This document shows, in pieces, positions 1 through 64,000 of a stretch of 64,000 bases of DNA. The DNA is from Candidatus Kryptoniota bacterium (GTDB lineage Bacteria > Bacteroidota > Ignavibacteria > Kryptoniales > Kryptoniaceae). Within the stretch, counting starts at the first letter, position 1. Each line of letters opens with the position of its first letter. The notes below the pieces were generated by a model that searched no databases, was not told the origin of the DNA, and saw only the letters and a program-made list of their open reading frames with translations. The position numbers were made by a program, and so were the translations under genes. The stretch lies in contig CALJEK010000003.1 in assembly GCA_938074445.1 (NCBI GenBank), forward strand, positions 62,001-126,000, given 5' to 3'.

Positions 1-1572
1 ATGCGCTTTTATCTGCTTCGGGACAAGAAAATATTTTGCTATGTTTAACTTTTCCTCTTCTATGTAACTTGGTATCTCAATTATTTCCATTCTATCCCTC
101 AAAGCTGGCGGAATCGGTTCAATCATATTCGCAGTCGCTATAAACATGACCTTTGAAAGGTCGAATGGAACTTCAATATAGTGATCACTAAACGAATGAT
201 TTTGCTCTGGATCGAGGACTTCAAGCAAAGCAGCTGCCGGATCACCGCGGAAATCAGCACCAATTTTATCGACCTCATCAAGCATGAAGACAGGATTGTT
301 TGAACCAGCCTTTCTAATTCCCTGAATTATTCTCCCCGGCAAAGCACCGATGTAAGTTCTTCTATGCCCTCTTATCTCAGCCTCATCGTGAACCCCACCG
401 AGCGAAATTCTAACAAATTTTCTTCCCAAGGCTTCGGCAATTGACCTCCCAAGTGATGTTTTCCCAACCCCTGGCGGTCCAACAAAGCAAAGTATCGGAC
501 CGCGCATATCATTCTTTAACTTGCGAACCGCAAGATACTCAAGGATTCTCTTTTTAACCTTTTCAAGCCCGTAGTGATCCCTTTCCAATATTTCCTCGGC
601 TTTCTTTATGTCGAGATTATCTTCCGTTGAGATGCTCCATGGCAATTCTATTAGCCAATCCAGATAAGTTCTCGCAACTGTATATTCAGCGGAAGATGGA
701 TGCATTCGGGATAACCTTTCAAGCTCCTTCAACGCAACCTTACGAGCTTCTTCAGGCATATTTGCTTTTTCGATTTTCTCCCTCAATTCCCTGATCTCCG
801 CCCCTTCCTCATCCTCGCCAAGTTCCCGCTTTATCGCTTTTAATTGCTCTCTCAGGAAATACTCACGCTGATTCCTCGTGATCTCATCTTGAACCTCAGC
901 TTGAATTTTATTCCCAAGCTCGAGCCGTTGTGCATGCCGATTTAAAATGAAATGACATTTTTTCAAACGATCCTTTATGTTAACTTGTTCAAGAATTTCC
1001 TGCTTTTCAGCCACAGAAACATTTAAAATCGACCCAACAATATCTGGAAGCGCATATATATCATCGGTACCGCTTACCATATTTGCTTGTTCAGGTGTTA
1101 AGTCCGGAGAAAGTTCGACAACCCTCTTAAAGACATTTTTAATCGCGACTGAAAGAGCTTCAGCTTCAATATCTATCTCACCTTCATCATCAACCTGCTG
1201 AACTATTCCCCTTAAATACGGCTCCTGCTGAATAAACGATAAAATTTTAGCTCGATGCAAACCCTGAACAAACACGCTCTTTGAACCATCTGGCAAGTTA
1301 TAAACCTTAAGTATCTTTGCAACTGTCCCAAAATGATAAACATCGTTTGGAGTTGGCTTCTCTATCTGCGGTTCCTTTTGTGCAACGATTAAAACTAACT
1401 CCCCTGCCTTATTAGCATCCTCTATCAGCTTTATAGTGCTTTCCCTTCCAACAGAAAGAGGCATAAATTGTTTCGGGAAAAATACCGAATTCCTCAACGG
1501 CAAAACAGACATCGCCTCAGGAATATGTATATGCTGTTCAGGACCCTTAACAACTCTGCTTTCTTCTCCCAT
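1..1572 (-). CDS. lon: Lon ATP-dependent protease, C-terminus cut by window edge
   Basis: ATP-dependent serine protease that degrades misfolded and regulatory proteins in the cytoplasm. 524 codons are visible from the ATG at 1572 to the window edge, in frame throughout. The N-terminal substrate-binding (LAN) domain occupies roughly residues 15-215, followed by a helical region. The AAA+ domain has a Walker A motif GPPGVGKTS at residues 365-373, a Walker B region ending FMLDEVDK, and a sensor motif IATAN. These positions match full-length bacterial Lon. The proteolytic domain with the Ser-Lys dyad lies beyond base 1 and cannot be checked. A ferritin-like gene and an hsp20 lie just upstream on the same strand, which forms a small stress-related group. 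Confidence 0.96.
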   Translation of the reverse strand, partial: MGEESRVVKGPEQHIHIPEAMSVLPLRNSVFFPKQFMPLSVGRESTIKLIEDANKAGELVLIVAQKEPQIEKPTPNDVYHFGTVAKILKVYNLPDGSKSVFVQGLHRAKILSFIQQEPYLRGIVQQVDDEGEIDIEAEALSVAIKNVFKRVVELSPDLTPEQANMVSGTDDIYALPDIVGSILNVSVAEKQEILEQVNIKDRLKKCHFILNRHAQRLELGNKIQAEVQDEITRNQREYFLREQLKAIKRELGEDEEGAEIRELREKIEKANMPEEARKVALKELERLSRMHPSSAEYTVARTYLDWLIELPWSISTEDNLDIKKAEEILERDHYGLEKVKKRILEYLAVRKLKNDMRGPILCFVGPPGVGKTSLGRSIAEALGRKFVRISLGGVHDEAEIRGHRRTYIGALPGRIIQGIRKAGSNNPVFMLDEVDKIGADFRGDPAAALLEVLDPEQNHSFSDHYIEVPFDLSKVMFIATANMIEPIPPALRDRMEIIEIPSYIEEEKLNIAKYFLVPKQIKAH

Positions 1573-1606
1573 GTTTTTATCTCTCTTTGTTTTAATTGTT
1601 TAAAAA

Positions 1607-2101
1607 CTAACATAACTTCATCACCACATCCATCAAAATATCTTTATGCCTCTCTTCATCCTCGACTATCTCCCTAAGCAAATTTTTAACTTTGTCATCT
1701 TCCAATTTATTGATCTGCGAAATATACCCTTCATAAATCTCCTTATCAAACTCAAGAACGGCAACAAGCCTTCTAAAGCCCCTTTGATCATGAATTGTTT
1801 CCATCCTCACATCAAAAATTTTCGGCAATGGATTCACACTTCCACCAAGTTCTATAATTTTTTGTTTCAACTTTTCAGCGTGTCCACGCTCCTCGCTCGC
1901 AACTTTCTTCAGTTTTTCCCTTAAAAAATCAAATGGGATAATTTCAGAATATTCCTCCATTAACTTTGCAATAGCGATCTCCTTTGAATAATTTTCGTTC
2001 AAAATCTTCAAAATTTCTTCCCTTTCTGAAAAATGTGGCATAAGCAGGCTTTTTAAAATTTCTGTAAAACTTCTTTTTCTCGCTTGTGCCTCCATCGCCA
2101 T
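1607..2101 (-). CDS. ferritin-like di-iron four-helix protein
   Basis: A 164-residue, strongly helical protein of the ferritin/rubrerythrin-like superfamily. Two ExxH metal-binding motifs are visible, EERGH at residues 70-74 and DEERH at 148-152. Further glutamates lie in helices one and three (around residues 41-50 and 118-124), as expected for a carboxylate-bridged di-iron site in a four-helix bundle. There is no rubredoxin-type Cys4 domain, so this is not a full rubrerythrin. The likely role is iron binding or peroxide/oxygen handling; the substrate cannot be read from the sequence. It sits 34 bases upstream of lon on the same strand, which suggests co-expression under stress. The start at 2101 (MAME) is one of two close ATGs. 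Confidence 0.75.
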   Translation of the reverse strand: MAMEAQARKRSFTEILKSLLMPHFSEREEILKILNENYSKEIAIAKLMEEYSEIIPFDFLREKLKKVASEERGHAEKLKQKIIELGGSVNPLPKIFDVRMETIHDQRGFRRLVAVLEFDKEIYEGYISQINKLEDDKVKNLLREIVEDEERHKDILMDVVMKLC

Positions 2102-2159
2102 TTTGAACTTCTTTGTTTTCCATCAGCCTATATAAATTTATGAATTAAAATTAAAAAAT

Positions 2160-2177
2160 CCCGCCAAAATTGGCGGG
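2160..2177 (-). terminator. rho-independent terminator of hsp20
   Basis: CCCGCCAA and TTGGCGGG form an 8-bp stem around a 2-base centre. On the minus strand the stem is followed by ATTTTTTAATTTT. It lies 10 bases past the hsp20 stop codon and so ends the hsp20 transcript. Confidence 0.8.
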
Positions 2178-2186
2178 ATTTATTTA

Positions 2187-2642
2187 TTAATCAACCTTGA
2201 TCTCAATCTCCTTGGGTTTCGCTTCCTCAACCTTCGGAAGCTTTATCGTAAGAACACCATCTTTAAATTTAGCCTCAACTTTATCAACCTTTACAGTCCC
2301 TGGCAATGAAAACGACCTCGCAAATGAACCATACACACGCTCAATTCTATGGTAATTCTCCTTCTTAGTTTCTTTCTCTTGTTTCTTCTCTCCACTTATC
2401 ACAAGGATATTATCTTTTATCGTTATCTTGATATCATCTTTGCTGACACCAGGAACCTCCGCCCTTACAATATATTCGTCGTCTGTTTCAGATATATCAA
2501 CCCTCGGGCTCCAACTTACCAACCTGACTTCCTCATCCTCAAAGCCATGGAAAAATCTGTCAAATATCCTGTTTATCTCTCTCTGAAGGTCAAAAATTTC
2601 TGTGGCAAGGTCTTTCATCGGGTTCCATCTGATGAGTGTCAT
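2187..2642 (-). CDS. Hsp20 small heat-shock protein
   Basis: Small heat-shock protein (alpha-crystallin family, about 151 residues), an ATP-independent holdase for unfolding proteins. After a short N-terminal arm (MTLIRWNPMKDL) comes the alpha-crystallin domain. It includes PRVDISETDDEYIVRAEVPG, then the GVLTIKLPK signature near the C-terminus and an IEIK-type tail that normally mediates oligomer assembly. I place the start at the ATG at 2642 because a strong Shine-Dalgarno AAAGGAGGTG lies at 2651-2660. A longer reading to 2696 would start upstream of that site and is unlikely. A terminator directly follows the gene. The upstream region shared with the divergent PASTA gene contains a 13-base direct repeat that could be regulatory. 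Confidence 0.95.
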   Translation of the reverse strand: MTLIRWNPMKDLATEIFDLQREINRIFDRFFHGFEDEEVRLVSWSPRVDISETDDEYIVRAEVPGVSKDDIKITIKDNILVISGEKKQEKETKKENYHRIERVYGSFARSFSLPGTVKVDKVEAKFKDGVLTIKLPKVEEAKPKEIEIKVD

Positions 2643-2717
2643 GGCTTTTTCACCTCCTTTGATTTTTAATTTTTGTTTTTGAATTTCAAATTCCAATAAA
2701 ATATAATTCCAAATACT

Positions 2718-2829
2718 GTGCCATTCTAAAAAGATTAAAAATCATTGCGTTTAACTATAGCCCGCATTTGCCAAGCTGGCAAGGGATTATTGAAATTTTG
2801 TTAGGTTGATGTCAAAGTGTCATTCTAAA
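2718..2829. repeat. imperfect 13-base direct repeat in divergent intergenic region
   Basis: GTGCCATTCTAAA at 2718-2730 and GTGTCATTCTAAA at 2817-2829 differ at one base and lie 99 bases apart, between hsp20 and the PASTA gene. A short inverted repeat TTGCCA-AGC-TGGCAA lies between them (2768-2782). The function is unknown; a regulator binding-site pair is one possibility. Confidence 0.4.
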
Positions 2830-2918
2830 TTGCATTATTCGACAAGATTAAATTGTGAGTTTAGAGATTTATTTTTATATTTTTGAGGAAAGTTAAAAAG
2901 ACATCCTTAACACAAGTG

Positions 2919-3668
2919 ATGAAAAGGAAGCAGCTCAAAAAATTAGTCATAGTTGCGATTGCATTTGTTATACTCATTTTGGCTATGGATAAAATTGCGA
3001 TGCCATTTTATGTTAATTCGGTTAAATCTGTGAAAATGCCCAATCTCATCGGTAAAAAACTTGAAGATGCAAAACGAATAATTGACTCATTAAATCTAAA
3101 ACTCGAAAGTATAACTGAACGACCTGATACGAGATTTCCTGCTGGATATGTGATAATCCAAAACCCAAGACCGGGAATGAGAGTAAAAGAGGGAAGGCGT
3201 GTCTACTTCGTCGTCAGTTCCGGCGAAGAGAAAGTTGAAGTTCCTTCCCTTATTGGAAAGTCAATCCGCGAGGCTAAATTAACACTTGAAAAATTTGGGT
3301 TAAGACTTGGTGATGTTGAATATGACTTCTCCACCGATTTTCCTGAAGGAGCGATTTTTTCACAGTCGATCCCTGAGAAAGCAAAGGTTTCAATCGGAAC
3401 ACCAGTTTCAGTTGTTGTAAGTTTAGGAGATGCTGAAGGCAAAACGCAAGTCCCCAATTTAATTGGAATTCCACTTTCAAAAGTTGAGAGAATTTTAAAC
3501 GAAGCCGGACTTAACATAGGTAAAATAGTTTATGAGCCAAACCCAACAGTCCTGCCAAACACCGTAATTGAACAATTCCCCAGACCTGGTTCCTTTGTTG
3601 CTAAAGGTTCAACTGTCGATGTTTTTGTAGCAAAGGAGTTTTCCGAAACCCAAAAACAAAACTATTGA
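2919..3668 (+). CDS. membrane-anchored PASTA-repeat protein
   Basis: About 249 residues. A basic N-terminus (MKRKQLKKL) precedes one membrane segment (about residues 8-28), and three PASTA domains follow (about 40-105, 107-175 and 180-245). Each begins with a P-x-L-I-G-x-x-x-x-x-A/E motif such as VPSLIGKSIREA. PASTA domains bind peptidoglycan fragments or beta-lactams. Here they are not attached to a kinase or a penicillin-binding protein, so the protein is a stand-alone cell-wall-facing PASTA protein of unknown partner. I chose the ATG at 2919 because the in-frame TTG at 2883 lies inside a TATTTTTG element (2878-2885) that resembles a Bacteroidota -7 box. The rpe gene follows after 7 bases. 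Confidence 0.85.
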   Translation: MKRKQLKKLVIVAIAFVILILAMDKIAMPFYVNSVKSVKMPNLIGKKLEDAKRIIDSLNLKLESITERPDTRFPAGYVIIQNPRPGMRVKEGRRVYFVVSSGEEKVEVPSLIGKSIREAKLTLEKFGLRLGDVEYDFSTDFPEGAIFSQSIPEKAKVSIGTPVSVVVSLGDAEGKTQVPNLIGIPLSKVERILNEAGLNIGKIVYEPNPTVLPNTVIEQFPRPGSFVAKGSTVDVFVAKEFSETQKQNY

Positions 3669-3675
3669 TGACGGA

Positions 3676-4362
3676 ATGTTTAAACTCGCCCCATCTTTAC
3701 TGTCCGCTGACTTTTCCGACCTCAAAAATGAAATAAAAAAAGCCGAAGAAGGCGGAGCAGACCTTTTTCATCTTGATATAATGGATGGTCATTTCGTCCC
3801 AAATTTAACATTCGGACCGATGATAGTTAAAGCAATAAGGGAATTAACCTCTCTTCCTCTCGATTCTCATCTTATGATTTTAAACCCAGATCAATACATA
3901 GACGAATTTAGAAATGCAGGTTCAGACATAATAACTGTCCATTATGAGACATGTCCGCATTTGCATAAAACAATAATGAAAATCAAACAAACCGGGGCAA
4001 AAGCTGGAGTCGCAATAAATCCTGCTACCCCTGTTCTCGTCATCGAGGAAATTATCGACTATGTCGATCTCCTGCTGATAATGTCAGTTAACCCTGGCTT
4101 TGGAGGACAAAAATTTATTGAAACCTCGTTAAGAAAAATTATCCAAGCTAAAAAAATTATCACGGAAAGAAATCTCGATGTTGAGATTGAAGTTGACGGT
4201 GGCATCGACCTCAATAATGTTGAACTCTTACTTGAAGCTGGAGCAGATATAATTGTCGCTGGTTCATCAATTTTTAAGTCAAACGATGTAACTGAAACAG
4301 TTAAGAAATTTAAGAAAAAGTTTATCGAGTACGAATTTAAAAACAAAGCGAAATTTGTATGA
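3676..4362 (+). CDS. rpe: ribulose-phosphate 3-epimerase
   Basis: Interconverts D-ribulose 5-phosphate and D-xylulose 5-phosphate in the pentose phosphate pathway. It is a 228-residue TIM barrel of normal length. The metal-binding and catalytic residues are visible: H32 and D34 in HLDIMDGHFVPN, H65 in DSHLM, and D174 in EVDGGID. The phosphate-binding loops VNPGFGGQKF (138-147) and AGSSIF are also intact. The stop overlaps the start of nagA (ATGA), so the two are translationally coupled. Together with the PASTA gene they form a short plus-strand operon. Confidence 0.97.
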   Translation: MFKLAPSLLSADFSDLKNEIKKAEEGGADLFHLDIMDGHFVPNLTFGPMIVKAIRELTSLPLDSHLMILNPDQYIDEFRNAGSDIITVHYETCPHLHKTIMKIKQTGAKAGVAINPATPVLVIEEIIDYVDLLLIMSVNPGFGGQKFIETSLRKIIQAKKIITERNLDVEIEVDGGIDLNNVELLLEAGADIIVAGSSIFKSNDVTETVKKFKKKFIEYEFKNKAKFV

Positions 4363-5525
4363 TAAAAACTGTATTGAGAAATGTCAATGCTGTCACCCCT
4401 TTCAGAATAATCGAAAATGCCGGGATAATAATAGAGGGAAAGAAAATCGCTGAAATAGGAAAACTTGAAGATTTAAAATTCGAATCGGATGAGGAATATG
4501 AATTTTTCGATTTAGATGGAATGTATGCTGTACCTGGGTTTATTGACCTTCATGTTCACGGTGGACTTGGGTATGGATTTGAGGACGAAGAGGATGATGC
4601 ACTTTTCAAAATAAGCGAATTTTTCTTCCAACATGGCACAACTGGTTTACTTGCGACGCTTTATCCAAAGCCGGAAAAAGAATTCGTCCGCGAACTAAGA
4701 CGACTTGCCGATTTCATAGAGCAAAATCACTCTAACATCTGGGGAATACATCTTGAAGGTCCATTTTTAAATCCAGAAGAACGAGGAGCGATGAACCCGG
4801 ACTACCTCTTGAAACCATCGCTTGATGCTTGGTATACATTACGGGATGCTGGACGCGGATTTATAAAAATAATGACAATCGCCCCTGAACTTCCAGGAGC
4901 TTATGAAGTTATGCGCGAAGCTGCCCTTGATGGAGTTATACTATCAATCGGACATTCAATTGCAGACATAGATGAAATCCAAACGGCGATACACAACGGC
5001 GCTGCACATGTAACACATATGTTCAATGCGATGAAACCGTTTCACCACCGTGATCCGGGCGTTATAACTGGCTCACTTCTTTTCGACGAGCTTAAAATAG
5101 AACTTATTGCCGACGGAGTCCACGTGCATCCTATGGTGATGAAACTTCTTTATAAAATAAAAGGAGCTTCCGGGATCATACTTATAACCGATGCGATGAA
5201 AATGTGTGGGTTACCCGATGGGGAATATGAATTTGCCGATCAAAAAGTGATTGTTAAAGATAAAAAGATATTTCTTGAAGATGGAACTTTGGCTGGGAGC
5301 ACACTTACAATGGAACGAGCAGTAAAAGTTATGGTTGAACTTGTTGATGTTCCAATTACATCAGCAGTTAGAATGGCTTCTCTAAATCCAGCTCGCGTCC
5401 TCGGGAAAGAACATCGCAAAGGGATACTTGCAACCGGAAAAGATGCTGATATAGTCGTGCTCGATAAAGATTTTAATGTCCATATGACGATTTACGAGGG
5501 AGAAATAAAATATAGAAGAGATTAA
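4359..5525 (+). CDS. nagA: N-acetylglucosamine-6-phosphate deacetylase
   Basis: Removes acetate from N-acetylglucosamine 6-phosphate, feeding amino sugars from cell wall or chitin into glycolysis and wall synthesis. 388 residues, amidohydrolase superfamily. Metal and catalytic motifs are in the expected order: HVHGG (65-69), HLEGPFLNP with E133, GHS with H198, HVTHMFNAM with H219, and the catalytic aspartate D277 in LITDAM. The C-terminal NPARVLG and DADIVVLD segments are typical of the family. No nagB or transporter is adjacent, so the substrate route is not shown by context. It overlaps rpe by four bases. Confidence 0.95.
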   Translation: MIKTVLRNVNAVTPFRIIENAGIIIEGKKIAEIGKLEDLKFESDEEYEFFDLDGMYAVPGFIDLHVHGGLGYGFEDEEDDALFKISEFFFQHGTTGLLATLYPKPEKEFVRELRRLADFIEQNHSNIWGIHLEGPFLNPEERGAMNPDYLLKPSLDAWYTLRDAGRGFIKIMTIAPELPGAYEVMREAALDGVILSIGHSIADIDEIQTAIHNGAAHVTHMFNAMKPFHHRDPGVITGSLLFDELKIELIADGVHVHPMVMKLLYKIKGASGIILITDAMKMCGLPDGEYEFADQKVIVKDKKIFLEDGTLAGSTLTMERAVKVMVELVDVPITSAVRMASLNPARVLGKEHRKGILATGKDADIVVLDKDFNVHMTIYEGEIKYRRD

Positions 5526-5527
5526 AA

Positions 5528-5911
5528 GTGCTTGGAATAATCCTGACGATTTTTTTGCTTGCCAGTCCTCAACCAAACAAAAATAAATATGTTTCTTCTG
5601 ATTTTAAACTTGAAAAAAGCAAACATAATGAGTTCATCCTTACCATCATCTTAAAGCCAGTAGATAAAATTCACATAAACTCCGAACCCACACTGAGTAT
5701 AAAATTCAACGATCCGCTTATTGAAATTTTAGAAATTAAATTTGACAAAACAGAAAAAAATTACATTGACACACGCAAACCGATAATTGTTAAACTGAAA
5801 CCAAAGGTGAAAAACCTGAAATCGTTGAGTGGGGAACTAACATATTTTTACTGTTCCGAGGCTGAGGGATGGTGTTCAAAATTTACTGAGAGATTTGAAG
5901 TTAAACTATAA
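5528..5911 (+). CDS. small secreted protein with nDsbD-like cysteine pair
   Basis: A 127-residue protein with a GTG start two bases after the nagA stop, probably the last gene of that operon. A hydrophobic N-terminus (MLGIILTIFLLASP) looks like a signal peptide. The rest is predicted beta-rich, with alternating hydrophobic residues. Near the C-terminus FYCSEAEGWCSKF places C109 and C116 six residues apart. This resembles the cysteine-bearing strand of the N-terminal domain of DsbD-type thiol reductases, and the alternation fits an immunoglobulin-like fold. I do not recognise the family with certainty. The cysteines could form a disulfide or exchange electrons with a thioredoxin-like partner. 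Confidence 0.55.
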   Translation: MLGIILTIFLLASPQPNKNKYVSSDFKLEKSKHNEFILTIILKPVDKIHINSEPTLSIKFNDPLIEILEIKFDKTEKNYIDTRKPIIVKLKPKVKNLKSLSGELTYFYCSEAEGWCSKFTERFEVKL

Positions 5912-5919
5912 AGTAAAGT

Positions 5920-7275
5920 TCACTTGCCCCGCAGAATTAACCTCGCGGATCGCTCTGCAAGTGTGGTATCAACACATACAACCTTATCAGCATCAGCAAT
6001 AAAAATCAAACCAGCTTTTAAATCAATACTGCGCGGAAAATTTAACCCATTGAGACTTTCGGCTTTAAAAATCCTTTCAACTTTGTCATCTACAACCTTT
6101 GCAATACCTTTGAGCCCTAAATCAGCAACAAATAGACAATTCAACACCGAATCATACTTTACATCAACCGGCGCGATCAAAATATCCTTAAGCTTCCGCA
6201 AAAATTTTATCGTATCTCTTTTTGAATAAACAACGATCTGACCAAGTTCCGGGTCAGCACAGTAAATGTTATATTTATCAACAGCTACAGCGGTTGGAAA
6301 TTTTAATTTTTCAGGATCCGAGAAAGATGAAAGAAGTTTAAAATTACGGTCGAAAATTTTAAGCGCCCCATCGTCAATGACATAAAATTTTTCACCGTCC
6401 GTAGTTATATAACTTGGATACTTTACCAAAAATTGAGCAACGCTTGCAGTTTTATCAGGATAAGCAATGGTTATTTTCCCTACATCGCAAATATATAAAC
6501 CTTCTTTGAAATGCATCACCCCACCAGCCCATCTCAAATAAGTAAATCTATTTAAAACATTCCCAGCGGTGTCGAGCACTTGAACCTGCGAATAAACATC
6601 ACTTGAAATTGCAAACATCGATTCGTTAATAATCGCTATTGAATTTATGTGGTCAATCAAAGGCTCTTTAACTTTCTTCATATCTTCGATAGTTCTATAC
6701 TTCTCGCGAGACGAAATTATAAGATAGTCAATTTCTACTTTTCCCCCATCCGCACCCAGAATTATAAAACCGGATTTAAAATATGGTGTTTCTTCGAAAA
6801 CTTTTTTATCATTTAGATAAACGACGTATCTTTCAGGTGTGACCTCGATGGCTATCGTTTTAAATTTATCTGTTAGAGAAGGAAGCGATACAAATTTCTT
6901 AATTTTCTCTTCCCCAGTTGGCTCAACCACGCCTGTGTAAATTGCATTGCCAAACAGTTTAACATAATTTCCAACGCGCAACGAATAAATATCATAAACA
7001 TTGAACATAACCAAGATATTGTTTCCTGAAAACCTTAATTTTACGGTGTATCTTGATTTTGGCGGTATTAAAAAATTCAACCCCAAAAGTGAGGGTTTAT
7101 CTTCTGTTTTTAAATTGAGCTTGCCGTTCTCAATCCCCCAACCACCCGATATTGGAACCCACACATCGCTTAACCTTGAGCCGACGAAATCATCAGAGAA
7201 CCATATATTTTGTGCTGTGATATTAAGATGAAAAAACAAAATTAAAAATTTTAAGCCAAATAAACTCCTTAACAT
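5920..7275 (-). CDS. secreted beta-propeller protein with N-terminal jelly-roll domain
   Basis: A 451-residue exported protein. A signal peptide covers about residues 1-21 (ending NITAQ). The first part, about residues 24-190, looks like a concanavalin-type jelly roll, as in LamG or DUF1080 proteins (FSDDFVGSRLSDVW, then GIENGKL). Residues about 205-450 form repeated blades of the NHL/six-bladed propeller type, with motifs such as FPTAVAVDKYNIYCADPELG and INGLNFPRSIDL-like segments. The function is unknown: ligand binding at the cell surface is likely, and no catalytic residues are evident. It converges with the nagA operon, with only 8 bases between the stops. Confidence 0.65.
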   Translation of the reverse strand: MLRSLFGLKFLILFFHLNITAQNIWFSDDFVGSRLSDVWVPISGGWGIENGKLNLKTEDKPSLLGLNFLIPPKSRYTVKLRFSGNNILVMFNVYDIYSLRVGNYVKLFGNAIYTGVVEPTGEEKIKKFVSLPSLTDKFKTIAIEVTPERYVVYLNDKKVFEETPYFKSGFIILGADGGKVEIDYLIISSREKYRTIEDMKKVKEPLIDHINSIAIINESMFAISSDVYSQVQVLDTAGNVLNRFTYLRWAGGVMHFKEGLYICDVGKITIAYPDKTASVAQFLVKYPSYITTDGEKFYVIDDGALKIFDRNFKLLSSFSDPEKLKFPTAVAVDKYNIYCADPELGQIVVYSKRDTIKFLRKLKDILIAPVDVKYDSVLNCLFVADLGLKGIAKVVDDKVERIFKAESLNGLNFPRSIDLKAGLIFIADADKVVCVDTTLAERSARLILRGK

Positions 7276-7332
7276 CTAAAAATATGGACTTTGTTTTTCA
7301 CTTGTATAAGTTTGCAAAAATTCAGATAAATT

Positions 7333-8115
7333 TCAACCTATGGGCTTCTCAATAAGACCAAGTTTAATGAGGGCATCGTAAGCAGCGAACTTTTCAGCTT
7401 CCTTTTTATTTTTACCTCGCCCCACCCCAACAACTTGCTCCCCAAGCAAAACTTCAACTGTGAAAACTCTTTCATGTTCAGGACCCTCAACCTTAACAAC
7501 TCTGTAACTTACTTCAAGATTTTTCTTATGAGAATATTCAACAAGTATGCTTTTGTAATGCTCCTTTGTTGACTCGTAAAAATTTAAATCAAACTCTCCA
7601 ATTAACTCCTTAAAAACCCGAGCCAAAAATTTTTTTGTTGCTTCAAACCCAGAATCAAGATATATTGCACCAACAATTGCTTCAAACGTATCTGCAAGCA
7701 TCGAGTTATATCCTTGAATAAGAGCTCGCCTCGCTGAGTGACTTAAAAGCATAAATTCATCAAGCTTTAAAAGGTAGGCATACTTAATTAAAATCCCCTT
7801 GTTTATAATGCGCGACCTTAAACGAGTCAACCTCCCTTCAGTTGCAAATGGATATGCCTTATATAGAAATTCACCAGCAATAAGATTTAAAATTGAATCG
7901 CCAAGAAATTCAAGTCTCTCATTTGACTCAAGCTTTATCCCGTACTTTTGCTTTGCAACAGGAACGAATGATCTATGTGTCAAAGCCTGAATAAAAATAT
8001 CCCTATTACTAATCTTCACCCCGAGAATTTTTTCAAGCTCCTTAAACTTATCTTTACTTATCAGTTTCGAGTCCCAACGATTTAAAAGCGCACGCAGTTT
8101 TTTAATTAAATTAAT
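7333..8115 (-). CDS. rnc: ribonuclease III
   Basis: Double-strand-specific endoribonuclease that processes rRNA precursors and other structured RNAs. The signature ERLEFLGDS lies at about residues 68-76, and the second acidic cluster DTFEAIVGAIYLD near residue 143 supplies the remaining magnesium ligands. A double-stranded-RNA-binding domain occupies about residues 184-255 (SILVEYSHKK through GRGKNKKEAEKFAAYDAL). The upstream limit is a TTG codon (8116-8118) two bases from the fabF stop, with a GAAG element before it. No ATG is available ahead of the catalytic domain, so I treat the TTG as the start. It is the last gene of the lipid operon; rnc after acpP-fabF is a common bacterial order. Confidence 0.95.
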   Translation of the reverse strand: MNLIKKLRALLNRWDSKLISKDKFKELEKILGVKISNRDIFIQALTHRSFVPVAKQKYGIKLESNERLEFLGDSILNLIAGEFLYKAYPFATEGRLTRLRSRIINKGILIKYAYLLKLDEFMLLSHSARRALIQGYNSMLADTFEAIVGAIYLDSGFEATKKFLARVFKELIGEFDLNFYESTKEHYKSILVEYSHKKNLEVSYRVVKVEGPEHERVFTVEVLLGEQVVGVGRGKNKKEAEKFAAYDALIKLGLIEKPIG

Positions 8116-8120
8116 CAAAA

Positions 8121-9374
8121 CTATTCTTCAAACTTTTTGAAAACTATTGAAACATTGTGCCCACCGAAACCAAATGAATTCGAGATCGCTGCCTTAACCT
8201 CTCTTTCTATAGATTGATTTGGAACATAGAAAAGATCGCACTCAGGGTCTGGATATTCGTAATTTATCGTCGGATGAATTTTGCCTGTGGTTATCGTTAA
8301 AATTGTCGCAATTGCCTCAACTGCCCCAGCAGCGCCGAGAAGATGACCTATCATTGATTTTGTGGAATTCACCGCAAGTTTATATGCGTGCTCACCAAAA
8401 ACAGTTTTAATTGCCTGCGTCTCGTTCCTGTCATTTTCCTTTGTTGAAGTTCCATGCGCATTGATGTAATCGATATCCTCAGGTTGAAGCCCAGCATCTT
8501 TAAGTGCAATTGACATTGATCTTGCAGCACCTTCACCATTTGGAGCTGGAGCGGTTATATGATATGCATCCGCCGTCAAACCAAAACCCGCCACCTCAGC
8601 ATAAATTTTTGCACCACGGTTTAAAGCGTGCTCAAGTGATTCAAGTATCAAAGTTCCAGCACCCTCACCCATTACAAAACCGTCACGCTGAGCGTCAAAT
8701 GGTCTACTTGCTTTTTGCGGTTCATCGTTCCTTGTTGAAAGGGCTCTCATAGCGTTAAATGAACCAACTCCCATCGGACAAATAGCAGACTCGGTTCCGC
8801 CAGTTACAACAACATCGGCAAGCCCACGTTCAATCAACATAACCGCATCGGTTATCGCATTTGCTGAACTGGCACAAGCAGAAACAGTTGCATAATTCGG
8901 ACCTTTGTAACCATATCTTATTGAAATGTAACCAGCAACTATATCAACGATCATCATTGTCACCGTAAATGGACTTATATGTCTTGGGGTTCCCGTCTTA
9001 AAGAGCAACTCATGCTGTGTATGGTATGTCCACATACCTCCAATTCCCGAGGTGTAAACAACGGCTACCCTTTCTTTATCTATCTTCGAATCAGAATTAA
9101 GCCCAGCATCTTGAATTGCCATCTCGGTTGCAGCCATTGCAAACTGGGTAAAAATATCCATCCTTTGGGCAAGCTTTTTATCCATGTAATTCGTAGGTTC
9201 AAAATTCTTTACCTCGGCTGCAAACTTAGTTGCAAAGTTTGTCGTATCAAACTTTGTTATATAATCAACCCCACTTTTCCCATCCAGAAGATTTTTCCAG
9301 AATTCATCAATAGTTAATCCAACGGGTGATATAACACCCATCCCTGTGACAACAACCCTTTTGCGGTTGAACAT
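8121..9374 (-). CDS. fabF: beta-ketoacyl-ACP synthase II
   Basis: Elongating condensing enzyme of type II fatty acid synthesis; it joins malonyl-ACP to an acyl chain. 417 residues. The active-site triad is intact: C167 in TVSACASSANA, H307 in NAHGTST and H344 in STKSMIGHLLGAAGA, with the conserved lysine K339. The glycine-rich C-terminal SFGFGGHN motif is present. It follows acpP on the minus strand, but a hairpin with a T-run lies between the two genes, so fabF may be expressed at a lower level than acpP. Confidence 0.97.
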   Translation of the reverse strand: MFNRKRVVVTGMGVISPVGLTIDEFWKNLLDGKSGVDYITKFDTTNFATKFAAEVKNFEPTNYMDKKLAQRMDIFTQFAMAATEMAIQDAGLNSDSKIDKERVAVVYTSGIGGMWTYHTQHELLFKTGTPRHISPFTVTMMIVDIVAGYISIRYGYKGPNYATVSACASSANAITDAVMLIERGLADVVVTGGTESAICPMGVGSFNAMRALSTRNDEPQKASRPFDAQRDGFVMGEGAGTLILESLEHALNRGAKIYAEVAGFGLTADAYHITAPAPNGEGAARSMSIALKDAGLQPEDIDYINAHGTSTKENDRNETQAIKTVFGEHAYKLAVNSTKSMIGHLLGAAGAVEAIATILTITTGKIHPTINYEYPDPECDLFYVPNQSIEREVKAAISNSFGFGGHNVSIVFKKFEE

Positions 9375-9411
9375 ATTTCAACACAATTTTTGTTTTTAAC
9401 AAAATAAAAAA

Positions 9412-9430
9412 GGGAGAGGCAAACGCTCCC
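9412..9430 (-). terminator. intra-operon terminator/attenuator between acpP and fabF
   Basis: GGGAG at 9412-9416 pairs with CTCCC at 9426-9430. Read on the minus strand, the hairpin is followed by TTTTTTATTTT. It lies 14 bases past the acpP stop and upstream of fabF, as expected for partial termination that leaves acpP mRNA in excess. Confidence 0.6.
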
Positions 9431-9443
9431 CCGCAAAGATTTT

Positions 9444-9683
9444 TTACGCCTGTCCAAGCTTCTGCTTTAAATAATTAATCGCGTCTCCAACTGTCCTTAT
9501 CTTCTCAGCATCCTCATCCGGAACCTGAATCCCAAATTCTTTCTCAAATTCCATAACAAGCTCAACAGTGTCAAGCGAATCCGCGCCTAAATCATTAATA
9601 AATGATGCCTCCGGAACTACCTTATCCTCACTTACATTTAATTTGTTTACAATTATCTGCTTGACCTTTGCTTCAATGTCCAT
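9444..9683 (-). CDS. acpP: acyl carrier protein
   Basis: A 79-residue acidic four-helix carrier that holds growing acyl chains on a phosphopantetheine arm. The attachment serine is S36 in the canonical [10 protein letters not shown] motif. Length and charge are normal for the family. It lies between fabG and fabF, the usual order, with an apparent AAGAGGAG ribosome-binding site before the ATG. The downstream hairpin probably raises its transcript level relative to fabF. Confidence 0.98.
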
Positions 9684-9719
9684 GTTTTGCTCCTCTTTTT
9701 TGTTTTTGGTTTTATTTTT

Positions 9720-10463
9720 TTATGCAGTTAGACCACCATCAACAACTATAACTTGACCTGTAATATAATCGGATTCAGACGAAGCAAGGAACTTAACAAC
9801 ATATGCAATTTCCTCCGGCTTTGCCACCCTCTTCACAGGGATCATCTCAAAAAGTTTCTTTTTCTGCTCGTCACTTAACTTCTCCGTCATTTCAGTTTCA
9901 ACATAACCTGGGGCAACGACATTCACCTGTATATTTCTTGAAGCGACTTCCTTTGCAAGCGCCTTTGTAAAACCAATTATCCCAGCCTTTGAAGCAGCAT
10001 AATTTGCTTGACCTGGGTTTCCTATCAATCCAACAACAGAAGCAATATTGATTATTTTACCTGACCTTTGACTTATCATATGCTTTATGACTGCTTTCGT
10101 AAAATTAAATACTCCTTTCAAATTCGTCTCAATCACATCATCCCATTCGTTTTCGCTCATCCTCAGCAATAAATTATCTCTTGTGATTCCGGCGTTATTA
10201 ACAAGTATATCAATTTTGCCGAAATTTTTCAAAACTTCATCAACAACTCTTTGAGCATCTTCGAATTTCGATGAATCCGCTTGAATTGCCATAGCCTTTG
10301 AAATTTTAGAAATTTCATCTATGACTTCCTGCGCTTGCTGAGATGAACTTTTATAAGTTATCACAACAGAACATCCTGCTGAGGCAAGAACTTTAGCAAT
10401 GGCTCTACCTATTCCCCTTGAGCCACCCGTGATTATAGCAACCTTGTTTTTAAAGTCATCCAT
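9720..10463 (-). CDS. fabG: 3-oxoacyl-ACP reductase
   Basis: NADPH-dependent short-chain dehydrogenase that reduces 3-ketoacyl-ACP in fatty acid elongation. 247 residues. The cofactor motif GGSRGIG lies at residues 13-19 and NNAG at about 89-92. The catalytic triad is S142, Y155 and K159 (YAASK), and N114 is present. The C-terminal ITGQVIVVDGG motif is typical of FabG. It lies 36 bases upstream of acpP in the fab operon. Confidence 0.97.
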   Translation of the reverse strand: MDDFKNKVAIITGGSRGIGRAIAKVLASAGCSVVITYKSSSQQAQEVIDEISKISKAMAIQADSSKFEDAQRVVDEVLKNFGKIDILVNNAGITRDNLLLRMSENEWDDVIETNLKGVFNFTKAVIKHMISQRSGKIINIASVVGLIGNPGQANYAASKAGIIGFTKALAKEVASRNIQVNVVAPGYVETEMTEKLSDEQKKKLFEMIPVKRVAKPEEIAYVVKFLASSESDYITGQVIVVDGGLTA

Positions 10464-10478
10464 CTTTCAACTCTTCGT

Positions 10479-11153
10479 TTATTTATTATTTGAATTCCTT
10501 CTCTTCCATTCTTCGTAAATCTTTAAAAGTTCAGCGTAACCATCCTCGCCAAGAATATAGATGAACTCATCTTTGCAAATCTCAATCACTGGACCTGAGT
10601 GATTATGTGTCGCATTTATTCCACAATATGGCAAATCCTCCGCATGACCATCATCATAAGTTAAAATACCCTCCCAAAAAGTTAAAGGATAAATACAGCA
10701 ATAGAATGGCTTCAAAGCCCACTTATGCATTCCATTTTTAACTGCAGTAACCTGTAACACACAGTATCCCTCTCTCGTTAAAAATGCACATTTATCATTA
10801 TAAACATTCGTTCCAACACATTTACCCGATGGGAAATCCGAATCATCCCACTCTTCCTTCTCAAACCAAAGTTCCACATCATGTGGCTGGGTTTCATCCA
10901 TGTAATTCAGGATTAAATCCTTATGCTCGAGAATCTTATCCCTTTCTTTAACATCAACATAAACTCCCCAATAACAGCAACTTGCTTGACAAACGGGAAC
11001 ATTACAAAACGAAACGAACCCAGAATTAAAAACAAGCGTATCTATTTTGAAATTTTTAACTTGAACAATTTCTCTTTCAATTGCGGGAGACTTTGCAGCG
11101 CCTTCCATCGTCTTCACTTTATCCCTTAAAGTTTTCGATATCGTTAAATCCAT
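10479..11153 (-). CDS. DUF3109-family cysteine-rich protein
   Basis: About 224 residues, resembling the DUF3109 family seen in Bacteroidota and related to the YkgJ-type metal-binding proteins. Its cysteines are clustered: CNVPVCQASCCYWG near residues 50-63, then GKC, DKC, GYC, and FYCCIYP near residue 172. These would suit a zinc or iron-sulfur site. There is no signal peptide, so it is probably cytoplasmic. It lies between fabD and fabG and overlaps the 3' end of fabD by 35 bases if the ATG at 11153 is used; a later ATG at 11108 would remove the overlap. The function is unknown. Its place inside the operon suggests a link to lipid synthesis, but this is inference. Confidence 0.75.
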   Translation of the reverse strand: MDLTISKTLRDKVKTMEGAAKSPAIEREIVQVKNFKIDTLVFNSGFVSFCNVPVCQASCCYWGVYVDVKERDKILEHKDLILNYMDETQPHDVELWFEKEEWDDSDFPSGKCVGTNVYNDKCAFLTREGYCVLQVTAVKNGMHKWALKPFYCCIYPLTFWEGILTYDDGHAEDLPYCGINATHNHSGPVIEICKDEFIYILGEDGYAELLKIYEEWKRRNSNNK

Positions 11154-12033
11154 CAAAACCAGCTATTTCAACATTTGAAATTATCCTTCTAACCAAGCCT
11201 TGTAAAACTTTCCCTGGTCCAATTTCATAAAACTTCGTCGCTCCATCTGAAGCCATATTAATTATACTTTGATACCAAAGCACAGGGCTTGTTATTTGAA
11301 GATAAAGCAAATTTTTTATTTCCTCAGGTTCAAAAGCTGGTTTTGCAGTTACGTTAAAATAAACGGGGATCGATGGTTTGTTAAACTTAACTTCGTCAAG
11401 TGCTTTTTTAAGTTCTTCCTTTGCGCTTTCCATAAGTGGGGAATGAAAAGCACCACTTACAACGAGCTCTTTAACCATTTTCGCCCCAGCTTTTTGAGCA
11501 AGCTCCATAGCCTTTTTAACTGCGTCAACCTCACCAGATATTACAATTTGTCCAGGCGCATTGAAATTTGCAGGCTGAACTACGCCATCTTTAACCTCTT
11601 CACAAATTTCCTTTACCTTATCAGCGTCAAGCCCAATAATTGCAGCCATTGTCCCGGGTTTTTCCTCCCCCGCTTTTTGCATCAGCTCACCACGAAGTTT
11701 CACAACCCTTAAAGCATCCTCAAAACTTAACACACCAGCATAAACGAGCGCTGAATACTCCCCAAGTGAATGTCCAGCAACCATATCAGCTTTCAACTTT
11801 CCATTGAGAAGATTTGAAACAATGTAACTATGAACAAAGATCGCTGGCTGAGTAATTTTTGTTTGTTTTAATTCCTCTTCAGGTCCTTCAAAACAAATTC
11901 GCTTTAATTCAAAACCAAGCATTTCTTCCGCCTTATCAAAAATTTCCCTTGCAGTTTGACTGTTTTCATATAAATCCTTCCCCATCCCAACATACTGCGA
12001 AGCCTGACCCGGGAATATAAACGCAATTTTCAT
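11119..12033 (-). CDS. fabD: malonyl-CoA:ACP transacylase
   Basis: Transfers malonyl from CoA to acyl carrier protein, supplying the extender unit for chain elongation. 304 residues. The nucleophile is S89 in GHSLGEY, the catalytic histidine is H197 in GAFHSPLM, and the N-terminal [10 protein letters not shown] supplies the oxyanion glutamine. The start ATG overlaps the fabH stop, so the two are coupled. Normal length for the family. Confidence 0.97.
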
Positions 12034-13130
12034 TTGCCAACTTCGCTTTTTATTTTCAACTCCTCCGGGATTTCAAACCTTCTTGAATCCATCTCTTCAC
12101 AATACTTTGCAACATCAGGTCTCGGCTTGGGTGGATTAGGAAGCGACCATCTCATTAATACCGCACCCCATGTATAACCAGCGCCGAACGCAGACATAAC
12201 AAGCATATGTCCAGGTTTTAATTTCCCACATTCCCAATATTCAGACAAACATAGTGGAATTGTCGCAGCGGTTGTATTTCCATACCGGTCGATATTTATC
12301 ATAACTTTTGATAGATCAAGACCCATCCTTTCCGCTGTTGCGGTTATTATCCGTAAGTTTGCTTGATGTGGTACAAGCCAGTCTATATCTTTACCTGTTA
12401 ATCCGTTTCTCTCGACTACTTCAGCAGAAACATCAGCCATCCCAACAACTGCAACCTTAAAAACTGCTCTTCCATCTTGATAGATATAGTGCATCTTTTT
12501 ATCCACAGTTTCATGGCTTGGCGGATTCAAACTACCGCCACCTGGCATGTAAAGATATCTTCCACCCGACCCATCCATATAAAAAATATGATCAATGATC
12601 CCATACTCTGGGTCATCCGTAGGTTCAAGCAAAACAGCGCCAGCCCCATCACCAAACAATACACATGTATTTCTATCGGTATAATCAACAATTGAACTCA
12701 TTTTATCAGCGCCGACAACAAGAACCTTTTTATAACTCCCTGACTCTATAAACTGGGCTCCCGTTATCAAAGCATAAATAAACCCGGAGCACGCTGCTGA
12801 AAGATCAAATCCCCACGCTTTCTTCATGCCAAGTTTTTCTTGAATCACAGCTGCAGTTGAAGGGAAAAACATATCAGGCGTGACCGTTGCAACGATTAAC
12901 ACTTCAATCTCTTCTGGTGTGACACCGCTGTTTTCAAATAATCTTTTTATCGCTTCGACAGCAAGATCAGATGTTGCTCCCCTTTCAAGAATTCTCCTTT
13001 CACGAATCCCCGTCCTTGTCCTTATCCACTCATCATTCGTATCAACCATTTTTTCAAGATCAAAATTTGTAAGTATTTTCTCAGGCACATAATGCCCAAC
13101 CGCTGTAATCGTTGCTCTCCTTTGCCCCAA
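12030..13130 (-). CDS. fabH: beta-ketoacyl-ACP synthase III with extended C-terminus
   Basis: Starts fatty acid synthesis by condensing an acyl-CoA with malonyl-ACP. The catalytic triad is C114 (SAACSGF), H255 (VPHQANLR) and N285 (YGNTTAAT). At 366 residues it is longer than the roughly 320 usual for FabH. The fold ends near residue 330 at GAVLMRWSL, and a proline- and charge-rich tail of about 36 residues follows. The start is TTG at 13130, supported by a strong GGAGGT element 6-7 bases upstream. It is followed directly by fabD and preceded by plsX. Confidence 0.95.
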
Positions 13131-13132
13131 TT

Positions 13133-14176
13133 TTATACCTCCGTTTTAAGTTTGTAATGATTTAACGCATCTTTTATTTTTTGATTAATTTTTTTCTGCA
13201 CCATCTCTTCAGCCCTATAAATCATATTTTTTATAGCTATCGCGCTGGAACTTCCATGCCCAATCACAGCGACACCATTGACGCCAAGAAACGGAACACC
13301 TCCATATTCTTGATAGTCAAACTCTTTCAACGCTTTTCTTAATCCACGAGCCAGAAACCCAAATGTCAATTTCCTGAATATATTTTTAATTGCGTAATTT
13401 CTTAATCTTCTCTTCAAAACCCCAAGAACGCTTTCTGCAAATTTTAAAACTATGTTTCCAACGAATCCATCACAAACAATCACATCAGCCTTACCCAAAA
13501 GTATATCTCGCCCTTCAATATTGCCAATAAAGTTTAATTTACTTTCTGAAAGAAGGCGATAAGTTTGTAAAATTACTTCGCTACCCTTCGTGCCCTCTTC
13601 TCCAATATTTAAAAGAGCAACCTTAGGATTTCTCTGCCCAAGCATAGTGTTTGAATAGATGTGCCCCACAATTGCAAATTCAAGCAAATGATGAGGTTTG
13701 CAATCAACATTAGCCCCGACATCAAGCATTATACTTTTTGTTCCAGCTTCAGTAGGAAAAACACTACCAATTGTCGGTCTTGAAATCCCTTCAATCCTGC
13801 CAAGTATAAAAGTTGCAGCTACGAGCACAGCCCCAGTATTCCCTGCACTTGCAAATGCATCAACTTCACCATCGCTATGAAGTTTCATTCCAACAACAAT
13901 AGAAGAATTCTTTTTCCGCCTCAAGGCAACACTTGGGATATCATCCATTTCTATAACTTGAGGGGCGTCAACAATTGAAAAATCAAGCCCCGCGATATCA
14001 TGCTTTTTTAATTCCTCTTTAATCTTCCTCTCATCCCCAACAAAAACAATCTCAAATCTATTGCCTGATTCCCTTAAAGCGGACAAAGCACCCTCAACAA
14101 CCGTTGCAGGCGCATAATCCCCACCCATCGCATCAACCGCAATTCTCAACTTTCTTGAATTCGTAGACCCTACCAT
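13133..14176 (-). CDS. plsX: phosphate acyltransferase PlsX
   Basis: Makes acyl-phosphate from acyl-ACP, the acyl donor for PlsY in phospholipid synthesis. 347 residues. Typical motifs are visible: [11 protein letters not shown] near residue 13, [16 protein letters not shown], and VCDGFVGNI in the middle, with [13 protein letters not shown] near the C-terminus. It lies between rpmF and fabH, a conserved order. A perfect palindrome separates it from rpmF. Confidence 0.97.
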
Positions 14177-14212
14177 AAAGATAGCAAAATATATTTGATT
14201 AAAATTTAACAG

Positions 14213-14236
14213 CCCCTGAAACTTAAGTTTCAGGGG
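14213..14236. terminator. perfect 24-base palindrome between rpmF and plsX
   Basis: CCCCTGAAACTT is followed at once by its exact reverse complement AAGTTTCAGGGG. RNA from either strand can fold into a 10-bp stem with a TTAA loop. On the minus strand the stem is followed by CTGTTAAATTTT, a weak U-tract. It may attenuate readthrough from rpmF into plsX, or stabilise the rpmF mRNA end. Confidence 0.55.
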
Positions 14237-14267
14237 TTTGACTTTTCAAATTTTTAAGTTTTAAAAT

Positions 14268-14447
14268 TTACTCCTTTGGAACTATAACAGTTCTACCGTG
14301 GTAATACCCACACTTCGGACAGGCGCGATGCGGAAGCTTAGGTTCGTGACACTGCGGACATTCGCTCAAAGTCGGTGCTGTGGGTTTATAATTTGCCCTT
14401 CTTTTATCCCTGCGCGACCTTGAGTGTCTACGTTTTGGATTTGGCAT
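14268..14447 (-). CDS. rpmF: 50S ribosomal protein L32
   Basis: A 59-residue ribosomal protein. The N-terminus MPNPKRRHSRSRRDKRRANY is the standard basic L32 start. Four cysteines in two pairs, CPQC and CPKC, form the zinc ribbon. An AGAGGTGAT ribosome-binding site lies just before the ATG. It follows the DUF177 gene by 18 bases, the usual arrangement, and heads into plsX. A palindrome after the stop may separate ribosomal from lipid gene expression. Confidence 0.97.
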   Translation of the reverse strand: MPNPKRRHSRSRRDKRRANYKPTAPTLSECPQCHEPKLPHRACPKCGYYHGRTVIVPKE

Positions 14448-14465
14448 AGATAAATCACCTCTAAG

Positions 14466-15005
14466 TTAATTTTCACTTTCCTTTCCTAAATTTTCACTTT
14501 CAATAAATTTTAAAAGCGGTGCCCATCTCGGGTCTATCTCTTCAACTTTACAGGTGCATATTTCAAAATTTAGATTTTTCCCACATCTCGGACAAAGCCC
14601 AAAACATTCTTCATAGCAAAGCAGCTTCATTGGGACAGAAAGTAAAACCATCTGTCTTACATCATCAGATATATCAATTTCATTTGTCTCAGGTGTGATC
14701 ACAACGACTTCCTCAGGTTCATACTTTTTCGATTCCTCCTCATCGTAAACATAATACATATTGTAACTGTTTTCAAGCACCATGTCAAAATCCTCAACAC
14801 ATCTATCACATTGAAATCTTCCAACAGTATAAACATTCGCCCTCAGATAAAGCTGACGCTTAGATTTTTCAAGCGTTGCTTCAACGTAAATAGGTTTATT
14901 AAATCTTTTCTCATCAAGTTCCAAGCTCGACGGCTTCGCTATAAATGTGTAAAAATGCTCTCCATCAGATAGCTTTGAAATATTGATTTTCATCAGAGAA
15001 TCCAT
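14466..15005 (-). CDS. YceD/DUF177 family protein
   Basis: A 179-residue member of the DUF177 (YceD) family, nearly always found upstream of rpmF; homologues are linked to 23S rRNA accumulation. Cysteine pairs are visible: CDRC near residue 72 and CYEECFGLCPRCGKN near 134, the usual location of the conserved C-x2-C elements, with a further CTC. The charged tail (SESENLGKESEN) is not conserved in the family. It appears to be the first gene of the lipid operon. Confidence 0.9.
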   Translation of the reverse strand: MDSLMKINISKLSDGEHFYTFIAKPSSLELDEKRFNKPIYVEATLEKSKRQLYLRANVYTVGRFQCDRCVEDFDMVLENSYNMYYVYDEEESKKYEPEEVVVITPETNEIDISDDVRQMVLLSVPMKLLCYEECFGLCPRCGKNLNFEICTCKVEEIDPRWAPLLKFIESENLGKESEN

Positions 15006-15101
15006 CCAACTTTTAAAAATTTGAGTAAAATATAAATAAAAAAATAGTCAGATACAAGACAAGTTGAGGGTATAATTTGAGGGGGGACAAAAATTAAAAA
15101 A

Positions 15102-15120
15102 CCCCGGGCAAAACCCGGGG
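15102..15120 (-). terminator. rho-independent terminator of the split-Soret cytochrome gene
   Basis: CCCCGGG at 15102-15108 pairs with CCCGGGG at 15114-15120. On the minus strand the stem is followed by TTTTTTAATTTTT. It lies just past the cytochrome stop codon (15128), so that gene is transcribed as a single-gene unit ending here. Confidence 0.85.
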
Positions 15121-15127
15121 CTGAGCT

Positions 15128-16249
15128 TTACTTCATAAGAACCATCTTCTTTGTCGCAACATAACTACCTGCGATCATCCTATACAAGTAAATTCCACTC
15201 GCCACTTTATTCCCGTGGTCATCTGTGCCGTCCCATACAACTTTATACACCCCAGGCTCATACCTTTCACCATCAATTAACCTTCTGACAATCCTCCCCG
15301 ATGTATCATAAATCTCGAGCCTTACATCGCAAGATTTCGGCACAGAAAATTCAATGCTTGTTGACGGATTAAATGGATTCGGGTAGTTTTGGCTCAACTT
15401 AAATGTAAACGCAACATCCGAAAGTTGCTCCACCTTTGTCTGTGGATGGCTCCAGTTCGGTTTATGGCACTGAGTGCAAGTCATAATCGACTTGACATCG
15501 TCCTTATAAGTTGAACCGTGACACATAAGGCAAACTCCAACTACACTTGGTGGTTGATATGTTTGCTGGAATTGTCCATTCTTCCAGGCATTTAACAATT
15601 CAACCGCTTTAGCTGCAACATCACCTGTTAACCTTCCACATCTTTCTCTCCTCTCTAATGAACCGGCTTTATAGCCGGAAGTAACGCACCACTTGCTGAC
15701 CGAAATATGGCATAGCGTTGAACCACAGCTAGATTGTGGCAAAGCTTGATTCAAACGATTATCATAAAATTGACCATTTACAGCATATTGATTGCTTATG
15801 TCACTTGGGAATACCGTCTGAGTATACCAACCCATAAGTTCGTGGACAATTTTATCAGTTGTCGCTTTGTCGCAGAACGAATTAATCGCTGCAGCAGCCC
15901 CCAGCAACGCTCCACAAGTTGTTCCCCATCCAACAACGCCACCGTGCCCATAAATCATCATCTCACACAAAGGTAGTAAACTTGTAAAAGGCTCGCCAAC
16001 TTTTTGATGCATCGCATAAAATATCGCTTTAAATGCACCATAACAACAACCTTTTCCAGTCCAGTAAAATTGATGACCAAGCTTTCTTACATGTTCAGGA
16101 TCAAGTATGTCATACGGCAACGGCCAATTAATTTGAGCCTGGGCTCTCGCTTTGCTAGCGAGGTTAATAAGTGAAAAACCTACTGCTCCCCCAATTGTGC
16201 TTTTTGCTGCAACCTCAAGAAATTGTTTACGTGTTAATTTTCCTTTCAT
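15128..16249 (-). CDS. split-Soret-like di-haem cytochrome with type IX sorting domain
   Basis: A 373-residue exported protein made of three parts. Residues 1-38 are an export signal with TRKQFL, a Tat-like motif with lysine for the second arginine, and a hydrophobic stretch ending ARAQA. Residues about 55-225 match the C_GCAxxG_C_C/split-Soret family: GKGCCYGAF, GHGGVVGWGTTCGALLGA, ERRERCGRLTGD and KAVELLN. Two CxxCH haem-c sites follow at 240-244 (CLMCH) and 258-262 (CTQCH), and CGSTLCH at 175-181 is a possible CX4CH site. Residues about 284-373 are a type IX secretion sorting domain (LSQNYPNPFNPST, then ASGIYLYRM). I chose the ATG at 16249 because the upstream TTG lies within a sigma-54 promoter. 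A role in extracellular or surface electron transfer is inferred. Confidence 0.85.
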   Translation of the reverse strand: MKGKLTRKQFLEVAAKSTIGGAVGFSLINLASKARAQAQINWPLPYDILDPEHVRKLGHQFYWTGKGCCYGAFKAIFYAMHQKVGEPFTSLLPLCEMMIYGHGGVVGWGTTCGALLGAAAAINSFCDKATTDKIVHELMGWYTQTVFPSDISNQYAVNGQFYDNRLNQALPQSSCGSTLCHISVSKWCVTSGYKAGSLERRERCGRLTGDVAAKAVELLNAWKNGQFQQTYQPPSVVGVCLMCHGSTYKDDVKSIMTCTQCHKPNWSHPQTKVEQLSDVAFTFKLSQNYPNPFNPSTSIEFSVPKSCDVRLEIYDTSGRIVRRLIDGERYEPGVYKVVWDGTDDHGNKVASGIYLYRMIAGSYVATKKMVLMK

Positions 16250-16293
16250 AGCTAAGTTACGTGCTTTTGTTTTTGAGTGATTTTTGCTTCGCT

Positions 16294-16310
16294 TTTGCGA
16301 AAGTCGCAAA
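16294..16310. repeat. inverted repeat TTTGCG-N5-CGCAAA overlapping the cytochrome promoter
   Basis: TTTGCG at 16294-16299 and CGCAAA at 16305-16310 are exact reverse complements separated by five bases. The repeat covers the -12 element and the expected start point of the leftward sigma-54 promoter. It could be an operator or an mRNA leader hairpin. Confidence 0.4.
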
Positions 16311-16320
16311 TATTATGCCA
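16305..16320 (-). promoter_or_regulatory. sigma-54 (-24/-12) promoter of the cytochrome gene
   Basis: On the minus strand TGGCAT-AATAT-TTGCG fits the consensus TGGCAC-N5-TTGCW. The invariant GG and GC dinucleotides are present at the correct spacing, with two mismatches outside them. The start point would fall near 16294, giving a leader of about 45 bases before the ATG at 16249. Confidence 0.65.
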
Positions 16321-16613
16321 AAAATTTTCATTTAATTTTCAATAAATATCACAAGCGCACCCGCTCAAATGTCTAAAGATTCACTAACTTAAAATGTCTC
16401 AATTTTCAGCATCCTTTATCATCAATGAAATGTTTAAACTTTCAACACCATAGCATTGAATTTTTCAATATAGGAAAAACTTTATAATCCAAAAAATTTC
16501 TACGCTGCAACGAAAAACGCCGTTGAAAACTTAAACACCAATGAATTTTCCAACCTTTAAATAGACTCGACTTTACATTGAAATTCAATCAATTCAAAAT
16601 CACCATTTCACTT
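16321..16613. promoter_or_regulatory. divergent regulatory region with ATTGAA/TTCAAT inverted repeats
   Basis: No gene is visible here. The stretch lies between two outward-facing sigma-54 promoters, the position expected for activator binding sites. Two related inverted repeats occur: ATTGAA-TTT-TTCAAT at 16455-16469 and ATTGAA-A-TTCAAT at 16577-16589. A CAACG-N8-CGTTG repeat lies at 16508-16525. These are candidates for binding by the NtrC-type activator encoded downstream; that link is inferred. Confidence 0.45.
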
Positions 16614-16629
16614 TGGCATTATGATTGCA
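16614..16629 (+). promoter_or_regulatory. sigma-54 (-24/-12) promoter of the GcvH-like/NrfD operon
   Basis: TTGGCAT-TATGA-TTGCA matches the consensus TGGCAC-N5-TTGCW at all but one base (C to T in the -24 box). GG lies at 16615-16616 and GC at 16627-16628. The start point would be near 16640, and a GGAG ribosome-binding site at 16661 precedes the ATG at 16673. Confidence 0.75.
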
Positions 16630-16672
16630 CTTAAACCTAAGTGAGTAAAAAATAAAATTCGGAGAAACCACC

Positions 16673-17341
16673 ATGGTAGCACTTTTCGTATTAGCAACAA
16701 TCTTAATCTGCATCACGGTTGATTACCTTGTTCAAAAAGCACAGAAAAAGCGCGAAGCTTATCAACCCCAAGTCGTATTAAGTACAGAAAATTTCGTTAT
16801 ACCTCGTGGATTCTTTTTCAGTAAAGTACATACTTGGCTTGAGCTTTTGTTTTCCGGAAGAGTTTATGTTGGTGTCGATGATTTTGTTTCAAAAGTGATT
16901 GGGAAAGTTGACGCAATTGAAGTTCTGCCCGTAGGGGAAAGGGTCAGAAAGGGTGAACCGATATTCAAAATCAAACAAGGCAACCGAAGCCTCGCATTTC
17001 CGTCACCCGTAAATGGAAAGATAATTTCTGTCAATCCAAATGTTTTAGAATCACCGGAAACAATTTTGAAGGACCCGTACCTCAACGGTTGGATTATAAT
17101 GATTGAGCCTGAAGATGTTGCCTCTGAAGTGAAGAATTTACTTATTGGCAATGAAGCTTCACGCTGGTTAAGAAATGAAATAAAAAGGTTTAAAGAGTTT
17201 ATAAGCAGAGAAGCGCCTAAATTTTCACCTGTACCTGAGCCAACCCTAGCCGATGGCGGAGTTGTAGTAAAAGGGGTCTTGCAAAACGTGGATGAAAAAA
17301 CATGGGAAAAATTTGAAAAGGAATTTATTCAGCAACTTTAA
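16673..17341 (+). CDS. membrane-anchored GcvH-like protein lacking the lipoyl lysine
   Basis: 222 residues. One N-terminal membrane segment (about 2-20) is followed by QKAQKKR, so by the positive-inside rule the rest faces the cytoplasm. Residues about 38-148 resemble glycine cleavage H protein: KVHTWLE, IEVLPVGERVRKGEPIFKI, FPSPVNGKIISVN, and DPYLNGWIIMIE. The position of the lipoylated lysine, eight residues before the proline of SPVNG, is N104, so no lipoyl attachment is expected. A C-terminal extension carries PTLADGG (190-196), shared with the second GcvH-like protein at 19325. It is the first gene of an operon behind a sigma-54 promoter. A structural or cofactor-binding role in the NrfD-type complex is inferred. 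Confidence 0.75.
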   Translation: MVALFVLATILICITVDYLVQKAQKKREAYQPQVVLSTENFVIPRGFFFSKVHTWLELLFSGRVYVGVDDFVSKVIGKVDAIEVLPVGERVRKGEPIFKIKQGNRSLAFPSPVNGKIISVNPNVLESPETILKDPYLNGWIIMIEPEDVASEVKNLLIGNEASRWLRNEIKRFKEFISREAPKFSPVPEPTLADGGVVVKGVLQNVDEKTWEKFEKEFIQQL

Positions 17342-17362
17342 AAATTAAACTGGGTTCTTAAA

Positions 17363-18133
17363 ATGAAATATGGAATTTTGATCGACATAACCAAATGCAT
17401 AGGCTGTTACGCTTGCGAAGAAGCCTGCGCCGAAAGGTGGAACAACCCCGTCACGGAAACCCACGAACTCTCCGCGATTCAAAACACCGCAGTTGAAGAC
17501 CACGATGGAACTTATGTCCCCCGACTTTGTATGCACTGCGAAAAACCAACCTGTGCATCTGTTTGTCCAGTGGGGGCATTTCAAAAGACAAAACTAGGAC
17601 CAGTCATCTACGACCCATCAAAATGCTTAGGATGTAGATACTGTATCCAAGCATGTCCATTTGATATACCAAAATATCAATGGGATAAATTAAACCCCAA
17701 AGTTACCAAATGCGATATGTGTTATGAGAGGATAAAGAAAGGTGAGATACCTGCTTGTGTTGAAGCATGCCCAGCCGAAGCAAGAATTTTTGGAACAAAG
17801 GAAGAACTCATAGAGGAAGCAAAAAGAAGAATTGATGAAAACCCAGAAACATATTATCCGCACATTTTTGGCTTAAAAGAAGCCGGGGGAACATCAATAC
17901 TCTATCTTTCAGATAGACCGTTAAATAAACTCGGCTTTAAAGTCAAATTGCCAGAAGTTCCACTTTCCCATTTCACAGAACAAATTATGTCAAAGATTCC
18001 AAACTACATCTTTTGGGGCGGTACATTACTCTTCGGAATTTGGTGGATAACAAAGAGAAGAGACGAAGTTCAACGTCTTCAGAAAAAACTTAAAGAGATG
18101 GAAGAAAACAACAAAAAGGAGAATGAAGAATGA
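17363..18133 (+). CDS. HybA-like four-cluster ferredoxin subunit
   Basis: A 256-residue electron-transfer subunit with four [4Fe-4S] cysteine groups: CIGCYACEEAC near residue 12, CMHCEKPTCASVC near 51, CLGCRYCIQAC near 84, and CDMCYERI with CVEACP near 114-134. It resembles HybA, NrfC and DsrO subunits that pair with NrfD-type membrane proteins. A single membrane segment near residue 215 (IFWGGTLLFGIWW) and a charged coiled tail follow, as in HybA. Unlike HybA it has no visible Tat signal, because the ferredoxin domain begins at residue 1 only 21 bases after the previous gene. The clusters may therefore face the cytoplasm. The stop overlaps the next start (ATGA). Confidence 0.9.
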   Translation: MKYGILIDITKCIGCYACEEACAERWNNPVTETHELSAIQNTAVEDHDGTYVPRLCMHCEKPTCASVCPVGAFQKTKLGPVIYDPSKCLGCRYCIQACPFDIPKYQWDKLNPKVTKCDMCYERIKKGEIPACVEACPAEARIFGTKEELIEEAKRRIDENPETYYPHIFGLKEAGGTSILYLSDRPLNKLGFKVKLPEVPLSHFTEQIMSKIPNYIFWGGTLLFGIWWITKRRDEVQRLQKKLKEMEENNKKENEE

Positions 18134-19314
18134 AGATAAAAAATCTGAAACTTACTTTTTGGGGTGCTGTTTTCTGGATCATAGTTGTGCTCGGCATTTA
18201 CTCAACCATACTTCGTTTTACAAAAGGGCTTGGCGCAGCTACAAATTTAAGCGATAAATTCCCCTGGGGATTATGGATCGGATTTGATGTTTTGTGTGGC
18301 GTTGGACTTGCAGCAGGTGGATTTGTAATAGCTGCGGCTGTTTATATTTTCAACCTTGAAGAATATAAATCAATCCTGCCATCAGCCATTTTAACAGCTT
18401 TTCTCGGTTATCTTCTTGTAATCGTTGCTTTGATCTACGACCTTGGAAAACCATGGAACATATGGCACCCGATCATAATGTGGAACCCTGAATCAGTTAT
18501 GTTTGAAGTAGCATGGTGTGTTATGCTTTATACAACAGTTCTCGCGCTTGAATTCAGCCCAATGCTCTTTCAAAAACTCAGGCTCGAAAAACCACAAAAA
18601 ATAATCAAAAGTTTAACTATTCCACTTGTTGTAGCAGGTGTTATACTTTCAACTTTACATCAATCTTCGCTTGGCTCACTTTATCTTATAGTACCAGAAA
18701 AACTTCACCCAATTTGGTATTCGAGCAACTTGCCTTATCTTTTCTTTCTTTCCGCCGTTGCTGTCGGTCCAGCGATGGTCACAATTGAATCATATCTAAG
18801 TTCAAGAGCTTTTAGAAGAGAGATTGAAATACATATACTATCAAGGCTTGCAAAGGTTACCGCAGTTGCATTAATGGTTTATTTTGTATTGAAAGTTGAA
18901 GACATAGTTAACTATAAACTTTTCCCCTACATCTTCAGCCTAAGATATGAGTCTCTTATGTTCTGGCTTGAATTTGCAGTTGGTGTAATTGTGCCGATAG
19001 CGCTGTTGACCAATTCAAAGATAAGAAAAAGTAAAAAGGGATTGTTTGTTGCTCAATTAATCACAGTGCTTGGTTTTATACTTAATAGATTAAATGTCAG
19101 CATCACTGGGCTTGAAAGTTATACGCAGGCAGGTTATTTCCCAAAATGGACTGAAATATCGGTGACGCTTTTCATAGTTGCACTTGGCTTTGCAGCGTTC
19201 AGATTAATAGCCAAACATTTACCTGTTTTTCCGCCCGAAGTCGAAGAAAGAAAGACTATAACAGAAGGTTTTGAAGTTATATCGATGAGAGAAGTTTTTA
19301 AAGAGCAAATTTAA
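18130..19314 (+). CDS. HybB/NrfD-like integral membrane quinone-reactive subunit
   Basis: 394 residues with about ten membrane segments, of the NrfD/PsrC/HybB family, which exchanges electrons with membrane quinones on behalf of a partner ferredoxin. Recognisable stretches include FPWGLWIGFDVLCGVGLAAGG near residue 44, DLGKPWNIW near 104, and STLHQSSLGSLYLI near 175, typical of the HybB branch. No haem is expected in this family. It is translationally coupled to the HybA-like gene and followed within 10 bases by the second GcvH-like gene. No hydrogenase or molybdopterin catalytic subunit is encoded nearby, so the electron donor or acceptor is unknown. Confidence 0.9.
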   Translation: MKIKNLKLTFWGAVFWIIVVLGIYSTILRFTKGLGAATNLSDKFPWGLWIGFDVLCGVGLAAGGFVIAAAVYIFNLEEYKSILPSAILTAFLGYLLVIVALIYDLGKPWNIWHPIIMWNPESVMFEVAWCVMLYTTVLALEFSPMLFQKLRLEKPQKIIKSLTIPLVVAGVILSTLHQSSLGSLYLIVPEKLHPIWYSSNLPYLFFLSAVAVGPAMVTIESYLSSRAFRREIEIHILSRLAKVTAVALMVYFVLKVEDIVNYKLFPYIFSLRYESLMFWLEFAVGVIVPIALLTNSKIRKSKKGLFVAQLITVLGFILNRLNVSITGLESYTQAGYFPKWTEISVTLFIVALGFAAFRLIAKHLPVFPPEVEERKTITEGFEVISMREVFKEQI

Positions 19315-19324
19315 TTATTTCATT

Positions 19325-19945
19325 ATGCTCGGCAAAGAACTTAAAAACACAAACGAAATTACCGTTTTCGAGGTTATCTCAAAATTTGTCGAGAATCTTA
19401 AGAAGGTAAATTTTCCAGAGGATAGGTTGTATACAAAATCTCAGACATGGATTAGACCTGAAGGTGAATTTGCAACTGTCGGCATATGTGCTTCGATTAT
19501 TTATCTTTTTGCGCCTCTTACTGAATTTATATTCTTACAAGTTCCCTTGCTTATCGAGAAAAGCACACCGTGCGCGTGGGTGATGCACAGAGATGGTATC
19601 TTGACAATTCGCTCGCCCTTTCGCGGCGAGCTTTTTGAAATAAATGAAAGCCTAATCAAACACCCTAACCTTATAAGCCAAGACCCCTACTTCGCGGGAT
19701 GGCTCTTTAAAATTAAAACAGATAAGCCAAACTACAACTTTATGTCTCAATCTGAATTTTCAAAGTTATATCTAAACAAAGTTGAAATCCTCGAAAAAGA
19801 ACTACTTTTGAACTTAGCCGAATCATTTAAACCTGTATCTATCCCGACACTTCAAGACGGTGGAAGAATTATTGAAACAGTCAAAGACCTTTTGGGAGCA
19901 AAACGCTATTTTTCCTTGGTGAACAAAATTTTTGGGTTAATTTAA
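19325..19945 (+). CDS. second GcvH-like protein lacking the lipoyl lysine
   Basis: 206 residues, soluble, paralogous to the GcvH-like protein at 16673. The H-protein-like region spans about residues 33-135: YTKSQTWIRPEGEFATVGI, SPFRGELFEINESL, and DPYFAGWLFKIK, the last almost identical to true GcvH. The lipoyl-lysine position is D90, so it should not be lipoylated. C83 and H88 lie close by and are the only obvious reactive residues there. The C-terminal extension has PTLQDGG at 174-180, matching PTLADGG in its paralogue. It is the last gene of the sigma-54 operon before the sensor kinase; a 100-base gap follows. Confidence 0.75.
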   Translation: MLGKELKNTNEITVFEVISKFVENLKKVNFPEDRLYTKSQTWIRPEGEFATVGICASIIYLFAPLTEFIFLQVPLLIEKSTPCAWVMHRDGILTIRSPFRGELFEINESLIKHPNLISQDPYFAGWLFKIKTDKPNYNFMSQSEFSKLYLNKVEILEKELLLNLAESFKPVSIPTLQDGGRIIETVKDLLGAKRYFSLVNKIFGLI

Positions 19946-20018
19946 AAAATTGTCTCTTTTTGGCACATAAAAGTTAGGCTTACGATTGAAAAATAATTAA
20001 AAAACCGAGACTTTTGAA

Positions 20019-20034
20019 TGGCATAAAATTTGAC
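20019..20034 (+). promoter_or_regulatory. possible degenerate sigma-54 promoter of the sensor-kinase gene
   Basis: TGGCAT-AAAAT-TTGAC shares the -24 box and spacing with the two sigma-54 promoters at 16.3 and 16.6 kb, but the -12 GC is GA. If used, transcription would begin near 20045. That would favour the ATG at 20073 as the kinase start. Confidence 0.3.
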
Positions 20035-20072
20035 CTTTAGAGAGAGTGAAATCAACCAACTGTTTTAAAGCG

Positions 20073-21677
20073 ATGAAAATTTTTCAGAGCTTAGCCTTTA
20101 AATTGTTTATCCTTATCTTCATAGTCGTGCTCGGGGTAACGGCTATTTTTTCATTTTTAATCATAGGCTGGCAAACCAGACAATGCTTGCACATTTCAAT
20201 GCAAAACGCGATAAAAACAAGCGATTTAATCAAAAGAGCCACCCATTACAGTATGCTTCATAATCGCCGAGAGGATATCTACCAAATAATAAAAATGCTC
20301 GGGAAACAACCTGGAATTAAAGCAATAAGAATTTATAATAAACGAGGTGAGATTACCTTTTCCACTATACCTGATGAAGTTGGCAGGGTAATACCAATGG
20401 AAAGTGAGGCTTGTAATGTTTGCCATCGCAACGGTAAGATAGAAATCCCCGCCGAAGCTTCACAGCTAACCCGCATATTTCATACGGAGGACGACAAATA
20501 TGAAATCCTTGGGGCAATAAACCCGATAAGAAACGAAGAGTCATGCTATAACTCCGAATGTCACGCACATAAAAGAGAACAAACAATTCTTGGTGTTTTC
20601 GATGTGATGATCTCGCTTAAAGATATGCATGAAAATGTGGAACGCCTTAGCAAAATTCAATATGCAAGTGGATTGGTGATGTTCTTCACTATATCACTTT
20701 TCGTCCTTGTTTTCATCTGGAAATTTGTAAACGCACCGTTAAAAAAATTGACACACGGAACGATAGAAATAATGAATGGGAATCTCAATTTTAAACTTGA
20801 CCTTAAATCAAAAGATGAAATTGGTTTGCTTGCCGACTCGTTCAACAAGATGACAGAAAAACTAAAACAAGCCTATGAAGAACTCACAAATTGGGCTAAA
20901 CTTCTTGAACAAAAAGTTAATGAAAAAACAGCGGAGCTTCAAAGGGCTTATACATATATGATACAAATTGAAAAATTAGCTTCACTGGGCAAACTTTCTG
21001 CAACTGTCGCACATGAGCTTAATAACCCACTCGAGGGAATCCTCACATATGCTAAACTTTTAAAAAGAAAATTTCAAGACGGTCAAATTAACGAAAGAGA
21101 TGAAATAATCAATGAACTTTCAATTATAATTGATGAAACATCGCGTTGTGGGAACATAGTCAAAAACCTTCTCCTGTTCTCAAAACAAAAGGTGGGTGAA
21201 TTTAAAGATGAAGATATCTGTCAGATAATAAAAAGAAGTGTAGCATTGATCTCGCACCATCTTCAAATGAATAACATAAAACTTGAACTTGACATCCCTG
21301 AAAACCCTGTTTTCGTTTTCTGCGACGCTCAACAAATTGAACAAATGCTTCTTGCGATGGAAATAAACTCAATTGAAGCAATGCCGGATGGCGGAACATT
21401 GAGAATCGAACTTAAAGAAATTAACGGCGATAAGATTCAAATTAAGGTGATAGATACGGGGATTGGGATACCAGAAGATATCTTGCCTCATATATTTGAA
21501 CCATTCTTCACAACTAAAAAAGACGCGAAAGGGACCGGACTTGGTCTTGCGGTCGCCTATGGAATTGTCGAAAGGCACAACGGTACGATAAGCGTTGAAT
21601 CCAAAGTAAATCACGGAACAACATTTACAATTACATTGCCAAAAAAGCCAAATATCACTTATGACGCCAAAATTTAG
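20073..21677 (+). CDS. sensor histidine kinase with haem-c motifs in its sensor domain
   Basis: About 534 residues. Two membrane segments (about 8-32 and 199-219) bracket an extracytoplasmic domain that contains CNVCH (114-118) and CYNSECH (158-164), that is, CxxCH and CX4CH haem-c motifs. HAMP, a coiled coil, a HisKA domain with H314 in VAHELNNPLEG, and a complete ATPase domain follow: N box NSIEAM, DTGIGIP, FEPFFTTK, GTGLGLA. It should autophosphorylate in response to redox state or a haem ligand. The gene overlaps the following sigma-54 activator by 17 bases, so the two form a cognate pair. A GTG at 20046 is an alternative start. Confidence 0.88.
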   Translation: MKIFQSLAFKLFILIFIVVLGVTAIFSFLIIGWQTRQCLHISMQNAIKTSDLIKRATHYSMLHNRREDIYQIIKMLGKQPGIKAIRIYNKRGEITFSTIPDEVGRVIPMESEACNVCHRNGKIEIPAEASQLTRIFHTEDDKYEILGAINPIRNEESCYNSECHAHKREQTILGVFDVMISLKDMHENVERLSKIQYASGLVMFFTISLFVLVFIWKFVNAPLKKLTHGTIEIMNGNLNFKLDLKSKDEIGLLADSFNKMTEKLKQAYEELTNWAKLLEQKVNEKTAELQRAYTYMIQIEKLASLGKLSATVAHELNNPLEGILTYAKLLKRKFQDGQINERDEIINELSIIIDETSRCGNIVKNLLLFSKQKVGEFKDEDICQIIKRSVALISHHLQMNNIKLELDIPENPVFVFCDAQQIEQMLLAMEINSIEAMPDGGTLRIELKEINGDKIQIKVIDTGIGIPEDILPHIFEPFFTTKKDAKGTGLGLAVAYGIVERHNGTISVESKVNHGTTFTITLPKKPNITYDAKI

Positions 21678-23007
21678 CATTTTAATAGTTGATGATGAAT
21701 TTATCGTCAGAGATTCCCTTTCAAAATGGTTTACACAAGATGGATATAAAGTTGGCGTGGCAGAAAATGCAGCTCAAGCGCTAAAGTTAATGAACGAAGG
21801 ACCATGGGATATAATTTTCATCGACATTAAAATGCCAGGAATGGATGGACTTGAACTTCAAAAGAGGATAAAAGAAATTGACCCCAACGCTATAATTATC
21901 ATAATAACAGCATTTGCCTCCGTTGACTCAGCTGTTCAGGCTTTAAAAGAAGGAGCCTACGACTACATCACAAAGCCAGTAGACCCTGATTATCTTTCGC
22001 ATCTTGTTAAAAATGCCTTGAAACAGAAAAAATTGACAGATGAAAACATCAAACTGCGCGAACACGTATCTGAACTAATTATGGGTGAAGAACTCATCGG
22101 GGAAAGCCCCCAGATTAAAAAAGTGATTGAACTTGCAAAAACGGTTGCCCCAACAAATACAACTGTAATGATAAGAGGCGAAAGTGGAACAGGGAAAGAA
22201 CTTGTCGCGAGATTAATTCACGCACACAGCCCAAGGAGATATTTTCCGTTTATATCAGTAAATTGCGGGGCAGTCCCCGATACGCTACTTGAATCTGAAC
22301 TTTTTGGACATGAGAAAGGTGCCTTCACAGATGCGCTTTATAGAAGAAAGGGGAAATTTGAACTTGCGGATGGTGGAACAATCTTTCTTGATGAAGTTGG
22401 AACGATAAGTCTAAAAATGCAAATCCAACTTCTTCGCGTCCTCGAAACAAAGCAATTTACAAGAATTGGTGGAAATGAAATAATAACAAGCGATTTCAGA
22501 GTAATTTGCGCAACAAATTCAGACCTTGAACAAGCAGTAAAAGAAGGGAAATTTAGAGAAGACCTTTATTACAGGCTCAATGTTTTTACAATCTTTATCC
22601 CACCGCTGAGAGAAAGAAGAACAGATATACCTCTGATAGCGAATTACTACCTGAAAAAATATGCAGCAATGATGCATAAACCAATAAGCGAGATCTCACC
22701 GGAAGCAATGGACATATTAATAAAATACGACTGGCCTGGGAATGTTAGAGAATTAAAAAACGCCATTGAAAGAGCTATGGTCCTGGCAAAACCACCTATG
22801 ATAAGAGCCCAAGATTTGCCCATTCAAATAACCGAAGAAGAACCAGAAAATGAAACATTAGAAGCAGTTGAAAAAGCACACATACTTAAAATTTTAAACA
22901 AGACAAATTGGAATATAACACAGTCCGCGAAAATTCTCGGCATAGACAGGGTCACACTTTACAACAAAATTGAAAAATACAACTTGAAGAGAAACAGGGT
23001 TGCATAA
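21661..23007 (+). CDS. NtrC-family sigma-54 response regulator
   Basis: 448 residues in three domains. The receiver domain has DD at 11-12, the phosphorylated D55 in FIDIKMPG, T83 and K105. The AAA+ sigma-54 activator domain has Walker A GESGTGKE (173-180) and Walker B IFLDEVG (241-247). Its sigma-54 contact loop reads GAFTDA (220-225) where GAFTGA is the consensus. The C-terminal Fis-type helix-turn-helix lies near residues 412-445 (ITQSAKILGIDRVTLYNKI). It overlaps the haem sensor kinase gene and is therefore its partner. The probable targets are the two sigma-54 promoters about 5 kb upstream, which is inferred from proximity. Confidence 0.93.
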   Translation: MTPKFSILIVDDEFIVRDSLSKWFTQDGYKVGVAENAAQALKLMNEGPWDIIFIDIKMPGMDGLELQKRIKEIDPNAIIIIITAFASVDSAVQALKEGAYDYITKPVDPDYLSHLVKNALKQKKLTDENIKLREHVSELIMGEELIGESPQIKKVIELAKTVAPTNTTVMIRGESGTGKELVARLIHAHSPRRYFPFISVNCGAVPDTLLESELFGHEKGAFTDALYRRKGKFELADGGTIFLDEVGTISLKMQIQLLRVLETKQFTRIGGNEIITSDFRVICATNSDLEQAVKEGKFREDLYYRLNVFTIFIPPLRERRTDIPLIANYYLKKYAAMMHKPISEISPEAMDILIKYDWPGNVRELKNAIERAMVLAKPPMIRAQDLPIQITEEEPENETLEAVEKAHILKILNKTNWNITQSAKILGIDRVTLYNKIEKYNLKRNRVA

Positions 23008-23013
23008 AAATTC

Positions 23014-23595
23014 ATGCCACTGGCAAATTCAAGTAAAATTCTTATAGTCCCAATCCACCCAGTCGATTTTGAACTCGTTTCAACGCTGGTTTCACCATTG
23101 AGCAAAATCTTTAACTGCGAAGTTCTTCTCGACAATACAAATCACATTAATCTCTTATCCACCTACGACAGTTCAAGAGCCCAATTCAACTCAACGAAAA
23201 TAATTTCAATTCTCTTTGAAAAATTTAAAAATTTCAACGGTAAAATCCTTGGTGTGATCTCTGTCGATTTATTTATCCCCGTGCTAACTTATGTGTTTGG
23301 AGAAGCGCAGCTTAAAGGTAAAATTGCCGTTGTTTCAACTTTTAGATTAAGTGAAATAACTTATGGACTCCCAGAAAATAAAAAGTTAACCGCAGAAAGA
23401 CTCCTAAAAGAAGCAGTCCATGAGCTCGGGCATAACTTCGGACTTCTACATTGCGAAAATTATCTATGCGTTATGCATTCCTCAACTTCAGTTGAAGAAG
23501 TTGATATAAAAACGTCGTCATTTTGCGACAAATGCTACGAAGAACTATCAAGGCAAATTTTTTCTGAATTCAATGATCATCATAATGGCAAATAG
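23014..23595 (+). CDS. amzA: archaemetzincin-family metalloprotease
   Basis: A 193-residue zinc peptidase of the archaemetzincin family. The full signature is visible: HELGHNFGLLHC with zinc ligands H136, H140 and H146 and catalytic E137, then C147, C152-VM, and FCDKC (C171 and C174), which form the second, structural zinc site. There is no signal peptide, so it is probably cytoplasmic. It starts 6 bases after the response regulator and may be co-transcribed with it. Its 3' end overlaps the convergent YwiC-like gene by 48 bases. The physiological substrate is unknown. Confidence 0.92.
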   Translation: MPLANSSKILIVPIHPVDFELVSTLVSPLSKIFNCEVLLDNTNHINLLSTYDSSRAQFNSTKIISILFEKFKNFNGKILGVISVDLFIPVLTYVFGEAQLKGKIAVVSTFRLSEITYGLPENKKLTAERLLKEAVHELGHNFGLLHCENYLCVMHSSTSVEEVDIKTSSFCDKCYEELSRQIFSEFNDHHNGK

Positions 23596-24375
23596 AATCG
23601 AATAAATCGTCTCAATCCAACCAAGCCTTTTAAACTTCACCTTTCTCTCCAACATAAATGTCCCCATTATTGAATGAACTATAATAGGCAGAAATGCCAG
23701 AAAAATTAAAAAACCTATTGAACCATGAACGAACAACGCACCGATAAGAAGTAAGATAGCGATGTGATAAGCAATATTATATCTACCAATAAAAAGTTTT
23801 TCGGCAAGGGTAAATTTATCTCGCTTCGCTGCAAGCGCTGCTATTTTCATTCTGACATAAACTATTCCACTCCCGAAAAATATCAAATTTAAAAAATAAA
23901 GTTGAAGCATAATTAAATTAAATTCGCCCTTACAAACATAATAAGCCGACGGCGCTGTCATCACCAGCATACTCATCGCAAAAAGTTGCCCGCCCTGCGT
24001 TTTGTCAAGATTTAATCTTGCAAGGTAAAGTTGAACGAAAAATGCAACTAAACCTATAAACCCAAACAAAAGCAGACCATAAAGCTTGAAATAAAAAATC
24101 AAAATAATTGAAGAGAAAATACCAAACGGTGCAAAAATAAAAAGCGAATTTAAAGCATCCTTTACATTTTCAGATGAAATTTTCAATCTCGACTTCGCAA
24201 GCATCAACGCAGGCTGATAAGCGAGAAAAATTGAAAGAACGGAAACGAGAAAAAGAACCGTTTTTATATCAAATCCACCGCCGATTTTAGCACCTATTAA
24301 AAATGGCACAAGCAAAATAGCCCAAGAACCATGCTCTTTTGGAAAAATCATAAAAACATTAAGATTTGTTTTCAA
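23548..24375 (-). CDS. YwiC-like integral membrane protein
   Basis: 275 residues with about eight membrane segments. It begins with the family motif FPKEHGSWAILLVPFLIGA near residue 11, and LARLNLDKTQGGQ and RYNIAYH occur later. In Bacillus, ywiC lies among nitrate respiration genes, but its function is not established. Here it is close to the NrfD-type and haem-sensor genes, which again places it next to anaerobic respiration functions; the link is weak. It follows the methyltransferase gene with no gap, so the two are probably co-transcribed. Confidence 0.75.
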   Translation of the reverse strand: MKTNLNVFMIFPKEHGSWAILLVPFLIGAKIGGGFDIKTVLFLVSVLSIFLAYQPALMLAKSRLKISSENVKDALNSLFIFAPFGIFSSIILIFYFKLYGLLLFGFIGLVAFFVQLYLARLNLDKTQGGQLFAMSMLVMTAPSAYYVCKGEFNLIMLQLYFLNLIFFGSGIVYVRMKIAALAAKRDKFTLAEKLFIGRYNIAYHIAILLLIGALFVHGSIGFLIFLAFLPIIVHSIMGTFMLERKVKFKRLGWIETIYSILFAIMMIIEFRKNLP

Positions 24376-25245
24376 TCAGATTTTTCGTGCAAATGCGACG
24401 ATATTTTTAGATTCACAAGCCTTGAACTCCTCACCTAAAAGATTCCCAAAGATTTCAACCTCTTTAAACCCAACCATGTGAAGTTTCCTGCGCAATTCTT
24501 CGCTCTTTATCGGTTTAATCCTTGTGGTTATAAGTTTGGATGAATAATTTTTGGTTTTATCAACTATTAAAACATTGAACTTCAAAAAATCCTTTCTCAC
24601 TTCAAAAACTTTTAAACTTGGCGAACCAATTATCGTCGGCTCGAAATCATAAAAACGAACGAAAATTTTATCTCGCGTCTCCCGAACATTAACTATTCTT
24701 TCTTCATTTTCCATAATTTTATCATAATTCAAAATTTGAACAATCAAAATCCCGTTCGGTTCCAAAGAGTTATAAAAATTTCGCAAAGATGCCAACATCT
24801 CCTTCTCGCTGATTAAATGTGGAAGCGTATTCCCGAGACATAAAACGAGATCAAAATTTTCTCTATACTTATCCTTTATCGATGAGAAATCCAGAACCTC
24901 AAACTCCGCTGATGCCCCAAACCTTTGTGCAAGTTCCCTTGCCCTTTCAATCATTGACCCAGAAATATCTATCCCAAGAACTTTAACGCCAAGTTTTGAA
25001 AGAATTATAGAATAAAGCCCGACCCCACAGCCTGCATCAAGACATCTTGTAACTTTATATTTACCAACTATGCTCTCAAAAATTTTACTTTCACTCTCAA
25101 TTCTTGACGAAAACTCAATCATATCTACATAATCACTTGAAAGCTCATCATAAAAATCAGAAGCCGATTTGACCTTCCCGTATGTTTCAAATTTACCGTT
25201 TTCCGTCAAGATTGGATTTAGAATTATTTTAACAGCATCCGCCAA
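24376..25245 (-). CDS. class I SAM-dependent methyltransferase
   Basis: About 289 residues with a Rossmann-type SAM-binding domain: FYDELSSDYVDMIEF near residue 30, LDAGCGVGLYS (motif I) near 69, VLGIDISGSMIERA (motif II), and LVLCLGNTLPHL (motif IV). The substrate is not evident; the C-terminal part (about 190-285) has no catalytic signature. The start is uncertain. TTG at 25245 overlaps the stop of the upstream thioredoxin-fold gene and has a GAAGGT element before it, whereas the first in-frame ATG is too far inside the domain. Confidence 0.8.
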   Translation of the reverse strand: MADAVKIILNPILTENGKFETYGKVKSASDFYDELSSDYVDMIEFSSRIESESKIFESIVGKYKVTRCLDAGCGVGLYSIILSKLGVKVLGIDISGSMIERARELAQRFGASAEFEVLDFSSIKDKYRENFDLVLCLGNTLPHLISEKEMLASLRNFYNSLEPNGILIVQILNYDKIMENEERIVNVRETRDKIFVRFYDFEPTIIGSPSLKVFEVRKDFLKFNVLIVDKTKNYSSKLITTRIKPIKSEELRRKLHMVGFKEVEIFGNLLGEEFKACESKNIVAFARKI

Positions 25246-25579
25246 TTTCTTTCATACCTTCATAAAAACTCGCATCCTCAAGCGCTTCTTTGATCATCTC
25301 AACGGTCGGCGCACCATAAAATTTGTCCCCAATTTTATAAACCCGACACATCATCCCATAATTTCCACTATCTACATAAGATGGGTCAACATCAACACCA
25401 TTAACCCTTATCGTTGGAGACCCAGGAAACTTGTATCTCAAAGCCTCTTCTTCAGTTTTTATCTCGATCTCCTCAATATGATAATCTTTTATCTTTGCCA
25501 TTTTTATCGCTTCAAGCAAATTCTCCCTCGCCTTCTCATGATTTGGGCAATCAGAAAAGTAAAGAAACTGAATTCTCAT
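25229..25579 (-). CDS. small thioredoxin-fold protein
   Basis: 116 residues with a predicted thioredoxin fold: a first strand and redox-site region FLYFSDCPNHE near residue 5, a conserved cis-proline segment FPGSPTIRVNGVDVDP near 51, and a C-terminal GGCC. Only one cysteine occupies the usual CxxC site (DCPNH), so it would act by a monothiol mechanism or with the C-terminal cysteines. It resembles the thioredoxin-like (seleno)protein families of that pattern. Its stop overlaps the methyltransferase start, so they are coupled. Confidence 0.7.
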   Translation of the reverse strand: MRIQFLYFSDCPNHEKARENLLEAIKMAKIKDYHIEEIEIKTEEEALRYKFPGSPTIRVNGVDVDPSYVDSGNYGMMCRVYKIGDKFYGAPTVEMIKEALEDASFYEGMKEIGGCC

Positions 25580-25654
25580 AACTGCGTTAAACTTTTTTTC
25601 ATCTTAAAAAGATTTTTTAAATTTTCCAAAAATCAGCAAAATTTAACCTCAAAA

Positions 25655-27280
25655 ATGAAAAGAACATCCTTCTGGCTTCTCATTTTAATCATCGCTGGAT
25701 GCGCAACTCAAGTTCCACCCTCAGGAGGTCCACCAGACACAACTCCACCAAAAATCATTAAAACATACCCTGAAAATGGAACTGTCAACTTTAAAGGGAA
25801 TTATGTCGAGGTGGAATTCAGCGAATATGTTGATAAACGCTCAGCTCAAGACGCAATTTACATCTCCCCATATATCCAAGGTGAAACCCAATATAAATGG
25901 TCCGGAAGAAAGTTAAAACTTATCTTCCCAGAAAAACTTAAAGACAACACCACCTATGTCATTACATTTGGAACTGAAATCAAAGATTTAAACGCCGGGA
26001 ACAAAATGAAAGAATCATTCACGCTTGCATTTTCAACTGGCTCAGCAATTGATTCCGGCTCGATAGAGGGAAAAATTTTTTCAAGTAAAGAGAATTTTAT
26101 GGTGTTTGCTTATCTGCTCGATAAACTAAATCCAGACACGCTTTCCCCACTCCACACAAAACCAGATTATGTCACCCAAGCTGGAAAAGATGGGGCATTT
26201 AAATTTCAATTTATTAAATTTGGCAAATACCGCCTGTTCGCAATAAACGATAAAATCAAAAACCTCCTCTATAACCCTGGTGAAGATGAATACGGCGTAT
26301 TTTGGGAAGATGTTGTAATTGATCCACAAAACCCAACCGCTACAAATATAATCTTCAAAACTACAATCGAAGATACAAGCAAACCCTTCATTTCATCATT
26401 AAATGTGCTTGACAATTCACACATACTCATAAAATTCTCGGAAAAAATAACTCTTAAAAATGCAACGATAAAAATTGAAAAGAATAACCTTGAAACGATC
26501 GCGCTAATACCACAAATTTATCCCGACAGCAGTAGAATAATTTTGATCTTGAGGGAAAACCTAAATCCAGGGGATAAATATAACCTCACTATTTCTGGGA
26601 TAACGGATTTCGCTGGAAATGAAATTAACACGTATGCTTATAAAATTGAAGATATACTTGCGGGCGATACCACCGCTCCATCTTTAATTCTTTCAATTCC
26701 CGCCAAAGGCGAAAGCGATGTAGACTTAAAACCCGAAATTAAACTTTCCTTTGACGACATTTTGCCCTCGGAACCAAACATACAATTACTTGACTCGACA
26801 GGAAATAAGGTGGAAATCAAAGTGAAACAAAATTTAAATACATTAATCATCGAACCTAATTTAGAACTAAAACCCGATGAACTATATACGCTTGAAATTT
26901 CTGAACTCCGTGACTTAAATAACAATGTGCGAAAAGACACCTTGAGGTTATCTTTCAAAACAGCTAACCCATCAACTTGGGGAGCAATTGAGGGGAGCGT
27001 AATTTGCGAAGACACAACATCAAAAGTTATAATTACAGCGCTTGAAATCTCAAGCGGTAAAAAATTTACCACAACGACAAAATGCAACTCAAAATTTATA
27101 ATTGACCAAGTTAGACAAGGTAAATACTTAATTGAGGCATTTATCGATTCAAATGGAAATGGTGTCTATGATTATGGCAAGATCTTCCCCTTTGTTCCCT
27201 CTGAAAAATTCACGATTTATCCTGACACAGTGAAAGTCAGAGCAAGATGGACAACCGAGAACATAAACATAAAATTTTAA
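25655..27280 (+). CDS. Big_5 Ig-domain lipoprotein
   Basis: 541 residues. A lipoprotein signal ends at IIAGC, placing the lipidated cysteine near residue 15. GGPPDTTPPKI follows, and then a Big_5-type Ig domain with the pattern VEVEFSEYVDKRS and TYVITFGTEIKDLNAGN. A second such domain starts near residue 340 (DTTAPSLILSIPAKGESDV), and a C-terminal beta-domain includes FIDSNGNGVYDYG. This architecture is common in Bacteroidota outer-surface lipoproteins; the function is unknown. The same frame stays open upstream, but that stretch covers the divergent genes, so I start at the ATG next to the signal peptide. Confidence 0.82.
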   Translation: MKRTSFWLLILIIAGCATQVPPSGGPPDTTPPKIIKTYPENGTVNFKGNYVEVEFSEYVDKRSAQDAIYISPYIQGETQYKWSGRKLKLIFPEKLKDNTTYVITFGTEIKDLNAGNKMKESFTLAFSTGSAIDSGSIEGKIFSSKENFMVFAYLLDKLNPDTLSPLHTKPDYVTQAGKDGAFKFQFIKFGKYRLFAINDKIKNLLYNPGEDEYGVFWEDVVIDPQNPTATNIIFKTTIEDTSKPFISSLNVLDNSHILIKFSEKITLKNATIKIEKNNLETIALIPQIYPDSSRIILILRENLNPGDKYNLTISGITDFAGNEINTYAYKIEDILAGDTTAPSLILSIPAKGESDVDLKPEIKLSFDDILPSEPNIQLLDSTGNKVEIKVKQNLNTLIIEPNLELKPDELYTLEISELRDLNNNVRKDTLRLSFKTANPSTWGAIEGSVICEDTTSKVIITALEISSGKKFTTTTKCNSKFIIDQVRQGKYLIEAFIDSNGNGVYDYGKIFPFVPSEKFTIYPDTVKVRARWTTENINIKF

Positions 27281-28302
27281 TCAAAAACAATCATACATTT
27301 TAAAGATTCACCAGCGTTCGCTGTTAGCATAAAGGCATCAAGCGTGTTCTCAATTTTAAATTTATGCGTGACAAGGTTTTCCGCTCTTACTATTCCCTTA
27401 CTTATCAAATCTAACGCTTCAATTGTATCATCAGGACCTGCGGAATAGCTTGGTATTATCGAAATCTCATTGAAATAAATTTCATATGGTCTTATTTCAA
27501 GTTTTGCATCATCAGGCGTTGGCGTAAATAAAATCAGTTTTCCGCCCTTCGCAACAATTTCAAGCCCTAATTTAATCGCATCAATTGTTCCAGGACCGAC
27601 TATAACGATATCTGCTCCATAACCATTTGTGAATTCCAAAACCTTGCTCTTGATGTTTTCATTTAAAAAATTAACAGCATAATCAGCTCCATTTTCAATT
27701 GCCTTTTCTATTCGATACTTTACCTTATCAACTCCTACAACGATTTCAGCGCCATAAAATTTAGCAAGTTTAACGTTCACCTGACCCATAAAACCAAGCC
27801 CGAGAACAACGACATAATCCCCTTTTCTTATGCCTGCTCTTTTAAACGCCTTAACAGAACAAGCGACTGGCTCAACGATAGCCCCGTCTTCAAACGAAAC
27901 ATCGTCAGGCAATCTCAAAGTATCATTTCTCAAGTTAACATCTGGAACCTTCACATATTCAGCGATCCCTCCCGGAATTATCTTAGAGCTTTTCCATACA
28001 TCACACATAACATAATTCCCACGCTTGCAATGCCTGCACTCCATACAAGGCGCGTGATGATGAATAAATACCCTATCGCCAGGTTTAAATTTGTCAACCT
28101 TGCTCCCAACTTTAACAACCACCCCGGAAAACTCATGCCCTATCACAAGCGGTGCTTTCTTTTTAATATACCACTTCATTGTGTCACTTGAACAAATCCC
28201 GCAGGCTTTAACCTTAACAAGCATCTCATCGTCTTCAATTTCAGGTAATGGAACTTCCTCAATTTTTATATCGCCGAAATCATACAACTTCGCAACTTTC
28301 AT
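27277..28302 (-). CDS. zinc-dependent medium-chain dehydrogenase (sorbitol/threonine type)
   Basis: 341 residues. The catalytic zinc cysteine lies in CGICSSDTMKWY (C34) with GHEFSG following. The structural zinc loop is CMECRHCKRGNYVMC, with four cysteines near residues 91-105. The NAD-binding motif VVLGLGFMGQ lies near 166. It converts a polyol, amino alcohol or alcohol to the carbonyl compound; the exact substrate cannot be decided from sequence. It converges with the Big_5 lipoprotein gene, overlapping its end by four bases, and is divergent from idi. Confidence 0.85.
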   Translation of the reverse strand: MKVAKLYDFGDIKIEEVPLPEIEDDEMLVKVKACGICSSDTMKWYIKKKAPLVIGHEFSGVVVKVGSKVDKFKPGDRVFIHHHAPCMECRHCKRGNYVMCDVWKSSKIIPGGIAEYVKVPDVNLRNDTLRLPDDVSFEDGAIVEPVACSVKAFKRAGIRKGDYVVVLGLGFMGQVNVKLAKFYGAEIVVGVDKVKYRIEKAIENGADYAVNFLNENIKSKVLEFTNGYGADIVIVGPGTIDAIKLGLEIVAKGGKLILFTPTPDDAKLEIRPYEIYFNEISIIPSYSAGPDDTIEALDLISKGIVRAENLVTHKFKIENTLDAFMLTANAGESLKCMIVFD

Positions 28303-28391
28303 AAACTCAATGGCTTTGTTAAAATTAAAATTTTGGATAATTTACCAACAAAACAATCGCAGTTCAAAATTTAAAAAATCTTGAGGCGAGT

Positions 28392-28940
28392 ATGAGAAAA
28401 GAATATGTTATAGCCGTTGATAAAAATAATCGCAAACTTGGTGAGGTAGAGAAATTAAAGGCACATCGCGAAGGTATACTACATCGTGCGTTTTCAGTTT
28501 TTATATTTGATTCGAATGGAAATCTAATTTTACAAAGACGCGCAGAAAACAAATACCATTCACCGCTCTTGTGGAGCAACACATGCTGCGGGCATCCAAA
28601 GCCCGGGGAAAAATTTAAAACCGGAGCGATGAGAAGATTAAAAGAGGAACTTGGAATTAAATGCAAAATCGAAAAATTTGGCGCGATAATATACAACATT
28701 AAGGTTGGGGATTTGATCGAGCATGAGTTTAACACACTCTTCTTCGGATTCTATGACGGAATAATAAAACCAAACCCCGATGAAGTCGCAGATATTAAAT
28801 TTGTTAAGCTAAACTCCCTCATATCTGATATAAAACAAAATCCAGAACTTTACACGCCATGGTTTCGCTTGATTTTAAACCATTATTCAAAAAAATTATC
28901 GGAAATTCAGAAAAAATCTACGGCTCGATCTCGTATTTGA
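28392..28940 (+). CDS. idi: isopentenyl-diphosphate delta-isomerase, type 1
   Basis: Converts isopentenyl diphosphate to dimethylallyl diphosphate for isoprenoid synthesis. 182 residues, Nudix fold. The catalytic cysteine lies in SNTCCGHP (residues 62-69), metal ligands include H25 and H31, and E110 and E112 in IEHEFNTLF provide the second catalytic region. The AMRRLKEELGI segment is a degenerate Nudix box, as in this family. A GAGG ribosome-binding site precedes the ATG. Upstream TTTG-N19-TAATTTAC is a partial match to a Bacteroidota promoter. Its 3' end overlaps the convergent dehydrogenase gene by 23 bases. Confidence 0.95.
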   Translation: MRKEYVIAVDKNNRKLGEVEKLKAHREGILHRAFSVFIFDSNGNLILQRRAENKYHSPLLWSNTCCGHPKPGEKFKTGAMRRLKEELGIKCKIEKFGAIIYNIKVGDLIEHEFNTLFFGFYDGIIKPNPDEVADIKFVKLNSLISDIKQNPELYTPWFRLILNHYSKKLSEIQKKSTARSRI

Positions 28941-29949
28941 TTCCGCTTCGATTTGCAAGCTTTTCAAATGCTTCGGGGAGTTGAGTTAACTTGAACTTCC
29001 CACTTATCATTTCAACAAGCCTATCTGAATTATCACTTAAAAACTCATAGGCTTTTCTTACATCTTTTGATGTAAAATGGAAAATTCCTTTAACTGTTAT
29101 TTGATCATAATGAAGTTTTGTTGCATCGAACTTTACTTTTGTCCCCGCGGGCACCCCACCATACAAAATTACCTCCCCACCTTTTGCCACTATATCAACG
29201 CTTTTCTCCCAGACATCGGGTTTGCCTGTGCATTCTATCACCAGATTTGGTCCAATCCCTGAAGTAATTTCTTTCAATTTATCATCAAGGTCAAATTCGG
29301 CAACATTTACAACTTCATCCGCCCCAAATTTTAACGCAAGATTGAGTCGCTCCGCATGCTTCCCAGCCACGATGAGATACACATCAAATAACTTTTTAAT
29401 TACGAGCGTAAACATCAAACCGATCGCCCCATCACCAATTATTAAAACAGAATCGCCCCCACGAATCTTTAAATTTTCTATCCCATTCATCACACATGAA
29501 ACGGGTTCAAGAAAAGATGCTTGAGTAAAAGAGAGTGATTCGGGTTTCATAAACATATTTTTTTGAACGATCTTTGCTGGGACTTTAGCAAATTCCGAGT
29601 ACGCTCCCAAAAAGATGTTATTGAACAGATTAACACACAAGTTTTCAAGCCCTCTCTTACAGTAATAACATTCACCACAAGAAGCAGAATTTGCAAACAT
29701 AACCTCGTCACCTTCTTTAAAATTTTTAACCCCTGCTCCAACCTTGTATATAACGCCAGAGCACTCGTGTCCAAAAAGCATCGGAAATTTAAACTTCGGA
29801 TGCCCCCGAAGATACATTTTTAAATCGGTTCCACAAGTGAGAGCAGACCTTACTTTGATAATGACCTCGCCCTCCAACGGCTCAGGAATTTCAACTTCTT
29901 TAATCTCAATCCTTTCTATATCCGTTAAAAATGCGCTTAGCATTTTCAT
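28918..29949 (-). CDS. zinc-dependent medium-chain dehydrogenase
   Basis: 343 residues, related to the dehydrogenase at 27277 but distinct. Catalytic zinc region ALTCGTDLKMYLRG (C38), GHECSGVI, structural zinc loop CGECYYCKRGLENLC, and NAD-binding VLIIGDGAIGLMF near residue 163 are all intact. It is probably an alcohol or polyol dehydrogenase; the substrate is undetermined. Its start overlaps the stop of the 3-hydroxyacyl-CoA dehydrogenase gene by four bases, so the two are translated together. The 3' end overlaps idi. Confidence 0.85.
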   Translation of the reverse strand: MKMLSAFLTDIERIEIKEVEIPEPLEGEVIIKVRSALTCGTDLKMYLRGHPKFKFPMLFGHECSGVIYKVGAGVKNFKEGDEVMFANSASCGECYYCKRGLENLCVNLFNNIFLGAYSEFAKVPAKIVQKNMFMKPESLSFTQASFLEPVSCVMNGIENLKIRGGDSVLIIGDGAIGLMFTLVIKKLFDVYLIVAGKHAERLNLALKFGADEVVNVAEFDLDDKLKEITSGIGPNLVIECTGKPDVWEKSVDIVAKGGEVILYGGVPAGTKVKFDATKLHYDQITVKGIFHFTSKDVRKAYEFLSDNSDRLVEMISGKFKLTQLPEAFEKLANRSGIKYEIEP

Positions 29950-31169
29950 TCAAACTTTCTTGCCAAAAGCAAAGCTGGTTTATACCTATCTGCCATAAGC
30001 TCTTCACGGGCAAGATTTAGAAAGTTAAATACATTTTTCAAACCGATTTGCTCGGCTAGTTCAAACGGACCAGCAGGAAACTTAACAAGACGAAACGCTG
30101 AGTTTATATCTTCTTTGCTTGCCAAATTTTCCATCAAAGCATAAAATCCCTCGTTTATAATCATAGAAATAGTTAAAGCAAGGACGATTTTTTGGGGTTC
30201 ATTTAACTCATCTTTCCGAGATAAAATTTTTCTGCATATCGTGTCGGCAAGATTTAAAAACTTTTTGCTGAATTTATACTTAATTTTTTCTCGTTTTAGG
30301 AAATCCTGCACCTTTTTATCCTTTCCAAAATAACTATAAAATCCCGAATTTGTCTTTCGCCCAAGCAAACCAGCCTCAACTAACCACGCTTGAAAAGCAA
30401 CTGGTCTGAACCTTTCTTCATAATTAAATCTTTCGTAAATTGACTTTGAAACGATGTAATTCACATCAAGCCCAACATAATCAATTACCTCAAACGGTCC
30501 AAGCTCAAGCCCCAAAAGTTTAAACGCCCGATCTATTTCCTCTATCTCAGCAAGCCCAATTTCATAAGCGCGCAACGGCTCAAGGTAAAAATGCCTCGAA
30601 ATTCTGTTAACTATAAAACCAGGCGAATCCTTAACAACCACTGGCGAATGCCCTATGCCTTTCAGGAATTCAACTGTTTTCTCCACAACCTCATCAGAGG
30701 TGTGCTGTGTCCTCACAACCTCAACAAGTTTTAAAATATACGGTGGATTGAAAAAGTGAGTACCTATAACCCTATAAGGATTCTCCGTTGCAGATGCAAT
30801 TTTTGTGACTGACATTGAAGATGTGTTTGTCGCCAATATAGTTGCTGGAGCGCATCTGTCGTCAAGCTCACGAAAAATTTTACATTTCACATCAATATCT
30901 TCAATCACAGCCTCGAAAACGATATCAGCGGTTATAAAATGCTTCAATTTAGTTGTGGGATGAATTCTTGTCAAAATGCTTTGCATCTGCTCCCTTTTAA
31001 TTGCTCCAAGCTCAATCGCCCTTTCAAGGTGACGTCTTATGTTTTCAAGGGCTCTCTGCAGGGTTTCGTTAGAAATATCAAACAATATCACATCATAACC
31101 TGCTTGAGCCATAACTTGCGCAATTCCACTTCCCATTCTCCCTGCACCTACAATTCCAACTGTATTCAT
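29946..31169 (-). CDS. 3-hydroxyacyl-CoA dehydrogenase with two C-terminal domains
   Basis: 407 residues. The N-terminal Rossmann domain has GAGRMGSGIAQ at residues 7-17 and the catalytic region GTHFFNPPYILKLVEVV near 135. The first C-terminal helical domain follows (GFIVNRISRHF, GPFEVIDYVGLDV), and then a second copy of that domain (about 305-405, PAGPFELAEQIGL). This is the architecture of dehydrogenases that oxidise 3-hydroxyacyl-CoA in beta-oxidation or related acyl-CoA routes. A shorter paralogue lies at 58739. It is the first gene of a two-gene unit with the zinc dehydrogenase at 28918. Confidence 0.9.
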   Translation of the reverse strand: MNTVGIVGAGRMGSGIAQVMAQAGYDVILFDISNETLQRALENIRRHLERAIELGAIKREQMQSILTRIHPTTKLKHFITADIVFEAVIEDIDVKCKIFRELDDRCAPATILATNTSSMSVTKIASATENPYRVIGTHFFNPPYILKLVEVVRTQHTSDEVVEKTVEFLKGIGHSPVVVKDSPGFIVNRISRHFYLEPLRAYEIGLAEIEEIDRAFKLLGLELGPFEVIDYVGLDVNYIVSKSIYERFNYEERFRPVAFQAWLVEAGLLGRKTNSGFYSYFGKDKKVQDFLKREKIKYKFSKKFLNLADTICRKILSRKDELNEPQKIVLALTISMIINEGFYALMENLASKEDINSAFRLVKFPAGPFELAEQIGLKNVFNFLNLAREELMADRYKPALLLARKFE

Positions 31170-31189
31170 TCTCTTTTCAATTTTTATTT

Positions 31190-31762
31190 TTAAATGAAAC
31201 TTCCATCCGAAACTCTGTATTTTCTAATCGCTTGAATCACTGCTTTTTCAAACTCTTCACTCAAATTTTTAACAACGATTTTTATTTTGGCAATTTTAAT
31301 TTCAGCGTATTCAGAACCTTCAAACTTTACATTTATATCAGCTACATAGTCTCCAATTTTTACCTCGACTTTATCGGTTCTTTTATCAGATTTTATAAAA
31401 TTTTTCCTGTTGAGCATTCCCCATGCTGAAAGCACCGCCTTTTGAAGAAGCTCAACCCTTTCAACCTTGGAAAGCTTAATTTCAATTGTCACCTCATCAA
31501 CTCCGGAAAACCCCGTCGATTTTATTATCAAATCTTTCGCTGTATCTCTTTTCGCGGAGACCTTATAAAAAATTTTTTCGCCAGGATAGTAATTCCTGCT
31601 ATCAAATGACTTCCTATTTTTAATCCTTGGGGCAATCTCAACAGTTCTATCAACCCCCTCACGAGCAAACCTTAAGGCCTCACTGACATCAGCAAATGAG
31701 TTAGAATTTGCAATCAAAAAAATTAAAGTTGCTAAAAATTTAATCCGCAATTGATTTTTCAT
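31190..31762 (-). CDS. secreted protein of unknown function
   Basis: About 190 residues from the ATG at 31762. A signal peptide (MKNQLRIKFLATLIFLIANSNSFA) is followed by an alternating beta-alpha region with many charged residues, ending in a segment similar to a GerMN or SHS2-like fold (VKNLSEEFEKAVIQAIRKY), but I do not recognise the family. No catalytic motif is visible. It overlaps the 3' end of the amidase gene and is probably co-transcribed, so a role in the envelope is plausible. An ATG at 31789 would lengthen the N-terminus without a better signal peptide. Confidence 0.6.
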   Translation of the reverse strand: MKNQLRIKFLATLIFLIANSNSFADVSEALRFAREGVDRTVEIAPRIKNRKSFDSRNYYPGEKIFYKVSAKRDTAKDLIIKSTGFSGVDEVTIEIKLSKVERVELLQKAVLSAWGMLNRKNFIKSDKRTDKVEVKIGDYVADINVKFEGSEYAEIKIAKIKIVVKNLSEEFEKAVIQAIRKYRVSDGSFI

Positions 31763-33242
31763 ACTCCTCTTTAAATCTTTTAACTGCATTGAAAATTGTT
31801 CTCGCTATTTTCCACTGATTTACCTCGCTCCTAAGATATTTTTCTTCCTCTGGATTTGAAAGATAGCCCATCTCGATAAGAACACTTGGCATAGCTGCGC
31901 CAACAAGAACATAAAAACCAGCCTGGCTTACACCGTTTATTTTTACATTAAGGTTTTTTCTTGCTTCATCGTTTAAAATTTCAGCAAATCTTTCGCTGTT
32001 CTTAACATAAACATTATGTGCCATAGCAGTTAAAATATAACTTTCATCGGTCAAATGCTTGTATCTCTCCTCATAATTTTCCTCAAGTTTAATAACAGCA
32101 TTTTCTCTTTCTGCAATTCTTATGGCATCTTCAGTTTTTCCAGGTCTCAAAATATAAACCTCAAAACCATTGGCATTGTGCGGTTTATAAGGCATCGAAT
32201 TGCAATGCAAACTTATAAAAAGTTTCCCACCGTTTGAGTTTGCAATTTGACCGCGCCTATATAACTCTACAAATTCATCTTTTTCCCTCGTCATCACAAC
32301 TTTCACGCCAAGAGTTTCAAGTAAAGATTTCAATTTTTTAGCAACCTCAAGAGTTATATCTTTCTCACGGGTGCCGTAAACCCCAATAGCACCGGGGTCT
32401 TTCCCTCCATGCCCAGCATCAATAACAATAACATCAAGAAAAAATTTTTTCTTTACATCCTCAAGCTTTGAGGTTGACTCATTCACATAAAGTGATATCA
32501 AAATATCAGTATTATCTTTATCTACGATAACTTCGTAATGTTTTATTTTGGGTTTTAATCTAAGGGATACTTGAACTGATTGCGGATATGGTATAACTTC
32601 AACGTCACTGAATAACTCAGAAGCAGAAAGGCTCTTAAAGGCTGAAACATTAACTTTTGCATTTGGAATTGTTATATTAAGCCAATTATTTCTCCCAAGC
32701 CAAACCTCGTAATCCGTGATTTTTTTTGCGGTCATAATTCTCAAAAGATATCCGTTGCTTCTCTTTTCAACTTTAGCATTGTAAACATCAAATTTCGGTC
32801 TCGTTACTTCTGGGGATTTCGGGATCAGAACAGTGATTAAATTATTCCTTTCATCATATTTGAAATCATGTGGGAAATAGCGACCAAAGACTTCCGAAAA
32901 ATACTTAACTGGAACGAAAATTTTATCAGCGCCAGAGATGACCTCAACCGGAAATTGCCAAACCCTCACCTCATCCCCAGAAGATATAACAACGAAGGGG
33001 TTCTCGGACACAAACTTAAAAGTATACCCAAAAACGCGGAATAAAAGCAGACCATTCAATGTGTCAGAGCTATAATCTATCTCAAGAAGTCTTAAAAAAT
33101 CAGGTAAAGAAACATAAAGTGTCTTCGCTTCATAAAAAGCTGGAATTACCTCAATTTTGTCGTTTATTTTGACCTTGAAAATATCAGCATTTAAAGTTTC
33201 AAAAATTAAAAAAACAAGGACAAAGTATTTGAACAGCCTCAT
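31740..33242 (-). CDS. N-acetylmuramoyl-L-alanine amidase
   Basis: A 500-residue periplasmic hydrolase that cuts peptide stems from peptidoglycan, often for daughter cell separation. A signal peptide is followed by a copper-amine-oxidase-like or stalk N-terminal domain (about 20-120) and an AMIN-like region. The Amidase_3 domain occupies about residues 275-495. Zinc ligands and catalytic residues are visible: H in IDAGHGGKDPGA, E in TREKDI, H in FISLHCNS, and E in LIEMGYLSN. I chose the ATG at 33242; the in-frame TTG at 33263 lies inside the upstream gene and would put residues before the signal peptide. Confidence 0.92.
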   Translation of the reverse strand: MRLFKYFVLVFLIFETLNADIFKVKINDKIEVIPAFYEAKTLYVSLPDFLRLLEIDYSSDTLNGLLLFRVFGYTFKFVSENPFVVISSGDEVRVWQFPVEVISGADKIFVPVKYFSEVFGRYFPHDFKYDERNNLITVLIPKSPEVTRPKFDVYNAKVEKRSNGYLLRIMTAKKITDYEVWLGRNNWLNITIPNAKVNVSAFKSLSASELFSDVEVIPYPQSVQVSLRLKPKIKHYEVIVDKDNTDILISLYVNESTSKLEDVKKKFFLDVIVIDAGHGGKDPGAIGVYGTREKDITLEVAKKLKSLLETLGVKVVMTREKDEFVELYRRGQIANSNGGKLFISLHCNSMPYKPHNANGFEVYILRPGKTEDAIRIAERENAVIKLEENYEERYKHLTDESYILTAMAHNVYVKNSERFAEILNDEARKNLNVKINGVSQAGFYVLVGAAMPSVLIEMGYLSNPEEEKYLRSEVNQWKIARTIFNAVKRFKEEYEKSIAD

Positions 33243-33252
33243 TGCGGACACT

Positions 33253-34293
33253 TTAAAATTCAACTTTTTTCTTTCCAGCGTCTACCTCTTTTATAAATTT
33301 TATTAAGCCCCTAAAATAAGTTTCTTGATCATCGTACATAGACATATGACTTCCATTTGGACAAAAAAGATAACTTCCGTTTTGAACTTGAGTAGCCATC
33401 CACCTCATATGCTCTGGGTCCATCGTATCATACCTCGCACCAATGATAAGCGTTGGAACCTTTATTTTGTTTAAATCCTTGGATCTATCCCACTTTTCAA
33501 GCCTTCCGGAAATTCCAAACTCACTTGGTCCCTGCATCAAAACATAAATTTTTTCATTATTATGATTGAATGCTCTGACAACAGGATCAGGCCATTCTTC
33601 AACGGGCATCCTTAAAACATGTTTAACATAGTAATGATTTAAAAGAAGTTCCATATATTTTGGGTTTTTATAATCACCTTTCGCTTCAAAGTTTCGAATT
33701 TGTTTTAAAACATCCGGCGGAATATCCTTAGATAAAACTTCATCGGCATATCTATCATATTCAGGGCAACTTGACATCATATTTGAAATTATCAGAGCCT
33801 TAAGATTATCTTGATACTTAAGAGCATACTCCATTGCAAGAATACCACCCCAAGAGTGACCAAGAAGATAAAAGTTATCTTTATTAAGTCCGAGCGCTTT
33901 TCTGACCTGTTCAACTTCTTCAACAAACCTTTCCGTCACCCAAAGCGAACTATCGTCGGGTTGGTCAGAATACCAAGAACCAAGTTGATCATAATAAATA
34001 AACTCTATCCCCTCCTGCGGGAAAAAACTCTCAACACATTCCCAATACTCATGAGTTGAACCTGGTCCACCATGTAAAAGCAAAACCTTTATCCTTGGGT
34101 TATTACCAAATCTCTTAGTCCATACTTTAAATGTTCCTTTCGGAGTTTGAATTGGGATTAACTTGATACCGCCTGTTTTTACTCCAGTTTCCTCAGATTT
34201 AAAATATTCTCTCAGCGATGGGAGTTTCTCGCCACCTGTACAAGCAAATAAAAAAATTGAAAACCCAACAAGCATAGCAATTGACCTAATCAT
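33253..34293 (-). CDS. prolyl-aminopeptidase-like alpha/beta-hydrolase lipoprotein
   Basis: About 346 residues. A lipoprotein signal with the lipobox LFAC puts the lipidated cysteine near residue 17. The alpha/beta hydrolase fold has HGGPGSTHEY (oxyanion motif typical of proline iminopeptidases), the nucleophile Ser in LLGHSWGGI, a downstream Asp (GARYDTMDPE) and a catalytic His (PNGSHMSMYDD). It is therefore probably a membrane-anchored proline-specific aminopeptidase or related amidohydrolase. The start at 34293 is taken because it gives a clean signal peptide. It lies just upstream of the amidase gene. Confidence 0.85.
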   Translation of the reverse strand: MIRSIAMLVGFSIFLFACTGGEKLPSLREYFKSEETGVKTGGIKLIPIQTPKGTFKVWTKRFGNNPRIKVLLLHGGPGSTHEYWECVESFFPQEGIEFIYYDQLGSWYSDQPDDSSLWVTERFVEEVEQVRKALGLNKDNFYLLGHSWGGILAMEYALKYQDNLKALIISNMMSSCPEYDRYADEVLSKDIPPDVLKQIRNFEAKGDYKNPKYMELLLNHYYVKHVLRMPVEEWPDPVVRAFNHNNEKIYVLMQGPSEFGISGRLEKWDRSKDLNKIKVPTLIIGARYDTMDPEHMRWMATQVQNGSYLFCPNGSHMSMYDDQETYFRGLIKFIKEVDAGKKKVEF

Positions 34294-34413
34294 ATCTAAA
34301 CCTAATTTTTTAAATAATTTATCAAAACCTGCACCAAATATCAAATTTCCCCAAAAATTTTAGGTGAATAACTCGGTTTAAAATGGAAAGAAATTTAAAA
34401 GGCTGAATCTGAA

Positions 34414-34854
34414 TTAAAGCCCCGTCAATTTATGAATCTTCTCAACCCTTCTCTCGTGCCTGCCACCTTCGAATTCCGTTTCAAGCCAAACCTTAACTAT
34501 CTCTTTAGCAAGTTCCCATGGTATAAGTCTTGCCCCGAAGGTTAAAACATTCGCGTTATTATGCTGCCTTGAAAGTTTTGCTTCTTCAATAGAACAACAA
34601 TTTGCAGCTCTTACTCCCTTGACTTTGTTCGCAACTATGGAAACACCAACCCCAGTTCCACACACAAATATTCCCCTTTCACATTCTCCACTTCCCACTG
34701 CCTTTGCAGCTGGATAAGCAAAATCAGGATAATCGCTCGAATCGGGAGAAAAGCAACCAAAGTCAACAACTTCATGACCAAGTGATTTCAGCAGTTCTTT
34801 AACTTTTTCTTTATACTCAAATCCAGCATGATCGCTTGCTACTGATATCTTCAT
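34414..34854 (-). CDS. rpiB: ribose-5-phosphate isomerase B
   Basis: Interconverts ribose 5-phosphate and ribulose 5-phosphate. 146 residues. The N-terminus MKISVASDHAGFEYK contains the substrate-binding DHAG motif, and GIFVCGTGVGVSI carries the catalytic cysteine. N and H residues of the HNNANVLTFGARL motif are intact. The longer frame to 34911 reads through the terminator hairpin of the upstream gene, so the ATG at 34854 is the start. It complements rpe at 3676 in the pentose phosphate pathway. Confidence 0.96.
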   Translation of the reverse strand: MKISVASDHAGFEYKEKVKELLKSLGHEVVDFGCFSPDSSDYPDFAYPAAKAVGSGECERGIFVCGTGVGVSIVANKVKGVRAANCCSIEEAKLSRQHNNANVLTFGARLIPWELAKEIVKVWLETEFEGGRHERRVEKIHKLTGL

Positions 34855-34886
34855 AAACCCGAGATTTTTAATTTTAAAAATAAAAA

Positions 34887-34904
34887 CGCAGGCAAACGCC
34901 TGCG
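34887..34904 (-). terminator. rho-independent terminator after the TPR protein gene
   Basis: CGCAGGC at 34887-34893 pairs with GCCTGCG at 34898-34904 around an AAAC loop. On the minus strand the stem is followed by TTTTTATTTTTAAAA. It lies 35 bases past the stop of the TPR gene and before rpiB, so rpiB needs its own promoter. Confidence 0.8.
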
Positions 34905-34938
34905 CTTGCAATTAATTATCAACGCTTCAATTTGAAAC

Positions 34939-36222
34939 TTATATCTTGTACGGCACAGTTATGCTTTCACCTATCCAATCATAACATCCGCCCGTTATCG
35001 GAATTTTGCCATCTTTTATCTTCCGCTTATTAAAGAAATAATCCTCCTGCGTTGGAACAAGTGTTTCAAGATTTTTTATACGTTGATTTGCTTCATTTAT
35101 AACGCTCGGATCAATTCTCCTTGCAAGCTCATAATATTCAACCGCAAGTTGATAAACAAGTTTATCAATGAAATCAATTTTTGTCCAGTCACCGCCTTTT
35201 GTGGTCTTAACACACTTTGCAACTGTTGCCTCATAGATCTGAGCTATCTCAATATACGGTCTCCCCCAATTTTTATCCTTTGCCATCGCCCTTCTTGCCC
35301 AAATCCTCGCCTGCTCGAAATTCTCAAGCTCGCGATAACAAACAGCGATATTTAAAATTATCTCCTTCGCATCCGGATTTACCTTTAATGAACGAGTATA
35401 AGCGTCGATCGCCTTCTTGTATTCCCCAATTCGTTGGTAACTATACCCAAGACGGTTCCAGTAGATTTCATTATCTGGAAATTTTTTCGTCAATTTTTCA
35501 AGATACGGGATTGAACTTTTGAAATCCTCTGCTCGGATATAAAGATTTGCGATCGTCCATATGAGCTCCGTGTTCTCTGGGTCTGTTTCAAGCCGTTTTT
35601 TGTTGAGTTCAATTAACTCGCTTATATCTTTAACAAGAGCTCTTAATCTATCATTTGCAGTTACATTTTGCGGATCTTTATCAAGAACTCTACGATAAAG
35701 GTCAATTGCTTTCTCTCTAAAATCAGGATTTTCCTCCATATGCTTTATGTAAAGAACCCCAAGCCGATCAATATAATAAAATTCGGTGTGTTCAAAATCA
35801 AGCTCGATCCCTTTTTCATACGCTTCTATCGCATCGATATTTCTGTTCTTATAATAGTTTTCAAGAACATAACCTTTCTTCAAATAATACTCAGACGCAC
35901 TTTCAGGATGGTATTTTATCGCGTTGTCATAAATTACTAAAAGAGTGTCAGCATATCCTTGTTTCTTTTCTTCTGGCGCCTCTTCATAAAACTTCAAATA
36001 AATTTTCTCCATAGCCTTATAAAGCGTTTTGAACCTTGTCGGTTGCATCTCCATAACCTTCCACCCATAAGGAACCGCGGTGACATAATCCCCAGTTTTA
36101 AAATACTCAAAAAACAGAGACCAATTTTTCAAAACTTCTATCGAATCCTGATGAGTCCCCTGTGCATAAACTATGCCTGAAATAAAGAAAAATGCAACTA
36201 CTATTAAAACTACACTTTTCAT
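34939..36222 (-). CDS. secreted TPR-repeat protein
   Basis: 427 residues with a signal peptide (about 1-21, ending VYAQG) and at least six tetratricopeptide repeats. Clear ones include NTELIWTIANLYIRAEDFKSS, YWNRLGYSYQRIGEYKKAI and AKEIILNIAVCYRELENFEQA, each with the alternating W/Y, G/A, A/L pattern. It is a periplasmic protein-interaction scaffold of unknown partner. A GAGGA element lies ahead of the ATG at 36222. The two upstream genes encode an outer-membrane protein and a lipoprotein, and together they probably form an envelope operon. Confidence 0.8.
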   Translation of the reverse strand: MKSVVLIVVAFFFISGIVYAQGTHQDSIEVLKNWSLFFEYFKTGDYVTAVPYGWKVMEMQPTRFKTLYKAMEKIYLKFYEEAPEEKKQGYADTLLVIYDNAIKYHPESASEYYLKKGYVLENYYKNRNIDAIEAYEKGIELDFEHTEFYYIDRLGVLYIKHMEENPDFREKAIDLYRRVLDKDPQNVTANDRLRALVKDISELIELNKKRLETDPENTELIWTIANLYIRAEDFKSSIPYLEKLTKKFPDNEIYWNRLGYSYQRIGEYKKAIDAYTRSLKVNPDAKEIILNIAVCYRELENFEQARIWARRAMAKDKNWGRPYIEIAQIYEATVAKCVKTTKGGDWTKIDFIDKLVYQLAVEYYELARRIDPSVINEANQRIKNLETLVPTQEDYFFNKRKIKDGKIPITGGCYDWIGESITVPYKI

Positions 36223-36226
36223 TTTA

Positions 36227-37444
36227 TTAATCCTCAAGCTTTTGTTTTACAAACCAAATTTCTCCTGTGTTAACGCCAATTGAAAGCCTCAAAATTCGGT
36301 CCCTCACTATCTCAAGATCACCTCTGAAACCATACTCAACGGAGAAATTCATTCTCGTATCAAAACTCACAGGGAAACCAAATCCGATAGCAAAGAACAA
36401 TTCGGTAATTTGTTTCTCATCTATTTTAAAATATGTTTTGTTATAAAAAATTCCAAATCGATATGAAGTCTTTTCAAAAAATCCCGCCATTATCTCCCTT
36501 GAAGGTAAAACTTCAACCCCTGCGCCAATTCTCATCGCATCTGTTATCTCTTTCGGATGTTCGCCATTGATATGAAATTTTTCCCAATTTTGGTAATAGA
36601 CATCACCCGAAAATTGAACTCTATCGGCAACAAAATAACTAAATCCAAATCCAGCCCTATACGGTAATTTGGAAGTTAACTCATTAACCTCTGAAACAGT
36701 TGAACTACCTATAACAGGGATTGTATACTCAACCGTTGTCAATCCCTTCAAGTTAACAGGCGAAGAAAAAACAAAACCCATTGTGAGGGAATTTTTCCTA
36801 AAACCAAGCCCATAAGCAATCCCAACGGTGAAACCTAACCCCCCATAATTTCTCTCACGTTTTATATCCGAAAAGAAAAACTCAGAACTTCCGAAATCAG
36901 CCTCCCATGAATTAATTATCGTCCCAAAATAATACTCGCCTCTGACCCCAAGACTTAACTTACTAAATGGTCGAAATGAAAATCCAAAAACGAAATTTGA
37001 AATCCCACCTTCACCTTTATACCTCTGTGAAAAATATTTATTCTCCAAGACCGAATCCTTTTTAATACTATAATTCACCGTACTGAAAGGCATAATTCCC
37101 GTTGCAAACGTTAATCCATACTTTTTCCATAGTGGGATTGCGAATAAAACACCATCAAAATTTCCGCTCGTTAAAAAAGTATTTTTAACTTTATCCCGCA
37201 TCGCTGTCCCTTCATAAAGATAACCACCCGAAATCCTTACCCTCGCAAGCTCGCTCCATAAAGCAGGGTTATATCGATTTACATAAATTGGGTCAAAAAG
37301 AGCAATCCCAAGCCCGCCAAGACCTGCGGTTTTGTCAACCGTCGAAAAACGCAAAATCCCAAGCCCAAACCTCGAGTAAATTGAACCCCCAGCGATAGAA
37401 ATTGAATGAAGAAAAAGCAAAAAAATGAAAACTCTAAATCTCAT
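36227..37444 (-). CDS. outer-membrane beta-barrel protein (FadL/PorV-like)
   Basis: 405 residues with a signal peptide (about 1-19). The first mature residues GGSIYSRFGLGILRFSTVDKTAGLGGLGIAL, with an N-P-A motif (NRYNPALWSEL), resemble the FadL/TodX or PorV type of outer-membrane proteins from Bacteroidota. About 14 amphipathic strands follow, and the C-terminus is beta-rich (FSVEYGFRGDLEIV). It may be a transport channel or a component that helps surface secretion; the sequence cannot decide. It is followed by the TPR gene after 4 bases. Confidence 0.7.
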   Translation of the reverse strand: MRFRVFIFLLFLHSISIAGGSIYSRFGLGILRFSTVDKTAGLGGLGIALFDPIYVNRYNPALWSELARVRISGGYLYEGTAMRDKVKNTFLTSGNFDGVLFAIPLWKKYGLTFATGIMPFSTVNYSIKKDSVLENKYFSQRYKGEGGISNFVFGFSFRPFSKLSLGVRGEYYFGTIINSWEADFGSSEFFFSDIKRERNYGGLGFTVGIAYGLGFRKNSLTMGFVFSSPVNLKGLTTVEYTIPVIGSSTVSEVNELTSKLPYRAGFGFSYFVADRVQFSGDVYYQNWEKFHINGEHPKEITDAMRIGAGVEVLPSREIMAGFFEKTSYRFGIFYNKTYFKIDEKQITELFFAIGFGFPVSFDTRMNFSVEYGFRGDLEIVRDRILRLSIGVNTGEIWFVKQKLED

Positions 37445-37449
37445 CTTCG

Positions 37450-38577
37450 CTAAATTCCCGGTTTTGTTGTATAATAAATTTTTATCTTCGGCTTTCTCTC
37501 AACATAATAAAAAGTAAAACGATCAAAGTTGTCCACTTCAGAAAAGCATCTTAGTAAGATTCCATTGTTTGGTTCACCATTTATCCACCGCTGAACTGGC
37601 GTCGTAATCGGGATCATATATTCAAGCGTGTCAACTGGATTTCTCAATCCAAGATAATTTCCTTCAAATCCCCCAACTGATTTCCTCACAAGGTCAGTAT
37701 CAGTGATAAAACTGGCAAGCAAGGAATCAACCCCACTGTTTCCATATCTTTTTTTATCCTTTAAATAAAGCAAAACTTCCGCACGATTTATGATTATGTT
37801 TTTGGGAAGCTTCGACATATCAAATTTCAAAATGCTTCGCAAGCCAACCCCAGCTTGAAGCACAATATAATTTGTATCCACTCTCCCATTTAACCTTGCA
37901 ATATAACCGTCGCTCCCATAAACGAACCTAATCGTATCAACTTCACCCCCTTCCTTTGGAACCACAATCTCGAGCGCAGGCGTAAACAGCAACGCATCTA
38001 ACGAGTTAAATCCCCATATCACGCCGGAGCTTTGCGACTTTAGATAAAGTCCATAGTTCTTTCCGTTCAACCACTCTCTAACGACTGCTGTGTCAATTTT
38101 AAAATAATTAACAGAATCGGGTATGCCTTCAAATTCACCGATGATTTGCGAATCATACAACGTATCGTAATAATTTGAAAGAACTTTGTGAGCGGTAAAG
38201 CGAAGCGGTAAAGCGCTATCTCCTATCACAAACTTAGATTTAAACAATCTGACTTGAGCCCATCTAATTTTTATATGCTTCAATGTGTCGGGGATATTAA
38301 AGCGAATTAAAACATCGCACGAGATATCGTCATAGTTCCCAATTAACAAAATATCGGATGAGGAATTTGAAATAAAGTTTTGGATGTTCTCGGCGTAAAT
38401 TTCTACTGAATCTTCATAAACTTTTACATTGAAAAGCTCATTATCTGGTAAAAGTCCAAAGCCAACATCGTTTGGTTCCTTGGAACATCCCATAACAAAA
38501 AATAAAAACACAAACGCAATAAATATTCCGTTAAGACTTCGCTTTGTCTTATGCGCTCTAATCCTTTCTTTCATCAC
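37450..38577 (-). CDS. DNRLRE-like surface lipoprotein
   Basis: 375 residues. A lipoprotein signal ends at FFVMGC. Two related modules follow, each with the DNRLRE-type pattern. The first has VLIRFNIPDTLKHIKIRWAQ and REWLNGKNYGLYLK, and the second ILKFDMSKLPKNIIINRAEV and QRWINGEPNNGILLR. Such jelly-roll modules occur in cell-surface proteins of Bacteroidota and others. No catalytic residues are evident. It overlaps the gmhB stop by four bases and precedes the outer-membrane protein gene. Confidence 0.75.
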   Translation of the reverse strand: MMKERIRAHKTKRSLNGIFIAFVFLFFVMGCSKEPNDVGFGLLPDNELFNVKVYEDSVEIYAENIQNFISNSSSDILLIGNYDDISCDVLIRFNIPDTLKHIKIRWAQVRLFKSKFVIGDSALPLRFTAHKVLSNYYDTLYDSQIIGEFEGIPDSVNYFKIDTAVVREWLNGKNYGLYLKSQSSGVIWGFNSLDALLFTPALEIVVPKEGGEVDTIRFVYGSDGYIARLNGRVDTNYIVLQAGVGLRSILKFDMSKLPKNIIINRAEVLLYLKDKKRYGNSGVDSLLASFITDTDLVRKSVGGFEGNYLGLRNPVDTLEYMIPITTPVQRWINGEPNNGILLRCFSEVDNFDRFTFYYVERKPKIKIYYTTKPGI

Positions 38578-39173
38578 ACATTGGTTAATTTTTTTAAGTT
38601 AAGTGTTTTCTTGATGATCTCAATTGCCTCTTTCAAATTTTCTGCGACGAAATCTGGTTCAAAATTTTCACTTTTACACTTCTCATATTCCTCTTTGCCG
38701 TGACCAGTCAAAACAAGTATGGTGGTTGCTCCAGCGGTTTTGCCAGCTTGAACATCAATGCACCTATCTCCAATTACGAATGATTTTTTCAGGTCAATAT
38801 TTTGTTCTCTTGAAGCGCGCTGAAGCATGCCATCTTTTGGCTTCCTGCATTCACACTCAATTTTATATTCCCCCTCTCCCTTCGTTGGATGATGTGGACA
38901 ATAATAATAAGCATCTATCTTTGCACCCCTTTCAGCAAGTAATTCATCGAGTCGCTTGTGAATTTTGTGTAAATCTTCCTCCGTAAAGTACCCACGAGCG
39001 ATGCCACTTTGATTTGTAAAGACAATAACCTTTAAACCAAGTTCATTTGCTTCCCTTATAGCCTCAGCCGAATTCTCTATCAAAACAAGTTGTTCAGGGG
39101 ATGATAGAAAATTTACATCTTCATTAATTGTTCCATCTCTGTCAAGAAATATAGCCACATGGCGTTGATTCAT
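38574..39173 (-). CDS. gmhB: D-glycero-D-manno-heptose 1,7-bisphosphate phosphatase
   Basis: Phosphatase of the HAD superfamily for heptose in the lipopolysaccharide core, or a closely related histidinol-phosphatase-type enzyme. 199 residues. Motif I is FLDRDGTIN (D10 and D12), motif II is VFTNQSG, and the family zinc loop is CPHHP with CECRKPK. Motif III/IV residues are in FVIGDRCIDVQAG. It overlaps the glgA stop by four bases (ATGA) and is translationally coupled to it. Confidence 0.92.
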   Translation of the reverse strand: MNQRHVAIFLDRDGTINEDVNFLSSPEQLVLIENSAEAIREANELGLKVIVFTNQSGIARGYFTEEDLHKIHKRLDELLAERGAKIDAYYYCPHHPTKGEGEYKIECECRKPKDGMLQRASREQNIDLKKSFVIGDRCIDVQAGKTAGATTILVLTGHGKEEYEKCKSENFEPDFVAENLKEAIEIIKKTLNLKKLTNV

Positions 39174-40678
39174 TTCGCTTTGACAACGCGCGTCTTTTTT
39201 TGTGGTTTCATCAACTTCTGATAAAGTTCAACATATTTACTTGCGGATGCAGTCCATGAAAAGTCCTTCATCATTCCATTCTTCATCAACTTCAACCATG
39301 CTTTCTTGTTTTTATAAACTGATAATGCCTTCTTCAATGCTTTCAGCAAATCCTGCCCAGAATACTTCTCAAATAAAAAACCCGTGCCTCGCCCTGTCCT
39401 CGGATTAAATTCTTCAACTGTATCAGCAAGCCCACCCGTTTTTCTTACAACTGGAACAGTTCCATACCTTAAACTATACATTTGATTTAAACCGCACGGT
39501 TCATATCTCGAGGGCATAAGGAATATATCAGCGCCACTTTCAATTAAATGCGCAAGTTCCTCACTAAAGCCAATGTAAACCCCAACCTTCTTAGGATACT
39601 TTTTCTTCACTTTCTCAAGCATCTCTTCATACTTTGGTTCTCCTGTGCCGAGAACAATATATTGAATGTTGAGGCTCATCATTTCGTCAATCACCTCTGC
39701 GATAAGATCAAATCCTTTCTGTTCCGCAAGTCGAGAAATCTGAGCAACCACCGGGATTTCCTCATTATACTCAAGCCCAAAATATTTCAAAAGCGCCTTC
39801 TTATTTTCATACTTTGTTTCTATCGTCTGAATGCTATATGGAACAGGGATATATTTATCGTTTTCAGGGCTCCACACTGAATAATCAACCCCGTTTAAGA
39901 TCCCATAAATATCTTTCCGTCTCTTCCTTAGAACATTTGAAAGCCCTGCGCCAAGTTCGTCATCAGAAATTATTTCCTTTGCATATGTTGGGCTTACTGT
40001 CGTTATAGCATCAGCATACAATATCCCAGCTTTGAGAAAGTTAAAATTGCCGTTATGCTCTATTTCAGGAAAAATCTCATCCGGAAGACCTGATTTAAAA
40101 AATGATTCCTTCCCGAAAATACCTTGATAACCAATGTTATGTATAGTTAAAACAGTCTTTATACCCTTAAAAAATGGCTCATCCTTGTAAATCGTTTTAA
40201 GATAAACAGGGACAAGCGCTGTTTGCCAATCATTGCAGTGAATTATATCTGGACGCCATCCAAGCTTTTTCAGCGATTCAAGAACACCCTTGCAAAAAAA
40301 TATAAACCTTTCGTCATTATCTGGGTAATCCCTTTTTGTCTTAGAGTCAACATAAAGACCATCACGATTGTAGTAAAATTCGTTTTCAAGAAAGTAAACT
40401 TGAACTTTTACTTTCTGTCCAACAATAAAGGATGCTTTTGCACTACCCCTTTGAAGTTTATCTCCAATTGGAATGTCAATTTCTCTTAATCGCACTATTT
40501 CATGGATGCCAAATCTTCGCTCACTTATAAAACCATATTTTGGCATCATAGCTCTTATCTCATGACCAAGCTCCCTTATAGCCTGCGGAAGAGCAAAAGA
40601 TACATCAGCAAGCCCACCTGTCTTCGCAAAAGGAACAATTTCACTGGAAAGAAAAAGGATATTAAGGGGTTGGGTCAT
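39170..40678 (-). CDS. glgA: glycogen synthase (ADP-glucose type)
   Basis: Transfers glucose from ADP-glucose to the end of an alpha-1,4-glucan. 502 residues from the ATG at 40678, which has an AAGGAG ribosome-binding site 6 bases upstream. The ADP-glucose binding motif KTGGLADV lies at residues 19-26. The second domain has SRYEPCGLNQMYSLRYGTVPVV, with the conserved E and the C-terminal glucan-binding G motif. A longer reading to 40732 would place the motif too far from the N-terminus for this family. Followed by gmhB. Confidence 0.96.
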   Translation of the reverse strand: MTQPLNILFLSSEIVPFAKTGGLADVSFALPQAIRELGHEIRAMMPKYGFISERRFGIHEIVRLREIDIPIGDKLQRGSAKASFIVGQKVKVQVYFLENEFYYNRDGLYVDSKTKRDYPDNDERFIFFCKGVLESLKKLGWRPDIIHCNDWQTALVPVYLKTIYKDEPFFKGIKTVLTIHNIGYQGIFGKESFFKSGLPDEIFPEIEHNGNFNFLKAGILYADAITTVSPTYAKEIISDDELGAGLSNVLRKRRKDIYGILNGVDYSVWSPENDKYIPVPYSIQTIETKYENKKALLKYFGLEYNEEIPVVAQISRLAEQKGFDLIAEVIDEMMSLNIQYIVLGTGEPKYEEMLEKVKKKYPKKVGVYIGFSEELAHLIESGADIFLMPSRYEPCGLNQMYSLRYGTVPVVRKTGGLADTVEEFNPRTGRGTGFLFEKYSGQDLLKALKKALSVYKNKKAWLKLMKNGMMKDFSWTASASKYVELYQKLMKPQKKTRVVKAK

Positions 40679-40765
40679 TAAAAACTCCTTATGATTTTTA
40701 AATTTTTCTGCGAAGACATAGAATTTTTTCAAAATTTAACAAAAAAAATCGTAATAACCAAAGCC

Positions 40766-41764
40766 TCAAAAACTTACTTCCCCAGCAAGCGGTTTGTAAA
40801 ATTCTTCAACGACCTTCTCAGTATGCCCCCCGTATCTACCAAATAAAAACATCAATTTTACGATCGCTGCCTCTGTAGTCATATCCCCACAGCTTAATGC
40901 CCCTGCATCAAGCGCATCCTTCCCACACTGATAAAGTGTAAGGTCTACCCTTCCGTAAACCGCTTGGGTTGAAATAACAACAACTTTATTCATCTCAACC
41001 GCAGATTTAATAAATGGAATTAAAGACCTGCCCTCTATGTTTGGAAGGTTGCCAGAGCCAAACGCTTCAATTACAAACCCTTGAACATCTAAATTTAACA
41101 AAGACATAAGATAGTTGACCCTTACAGATGGAAAAATTTTCACGCAAAAAACCTTGTCTGAAAAATTCTTCAAAACATTTAATTTTCCCCCCTCCCGCTT
41201 TAAAAAATTTTCCTCATAAATCTCTATCCCAACCCCTACCTCAGCAAGCGGTGGATAATTTGGTGAATCAAATGCATCAAAACCCCAAATGTTTAACTTC
41301 TTTGTCCTGTTTCCGCGAAATAATTTATTGTTAAAGAAAATGCCAACTTCAGGAATTGAATATGTCGCAAGCTCAACAGCATTTATAAGGTTATTTCTCG
41401 CATCCGTTCTTATTTCGGAAAGCGGACGCTGAGAACCAGTTAGAATAACTGGTTTCGAAAGACCATCAAGCATAAAAGAAAGAGCTGTAGCAGTATAGGT
41501 CATCGTGTCCGTCCCGTGAGTTATTACAAAACCATCAAAACTGTCGTAGTTCGCGCTGATCACATCAGCAATTTTGACCCAATGCTCAATTCCAATGTTT
41601 GACGAATCAATATTTGCAACTATATGAGATTCAATTTCAGCAATTCGTTTAACCTCAGGGACAAATTCAAAAATTCTTTGAATAAACGCACCTGGAGCAA
41701 GAGTGCCATCTTTTAAAGCCATCCCAAAAGTTCCACCGGTATGAATAAGAAGAATTCGCTTCAT
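40766..41764 (-). CDS. ansA: asparaginase, type I-like
   Basis: Hydrolyses asparagine to aspartate and ammonia. 332 residues. The N-terminal catalytic motif HTGGTFGM has its threonine near residue 12, and the second motif VITHGTDTMTYTATAL, with T and D of the triad, lies near 88. There is no signal peptide, so the enzyme is cytoplasmic, as in type I asparaginases. It could be a glutamyl-tRNA(Gln) amidotransferase subunit D-like enzyme, but the length and motifs fit a stand-alone asparaginase better. Confidence 0.9.
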   Translation of the reverse strand: MKRILLIHTGGTFGMALKDGTLAPGAFIQRIFEFVPEVKRIAEIESHIVANIDSSNIGIEHWVKIADVISANYDSFDGFVITHGTDTMTYTATALSFMLDGLSKPVILTGSQRPLSEIRTDARNNLINAVELATYSIPEVGIFFNNKLFRGNRTKKLNIWGFDAFDSPNYPPLAEVGVGIEIYEENFLKREGGKLNVLKNFSDKVFCVKIFPSVRVNYLMSLLNLDVQGFVIEAFGSGNLPNIEGRSLIPFIKSAVEMNKVVVISTQAVYGRVDLTLYQCGKDALDAGALSCGDMTTEAAIVKLMFLFGRYGGHTEKVVEEFYKPLAGEVSF

Positions 41765-41786
41765 ATGTTCAATGTAATTTCACATA

Positions 41787-42335
41787 TTATCGACCATACA
41801 AACCAGTTAGCCTTGCCTCACCAAGAATATGTCCCTTTGCCTTAGCTTCAACCTGATCAGCTGTTGCTCCAGAATTCAGCCCAAGCGTTTCAACATCAAG
41901 CGCATAAAGTTTAAAAATATAACGATGTGGTTTATGCCCGCGTGGTGGACATGGACCCCCATAACCAATTCTACCAAAATCATTTATCCCTTGCTTGATC
42001 TTATTATCAATAAGACCAACCTTCTTTACATTTTCAGCAAGTTTCGTCATATTCGCCGGAATATCATAAATAACCCAGTGTATAAACGTTCCACCGGGAG
42101 CATCGGGGTCCTCACAGATCAAAGCAAAACTTTTGGTCCCAGCAGGGACATTTTCCCAACTTAACTCGGGTGAATAATCTTGCCCATCGCAGGTAAACTT
42201 CTTAGGGATTGTTTCACCATCCTTAAACGCTGTAGACTTGATAGCAAACATCTTTTTAACCCCTCCTTTTTGGGCGTTAGTTTGAGTTAAGAAAAGAAGA
42301 CAAAGAAAAAAGAGAAGAAGATGTCTTACTTTCAT
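41787..42335 (-). CDS. exported YbhB/YbcL-type PEBP protein
   Basis: 182 residues of the phosphatidylethanolamine-binding-protein/Raf-kinase-inhibitor-like family, YbhB/YbcL branch. A signal peptide (KVRHLLLFFLCLLFLTQTNA) targets it to the periplasm. The ligand-pocket motifs DPDAPGGTFIHWVIYDIPANM and GGPCPPRGHKPHRYIFKLYAL are intact. Bacterial members have no clear enzyme activity. I chose the ATG at 42335 over a TTG nine bases upstream. Confidence 0.88.
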   Translation of the reverse strand: MKVRHLLLFFLCLLFLTQTNAQKGGVKKMFAIKSTAFKDGETIPKKFTCDGQDYSPELSWENVPAGTKSFALICEDPDAPGGTFIHWVIYDIPANMTKLAENVKKVGLIDNKIKQGINDFGRIGYGGPCPPRGHKPHRYIFKLYALDVETLGLNSGATADQVEAKAKGHILGEARLTGLYGR

Positions 42336-42396
42336 AACGCACAAAGATTTATTTTTACCGCTAAATTAATTAAACAAATTTCGACAAATATGCAAA

Positions 42397-42428
42397 TTTG
42401 CGACTTCCCGTGATCTTTTTTATATTTT
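42397..42428 (+). promoter_or_regulatory. possible Bacteroidota-type promoter of ftsB-like gene
   Basis: TTTG at 42397-42400 is followed after 20 bases by TATATTTT (42421-42428). The consensus is TTTG-N19-TAnnTTTG, so spacing is one off and the last base differs. Transcription would begin about 20 bases before the ATG at 42457. Confidence 0.35.
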
Positions 42429-42456
42429 CAACAGCGAAATTTAAAAATATGCCCAG

Positions 42457-42744
42457 ATGAAAAAGTTTTTTTCAAACCCCGTAAATATAATCCTCAATGG
42501 AATTTTAATCGCACTTTTACTCTACCTTATATTCGCTGAAAAGGGGCTTGTGAAACGAGCAAGACTCGAACTCGAATCAAAAAAGTTGAAAAAAAAGATC
42601 GAAGCAATAGAGAAAGAAAACGACTCTTTGAAGCAGAAAATACACAAACTTGAGACAGACCCTAAAGAAATTGAAAGGATAGCCCGCGAAAAATACGGCA
42701 TGACAAAAGAGGGAGAAGAAGTCTACATTATAAAAGAAAAGTAA
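42457..42744 (+). CDS. FtsB/DivIC-type septum formation protein
   Basis: 95 residues. A short cytoplasmic N-terminus and one membrane segment (about 10-27) are followed by a coiled coil (about 33-68). The conserved DivIC end comes next, IERIAREKYGMTKEGEEVYII, which is diagnostic for the FtsB/DivIC family. It is a small bitopic cell-division protein that works with FtsL/FtsQ-type partners. rarA follows after 14 bases and is probably co-transcribed. Confidence 0.88.
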   Translation: MKKFFSNPVNIILNGILIALLLYLIFAEKGLVKRARLELESKKLKKKIEAIEKENDSLKQKIHKLETDPKEIERIAREKYGMTKEGEEVYIIKEK

Positions 42745-42758
42745 TTCCCCGCGCAAAG

Positions 42759-44072
42759 ATGAAAACAGAAAGAATTTACCCACCACTTGCGGATAGAATA
42801 AGACCAAAAACACTTGATGAATTTATAGGTCAAGAGCATATTATTGGCGTTGGAAAACCATTGAGAATAATGATTGAAACCGGCGAAATCCAATCAATGA
42901 TCCTATGGGGTCCACCAGGGGTTGGTAAAACAACACTTGCTAAAATAATCGCAGAAAAAGTCAATGCGGATTTCTTTCAAATAAATGCGGTTTTATCAGG
43001 CACAAAGGAAATAAAAGAGATAATTGAAAAAGCCGAAAGAAATTTAAATTACTACGGAAAGAAAACGATTCTTTTCATCGATGAAATTCACAGGTTCAAC
43101 AAGGCACAGCAAAGTGTGCTCCTCAATAGCGTTGAAAAAGGAATAATTATACTCATAGGTGCAACAACAGAAAATCCATCTTTTGAAATAATATCACCAT
43201 TGCTATCAAGATGTCAAGTTTTTGTGCTTGAGCCATTTGGAGTTAGAGAGCTTGAGGCAATTCTTCAACGAGCCTTGACAAATGACGAAATGCTTTCAAA
43301 GTTTAAAATCCACATTGAAGACAAAGAATCTCTCTTCCTTTATTCTGGAGGGGATGCGCGGGTTATGTTGAACGCTCTTGAGGTCGCTGTAAAAATCGCA
43401 AAACCAACGGAGAAAAACGAGATATTCTTGACAAAAGAAATTATTTCGGAAGCATTCCAACGCAAGTATTTCAAATATGATAAAGCAGGGGAAGAGCACT
43501 ATAATCTGATTTCAGCATTTATAAAAAGTATCCGTGGAAGTGACCCGGACGCAGCGGTTTACTGGCTCGCCAGAATGTTAATTGCGGGTGAGGACCCTAA
43601 ATTTATCGCAAGAAGGTTAATAATTTTAGCAAGTGAAGATATCGGAAATGCGGAGCCGTATGCTTTAACGCTCGCAACAAGTTGTTTCACCGCGGTTGAC
43701 TATGTTGGAATGCCTGAGGCACAAATAATCCTCGCACAAGTTGCAACATATTTGGCAAGCTGTCCGAAAAGTAACTCAGCATACGTTGCAATCAAAGAGG
43801 CAACAGAAGACGCGCAAAAATATCCCGATCTCCCAGTGCCACTTCATTTGAGAAATGCGCCAACAAAACTTATGGAAGAGCTCGGTTATAGCAAGGGATA
43901 TAAATACAGCCACGATTTCCCGGATCATTTCGTCGAACAACAGTTTTTGCCAGATGAACTTAAAGACAAAATTTATTATAGACCCACAGATCTTGGAAGA
44001 GAGAAAATTTTAAAAGAGCGACTTGAATATTTATGGAGCAAAAGAAAACAAAATAAAAAACTTAACAAATGA
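42759..44072 (+). CDS. rarA: replication-associated recombination protein A
   Basis: AAA+ ATPase of the RarA/MgsA/WRNIP1 family, which acts at stalled replication forks. 437 residues. The Walker A motif WGPPGVGKTT lies at residues 50-59, Walker B ILFIDEIHRF near 102, and sensor I GATTENPSF near 130. The C-terminal tetramerisation region has RRLIILASEDIGNA and HLRNAPTKLMEELGY. It overlaps the following ROK kinase gene by four bases. Confidence 0.97.
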   Translation: MKTERIYPPLADRIRPKTLDEFIGQEHIIGVGKPLRIMIETGEIQSMILWGPPGVGKTTLAKIIAEKVNADFFQINAVLSGTKEIKEIIEKAERNLNYYGKKTILFIDEIHRFNKAQQSVLLNSVEKGIIILIGATTENPSFEIISPLLSRCQVFVLEPFGVRELEAILQRALTNDEMLSKFKIHIEDKESLFLYSGGDARVMLNALEVAVKIAKPTEKNEIFLTKEIISEAFQRKYFKYDKAGEEHYNLISAFIKSIRGSDPDAAVYWLARMLIAGEDPKFIARRLIILASEDIGNAEPYALTLATSCFTAVDYVGMPEAQIILAQVATYLASCPKSNSAYVAIKEATEDAQKYPDLPVPLHLRNAPTKLMEELGYSKGYKYSHDFPDHFVEQQFLPDELKDKIYYRPTDLGREKILKERLEYLWSKRKQNKKLNK

Positions 44073-45028
44073 AAAAATTTGTAATTGGTGTTGACCTCGG
44101 GGGAACATTCATCAAAGCAGGGATAGTCGATGAAGTAGGCAACATAATTGCTGAAAATTCAATTCCAACCGAAGCGGAAAAAGGACCTTTACATGTCATT
44201 GAGCAAATTTCAAAAATTGTTGATAATCTTCACACGGGTTTTGAAGATGGTAAAATAATCGGGGTTGGAATTGGAACGCCTGGACAAGTCGATCCACAAG
44301 GCGGAGTAAAATATCCCCCAAACTTTCCGGGATGGACAGTTGTATATTTATCCAAAGAAGTTCAAAAAAGAACGGGATTAAACACAGTGGTTGATAATGA
44401 CGCAAATGTCGCTGCAATAGGCGAAGCAAAATTTGGAGCGGGAAAAGAACATCCAAATTTTATAATGGTTACACTTGGCACAGGGATCGGCGGTGGTATA
44501 ATAATCGACAGGAAAATATACAGAGGTCCAACAGGGGGAGCCGGGGAAATTGGGCATGTGTCAATTAATTTTGAAGGTCCGAAATGCAATTGTGGAAATT
44601 ATGGATGCGTCGAAGCTTATGTTGGACAAAAATATCTGTCAAACTGGGTTGCGAAAGAACTCGAGAAAAATCCAAATTCGAAGATCATCGAGCTTGTAAA
44701 CGGCGATCTCTCAAAAATTGAACCTCGCATAATTTCCATTGCAGCTGAACAAGGCGATGAATTTGCAATAAATGTATGGAAAAAGGCTGGATTTTACGTT
44801 GGAGTGATGCTCGCTTCGGTTATGAATCTATTTGACATAAATGTGGCAATAGTTGGTGGCGGAGTTGCAAAGGCAGGAAAAGTTTTATTTGACTCAATTA
44901 ACGAAACGGTGAGATCAAGGGCATTGAAACCAATTGCAGAGAAAGCTATCGTAATCCCAGCCACGCTTGAAAATAGAGCTGGAATTCTTGGCGCAGGAGC
45001 TTTAGCTTTCGAAGAGCTTTCAAATTAA
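44069..45028 (+). CDS. ROK-family glucokinase
   Basis: 319 residues. The ATP phosphate-binding motif GVDLGGTFIKAG lies at residues 7-18, and the catalytic DND lies in VVDNDANVAAIGE near 108. The ROK zinc motif GHVSINFEGPKCNCGNYGCVE contains the conserved H and the CxCGxxGC ligands. It is therefore a sugar kinase, most likely for glucose, and is possibly linked to the glycogen gene glgA. It is translationally coupled to rarA and meets the convergent hypothetical gene at 45025. Confidence 0.93.
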   Translation: MKKFVIGVDLGGTFIKAGIVDEVGNIIAENSIPTEAEKGPLHVIEQISKIVDNLHTGFEDGKIIGVGIGTPGQVDPQGGVKYPPNFPGWTVVYLSKEVQKRTGLNTVVDNDANVAAIGEAKFGAGKEHPNFIMVTLGTGIGGGIIIDRKIYRGPTGGAGEIGHVSINFEGPKCNCGNYGCVEAYVGQKYLSNWVAKELEKNPNSKIIELVNGDLSKIEPRIISIAAEQGDEFAINVWKKAGFYVGVMLASVMNLFDINVAIVGGGVAKAGKVLFDSINETVRSRALKPIAEKAIVIPATLENRAGILGAGALAFEELSN

Positions 45029-45522
45029 ATTCTTATAAAACCATCGCTGAAAATTCTCACCCAATCTTGAACAATTCGTTCTGCCTCCGCCCAGTTCTCA
45101 AGGTCCTGCGTTCCTATTCCCCCCTTTCTTTCCCAAACAAAATAAGCAACTTTTGCTATCGTCTCCCGACGCATCTCGTTATTTGGACGACCAAAAACCT
45201 TAACAATATATTTCATTCTATCAAACTTCAAAACAACTTTTTCTATCTCCGACTCTTTTGCATACGAAACCCCTTTCAAACCACCAGCCTCAAAAACGAT
45301 CTCCCCGATGAATTGATAATTTCTCGTTGCTTTAAATAAATAAACTTTGTCCCCACTACCAATTTCCATCTTGCAATGAAATCCAAGGAAATAAGCGTCC
45401 TCAAGGACTCTTTCTCTCTTTCGACCGCTTGCAAGTTCAACAACCATAGGTTTAAACTGGTTTCGGCGCGAAAAATCAATTAAAAAGCTATCAACATCAG
45501 ACTTTCTTATCTTTAGTTCCAT
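45025..45522 (-). CDS. protein with C-terminal DUF2934-like domain
   Basis: 165 residues, soluble. The C-terminal third (about 118-160) resembles DUF2934: ETIAKVAYFVWERKGGIGTQDLENWAEAERIV, with the pattern A-Y-x-x-W-E and the D-L-E-x-W-x-x-A-E helix. The N-terminal two thirds form alternating beta strands with no recognised family. The function is unknown. It ends 4 bases into the ROK kinase gene and lies just downstream of the thioredoxin-fold gene at 45533, with which it is probably co-transcribed. Confidence 0.6.
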   Translation of the reverse strand: MELKIRKSDVDSFLIDFSRRNQFKPMVVELASGRKRERVLEDAYFLGFHCKMEIGSGDKVYLFKATRNYQFIGEIVFEAGGLKGVSYAKESEIEKVVLKFDRMKYIVKVFGRPNNEMRRETIAKVAYFVWERKGGIGTQDLENWAEAERIVQDWVRIFSDGFIRI

Positions 45523-45532
45523 TTGTAAAAAA

Positions 45533-46579
45533 TCAAATTTCTTTTATCACTTCTTGCCTTACCCTGTATGAAGAAACAGAAAATTCATAAATTGCGAAAT
45601 CTTCGGAATCAACGCAAAGCCTCAAGATATGTTCCCCAAAATTCGGATTTTCAACCAACTCATAATATCTTGGCTCACACACCAAAACATAGCTTTTTCC
45701 ATCTTCAATTGTAACATCTTCACCACAATTTTTCTCATTTAGAAATTCATCATCCTGAAGGATTAAAACCTTCAAACCCTCGTCCAAAGACTCCATTACA
45801 GCCCCAACTCTTGTGCCAGCATAAGGCAATATAATAGAACCAACTTCGCCAAAGAAAGGACTATACTTGAGATAATACTTCCCGTTATACCATTCTCCAT
45901 CCAGATAGAATCTCCCGTTTATATAAATTCTCGGGTCCTCGTATTTTATAACAGACTCTGGAGCAAAGCCTTCAACATTTCCAAGTGAGCCACCTATATA
46001 ACCTGTGCAAATTTCTGGGGTAACCCTGTAAAAAACAGATTCATCAACTTCATAACGTGATCCAACCGGCAGTGGAAAATCACCATGATATCCAGCTTTT
46101 ATCAAAAGCGCTTGAATGTAAAACTCAATTTCCCATAAATTTCTCATGCCAAAATTAGAATAGGAAATCAACCCATCTCGATTTATAAGGAAAATCGCAG
46201 GGACATCAAGATAAGAACTCCTCACGATAGAAGCATATCTTTTCAAATTGATAGATTCATTATCAATCGCAATTGGGAATTCTATCCCACGCCGTTTCAT
46301 CTCTTTATCAACGTTTTCAACTTTTCGCTCAAATGGAAATTTTGGAATATGAATCCCGAGAATGAAAAGCCCTTTGTCCTTATATCTTTTAATCCACTCC
46401 TCTATATACCAGTAAAGTTCATTCCACTTACCGCTCGCATAATTAAAAAACAAAAGAAGCACAACATATCCTCTAAGTTCCTCAAAAGACACTGGCTCTG
46501 AATTGAGCCAGTAGTTTGCAACTATATCTATCGCCCTGTTGTTTTCTTCAACGATTTGCTTTTTATAAAATTCTTGCAT
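45533..46579 (-). CDS. thioredoxin-fold protein with DipZ-like C-terminal domain, CxxC absent
   Basis: 348 residues. The N-terminal half (about 30-165) has the TlpA-like redoxin fold: YVVLLLFFNYASGKWNEL at the active-site strand, KGLFILGIHIPKFPFE, FPIAIDNES and the cis-proline segment VPAIFLINRDGLISY. The CxxC motif is missing; its place is taken by ASGKWNEL. The C-terminal half (about 190-340) resembles the carbohydrate-binding-like end of DipZ proteins (FYRVTPEICTGYIGG). A structural or non-redox role is therefore likely. No signal peptide is present. Confidence 0.65.
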   Translation of the reverse strand: MQEFYKKQIVEENNRAIDIVANYWLNSEPVSFEELRGYVVLLLFFNYASGKWNELYWYIEEWIKRYKDKGLFILGIHIPKFPFERKVENVDKEMKRRGIEFPIAIDNESINLKRYASIVRSSYLDVPAIFLINRDGLISYSNFGMRNLWEIEFYIQALLIKAGYHGDFPLPVGSRYEVDESVFYRVTPEICTGYIGGSLGNVEGFAPESVIKYEDPRIYINGRFYLDGEWYNGKYYLKYSPFFGEVGSIILPYAGTRVGAVMESLDEGLKVLILQDDEFLNEKNCGEDVTIEDGKSYVLVCEPRYYELVENPNFGEHILRLCVDSEDFAIYEFSVSSYRVRQEVIKEI

Positions 46580-46714
46580 GGACTTTATCCTGCAATTTTT
46601 ATCTTCGTTATCAATCTAATTAAGCAAGTTTTAAGTTGCAAATTTAGAAAACGCTCTTTTTTGTTTTGAGCCAAATCCTGTTTAATTTATATAAAAAATA
46701 AAACACAAACCATA

Positions 46715-47059
46715 ATGAAACCAGATTTAAAAGCGATATTCAAACAGATTGAAAAGGTTCAGGAAGAACTTGAAAAAGTTCAAGCGGAACTCGAAAATAA
46801 AACAGTTACAGAAGAAGCCGGCGGTGGAATGGTTAAAGTGACGGCAAACGGGAAAAGAGAAATCATCAAAATTGAAATCGATAAAGAAGTCGTGAATCCA
46901 GATGATGTGGAAATGCTTGAGGATTTGCTCGTCGCTGCAGTAAACAAAGCGCTTCAAAGCGCAGATAAAATGATAAGCGAAGAGATTGCCAAAGCAACCT
47001 CTGGACTTCTTCCCGGATTAGGTGGACTCCCTTTTGGTTTCCCAGGTTTTAAGGCATGA
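46715..47059 (+). CDS. YbaB/EbfC nucleoid-associated protein
   Basis: 114 residues. An N-terminal helix (MKPDLKAIFKQIEKVQEELE) and the conserved central sheet with GGGMVKVTANGKREIIKIEID are followed by the motif LEDLLVAAVNKAL. It forms DNA-binding dimers. It lies 19 bases upstream of recR, the normal YbaB-RecR pair. The dnaX gene that usually precedes this pair is absent; the neighbour here is transcribed from the opposite strand. Confidence 0.95.
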   Translation: MKPDLKAIFKQIEKVQEELEKVQAELENKTVTEEAGGGMVKVTANGKREIIKIEIDKEVVNPDDVEMLEDLLVAAVNKALQSADKMISEEIAKATSGLLPGLGGLPFGFPGFKA

Positions 47060-47078
47060 AATAAATTAGTTAAAAACT

Positions 47079-47678
47079 ATGCTTTACACATCTGAAAGTC
47101 TTGAAACCCTTATAGAAGAACTAACAAAATTCCCTGGCATCGGGAGGAAAACAGCGCAACGACTGGCACTTTACATCTTGAAACAGCCTAAAGAAGAGGT
47201 TGAAAAACTTGTTCAAGCGATAATAGATGTCAAAGAAAAAATAAAATATTGCTCAATTTGCTACAATATAACTGAAACCGACCCATGCCCGATTTGCTCA
47301 AGCCCAAAACGGGATAAGACCATAATTTGCGTCGTTGAAGAGCCAATGGATGTCATCGCAATAGAAAAAACTAATGAATATAACGGACTCTACCATGTTA
47401 TCGGTGGCGTTTTAAACCCACTTGAAGGCATCGGACCAGACGATTTAAAAATCAAGGAACTCGTCCACAGAGTTTCATCCGGTGGAATTAAAGAAGTTAT
47501 AATTGCCCTGAACCCAAGCGTTGAAGGAGAAACAACTTCAATTTACATAGCAAATCTAATTAAACCATTTGGCATAAAAGTCACACGCATTGCCCGGGGT
47601 CTACCTATTGGAACAGCGCTCGAATACGCGGATATAGCAACAATAGTTAGAGCCATTGAAAATAGAACGACGATGTAA
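47079..47678 (+). CDS. recR: recombination protein RecR
   Basis: 199 residues. It helps load RecA at gaps in the RecFOR pathway. The helix-hairpin-helix region ([20 protein letters not shown]) at 16-35 and the zinc finger [16 protein letters not shown] at about 57-72 are followed by a Toprim domain ([16 protein letters not shown], then [10 protein letters not shown]). Normal length. The following NTPase starts at the base after its stop codon. Confidence 0.97.
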
Positions 47679-48209
47679 GTGAAGAAAAATTTTTTAATAA
47701 CATCGGCACCGGGAACTGGGAAAACAACTGCAATAAAAAAATTTATCGAACTCACAAAGGGGAAATTTAAAGTCTCAGGCTTCGTAACCGAAGAGATCAG
47801 AGATAAAACAGGGAAAAGAACGGGGTTTAAAATTATCACACTTAATGGAAAAACCGGAATACTTGCCGATGTAAATTTAAAAAATTCACCAAAGGTCGGA
47901 AGATACGGCGTAAATTTGAAAGACATTGATGATATCGCCGTTCCATCGATTGATCTAAACTCAGACATAATTGTGATAGATGAAATTGGAAAGATGGAAT
48001 GCCTTTCGAAATATTTTGTTCAAAAAGTTTTTGAAGCCCTCGATTCAGAAAAAATCCTCGTTGGAACGATCAAGGAAAAGGGGGACGAGATAATAAACAA
48101 AATAAAATACCGAGGCGATGTTGAGTTAATAAAACTCACACCTGAAAACAGAGACGATATCCCTTCTCTAATTTTTCAAAAGGTTCTCTCCTTAAGCCAA
48201 CAAAGATAA
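47679..48209 (+). CDS. THEP1-type nucleoside-triphosphatase
   Basis: 176 residues, NTPase_1/THEP1 family. Walker A is TSAPGTGKTTAIKKF at residues 8-22 and Walker B is VIDEIGKMECLS near 102. The SGFVTEEIRD segment after Walker A is typical for these phosphate hydrolases. The start is GTG, directly after the recR stop codon. Members hydrolyse nucleoside triphosphates in vitro; the physiological role is not established. Confidence 0.9.
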   Translation: MKKNFLITSAPGTGKTTAIKKFIELTKGKFKVSGFVTEEIRDKTGKRTGFKIITLNGKTGILADVNLKNSPKVGRYGVNLKDIDDIAVPSIDLNSDIIVIDEIGKMECLSKYFVQKVFEALDSEKILVGTIKEKGDEIINKIKYRGDVELIKLTPENRDDIPSLIFQKVLSLSQQR

Positions 48210-48219
48210 AAAATTGGGT

Positions 48220-48250
48220 TTTGTTTTTGCTTAATTTTTTCGTATTTTTG
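48220..48250 (+). promoter_or_regulatory. Bacteroidota-type promoter upstream of rpmH
   Basis: TTTG at 48220-48223, exactly 19 bases, then TATTTTTG at 48243-48250, a full match to the Bacteroidota sigma-A consensus TTTG-N19-TAnnTTTG. It would give a leader of about 105 bases before the rpmH GTG. Confidence 0.6.
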
Positions 48251-48299
48251 AACAGATTTTTGAGGCAATTTTTTCTATTAAAATTCACTTTTCAAATTT

Positions 48300-48321
48300 C
48301 CTCCCCGCTTAGATGGGGAGG
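48300..48321 (+). other. hairpin in the rpmH leader
   Basis: CCTCCCC at 48300-48306 pairs with GGGGAGG at 48315-48321 around an 8-base loop. No T-run follows, so it is not an ordinary terminator. It lies between the promoter and rpmH and could be a leader structure that controls ribosomal protein or RnpA synthesis. Confidence 0.45.
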
Positions 48322-48361
48322 CTTTGAGGCGAAAAATTTAAAATAAATCAAAAGAAGCAGG

Positions 48362-48508
48362 GTGAAGAGAACATATCAACCACATATCACAAAACGCCGT
48401 AAGACACATGGATTCAGAGCAAGGATGAAAACGAAAAGCGGAAGAAAAATCCTTGCGAGAAGAAGAGCAAAGGGAAGATGGAAATTAACCGTAAGCGATG
48501 AACGCTAA
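48362..48508 (+). CDS. rpmH: 50S ribosomal protein L34
   Basis: 48 residues, start GTG at 48362. The sequence begins [18 protein letters not shown] and ends with [16 protein letters not shown], which is diagnostic for L34. It overlaps rnpA by 11 bases (rnpA ATG at 48498). The rpmH-rnpA-yidD-yidC order is standard, but dnaA, often found just upstream, is not there. Confidence 0.97.
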
Positions 48509-48899
48509 AAGATTTACTTTACCCAAAAAAGAAATTATCAAGAGGTCAAAAGAAATAACAGACATAATCAAGAATTCAAATTCTGTTGCTGGTGATTTAA
48601 TCAAAATTTATTTCCGCCTTTCGCCAAACCGGGATGTTATTCTTAGGGTAGCTTTTGCAGTGTCAAAAAAAGTAAAACCCGTTGTTCTAAAAAACAGAGC
48701 AAAAAGATTGCTAAGGGAGGTCTATCGGCTAAATAAGCACAAGCTGATAGACCTTCTCTCTTTAAAGAATAAGTCGATCGAGATGGTCATGATTTTCATC
48801 GCGGATAAGGAACTTATAAAAAAATTAAAATATGCAGACGTTGAAAAAGATTTTTTGCAATTAACGGAAAAAATCCTAAAGGTGGCAAATGAAACTTGA
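48498..48899 (+). CDS. rnpA: ribonuclease P protein component
   Basis: 133 residues. It is the protein subunit of RNase P, which matures tRNA 5' ends. The conserved RNR-like basic motif [17 protein letters not shown] lies at about residues 68-84. It overlaps rpmH at its start and yidD at its end (11 bases), consistent with coupled translation. Confidence 0.96.
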
Positions 48900-49113
48900 T
48901 GTTTTCACATGGTTTGCTGTTACGCTTGTTAAACTATATAAAACCCTGATCTCACCGATTTTTCCACCAAGCTGTAGATTTTATCCCTCTTGCTCTGAAT
49001 ATTCAATCCAAGCTTTTTTAAAATATGGCTTTTTAAAAGGTTTGTGGCTTACAACAAAAAGAGTTATAAAATGCAATCCCTTTAACCCTGGCGGGATCGA
49101 CGAGGTTCCTTAA
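48889..49113 (+). CDS. yidD: membrane protein insertion efficiency factor YidD
   Basis: 74 residues. The family signature PPSCRFYPSCSEYSIQA with three conserved cysteines lies at residues 25-41, and KCNPFNPGGID near 63 is the conserved end. It works with YidC at the membrane. The start overlaps rnpA, and yidC follows after 24 bases. Confidence 0.96.
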   Translation: MKLDVFTWFAVTLVKLYKTLISPIFPPSCRFYPSCSEYSIQAFLKYGFLKGLWLTTKRVIKCNPFNPGGIDEVP

Positions 49114-49137
49114 AAAATTAAACAAAGGTGTAAAACA

Positions 49138-50940
49138 ATGGATAGAAATTCGGTTCTTGGAATAATTTTAATCACACTTGTTCTGCTGATTTGGATGTGG
49201 TACAACGCCCCGAGAGCACCACAAAGAAACCTCGAGGTTAAAGATACACTCAAGGCAAATAAACAATTAACCGAACCTAATGTAATACAAGCAAAAGATG
49301 ACACATTTGGAATTTATTTCTCCCACCTTTCAAAGGGCAAGGAAAAAAAGATACTCGTTGAGACAGATTTATATACATGCGTTATCTCCTCAAAGGGTGC
49401 ACTAATTGAAAAATTCGAACTAAAAAAATTTAAAACATGGAACGGTTACCCTGTTCAACTTGTCGATATGGACAAAGGTGGAGATTTTTCCCTTCTTTTT
49501 ATGACAACTGACGGTAAAATAGTCAATACAAAGCAACTATATTTCGACACCAAGGCAAGACACTGGGAAAACTTCATCTTGAAAAAGAAAAATGAAAAGG
49601 CAGAGATCGAATTCGTCTTGAACGTTAACGATTCAAGCAAGATAATAAAAAAGTTTATCTTCGAAAATGGGAAATATTCGTTTGATTCCGAGATTGAGTT
49701 TATCCATATGGATAAAATAATTGCGAATTTTGAATATCAAGTCGTATGGGAAAACGGGATAAATCTCACGGAGGAGAACAGCGTTGAGGAATCATATTTC
49801 GCAAGCGCATATGCAAAGGTTGGTGATGTATACGAGACGATCGACGCAAGTAAGTTCGGTGTTAAAGCTTCGCGCTCATATTCTGGAAATACAAGATGGG
49901 TTGGGACTCATAACAAATATTTTGCTGTTTCAATTATATCAAACGACTATTCAGATGGCGCATATCTTGAAGGAGAAAGAATTCCTCTGCCCAACAACGG
50001 TGTAAAAGAAAATTATCTCATAGCTCTAAAGATTCCATTTCGTGGAAGTAATTATCAAAAAAATCACCTCACAGTTTACCTTGGTCCCCTTGATTATAAA
50101 ATTTTGAAATCTTATAATGTTGGGCTTGAAGAGATGATAAGCTTAGGATTACGCTGGCTTATAAGACCGATAGCTGAATACGCCCTTTTACCATTTTTCA
50201 CATTCCTGCATCAGTTCATACCAAACTATGGAATTGTGATAATAATTTTCTCAATTGTAATTAAAATCCTTCTCACCCCGTTGACTTTAACTCAGATGAA
50301 GTCAATTAAAAAGATGCAGGCGATCGCTCCGATTTTAAAAGAGTTGCAAGAAAAATACAAAGACAACCCACAGAAGCTGAATCAAGAGGTTATGCGCGTG
50401 TATCGAGAATATGGTGTAAATCCATTTAGCGGATGCTGGCCATTGCTTTTACAATTGCCAATCCTTTACGCGCTATTTTCACTCTTCCGCGTCACAATTG
50501 AATTAAGACAGGCTGGATTTATCCTTTGGATTAAAGACCTTTCCATTCCAGATACAATCATAAAGTTACCCTTTTACATACCAATCTTTGGGGTACATCA
50601 GATAAGCGGTTTAGCGCTTTTGATGGCTATTACGATGTTCATTCAGCAGTGGATGTCATCCGCTACTGCGGATAAAAGACAAAGAACAACCGCAACAATT
50701 ATGACAATTCTTTTCTTTTTGATATTTAACAATTTACCCTCTGGGCTTAATTTGTATTACTTCACCTTCAACGTCCTTTCGATACTACATCAATGGTATA
50801 TAAACAAATACACAAAAGTTGAGTTGAAACCACCTTCGGATAAAAAAAGTCCTTTTAAGGGCGGAATTTTTAAAAAGTTTGATATCCCAACGATGAGCGA
50901 ATTAACAGGAGCTAAAAAGAGGAAAAAATCAAAAAAATGA
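49138..50940 (+). CDS. yidC: membrane protein insertase YidC
   Basis: 600 residues. A first membrane segment (about 5-21) precedes a large periplasmic P1 domain (about 75-330), and then five membrane segments, including EYALLPFFTFLHQFIPNYGI and ILFFLIFNNLPSGLNLYYF. The cytoplasmic C1 loop motif LTQMKSIKKMQAIAPILKEL is intact. It inserts proteins into the inner membrane alone or with SecYEG. The length with the P1 domain is that of Gram-negative YidC. The stop overlaps the following dipeptidase gene (ATGA). Confidence 0.97.
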   Translation: MDRNSVLGIILITLVLLIWMWYNAPRAPQRNLEVKDTLKANKQLTEPNVIQAKDDTFGIYFSHLSKGKEKKILVETDLYTCVISSKGALIEKFELKKFKTWNGYPVQLVDMDKGGDFSLLFMTTDGKIVNTKQLYFDTKARHWENFILKKKNEKAEIEFVLNVNDSSKIIKKFIFENGKYSFDSEIEFIHMDKIIANFEYQVVWENGINLTEENSVEESYFASAYAKVGDVYETIDASKFGVKASRSYSGNTRWVGTHNKYFAVSIISNDYSDGAYLEGERIPLPNNGVKENYLIALKIPFRGSNYQKNHLTVYLGPLDYKILKSYNVGLEEMISLGLRWLIRPIAEYALLPFFTFLHQFIPNYGIVIIIFSIVIKILLTPLTLTQMKSIKKMQAIAPILKELQEKYKDNPQKLNQEVMRVYREYGVNPFSGCWPLLLQLPILYALFSLFRVTIELRQAGFILWIKDLSIPDTIIKLPFYIPIFGVHQISGLALLMAITMFIQQWMSSATADKRQRTTATIMTILFFLIFNNLPSGLNLYYFTFNVLSILHQWYINKYTKVELKPPSDKKSPFKGGIFKKFDIPTMSELTGAKKRKKSKK

Positions 50941-51572
50941 GAATAAGGTCAACATTACTAATTTTAACCTTGCTCGTTTCGAACGTCAAGTCTTTGCTGG
51001 GACAGTTTTCGCCAGAGGATACGACTCTTGTTGACATTCAAAAAATTAACCCAAGAATAAAAGTTGAGATAAAATACGCAACTGAAGATAATTTTACTGG
51101 ACAAAAACTTTACGACATTCCCAAATGCTTTTTAAGAAAGTTCGTCGCGCTTAAACTTGATTCAATTCAAAAAGAGCTTGAAAAAGTTGGGCTTGGTTTA
51201 AAAGTGTGGGACTGCTATCGTCCCCTTTCTGTTCAAAAAATTTTATGGTCGATTGTTCCAGATGAAAGATACGTAGCGAATCCAGCAAAAGGTTCAAGAC
51301 ATAACCGCGGTTGCGCCGTTGATTTAACGCTTGTTGATTCAACGGGAAATGAACTCCCAATGCCAACCAAATATGACGATTTCACCGAAAAGGCGCACAG
51401 AGATTATTACAACTTGCCTGATACGGTTATAAAAAATCGCAAGCTTCTTGAAGATATAATGAAAAAATATGGTTTTATCCCACTCCCCACCGAATGGTGG
51501 CATTTTGACGCCCAAGGTTGGGAAAAATTTTCAATCCTTGATATCCCCCTAAAAGAACTTAATAAAAAATAG
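50937..51572 (+). CDS. VanX/DdpX-type D-alanyl-D-alanine dipeptidase, exported
   Basis: 211 residues. A signal peptide (about 1-22) is followed by the D,D-dipeptidase domain. The motif WDCYRPLSVQ near residue 81 is the conserved R-P-x-x-x-Q element. The zinc ligands are H in SRHNRGCAVDLTLV (His and Asp near 118-127) and H in EWWHFD near 196, with a catalytic E just before it. Because it is exported it probably recycles or trims peptidoglycan-derived D-Ala-D-Ala. No vanHA genes are adjacent, so it is not evidence for vancomycin resistance. Coupled to yidC. Confidence 0.9.
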   Translation: MRIRSTLLILTLLVSNVKSLLGQFSPEDTTLVDIQKINPRIKVEIKYATEDNFTGQKLYDIPKCFLRKFVALKLDSIQKELEKVGLGLKVWDCYRPLSVQKILWSIVPDERYVANPAKGSRHNRGCAVDLTLVDSTGNELPMPTKYDDFTEKAHRDYYNLPDTVIKNRKLLEDIMKKYGFIPLPTEWWHFDAQGWEKFSILDIPLKELNKK

Positions 51573-51599
51573 AAGGGGCGGAATGCGCCCCTTTTTTAT
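51573..51599. terminator. bidirectional rho-independent terminator
   Basis: GGGGCG at 51575-51580 pairs with CGCCCC at 51586-51591 around GAATG, and AAGG/CCTT extends the stem. TTTTTTATT follows on the plus strand and TATTTTTTATT on the minus. It separates the yidC-dipeptidase operon from the convergent ahcY. Confidence 0.85.
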
Positions 51600-52877
51600 T
51601 TATGTCCCAGCGCTGTAATCTTTGATGTAAGCCTTTTGCTCTTTTGTTAACTTGTCAATTTTAATCCCCATAGTTTTTAATTTAAGCTCAGCGATTTCTT
51701 CATCTTGTTCGGCTGGGATTTCATACACCTTAGGTTCAAGTTTTTTCCCTTTTTTAAATAACTCAACAAGCCGAAGTTGAGCCATAAATTGATTCGCAAA
51801 CGACATATCCATAACCTCAGAAGGGTGCCCCTCCGCAGCAACAAGATTTACAAGCCTTCCCTTAGCAAGCACGAAAATTCTTCTCCCATCTTTTAATAAG
51901 TATTCTTCAACATTATTTCTTATCTCTTTTATGCTCTTCGCCATCTTTTTCAACTGCACAAGATTTATCTCAACATCATAATGTCCAGTATTACAAACTA
52001 TTGCGCCATCTTTCATAACTTTGAAATGTTCTTCGGTTATGACATCTTTAACACCTGTGGCTGTGATAAAAATATCGCCGATTTTTGCTGCTTCTTTCAT
52101 CGGCATAACCGTAAAACCATCAAGAGTAGCCTTTAATGCAGCGATCGGTCTAACTTCTGTTACGATCACATTTGCCCCAAGTCCCCTTGCCCTCATTGCG
52201 ACACCTTTCCCACAATGACCGTATCCAGCAACAACAACATTTTTCCCAGCGATTAAAACACTTGTCGCTCTCAAAATCCCATCGAGCGTCGATTGCCCTG
52301 TTCCATACACATTGTCGAAATCCCATTTCGTCTCGGCATCGTTAACAGCTATGATAGGATATTTTAAAGCTCCCGCTTCAGCCATTGCTCTTAACCTTTT
52401 TACTCCCGTTGTTGTTTCCTCAGTCCCTCCAATTATATCTGGTATGAGTTCAGGGTGTTTGCTATGAATTGTGAAAATTAAATCAGCTCCATCGTCGAGT
52501 GTTAAATTTGGTTTTATATTCAATGTTTGCTCGATCGCCCAATAAAATTCGTCAACGCTCATCCCATTCCAAGCAAAAATTGAAATCCCTTGTTTCGCAA
52601 GAGCTGCTGCTATTGTATCTTGAGTTGAAAGCGGATTACAACCACTCCAACTAACCTCCGCTCCGCATTCAACAAATGTTTTTATCAGCACTGCGGTTTC
52701 TTTAGTTACATGAAGACATCCAGCAATTCTGAAACCTTTAAACGGTTTCGTCTTACTATATTTTTCCCTTAAAGCCATTAAAACGGGCATTCTACTTTCA
52801 GCCCAGCGTATTTGCTTAAGTCCTTCATCAGCAAGTGATAAATCTTTAACTTTGTACACGCCTTTCAGTTCATCCAT
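51600..52877 (-). CDS. ahcY: adenosylhomocysteinase
   Basis: Cleaves S-adenosylhomocysteine to adenosine and homocysteine, recycling the product of SAM-dependent methylation. 425 residues. The substrate-binding motifs CLHVTKETAVLI near residue 54 and NDAETKWDFDNVYGTGQS, with the catalytic lysine and aspartate, are present. The NAD-binding loop VVAGYGHCGKG lies near 218. The C-terminal motif KLTKEQKAYIKDY is typical. It follows metK on the minus strand, so SAM synthesis and recycling are encoded together. Confidence 0.97.
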   Translation of the reverse strand: MDELKGVYKVKDLSLADEGLKQIRWAESRMPVLMALREKYSKTKPFKGFRIAGCLHVTKETAVLIKTFVECGAEVSWSGCNPLSTQDTIAAALAKQGISIFAWNGMSVDEFYWAIEQTLNIKPNLTLDDGADLIFTIHSKHPELIPDIIGGTEETTTGVKRLRAMAEAGALKYPIIAVNDAETKWDFDNVYGTGQSTLDGILRATSVLIAGKNVVVAGYGHCGKGVAMRARGLGANVIVTEVRPIAALKATLDGFTVMPMKEAAKIGDIFITATGVKDVITEEHFKVMKDGAIVCNTGHYDVEINLVQLKKMAKSIKEIRNNVEEYLLKDGRRIFVLAKGRLVNLVAAEGHPSEVMDMSFANQFMAQLRLVELFKKGKKLEPKVYEIPAEQDEEIAELKLKTMGIKIDKLTKEQKAYIKDYSAGT

Positions 52878-52904
52878 TTAATAATGTTCTCCTTTAGTTT
52901 GTTT

Positions 52905-54074
52905 TTATTTTAAAAGTTCCCTGAATATAGGAACATAGTCAAGTTTTTCCCATGTGAACTCGGGCTCATTTCTCCCGAAATGCCCATAAACAGCGGTTTT
53001 CCGATAGATAGGTCTTTGAAGTTTAAGTCTATCAATTATCCCACGTGGGGAAAGGTCAAGGTTTTCTTTTATGAAATCAGCAATCAAATTATCTGGGACC
53101 TTACCTGTTCCCCTCGTATCTACGTAAATTGCAACTGGATCTGCAACACCTATTGCGTATGCAACTTGAATTAAACATTCATCAGCAAGTCCAGCAGCAA
53201 CAACATTTTTTGCAATATGTCTCATTTCATAAGCTGCGCTTCTGTCAACCTTGGTTGGGTCTTTTCCAGAAAAACAACCGCCCCCATGAGGTGCTCTACC
53301 GCCATATGTATCAACTATTATCTTTCTACCCGTAAGCCCAGTGTCACCATGAGGTCCACCGATCACAAACGAACCTGTTGGATTTACGTAATATTTCGTC
53401 TTTTTATCGAGATATTTTTCAGGGATAACCTCCTTTATCACAAATTCCTTTAAATCCTCGGCTATATCTTTAGATGTTAATTTTTTCCCTTTATATCTTT
53501 CATCGTGTTGAACAGAAAAAACGATTGTGTCAACTCTAACTGGTTTACCAGCGTCGTCATACTCAATCGTAACTTGACATTTGCCATCCGGTCTTAGGTA
53601 TGGCATTAAATCAGTTTTTTTCCTAACATACGCGAGACGCCTCATCAGTTTATGAGCAAACATAATTGGCATCGGCATAAGTTCGGGTGTCTCTCTACAC
53701 GCGTAACCAAACATCATACCTTGATCTCCTGCACCTCCCTTGTCAACCCCCTTCGCTATATCCGGCGATTGAGATTTAACTGTAACTATAACACCGCAAG
53801 ACCGATAATCAAATTGATATTCAGACCTATCATAGCCGATATCTTTGATGACATCTCTTGCGAGTTGATCGAAATCAATTTTTGCTCTAACCTCCTCGGG
53901 TGCTCTTATCTCACCTCCAATTACAACAAGCCCCGTTGTAACAAACACCTCGCAAGCTACCCTTGACTCTGGATAATAAGCCAGGAAGGCGTCGAGAACA
54001 GCATCGGAAATTTGATCGCAAATTTTATCAGGATGTCCTTCGGCAACCGATTCAGAGGTAAATAGCTTTCCCAT
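52905..54074 (-). CDS. metK: S-adenosylmethionine synthetase
   Basis: Forms SAM from methionine and ATP. 389 residues. Signatures include [20 protein letters not shown] near residue 8, [12 protein letters not shown] near 117, and the second signature [19 protein letters not shown] near 264. It lies 27 bases upstream of ahcY and has a GGAG ribosome-binding site. I see no SAM riboswitch in the 30-base space to the upstream gene. Confidence 0.98.
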
Positions 54075-54104
54075 TTAATTCTCCTTTTTAGTTTAAGTTT
54101 TACT

Positions 54105-55100
54105 TTAGTAAAATTCAATTTCCGATGAATCACCGATGTTAACTCTTTTGTAATCCCCTTTCAAGGTGACACCACTCCCAATAATAGATGAATCAAGAAG
54201 GGCATTTTGAATTTTAGCCCCATCGCCTATTATTGAATTTCGAACTATTGAGGACGAAATTTCAACACCATCAGAAACCGTTGTATATGGACCAATTATT
54301 GAATTTTCAATTTTACTTGTTGGAGATATATAAACAGGTGGAATGATCAAAACATTTTCAAACTTTCCAAACTTGATTAAACCAGCATTATTTCTCTGAA
54401 GCAAAAACTTATTTGTCTCCAAAAGGGTCTCCGGCTTACCACAATCATACCAACCATCAATTTCAAAAACAGTTATCTTTTCACCCTTGTTCACCATAAG
54501 TTGAAGCGCATCCGTAAGCTGGTATTCACCCCTTGTCTTGATTTCCCTTTTTATAACTTCATCCAAGGATTCTTTCAAAAGTTTTGGGTTTTTTATTAAA
54601 TAAATCCCAACGATTGCAAGATTGCTCTCCGGCTCCGACGGTTTCTCAATAAGTTTACTTGCAAACTTATTCCCATCAAGTATCACAACCCCAAACCTTC
54701 TAGGGTCCTCAACAGATTTAACTCCAATCGTTGTGAATTTGCTCTTCAAAAACTTTGAGATGTCGAAGTCAAAAATTGTATCTCCAAGAATTATCAAAAC
54801 TTCATCTTCATCTTTGAAAGATTCACTTGCAAGATAAATTGCATGCCCAAGACCAAGTTGCTCCTTTTGCTCAACGAACTCAAACCTTACATTTGGATAT
54901 CTCGACTCAGCGTAACTTTTTATCATTTCGCCAAGATGTCCAACCACAAGTAAAATATCTTTTATTGAGTTCTCAACAAGTTTATCTATTATATGCCCAA
55001 GTATCGGCTTACCGGCGACATTTAGTAGCACTTTCGGTTGAGTATAAGTATGCGGTCGCAATCTTGTTCCCATTCCCGCAACTGGGATTATAGCTTTCAT
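54105..55100 (-). CDS. sugar-1-phosphate nucleotidyltransferase
   Basis: About 331 residues. The nucleotide-binding motif KAIIPVAGMGTRLRPHTYTQPK and the LGDTIFDFD magnesium site are intact. The C-terminal left-handed beta-helix has hexapeptide-type repeats (STIGS, VEISSSIVRNSIIGDGA). It forms NDP-sugars, most like dTDP-glucose or mannose-1-phosphate guanylyltransferase-type enzymes; the sugar is not decided by sequence. The ATG at 55100 is used; a GTG codon just upstream is possible. Confidence 0.88.
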   Translation of the reverse strand: MKAIIPVAGMGTRLRPHTYTQPKVLLNVAGKPILGHIIDKLVENSIKDILLVVGHLGEMIKSYAESRYPNVRFEFVEQKEQLGLGHAIYLASESFKDEDEVLIILGDTIFDFDISKFLKSKFTTIGVKSVEDPRRFGVVILDGNKFASKLIEKPSEPESNLAIVGIYLIKNPKLLKESLDEVIKREIKTRGEYQLTDALQLMVNKGEKITVFEIDGWYDCGKPETLLETNKFLLQRNNAGLIKFGKFENVLIIPPVYISPTSKIENSIIGPYTTVSDGVEISSSIVRNSIIGDGAKIQNALLDSSIIGSGVTLKGDYKRVNIGDSSEIEFY

Positions 55101-55159
55101 CACACAAAACCCTTTTGTTTAAATTTTCTTGCATAATATAAAAAATCAATTCGTCATTT

Positions 55160-55696
55160 TCAATAGAGCAACTTTGATTTCAAGTGCTCAACGATGCCAT
55201 CTACATCATTGATAATTTTTATATACCCAATTGCGTCCAACCTTGACTCGTATTGCAATTGCTTTGAAATCACCTCAATAATAGGAACCCAAAAATTAAC
55301 GGCTACAAATGGTTTCAATTCGATCAACCCTTTATTCATTAATTCCCATACAAGTGATAGTTCAACCAAAGTCCCTGTGCCACCTCTTAAAACCACATAA
55401 GCATCTCCCTTTTCAATCAAAATCTTTAACCTTTCAAACAGGTCTTTTGCTTTTATCTCCTCATCAATCCATTTGTTGGCGCTTCCTCTGAAAATAGAAA
55501 CTGTAACACCGATTGTCCTCGCCCCTGCTTCCTTCGCACCTCTGGCTGTTGCTTCCATCGTCCCAGAATAACCACCATTACAAATTGTAAAACCAATTTT
55601 CCCAAGTTCATAACCAAGTCTTCTCGCAAATTCATATTCATCTTCACCCTCAACAGGTTTTGAACTTCCAAAAACTGTCACAACTTTTTCAACCAT
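55160..55696 (-). CDS. LOG-family-like protein
   Basis: 178 residues with a Rossmann-like fold. It belongs to the TIGR00725/LOG-related family: an N-terminal TVFGSSKP segment, CNGGYSGTMEATARGAKEAG near residue 40, and RGGTGTLVELSLVWELM near 103. In LOG cytokinin-forming phosphoribohydrolases the second motif is PGGxGTxxE; here the first residue is R. The enzyme activity is therefore uncertain. It lies four bases downstream of the FecCD permease gene. Confidence 0.8.
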   Translation of the reverse strand: MVEKVVTVFGSSKPVEGEDEYEFARRLGYELGKIGFTICNGGYSGTMEATARGAKEAGARTIGVTVSIFRGSANKWIDEEIKAKDLFERLKILIEKGDAYVVLRGGTGTLVELSLVWELMNKGLIELKPFVAVNFWVPIIEVISKQLQYESRLDAIGYIKIINDVDGIVEHLKSKLLY

Positions 55697-55699
55697 ACC

Positions 55700-56701
55700 T
55701 TAACTTAAAGTTTGTTTTCTTAAAAGATAAATAAAGAACGGAGCTCCGAAAAGTGCGGTGATTGAACCAACTGGTAGTTCGTTCGGATATATGACAATGC
55801 GAGCGAGCGTATCAGCAAAAAGTAAAGTTATCGCCCCAGCAAAAAAAGATGTCGGCACCAAAATCCTGTAATCAACAGCAAAAACACGACGACATATATG
55901 TGGAACCACAAGCCCAACGAAACCTATTATCCCAGTGTTTGAGACCACAATGGCTGTTAAAATTGAAGCGACAAAATAAGAGGCTTTTTTTGTTAATTCA
56001 GCGTCAATTCCAAGTTGTGTTGCGATTTCGTCTCCCATAGCGATCAGATTAAGGCGGTTCGAATAAACAAAGGTTAACAGCGAAAAAATTAACACAACAA
56101 TTGTGATCAAAATTGACTGCTCTAAATTAACATTCGCAAGATTTCCAAGAAGCCAGAAGATTATGTTTTTCACAGACTCATTGGATAATGTTATTGCAAT
56201 TAAAATCAAAGCAGAAAAGAAAGCACCTATCATTATCCCACTTAACAACATTGTGTTTAAATCAATCAAACCTCTTCTTCTACCAAGCAGGTAAACCAAC
56301 ACGGTCACAAATAACGAACCTATAAGCGCTGAAATCGGGGTTAGCGCAAAAGAAAAAGAACCAAGCAGTAGTATTGACACAACTGCGCCAAAAGCTGAAC
56401 CACTTGAGATACCAAGGATGTAAGGTTCAGCAAGTGGATTTCTTATTATCGCCTGTAATATTGCCCCTGCAACAGCCAACCCAGCACCTGAAAATATTGA
56501 AGCCAAAATCCTCGGTAAGCGTATTTGTAAAATTATAACTCTATCAACCTCGTTGGATTGCCCTTTTAAAAAACTTAAAATTTGTCCAACCTCTATTCTC
56601 ACCCCAGTTTCAGAACCCCCAATTGAGATTGAAATTAAAAACAAGGAGAAAAGGAAAAGCATAAGGATAAAACTGTAAAAAATTAACTTCTTCAGCTTCA
56701 A
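55700..56701 (-). CDS. FecCD-type ABC transporter permease
   Basis: 333 residues with about ten membrane segments, BtuC/FecCD family, which imports iron-siderophore, haem or cobalamin. Motifs include QIRLPRILASIFSGAGLAVAGAILQA, the conserved EPYILGISSGSAFGA, and GFVGLVVPHICR near residue 258, which is the coupling region. The start is TTG at 56701; no ATG is suitable upstream of the first membrane segment. No ATPase or binding-protein gene is adjacent within the window, so the partner genes lie elsewhere or the permease is orphan. Confidence 0.92.
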   Translation of the reverse strand: MKLKKLIFYSFILMLFLFSLFLISISIGGSETGVRIEVGQILSFLKGQSNEVDRVIILQIRLPRILASIFSGAGLAVAGAILQAIIRNPLAEPYILGISSGSAFGAVVSILLLGSFSFALTPISALIGSLFVTVLVYLLGRRRGLIDLNTMLLSGIMIGAFFSALILIAITLSNESVKNIIFWLLGNLANVNLEQSILITIVVLIFSLLTFVYSNRLNLIAMGDEIATQLGIDAELTKKASYFVASILTAIVVSNTGIIGFVGLVVPHICRRVFAVDYRILVPTSFFAGAITLLFADTLARIVIYPNELPVGSITALFGAPFFIYLLRKQTLS

Positions 56702-56716
56702 TTCACAAAATCAATT

Positions 56717-57349
56717 TTAGTTTTCAGTCCCAAATATCCTATCACCAGCATCACCAAGTCCAGGGAGAATAAAACCTTTTTGATTTAGCTGTCTATCAAG
56801 AACAGCGATATAAATTTGAACATCTGGATGCTCCTTAATTAACCTGTCAATTCCCTCGGGCGCAGCAATGAGGCTAACAACTTTAATTTTTTTCGCTCCT
56901 CTTTCTTTAAGATATGATATAGCAGTGCAAATGCTCCCACCTGTTGCAAGCATCGGGTCAAGAATTACAATGATACTTTTATCAAGGTTTTTTGGAAATT
57001 TAAAGTAATAATCAACGGGTTTCAATGTCTCCTCGTCCCGATAAAGCCCAATATGCCCGACCTTTGCTTCAGGAATGAATTCGAGAAAAGCGTCCACCAT
57101 ACCAAGTCCAGCCCTTAAAATGGGAACAAAGACAATCTCGTTTTTTAGAATGTAACCTTGTGTTACTTCAAGTGGAGTTTCAACTTCTCTTGTTGAAACT
57201 TCAAAATCTTTAGTCACCTCGAAAACCATTAATGATGTCAACCTCCGCAAAATGCTTCTGAACATTGAACTCGGTGTATTCTTGTCCCTGAGATAAGTAA
57301 GATCCCTTTTGATGAGCGGATGATCGATGATAAAAAGATTCTTCACCAT
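56717..57349 (-). CDS. upp: uracil phosphoribosyltransferase
   Basis: Salvages uracil to UMP using PRPP. 210 residues. The PRPP-binding motif IVILDPMLATGGSICTAI lies near residue 127 and the flexible active-site motif ILRAGLGMVDAFLE near 78. The C-terminal GLGDAGDRIFGT is the uracil-binding signature of this family. It is the first gene of a minus-strand group reaching metK and ahcY. Confidence 0.97.
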   Translation of the reverse strand: MVKNLFIIDHPLIKRDLTYLRDKNTPSSMFRSILRRLTSLMVFEVTKDFEVSTREVETPLEVTQGYILKNEIVFVPILRAGLGMVDAFLEFIPEAKVGHIGLYRDEETLKPVDYYFKFPKNLDKSIIVILDPMLATGGSICTAISYLKERGAKKIKVVSLIAAPEGIDRLIKEHPDVQIYIAVLDRQLNQKGFILPGLGDAGDRIFGTEN

Positions 57350-57435
57350 CAGCTTTCGATTTTTATTTTAAGTTAAAAACTTGAACTTGAAAATACAATT
57401 TTCTGCAAAGTTGAATGTTAAAATCGAATTAAGTA

Positions 57436-57443
57436 TATTTTTG
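57436..57443 (+). promoter_or_regulatory. possible -7 box of the thiolase operon
   Basis: TATTTTTG matches the Bacteroidota -7 consensus TAnnTTTG. Only TTG, at 57411-57413 and 22 bases upstream, could serve as the -33 element, so spacing is off. It lies about 80 bases before the thiolase ATG. Confidence 0.3.
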
Positions 57444-57524
57444 GAAGAAGACCAAAATAGAAAGGCGAAAGAACCTTTAAACTTAACCATTCAGAACACA
57501 AAAACTAACATTTTGGGAGGAAAC

Positions 57525-58703
57525 ATGAAAGAGGTAGTAATAGCCAGCGCATGTCGCACCCCAATTGGTTCATTTAACGGTGCCTTAAGCACTTTAACAG
57601 CACCTAAACTTGGTGCAATCGTAATTGAAGAAGCGTTGAAAAGAGCAAATGTCCCCAAGGAAATGGTTGATGAAGTTATAATGGGTTGCGTCTTAACAGC
57701 TGGGGTTGGTCAAGCTCCAGCAAGGCAAGCGGCGATCTTCGCTGGACTCCCGACAAAAGTTGAGTGTATGACGATCAACAAGGTCTGCGGTTCTGGGCTT
57801 AAATCTGTTATGCTTGCAACTCAGGCAATAAAACTTGGTGACGCCGACATAATTGTCGCCGGCGGAATGGAAAGTATGTCAAACGCTCCCTATCTTCTTG
57901 ATAAAGCAAGGGTTGGTTATAGGCTTGGACATTCTCAGATAATCGATTCAATGATAAAAGATGGGCTTTGGGATGTTTATAACGACTTTCATATGGGCAA
58001 CGCTGGTGAACTATGTGCAAGGGAGTGTAAAATTTCAAGAGAGGAACAAGATGAGTTTGCAGTGTTAAGTTATAAGCGAGCTCTTGAAGCAATTGAAAAA
58101 GGTTATTTCAAAGATGAAATTGTCCCCGTTCCAGTCCCACAGCCAAAGGGTGAACCAATGATTGTTTCAGAAGATGAAGAGCCTAAAAAAGTAATCTTTG
58201 AGAAAATACCGAAGCTAAAACCCGCCTTTGACCCAAATGGTACAATAACCGCTGCAAATGCCTCAAAAATAAATGACGGCGCAGCAGCTCTTGTTTTAAT
58301 GTCAAAAGAAAAAGCAGATGAACTTGGCATCAAACCACTTGCAAGAGTGGTCGCTTACACATCCGCCGCAAAAGACCCAGCATGGTTTACAACCGCACCC
58401 GTAGATGCTATCGAAAAAGTTCTAAAAAAAGCAAACATGAAAAAAGAGGATATCGATTTATTCGAGGTAAACGAGGCGTTCGCTGTCGTTGCTATAGCAA
58501 CTTCAAAACTCGCCGGAATTCCAATCGAAAAAATGAATATCCATGGCGGAGCAGTAGCCCTTGGACACCCGATCGGCGCAAGCGGTGCAAGAATTTTAAC
58601 AACATTGCTCTATGCGATGAAGAGAAAAGAAGCTAAATTTGGCATCGCTGCGATCTGCATCGGTGGTGGAGAAGCAAGCGCAGTTATCGTTGAAAGAATT
58701 TAA
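57525..58703 (+). CDS. acetyl-CoA C-acetyltransferase (thiolase)
   Basis: 392 residues. It joins or splits acetoacetyl-CoA and two acetyl-CoA. The start ATG is chosen because a GGGAGG ribosome-binding site lies just upstream; the longer frame to 57381 adds a low-complexity stretch without a match to the family. The acylated cysteine C88 is in [10 protein letters not shown]. The histidine of [16 protein letters not shown] and the second cysteine in CIGGGEAS complete the active site. It is the first gene of a three-gene acyl-CoA operon with 3-hydroxybutyryl-CoA dehydrogenase and acyl-CoA dehydrogenase. Confidence 0.96.
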
Positions 58704-58738
58704 ACTATATTAAAAACAAAAATTTGGAACACTTGTCT

Positions 58739-59620
58739 ATGGAAATCAAAAAGGTTACAGTCGTCGGCGCTGGAACAATGGGAAGCGGAATTGCCCACGT
58801 CCTTTCTCAAAATGGCTATTTCGTAAATCTGATCGACATCAACAAAAGTGTTTTAGAAAAGGCTATAAATGTGATAAAGCAAAATATGGATAGGCAAATT
58901 AAGAAGGGGGTGTTTACAGAAGAAGAAAAGGAACAAGCAATAGCCAGAATCAACACACTGACCTCACTCGAAAGCGGTGCCAAAGACGCCGATTTCGTAA
59001 TTGAAGCAGCTACCGAAAATGTCAAAATTAAAAAAGATATTTTTAAATCCCTTGACCTCGTGTGCAAACCAGAAACTATCCTTGCTACAAACACATCCTC
59101 AATTTCAATCACCGAAATTGCCTCAGCTACAAACCGCCCGGATAAGGTAATAGGAATGCATTTCTTCAATCCAGTTCCAGTAATGAAACTTGTTGAGATA
59201 ATTCGAGGACACGATACTTCTGACGAAACGTTCAGAATTACAAAAGAACTCGCAGAAAAACTTGGGAAAACACCAGTTGAGGTAAAAGATTACCCTGGAT
59301 TTGTTTCAAATCGAATTTTGATGCCAATGATAAACGAGGCAATTTACTGCCTTATGGAGGGCGTTGCTTCGGCAGAAGATATCGACACCGTGATGCGACT
59401 TGGAATGAACCATCCAATGGGACCACTTGCACTTGCAGATTTGATTGGTCTTGATGTATGCCTTTCAATTATGAATGTCCTTTACGAGGGATTTGGAGAC
59501 CCGAAATACAGACCTTGCCCACTTCTAAAAAAGATGGTAGCTGCTGGATACCTTGGAAGAAAAACTGGAAAGGGCTTCTATGATTATACTCAACAACAAA
59601 ATAATAAAACACAGCAATGA
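58739..59620 (+). CDS. hbd: 3-hydroxybutyryl-CoA dehydrogenase
   Basis: 293 residues. The NAD-binding motif [12 protein letters not shown] lies near residue 10 and the catalytic His is in [16 protein letters not shown]. The C-terminal domain has [19 protein letters not shown] and [25 protein letters not shown]. It reduces acetoacetyl-CoA or oxidises 3-hydroxybutyryl-CoA. The ATG at 58739 is used; a TTG 15 bases upstream is unlikely. The next gene overlaps by four bases. Confidence 0.95.
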
Positions 59621-60765
59621 ACTTTCAATTCACAGAAGAACAATTAATGATCAAAGAAACCGCGAGAAAATTCGCGGTTGAAGAATTAGCGCCAAAAGCA
59701 GCAGAAAGAGATGAAAAGGAAGAATTCCCACACGAGGAAGTCAAAAAACTCGCCGAACTTGGTTTTATGGGAATGATGACATCAGAAAAATATGGAGGCG
59801 CTGGGCTTGATACAATCAGCTATGTTCTCGCAATGGAAGAAATTTCAAAAGTTGATGCCTCCGTTGGCGTTATAATGTCAGTTAATAATTCCCTGATTTG
59901 TTGGCCAATTGAAACATTTGGGACCGAAGAACAAAAATTAAAATATCTTCCACGACTTGCTCGAGGCGAACTACTCGGTGCTTTCTGTCTTTCAGAACCA
60001 GAAGCTGGAAGCGATGCATCCAATCAAAGAACCACAGCCGTCAGAGATGGAAATTTTTATATCTTGAATGGGACAAAAAATTTTATCACAAACGGCGTCT
60101 ACGCTAACATATTGATCGTCTTTGCTCAAACGGATAAAGAGAAGGGCTCGAAAGGAATCTCCGCCTTTATCGTTGAGAAAGATTTTCCAGGTGTCATTGT
60201 GACGAAAAAAGAGAAAAAACTTGGGATTAGAAGCTCAGACACCGCTCAAATCGTCTTTGAAGATTGTAAAGTTCCTGTTGCAAATCGCCTCGGTGAGGAA
60301 GGAATGGGATTTAAAATCGCAATGAACACATTAAATGGCGGAAGAATTGGAATAGCTGCTCAAGCCCTTGGCATCGCGCAGGCATCGCTTGAGGCATCAA
60401 TAAAATATGCCAAAGAAAGAAAAACTTTCGGAAAATTTCTCGCAGAACATCAAGCGATTCAATTTAAAATCGCAGATATGGCCACAAAAATCGAAGCCGC
60501 AAGATTATTGACGCTTCTTGCAGCTTGGAAGAAGGACCGAGGTGAGAAATATGTCAAAGAAGCATCAATGGCTAAACTTTTAGCATCGCAAGTTGCTGTT
60601 GAAGCATCCCTGGAAGCGGTGCAAATCCACGGCGGTTACGGTTACATTAAAGACTTCCCAGTTGAAAGATTTCTCCGCGATTCAAAAATTACAGAAATCT
60701 ACGAAGGAACATCAGAAATTCAACGAATAATTATCGCAAGAGAACTGTTCGAAATGAAAGTATAA
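59617..60765 (+). CDS. short-chain acyl-CoA dehydrogenase
   Basis: 382 residues, FAD-dependent. Motifs [15 protein letters not shown] near residue 123 and the catalytic glutamate in [12 protein letters not shown] near 366 are intact. [14 protein letters not shown] is the family substrate-binding region. With thiolase and hbd it forms a butyryl-CoA-type pathway; enoyl-CoA hydratase and electron-transfer flavoprotein genes are not in this operon. It overlaps hbd by four bases, and a terminator follows. Confidence 0.95.
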
Positions 60766-60770
60766 CTTGA

Positions 60771-60804
60771 GCCCCGGTTTGAAGCCGGGGCTTAATAATT
60801 TTTT
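60771..60804 (+). terminator. rho-independent terminator of the acyl-CoA operon
   Basis: GCCCCGG at 60771-60777 pairs with CCGGGGC at 60785-60791, followed by TTAATAATTTTTT. It lies directly past the acyl-CoA dehydrogenase stop and before the gltX promoter. Confidence 0.9.
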
Positions 60805-60832
60805 GATTTAAAGTTTCCTCTGTTTATATTTA
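60802..60832 (+). promoter_or_regulatory. Bacteroidota-type promoter of gltX
   Basis: TTTG at 60802-60805, 19 bases, then TATATTTA at 60825-60832. It matches TTTG-N19-TAnnTTTG at all but the last base. The gltX GTG is at 60870. Confidence 0.55.
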
Positions 60833-60869
60833 AAACCAAACAAAAATTAAAAACCATTCGCTTTTTGTT

Positions 60870-62306
60870 GTGTCCATAAGAACTCGTTTCGCACCCAGTC
60901 CAACTGGGTTCTTACACGTAGGTGGTCTTAGAACCGCACTTTACAATTATCTCTTTGCAAAAAAGCACCACGGTCAATTCATCCTCCGAATAGAAGACAC
61001 CGACCAAACCCGCATCGTTCCCGGAGCTATTGAAAATCTCATAGACACATTACATTGGGCTGGAATTGAATTTGATGAGGGACCAAACAAAGGAGGACCC
61101 TATGGACCATATATTCAATCACAAAGAATAGAACTCTATCAAAAACACGCACGAGAACTCGTTGAAAAAGGATACGCTTATTATTGTTTCTGTTCCCCAG
61201 AACGACTCGAAAAAATGAGAGAGGAACAAATAAAATCAAAACAACAACCACGATACGACGGCACCTGTAGAAGATTATCTCAAGAAGAAGTTGAAAAAAA
61301 ACTGGCAAAAGGAGAACCTAAAACAATACGGATGAAAATCCCCGAATGGGGCGAGTTAACCTTCCACGACTTGATCCGAGGTGATGTAACAATAAATTTC
61401 AAAACATTGGACGACCAGATAATTTTAAAATCAGATGGGTTCCCAACATATCATCTCGCCGTTGTAGTCGACGACCACTATATGAAGATATCACACGTGA
61501 TAAGAGGTGAAGAATGGCTACCCAGCACACCTAAACACATTTTGCTTTACGAATATTTAAACTGGGAAAAACCACAATTTGCACATTTACCATTGCTTTT
61601 AAATCCCGACAGAACAAAATTAAGCAAACGCCAAGGTGATGTCGCAGTTGAAGATTATAGAGCAAAGGGTTATTTACCTGAAGCAATTGTTAACTTTATC
61701 GCTCTACTTGGATGGAACCCAGGGGATGAAAGAGAGTTCTTTAAACTTGATGAACTGATAAACGAATTTTCGCTTGAGAGGGTTAATAAAGCCGGTGCAA
61801 TTTTTGACATAAAAAAACTTAATTGGATGAATTCACATTACATTAAAAATGCTGACCTCGATAGATTAACTCAACTTGCCATTCCATTTCTTAAAGAAAA
61901 AGGATACGATGTCGCAAATTTCCAAAAGGTAAAAATAATAGTTGAAGCCGTCAGAACTCATCTTGAATATCTCGCTCAAATTGTTGACCACGTTGATGTC
62001 TTCTTTACAGAAACGATTGAAATTGAAAATGGAGAAGCCCAAGAGATCTTAAAACTTGACTCAAGTAAAATCGTATTCGAAAAATTCATACGGAAGCTCC
62101 AAGAGCTCGATGGTGAAATAAACAGAGAAAACTTCAAACAATTAATGAAAGAAATTCAAAACGAAACAGGCATAAAAGGTAAAAATCTTTTTATGCCAAT
62201 AAGGATTGCTCTCACAGGAAAAGCTCACGGACCTGAGCTTCCCCTTCTCGTTGAATATTTTGGAAAAGAGAAAATAAAACAAAGGTTAGAGAGGTTTATT
62301 AATTAA
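60870..62306 (+). CDS. gltX: glutamyl-tRNA synthetase
   Basis: Charges tRNA-Glu (and possibly tRNA-Gln) with glutamate. 478 residues, start GTG. The class I motif RFAPSPTGFLHVGG at residues 5-18 contains the HIGH-equivalent HVGG. The KMSKS-equivalent KLSKRQG lies near residue 253. The C-terminal anticodon-binding part is complete. Its stop overlaps the next start (TAATG). Confidence 0.97.
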   Translation: MSIRTRFAPSPTGFLHVGGLRTALYNYLFAKKHHGQFILRIEDTDQTRIVPGAIENLIDTLHWAGIEFDEGPNKGGPYGPYIQSQRIELYQKHARELVEKGYAYYCFCSPERLEKMREEQIKSKQQPRYDGTCRRLSQEEVEKKLAKGEPKTIRMKIPEWGELTFHDLIRGDVTINFKTLDDQIILKSDGFPTYHLAVVVDDHYMKISHVIRGEEWLPSTPKHILLYEYLNWEKPQFAHLPLLLNPDRTKLSKRQGDVAVEDYRAKGYLPEAIVNFIALLGWNPGDEREFFKLDELINEFSLERVNKAGAIFDIKKLNWMNSHYIKNADLDRLTQLAIPFLKEKGYDVANFQKVKIIVEAVRTHLEYLAQIVDHVDVFFTETIEIENGEAQEILKLDSSKIVFEKFIRKLQELDGEINRENFKQLMKEIQNETGIKGKNLFMPIRIALTGKAHGPELPLLVEYFGKEKIKQRLERFIN

Positions 62307-63448
62307 TGGGAGCGCGTTTAAGATTTGTCGATGTGTTCCGCGGTCTCGCTATACTTTTAATGTTACACGGACATACTGCAGATGCCCTGCTAAATCCAGC
62401 TGAAAAGGCAAGCCTTGCTTTCCAAATTTATACAATCTTCCGCGGTTTCACTGCACCAATGTTTCTATTCATATCGGGATTTGCCTTTGCTATAACGACA
62501 ATAAAATATGTTGAAGATTACTCAAAACTTTCCGAAAAATTCTTAAAACGAATAAGAAAATTCCTCTTCATCACTCTGCTTGGTTATTTTCTCCATCTCC
62601 CATACCTATCACTTAAAAAAATAATAAACGAGTCAAACTTCGAAACACTCGCCATTTTGTTTTCTTCCGACGTCCTGCAAGCTATTGGGATATCCCTTTT
62701 AATTTTACAAATAGGTTTATTTTTGCTGAAAGATGCGTCTAAGTTTTCACACCTATCGCTCTTTATGGGAATTTTTGCCTTTTTAATCTCGCCATTTTTA
62801 TTTTTAATCGACTTTTCGAAATTTCTTCCCTTGCCCATATCTCAGTATTTAAATACCTTTAACGGCTCAAAGTTTCCTCTTTTCCCGTGGATAGGTTACA
62901 TCATGATTGGGAATTATATCGGCTACAAATTCATAAGTGAGTCAAAATTTGGAAAATCCGAGGCTTTTTTGAATAAAATTTTTAAACTCTCGCTTCTTGC
63001 ATTTCCATCCGCTTTTACCTTAGAACTTATATATGAAAAATTGTTTAACCCAAACCAATTCCTTATCTATTCAAGCCCATTTCTTGCCGTCTCACGCATT
63101 TCATTTGTAATTGTTCTGTTTTATTTAATTCTGAAAGTTGAAAAAAACATAAATCTAAAAGTCCACCCTCTACAAATCTTGGGGATGGAATCACTTTTCG
63201 CTTATGTTTTTCATCTTATGATAGTTTATGGAAGCCCAATCAATCCCAACTTTTCCTTCTCGGCGGTTTGGGGCGAAACTTTAAGCTATACTTATGTTTT
63301 CATCCTATTCTTAATTTTGACAACTACCACCCTCCTCACATCTTACCTTTTATATACAACTAAGCAAAGCAACTATCGCTTGGTTAATTACATCAAATTT
63401 GCATTTATAAGCGCAACTTTACTTGTATTTTTGGTAAATCCATATTAA
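62306..63448 (+). CDS. DUF1624/HGSNAT-like multi-pass membrane protein
   Basis: 380 residues with about ten membrane segments. The start MGARLRFVDVFRGLAILLMLHGHTA is typical of the DUF1624 / heparan-alpha-glucosaminide N-acetyltransferase-like and acyltransferase-3-like families: a D-x-x-R-G motif before the first segment and a histidine in the segment (H21). A second conserved stretch reads GFTAPMFLFISGFAFA. It may transfer an acyl group across the membrane, but the substrate is unknown. It is coupled to gltX by start-stop overlap. Confidence 0.75.
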   Translation: MGARLRFVDVFRGLAILLMLHGHTADALLNPAEKASLAFQIYTIFRGFTAPMFLFISGFAFAITTIKYVEDYSKLSEKFLKRIRKFLFITLLGYFLHLPYLSLKKIINESNFETLAILFSSDVLQAIGISLLILQIGLFLLKDASKFSHLSLFMGIFAFLISPFLFLIDFSKFLPLPISQYLNTFNGSKFPLFPWIGYIMIGNYIGYKFISESKFGKSEAFLNKIFKLSLLAFPSAFTLELIYEKLFNPNQFLIYSSPFLAVSRISFVIVLFYLILKVEKNINLKVHPLQILGMESLFAYVFHLMIVYGSPINPNFSFSAVWGETLSYTYVFILFLILTTTTLLTSYLLYTTKQSNYRLVNYIKFAFISATLLVFLVNPY

Positions 63449-63463
63449 AAATGGGGCAAAAAG

Positions 63464-64000
63464 ATGAGAGCTATCGCAATTAACGAATTTGGTGGGAATG
63501 AAAAACTTAAACTTATGAATCTACCCGAACCAAAACCAAAACCAGGTGAAGTTTTAATTCAACTTAAGGCTGCAAGCTTAAATCACCTCGATATATGGGT
63601 TAGAAAAGGTCTTTTCAAAATCCCATTCCCACATATCCTTGGTGCTGATGGCTCCGGGGTAATAGTAGAGGTCGGCGATGGTGTTAACCATTTAAAAGTC
63701 GGGGAAAAGGTTTTAATTTCGCCTGGAATTGGCTGTGGTATTTGCCAAGAATGCGCATCTGGGAGGGAAAATTTTTGTAAACTTTACCATATACTTGGAG
63801 TTCAAAGAGACGGAACTTACGCTGAATATGTTGCTTTACCAGCGCAAAATGTTTTGCCAATTCCACATAACCTTGATTTTGAATCCGCAGCTTCCGTCCC
63901 ACTTGTGTTTTTAACTGCATGGCATGCTCTTGTAACACGTGGAAACATAAAACCAGGTATGAAAGTTTTAATCCACGCAGCCGGCAGTGGCGTTGGAATT
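63464..64000 (+). CDS. zinc/quinone-type medium-chain dehydrogenase, C-terminus cut by window edge
   Basis: 179 codons are visible from the ATG to the window edge. The N-terminal GroES-like domain has ASLNHLDIWVRKG, HILGADGSGVI, and a Cys-rich loop CGICQECASGRENFC near residues 90-104, a structural zinc site. The cofactor motif HAAGSGVG begins at the last codons. The catalytic cysteine of classical alcohol dehydrogenases is replaced by N at ASLNHLD, so it is closer to quinone oxidoreductase or related MDR enzymes that bind NADP. The rest lies outside the window. Confidence 0.8.
   Translation, partial: MRAIAINEFGGNEKLKLMNLPEPKPKPGEVLIQLKAASLNHLDIWVRKGLFKIPFPHILGADGSGVIVEVGDGVNHLKVGEKVLISPGIGCGICQECASGRENFCKLYHILGVQRDGTYAEYVALPAQNVLPIPHNLDFESAASVPLVFLTAWHALVTRGNIKPGMKVLIHAAGSGVGI

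Follow-up and report, generated by a model that had tools for sequence, protein, structure and literature searches.

Cofactor-free barrel-sandwich hybrid domains occur in RnfC and NqrA, where a lipoyl-like fold sits within a membrane redox enzyme. The energy coupling of NrfD complexes is an open question. As a kind of protein, the lysine-less H fold has precedents: lysine-less H-like proteins, the RnfC/NqrA domains, and the "GcvH-related protein" family of NCBI (NF045810, desulf) are already known. LbpA of the sHdr sulfur-oxidation system is a GcvH homologue that is used outside of glycine cleavage and is lipoylated (PMC10332631). The characterised QrcABCD complex is composed of four subunits, with no GcvH-like proteins among them, and its QrcCD part takes up protons from the cytoplasm (PMC13059093).

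The window analysed here is a 64,000-nucleotide stretch of a Candidatus Kryptoniota genome. It encodes two GcvH-like proteins, the first named HA and the second HB, that also appear to be used outside of glycine cleavage (Table 1). In the open-licence literature searched, GcvH-like proteins are not described together with NrfD, Qrc, a split-Soret cytochrome, a response regulator, or an archaemetzincin; the association with NrfD and Qrc, the receiver fusions, and the sigma-54 and heme-motif two-component context are undescribed there.

Table 1. Features of the HA/HB locus, in window coordinates
Feature	Position	Strand	Description
Split-Soret-type cytochrome c	15128..16309	-	C_GCAxxG_C_C and two CxxCH; Tat-like signal; C-terminal type IX secretion sorting tail
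Second sigma-54-like site	16305..16320	-	One mismatch; upstream of the divergently oriented split-Soret cytochrome gene
Sigma-54 -24/-12 promoter-like site	16614..16629	+	TGGCATTATGATTGCA; perfect match, 43 nt upstream of the start codon of HA
HA	16673..17341	+	Membrane helix at the N-terminus (residues 2-20); GcvH fold lacking the lipoyl-lysine; TLADGG and two helices in the C-terminal module
FeS subunit, HmcB/HybA-like	17363..18133	+	Four [4Fe-4S] motifs, 16 Cys; C-terminal segment probably in the membrane; lacks a signal peptide
NrfD-family membrane subunit, HmcC/HybB/QrcD-like	18130..19314	+	10 TM helices by prediction; charge bias points to N-in/C-in
HB	19325..19945	+	GcvH fold without lipoyl-lysine; TLQDGG tail
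Membrane histidine kinase	20046..21677	+	CNVCH and CYNSECH (c-type heme motifs) in predicted periplasmic sensor region; beside HB in relatives
NtrC-family response regulator	21661..23007	+	Receiver, sigma-54 AAA+, Fis HTH
Archaemetzincin-type metalloprotease (M54)	23014..23595	+	HELGHNFGLLHC...CxxC; closes the cluster as its conserved final gene

An H-protein fold without the lipoyl-lysine

Both proteins match the Pfam GCV_H profile (HA, 73.2 bits; HB, 54.9 bits; cut-off 22.2). Their scores to the GcvH equivalog TIGR00527, 61.8 bits for HA and 48.2 bits for HB, are well under the cut-off of 115.85. The AlphaFold models have a pLDDT of 83 for HA and 86 for HB, and Foldseek matches to GcvH crystal structures reach target TM-scores of up to 0.92-0.94 for HA and 0.88-0.91 for HB. 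Profile and predicted structure thus agree with the first-pass annotation of this DNA, which held that the H-protein fold is kept. The likeness to GcvH (PF01597/TIGR00527) consists of the fold, at a TM-score of about 0.9, the H-x-W segment, the SPxxG turn, and the DPYxxGW strand. HA and HB differ from GcvH by the lost lipoyl-lysine and its motif, by their distance from gcvP/T, and by the low equivalog scores; both add a C-terminal DGG-helix module, and HA also adds a membrane helix.

The first-pass annotation had placed the lipoyl-lysine position at N104 of HA and D90 of HB, and profile alignment, multiple alignment, and predicted structure all lead to these two residues. N104 lies in the context PIFKIKQGN104RSLAFPSPVNGK, and D90 in PCAWVMHRD90GILTIRSPFRGE. 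By DSSP on the models, N104 is found between strands 96-102 and 105-110, and D90 between strands 82-88 and 91-96. The profile alignments of HA and HB to solved H proteins are ungapped from this hairpin to the SPxxG turn, and the lipoyl-lysine of 1onl and 3a8i falls on N104 and D90; the multiple alignment puts both residues in the lipoyl-lysine column. A lysine was sought at the hairpin tip of HA and HB and is absent from both, and lipoylation at a shifted lysine was rejected on this ground. R105 of HA adjoins the tip, and the E-S/A-x-K recognition motif around the lipoyl-lysine is gone in both proteins. The structural comparison with GcvH that had been suggested as a check gave a match for each protein and no other lysine at the lipoylation site. 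HA and HB are therefore GCV_H-fold proteins whose cofactor site is lost.

The loss is family-wide and more than chance. The lipoyl-lysine column holds K in 25/25 true GcvH sequences versus 14 of 123 distinct relatives of HA and HB, in which G, D, N, or E is mostly found and S also occurs. The 14 K-bearing relatives are without the motif that surrounds the lysine in true GcvH, and true GcvH forms one clan apart from every lysine-less group (FastTree support 0.99). The replacement residue at the hairpin tip was considered as a new active site and was rejected, as in HA this is one of the more variable columns, and in HB it shows a D/E tendency. The host genome keeps an ordinary GcvH on another contig, directly before gcvPA, that scores 169.8 bits to TIGR00527 (cut-off 115.85); the HA/HB neighbourhood has no gcvP or gcvT. 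Full-length matches of the HA type are nearly absent from the same phylum outside the class. The host is a relative of Candidatus Kryptonium; its nearest named record is Ca. Kryptonium thompsonii, with 85% identity in HA, and the published Kryptonia genomes come from hot springs (PMC4737851).

The lysine-less proteins match the Pfam entry "Glycine cleavage H-protein" and are easily mis-annotated as glycine cleavage enzymes. Proteins of the HA/HB type are a cofactor-free group apart from true GcvH that is linked both to anaerobic respiratory modules and to two-component systems with heme motifs.

An extra C-terminal module, composed of a T-x-x-DGG motif and then a helix, is common to HA, HB, and the GcvH-like proteins that Qrc operons encode. 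In HA, many invariant residues fall in this module (W165, E169, R172, DGG194-196, F214, and F218), and none is at the hairpin tip. HB relatives outside the genus possess a conserved N-terminal four-Cys segment, C-x12-C-x(5-6)-C-x2-C, that is missing from the HB of the window, and the sole Cys of HA sits in its membrane helix. Small single-helix membrane proteins with LGIT[ML]ADGG, like the tails of the GcvH-like proteins, are encoded in or beside Qrc operons (L041:13460-13759, L044:8167-8484, and L057:13385-13666). The shared sequence suggests that LGIT[ML]ADGG is a common docking motif of these small proteins and the GcvH-like tails. In one Qrc operon, the product of the first GcvH-like gene (L041:12444-13385) has N-terminal Cys-rich repeats (RCPFL...C) without a Pfam match.

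Gene neighbourhood of HA, HB, and their relatives

As first noted from the window, the two GcvH-like copies flank a ferredoxin/NrfD pair, and this arrangement is seen in many genomes. The conserved order is larger than the redox pair and consists of HA, the FeS subunit, NrfD, HB, the histidine kinase, the response regulator, and the M54 protease; it recurs in many genomes of the class. Among 24 named loci, several of them truncated at a contig end, 21 have NrfD nearby, 22 the kinase, 20 the regulator, and 19 the M54 protease. These 24 include loci titled Deltaproteobacteria and one from an unclassified bacterium, where the unit recurs in part. The CxxCH and CX4CH motifs are present in the kinase of 5/5 relatives inspected.

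The redox pair has the features of an NrfCD-type quinone module, namely PF13247, PF03916, the 16 Cys, and the 10 TM helices. Its two subunits are closest to HmcB and HmcC, but they do not reach the equivalog scores (FeS, 243.9 versus 420; NrfD, 354.5 versus 550). In comparison with the Hmc (HmcBC)/HybAB and QrcABCD complexes, the window operon encodes no catalytic or multiheme subunit, and its FeS subunit has no Tat signal; HmcA is likewise missing from the operon. HA and HB share an H-like fold with NF045810 and score 32 and 46 bits, respectively, far under its cut-off of 150. They are without a lipoyl-lysine, unlike LbpA, and no Hdr genes are found among the neighbours inspected around HA and HB. 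The comparison with the lipoate-binding proteins of sulfur-oxidising Hdr systems, proposed in the first-pass annotation, is not borne out. Membership of the HA/HB module in Hmc, Qrc, LbpA, or NF045810 was rejected because required cut-offs or features are missing.

Relatives of HA and HB flank true Qrc operons, whereas Qrc as described has no GcvH-like subunits. Each of the 17 QrcD loci found in the class lies within 1.5 kb of a GcvH-like gene. The Qrc loci inspected at length have one such gene at each end, or two consecutive ones after qrcD, and mostly carry a divergent kinase/M54/regulator set. Another operon type is composed of HmcB, HmcC, a 13-heme cytochrome, and a heme-motif kinase, and then two receiver-GcvH fusions. 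The fusions (L059, L062, L063, and L102; Response_reg, 96-108 bits) stand in tandem directly after the heme-motif kinase, and their architecture makes it possible that the GcvH-like domain is a new response-regulator output domain. A receiver domain was sought in the HA and HB of the window and is absent. In two related drafts (L080 and L092), HA is followed directly by HB, the kinase, the regulator, and the protease, and no NrfD was found across these draft genomes. The FeS/NrfD loss, seen in draft genomes only, was probably a single event.

Membrane sidedness and proposed role

The QrcD and HmcC homologues studied here are N-in/C-in by charge bias, like the NrfD of the window, and from this homology the periplasmic face is the expected docking side of the FeS subunit. 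The FeS subunit of the window has no export signal, which leaves this placement tentative. A QrcC homologue inspected in a relative also starts without an export signal, which makes co-export of the FeS subunit with a partner possible; the window operon encodes no partner. For HA, a K/R-rich stretch comes after the sole membrane helix. Receiver domains work in the cytoplasm, and in the HmcBC/13-heme operon type a membrane helix stands before the receiver domain of the second receiver-GcvH fusion. From the basic stretch and this fusion, we infer that the GcvH-like proteins are most likely cytoplasmic, on the face opposite to the FeS docking side of homologous complexes.

We propose, with a probability of roughly 0.45, that HA and HB are an ancient, cofactor-free, cytoplasmic adaptor or regulatory pair that couples NrfD-type quinone modules to two-component signalling. 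HA would be held in the membrane by a single helix and carry its H-fold on the cytoplasmic side, and HB would be soluble. Through the C-terminal DGG-helix module, the pair would dock on the cytoplasmic face of the FeS-NrfD module, which is the proton-uptake side of NrfD-type subunits, and once in contact with NrfD would tune or report the activity of the quinone module. The kinase, which may sense through its periplasmic c-heme motifs, would act with the NtrC-type regulator to set the expression of the whole unit via the sigma-54 promoter. Where relatives have receiver-GcvH fusions, the H-fold proteins would be direct phosphorylation targets of the same kinase. A regulatory or adaptor role on the cytoplasmic face would explain both why receiver fusions exist and why the pair persists where NrfD is missing. 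Against it stand the lack of a receiver domain in the HA and HB of the window and the lack of the relatives' cysteines in HB.

The first-pass annotation had seen a repurposed H-protein fold in a membrane redox complex. The kept fold, the lost cofactor site, and the position of the pair on either side of FeS/NrfD sustain the repurposing and the link to a membrane redox module. Membership of the complex itself fares less well: the conserved partners are equally the kinase, the sigma-54 regulator, and the archaemetzincin, and the receiver fusions, the L080/L092 pair without FeS/NrfD, and the predicted cytoplasmic placement all leave it less certain. The main rival to the adaptor reading retains this membership and takes HA and HB as constitutive structural or assembly subunits of FeS-NrfD, or of Qrc in relatives, that take no part in signalling, with the kinase, regulator, and protease controlling only expression and turnover. 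It is quite possible, as the pair brackets both FeS-NrfD and QrcABCD operons and co-regulation by the downstream regulator would fit ordinary structural subunits equally well. RnfC and NqrA likewise contain cofactor-free barrel-sandwich domains, and HA matches such profiles weakly (PF05896, E=0.0015; PF13375, E=0.034), though the architecture of RnfC and NqrA differs from that of HA. What tells against structural subunits is the existence of receiver-GcvH fusions, the retention of the pair with kinase and regulator where NrfD is lost, and the four-subunit composition of characterised QrcABCD, without such proteins (PMC13059093).

The remaining alternatives concern the H fold itself. Binding of another ligand or cofactor instead of lipoate, be it a small molecule or a metal or FeS bound through the four-Cys segment found in HB relatives, is improbable: the segment is conserved outside the genus, but it is missing from the HB of the window, no residue is fixed at the hairpin tip, and the single Cys of HA lies within the membrane helix. 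A reading of HA and HB as decoys, or as degenerate paralogues, with ties to lipoate or glycine metabolism is strongly disfavoured. They share the fold of H protein, yet a true GcvH is present with gcvPA elsewhere in the genome, and the lysine-less groups fall outside the clan of true GcvH and have conserved synteny. Least credible of all is lipoylation of HA or HB on another lysine. The K found in the column of 14/123 relatives is its one point in favour, set against the hairpin tips without lysine and the lost E-S/A-x-K motif.

In an extended form of the adaptor reading, which we regard as unlikely, the lysine-less GcvH fold would be a general signalling or adaptor domain for respiratory complexes of the NrfD type, and a phospho- or redox-controlled pair at their cytoplasmic face would gate the proton uptake of Hmc-like and Qrc modules or report the state of these modules to a heme-motif two-component system. 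If this were true, there would be a regulated class of NrfD complexes. If the role of HA and HB is regulatory in any form, control of NrfD complexes would be shown. The proteins are a directly testable set that includes natural receiver-GcvH fusions.

Sigma-54 promoter-like sites and adjacent genes

The locus has the parts of a two-component-regulated sigma-54 operon: a histidine kinase, an NtrC-type regulator, and a -24/-12 promoter-like site. The 2.28 Mb genome contains 13 perfect sites of this type, versus 0 for the reversed-pattern control. The adjacent NtrC-type regulator would be the obvious activator of the site before HA. Sites with a score of at least 14/15 precede HA in L036/L071, L039, L052, L053, L056, L079, L087, and L091, and are not present in every relative. 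Paired divergent sigma-54-like sites recur in two relatives of the genus, L036/L071 and L039. Other perfect sites in the host genome (C1:75617, C22:68511, and C39:35093) precede a flagellar basal-body rod gene, a DnaK-like gene, and a gene for a secreted protein, respectively.

The bacterial archaemetzincin keeps the full zinc-site motif. The split-Soret cytochrome gene is adjacent in 4/5 genus genomes whose locus was inspected, and the signal and sorting tail of its product predict export to the cell surface. The listed TTG start of this gene is probably 20 codons too early, with the likely start being the ATG at 16249.
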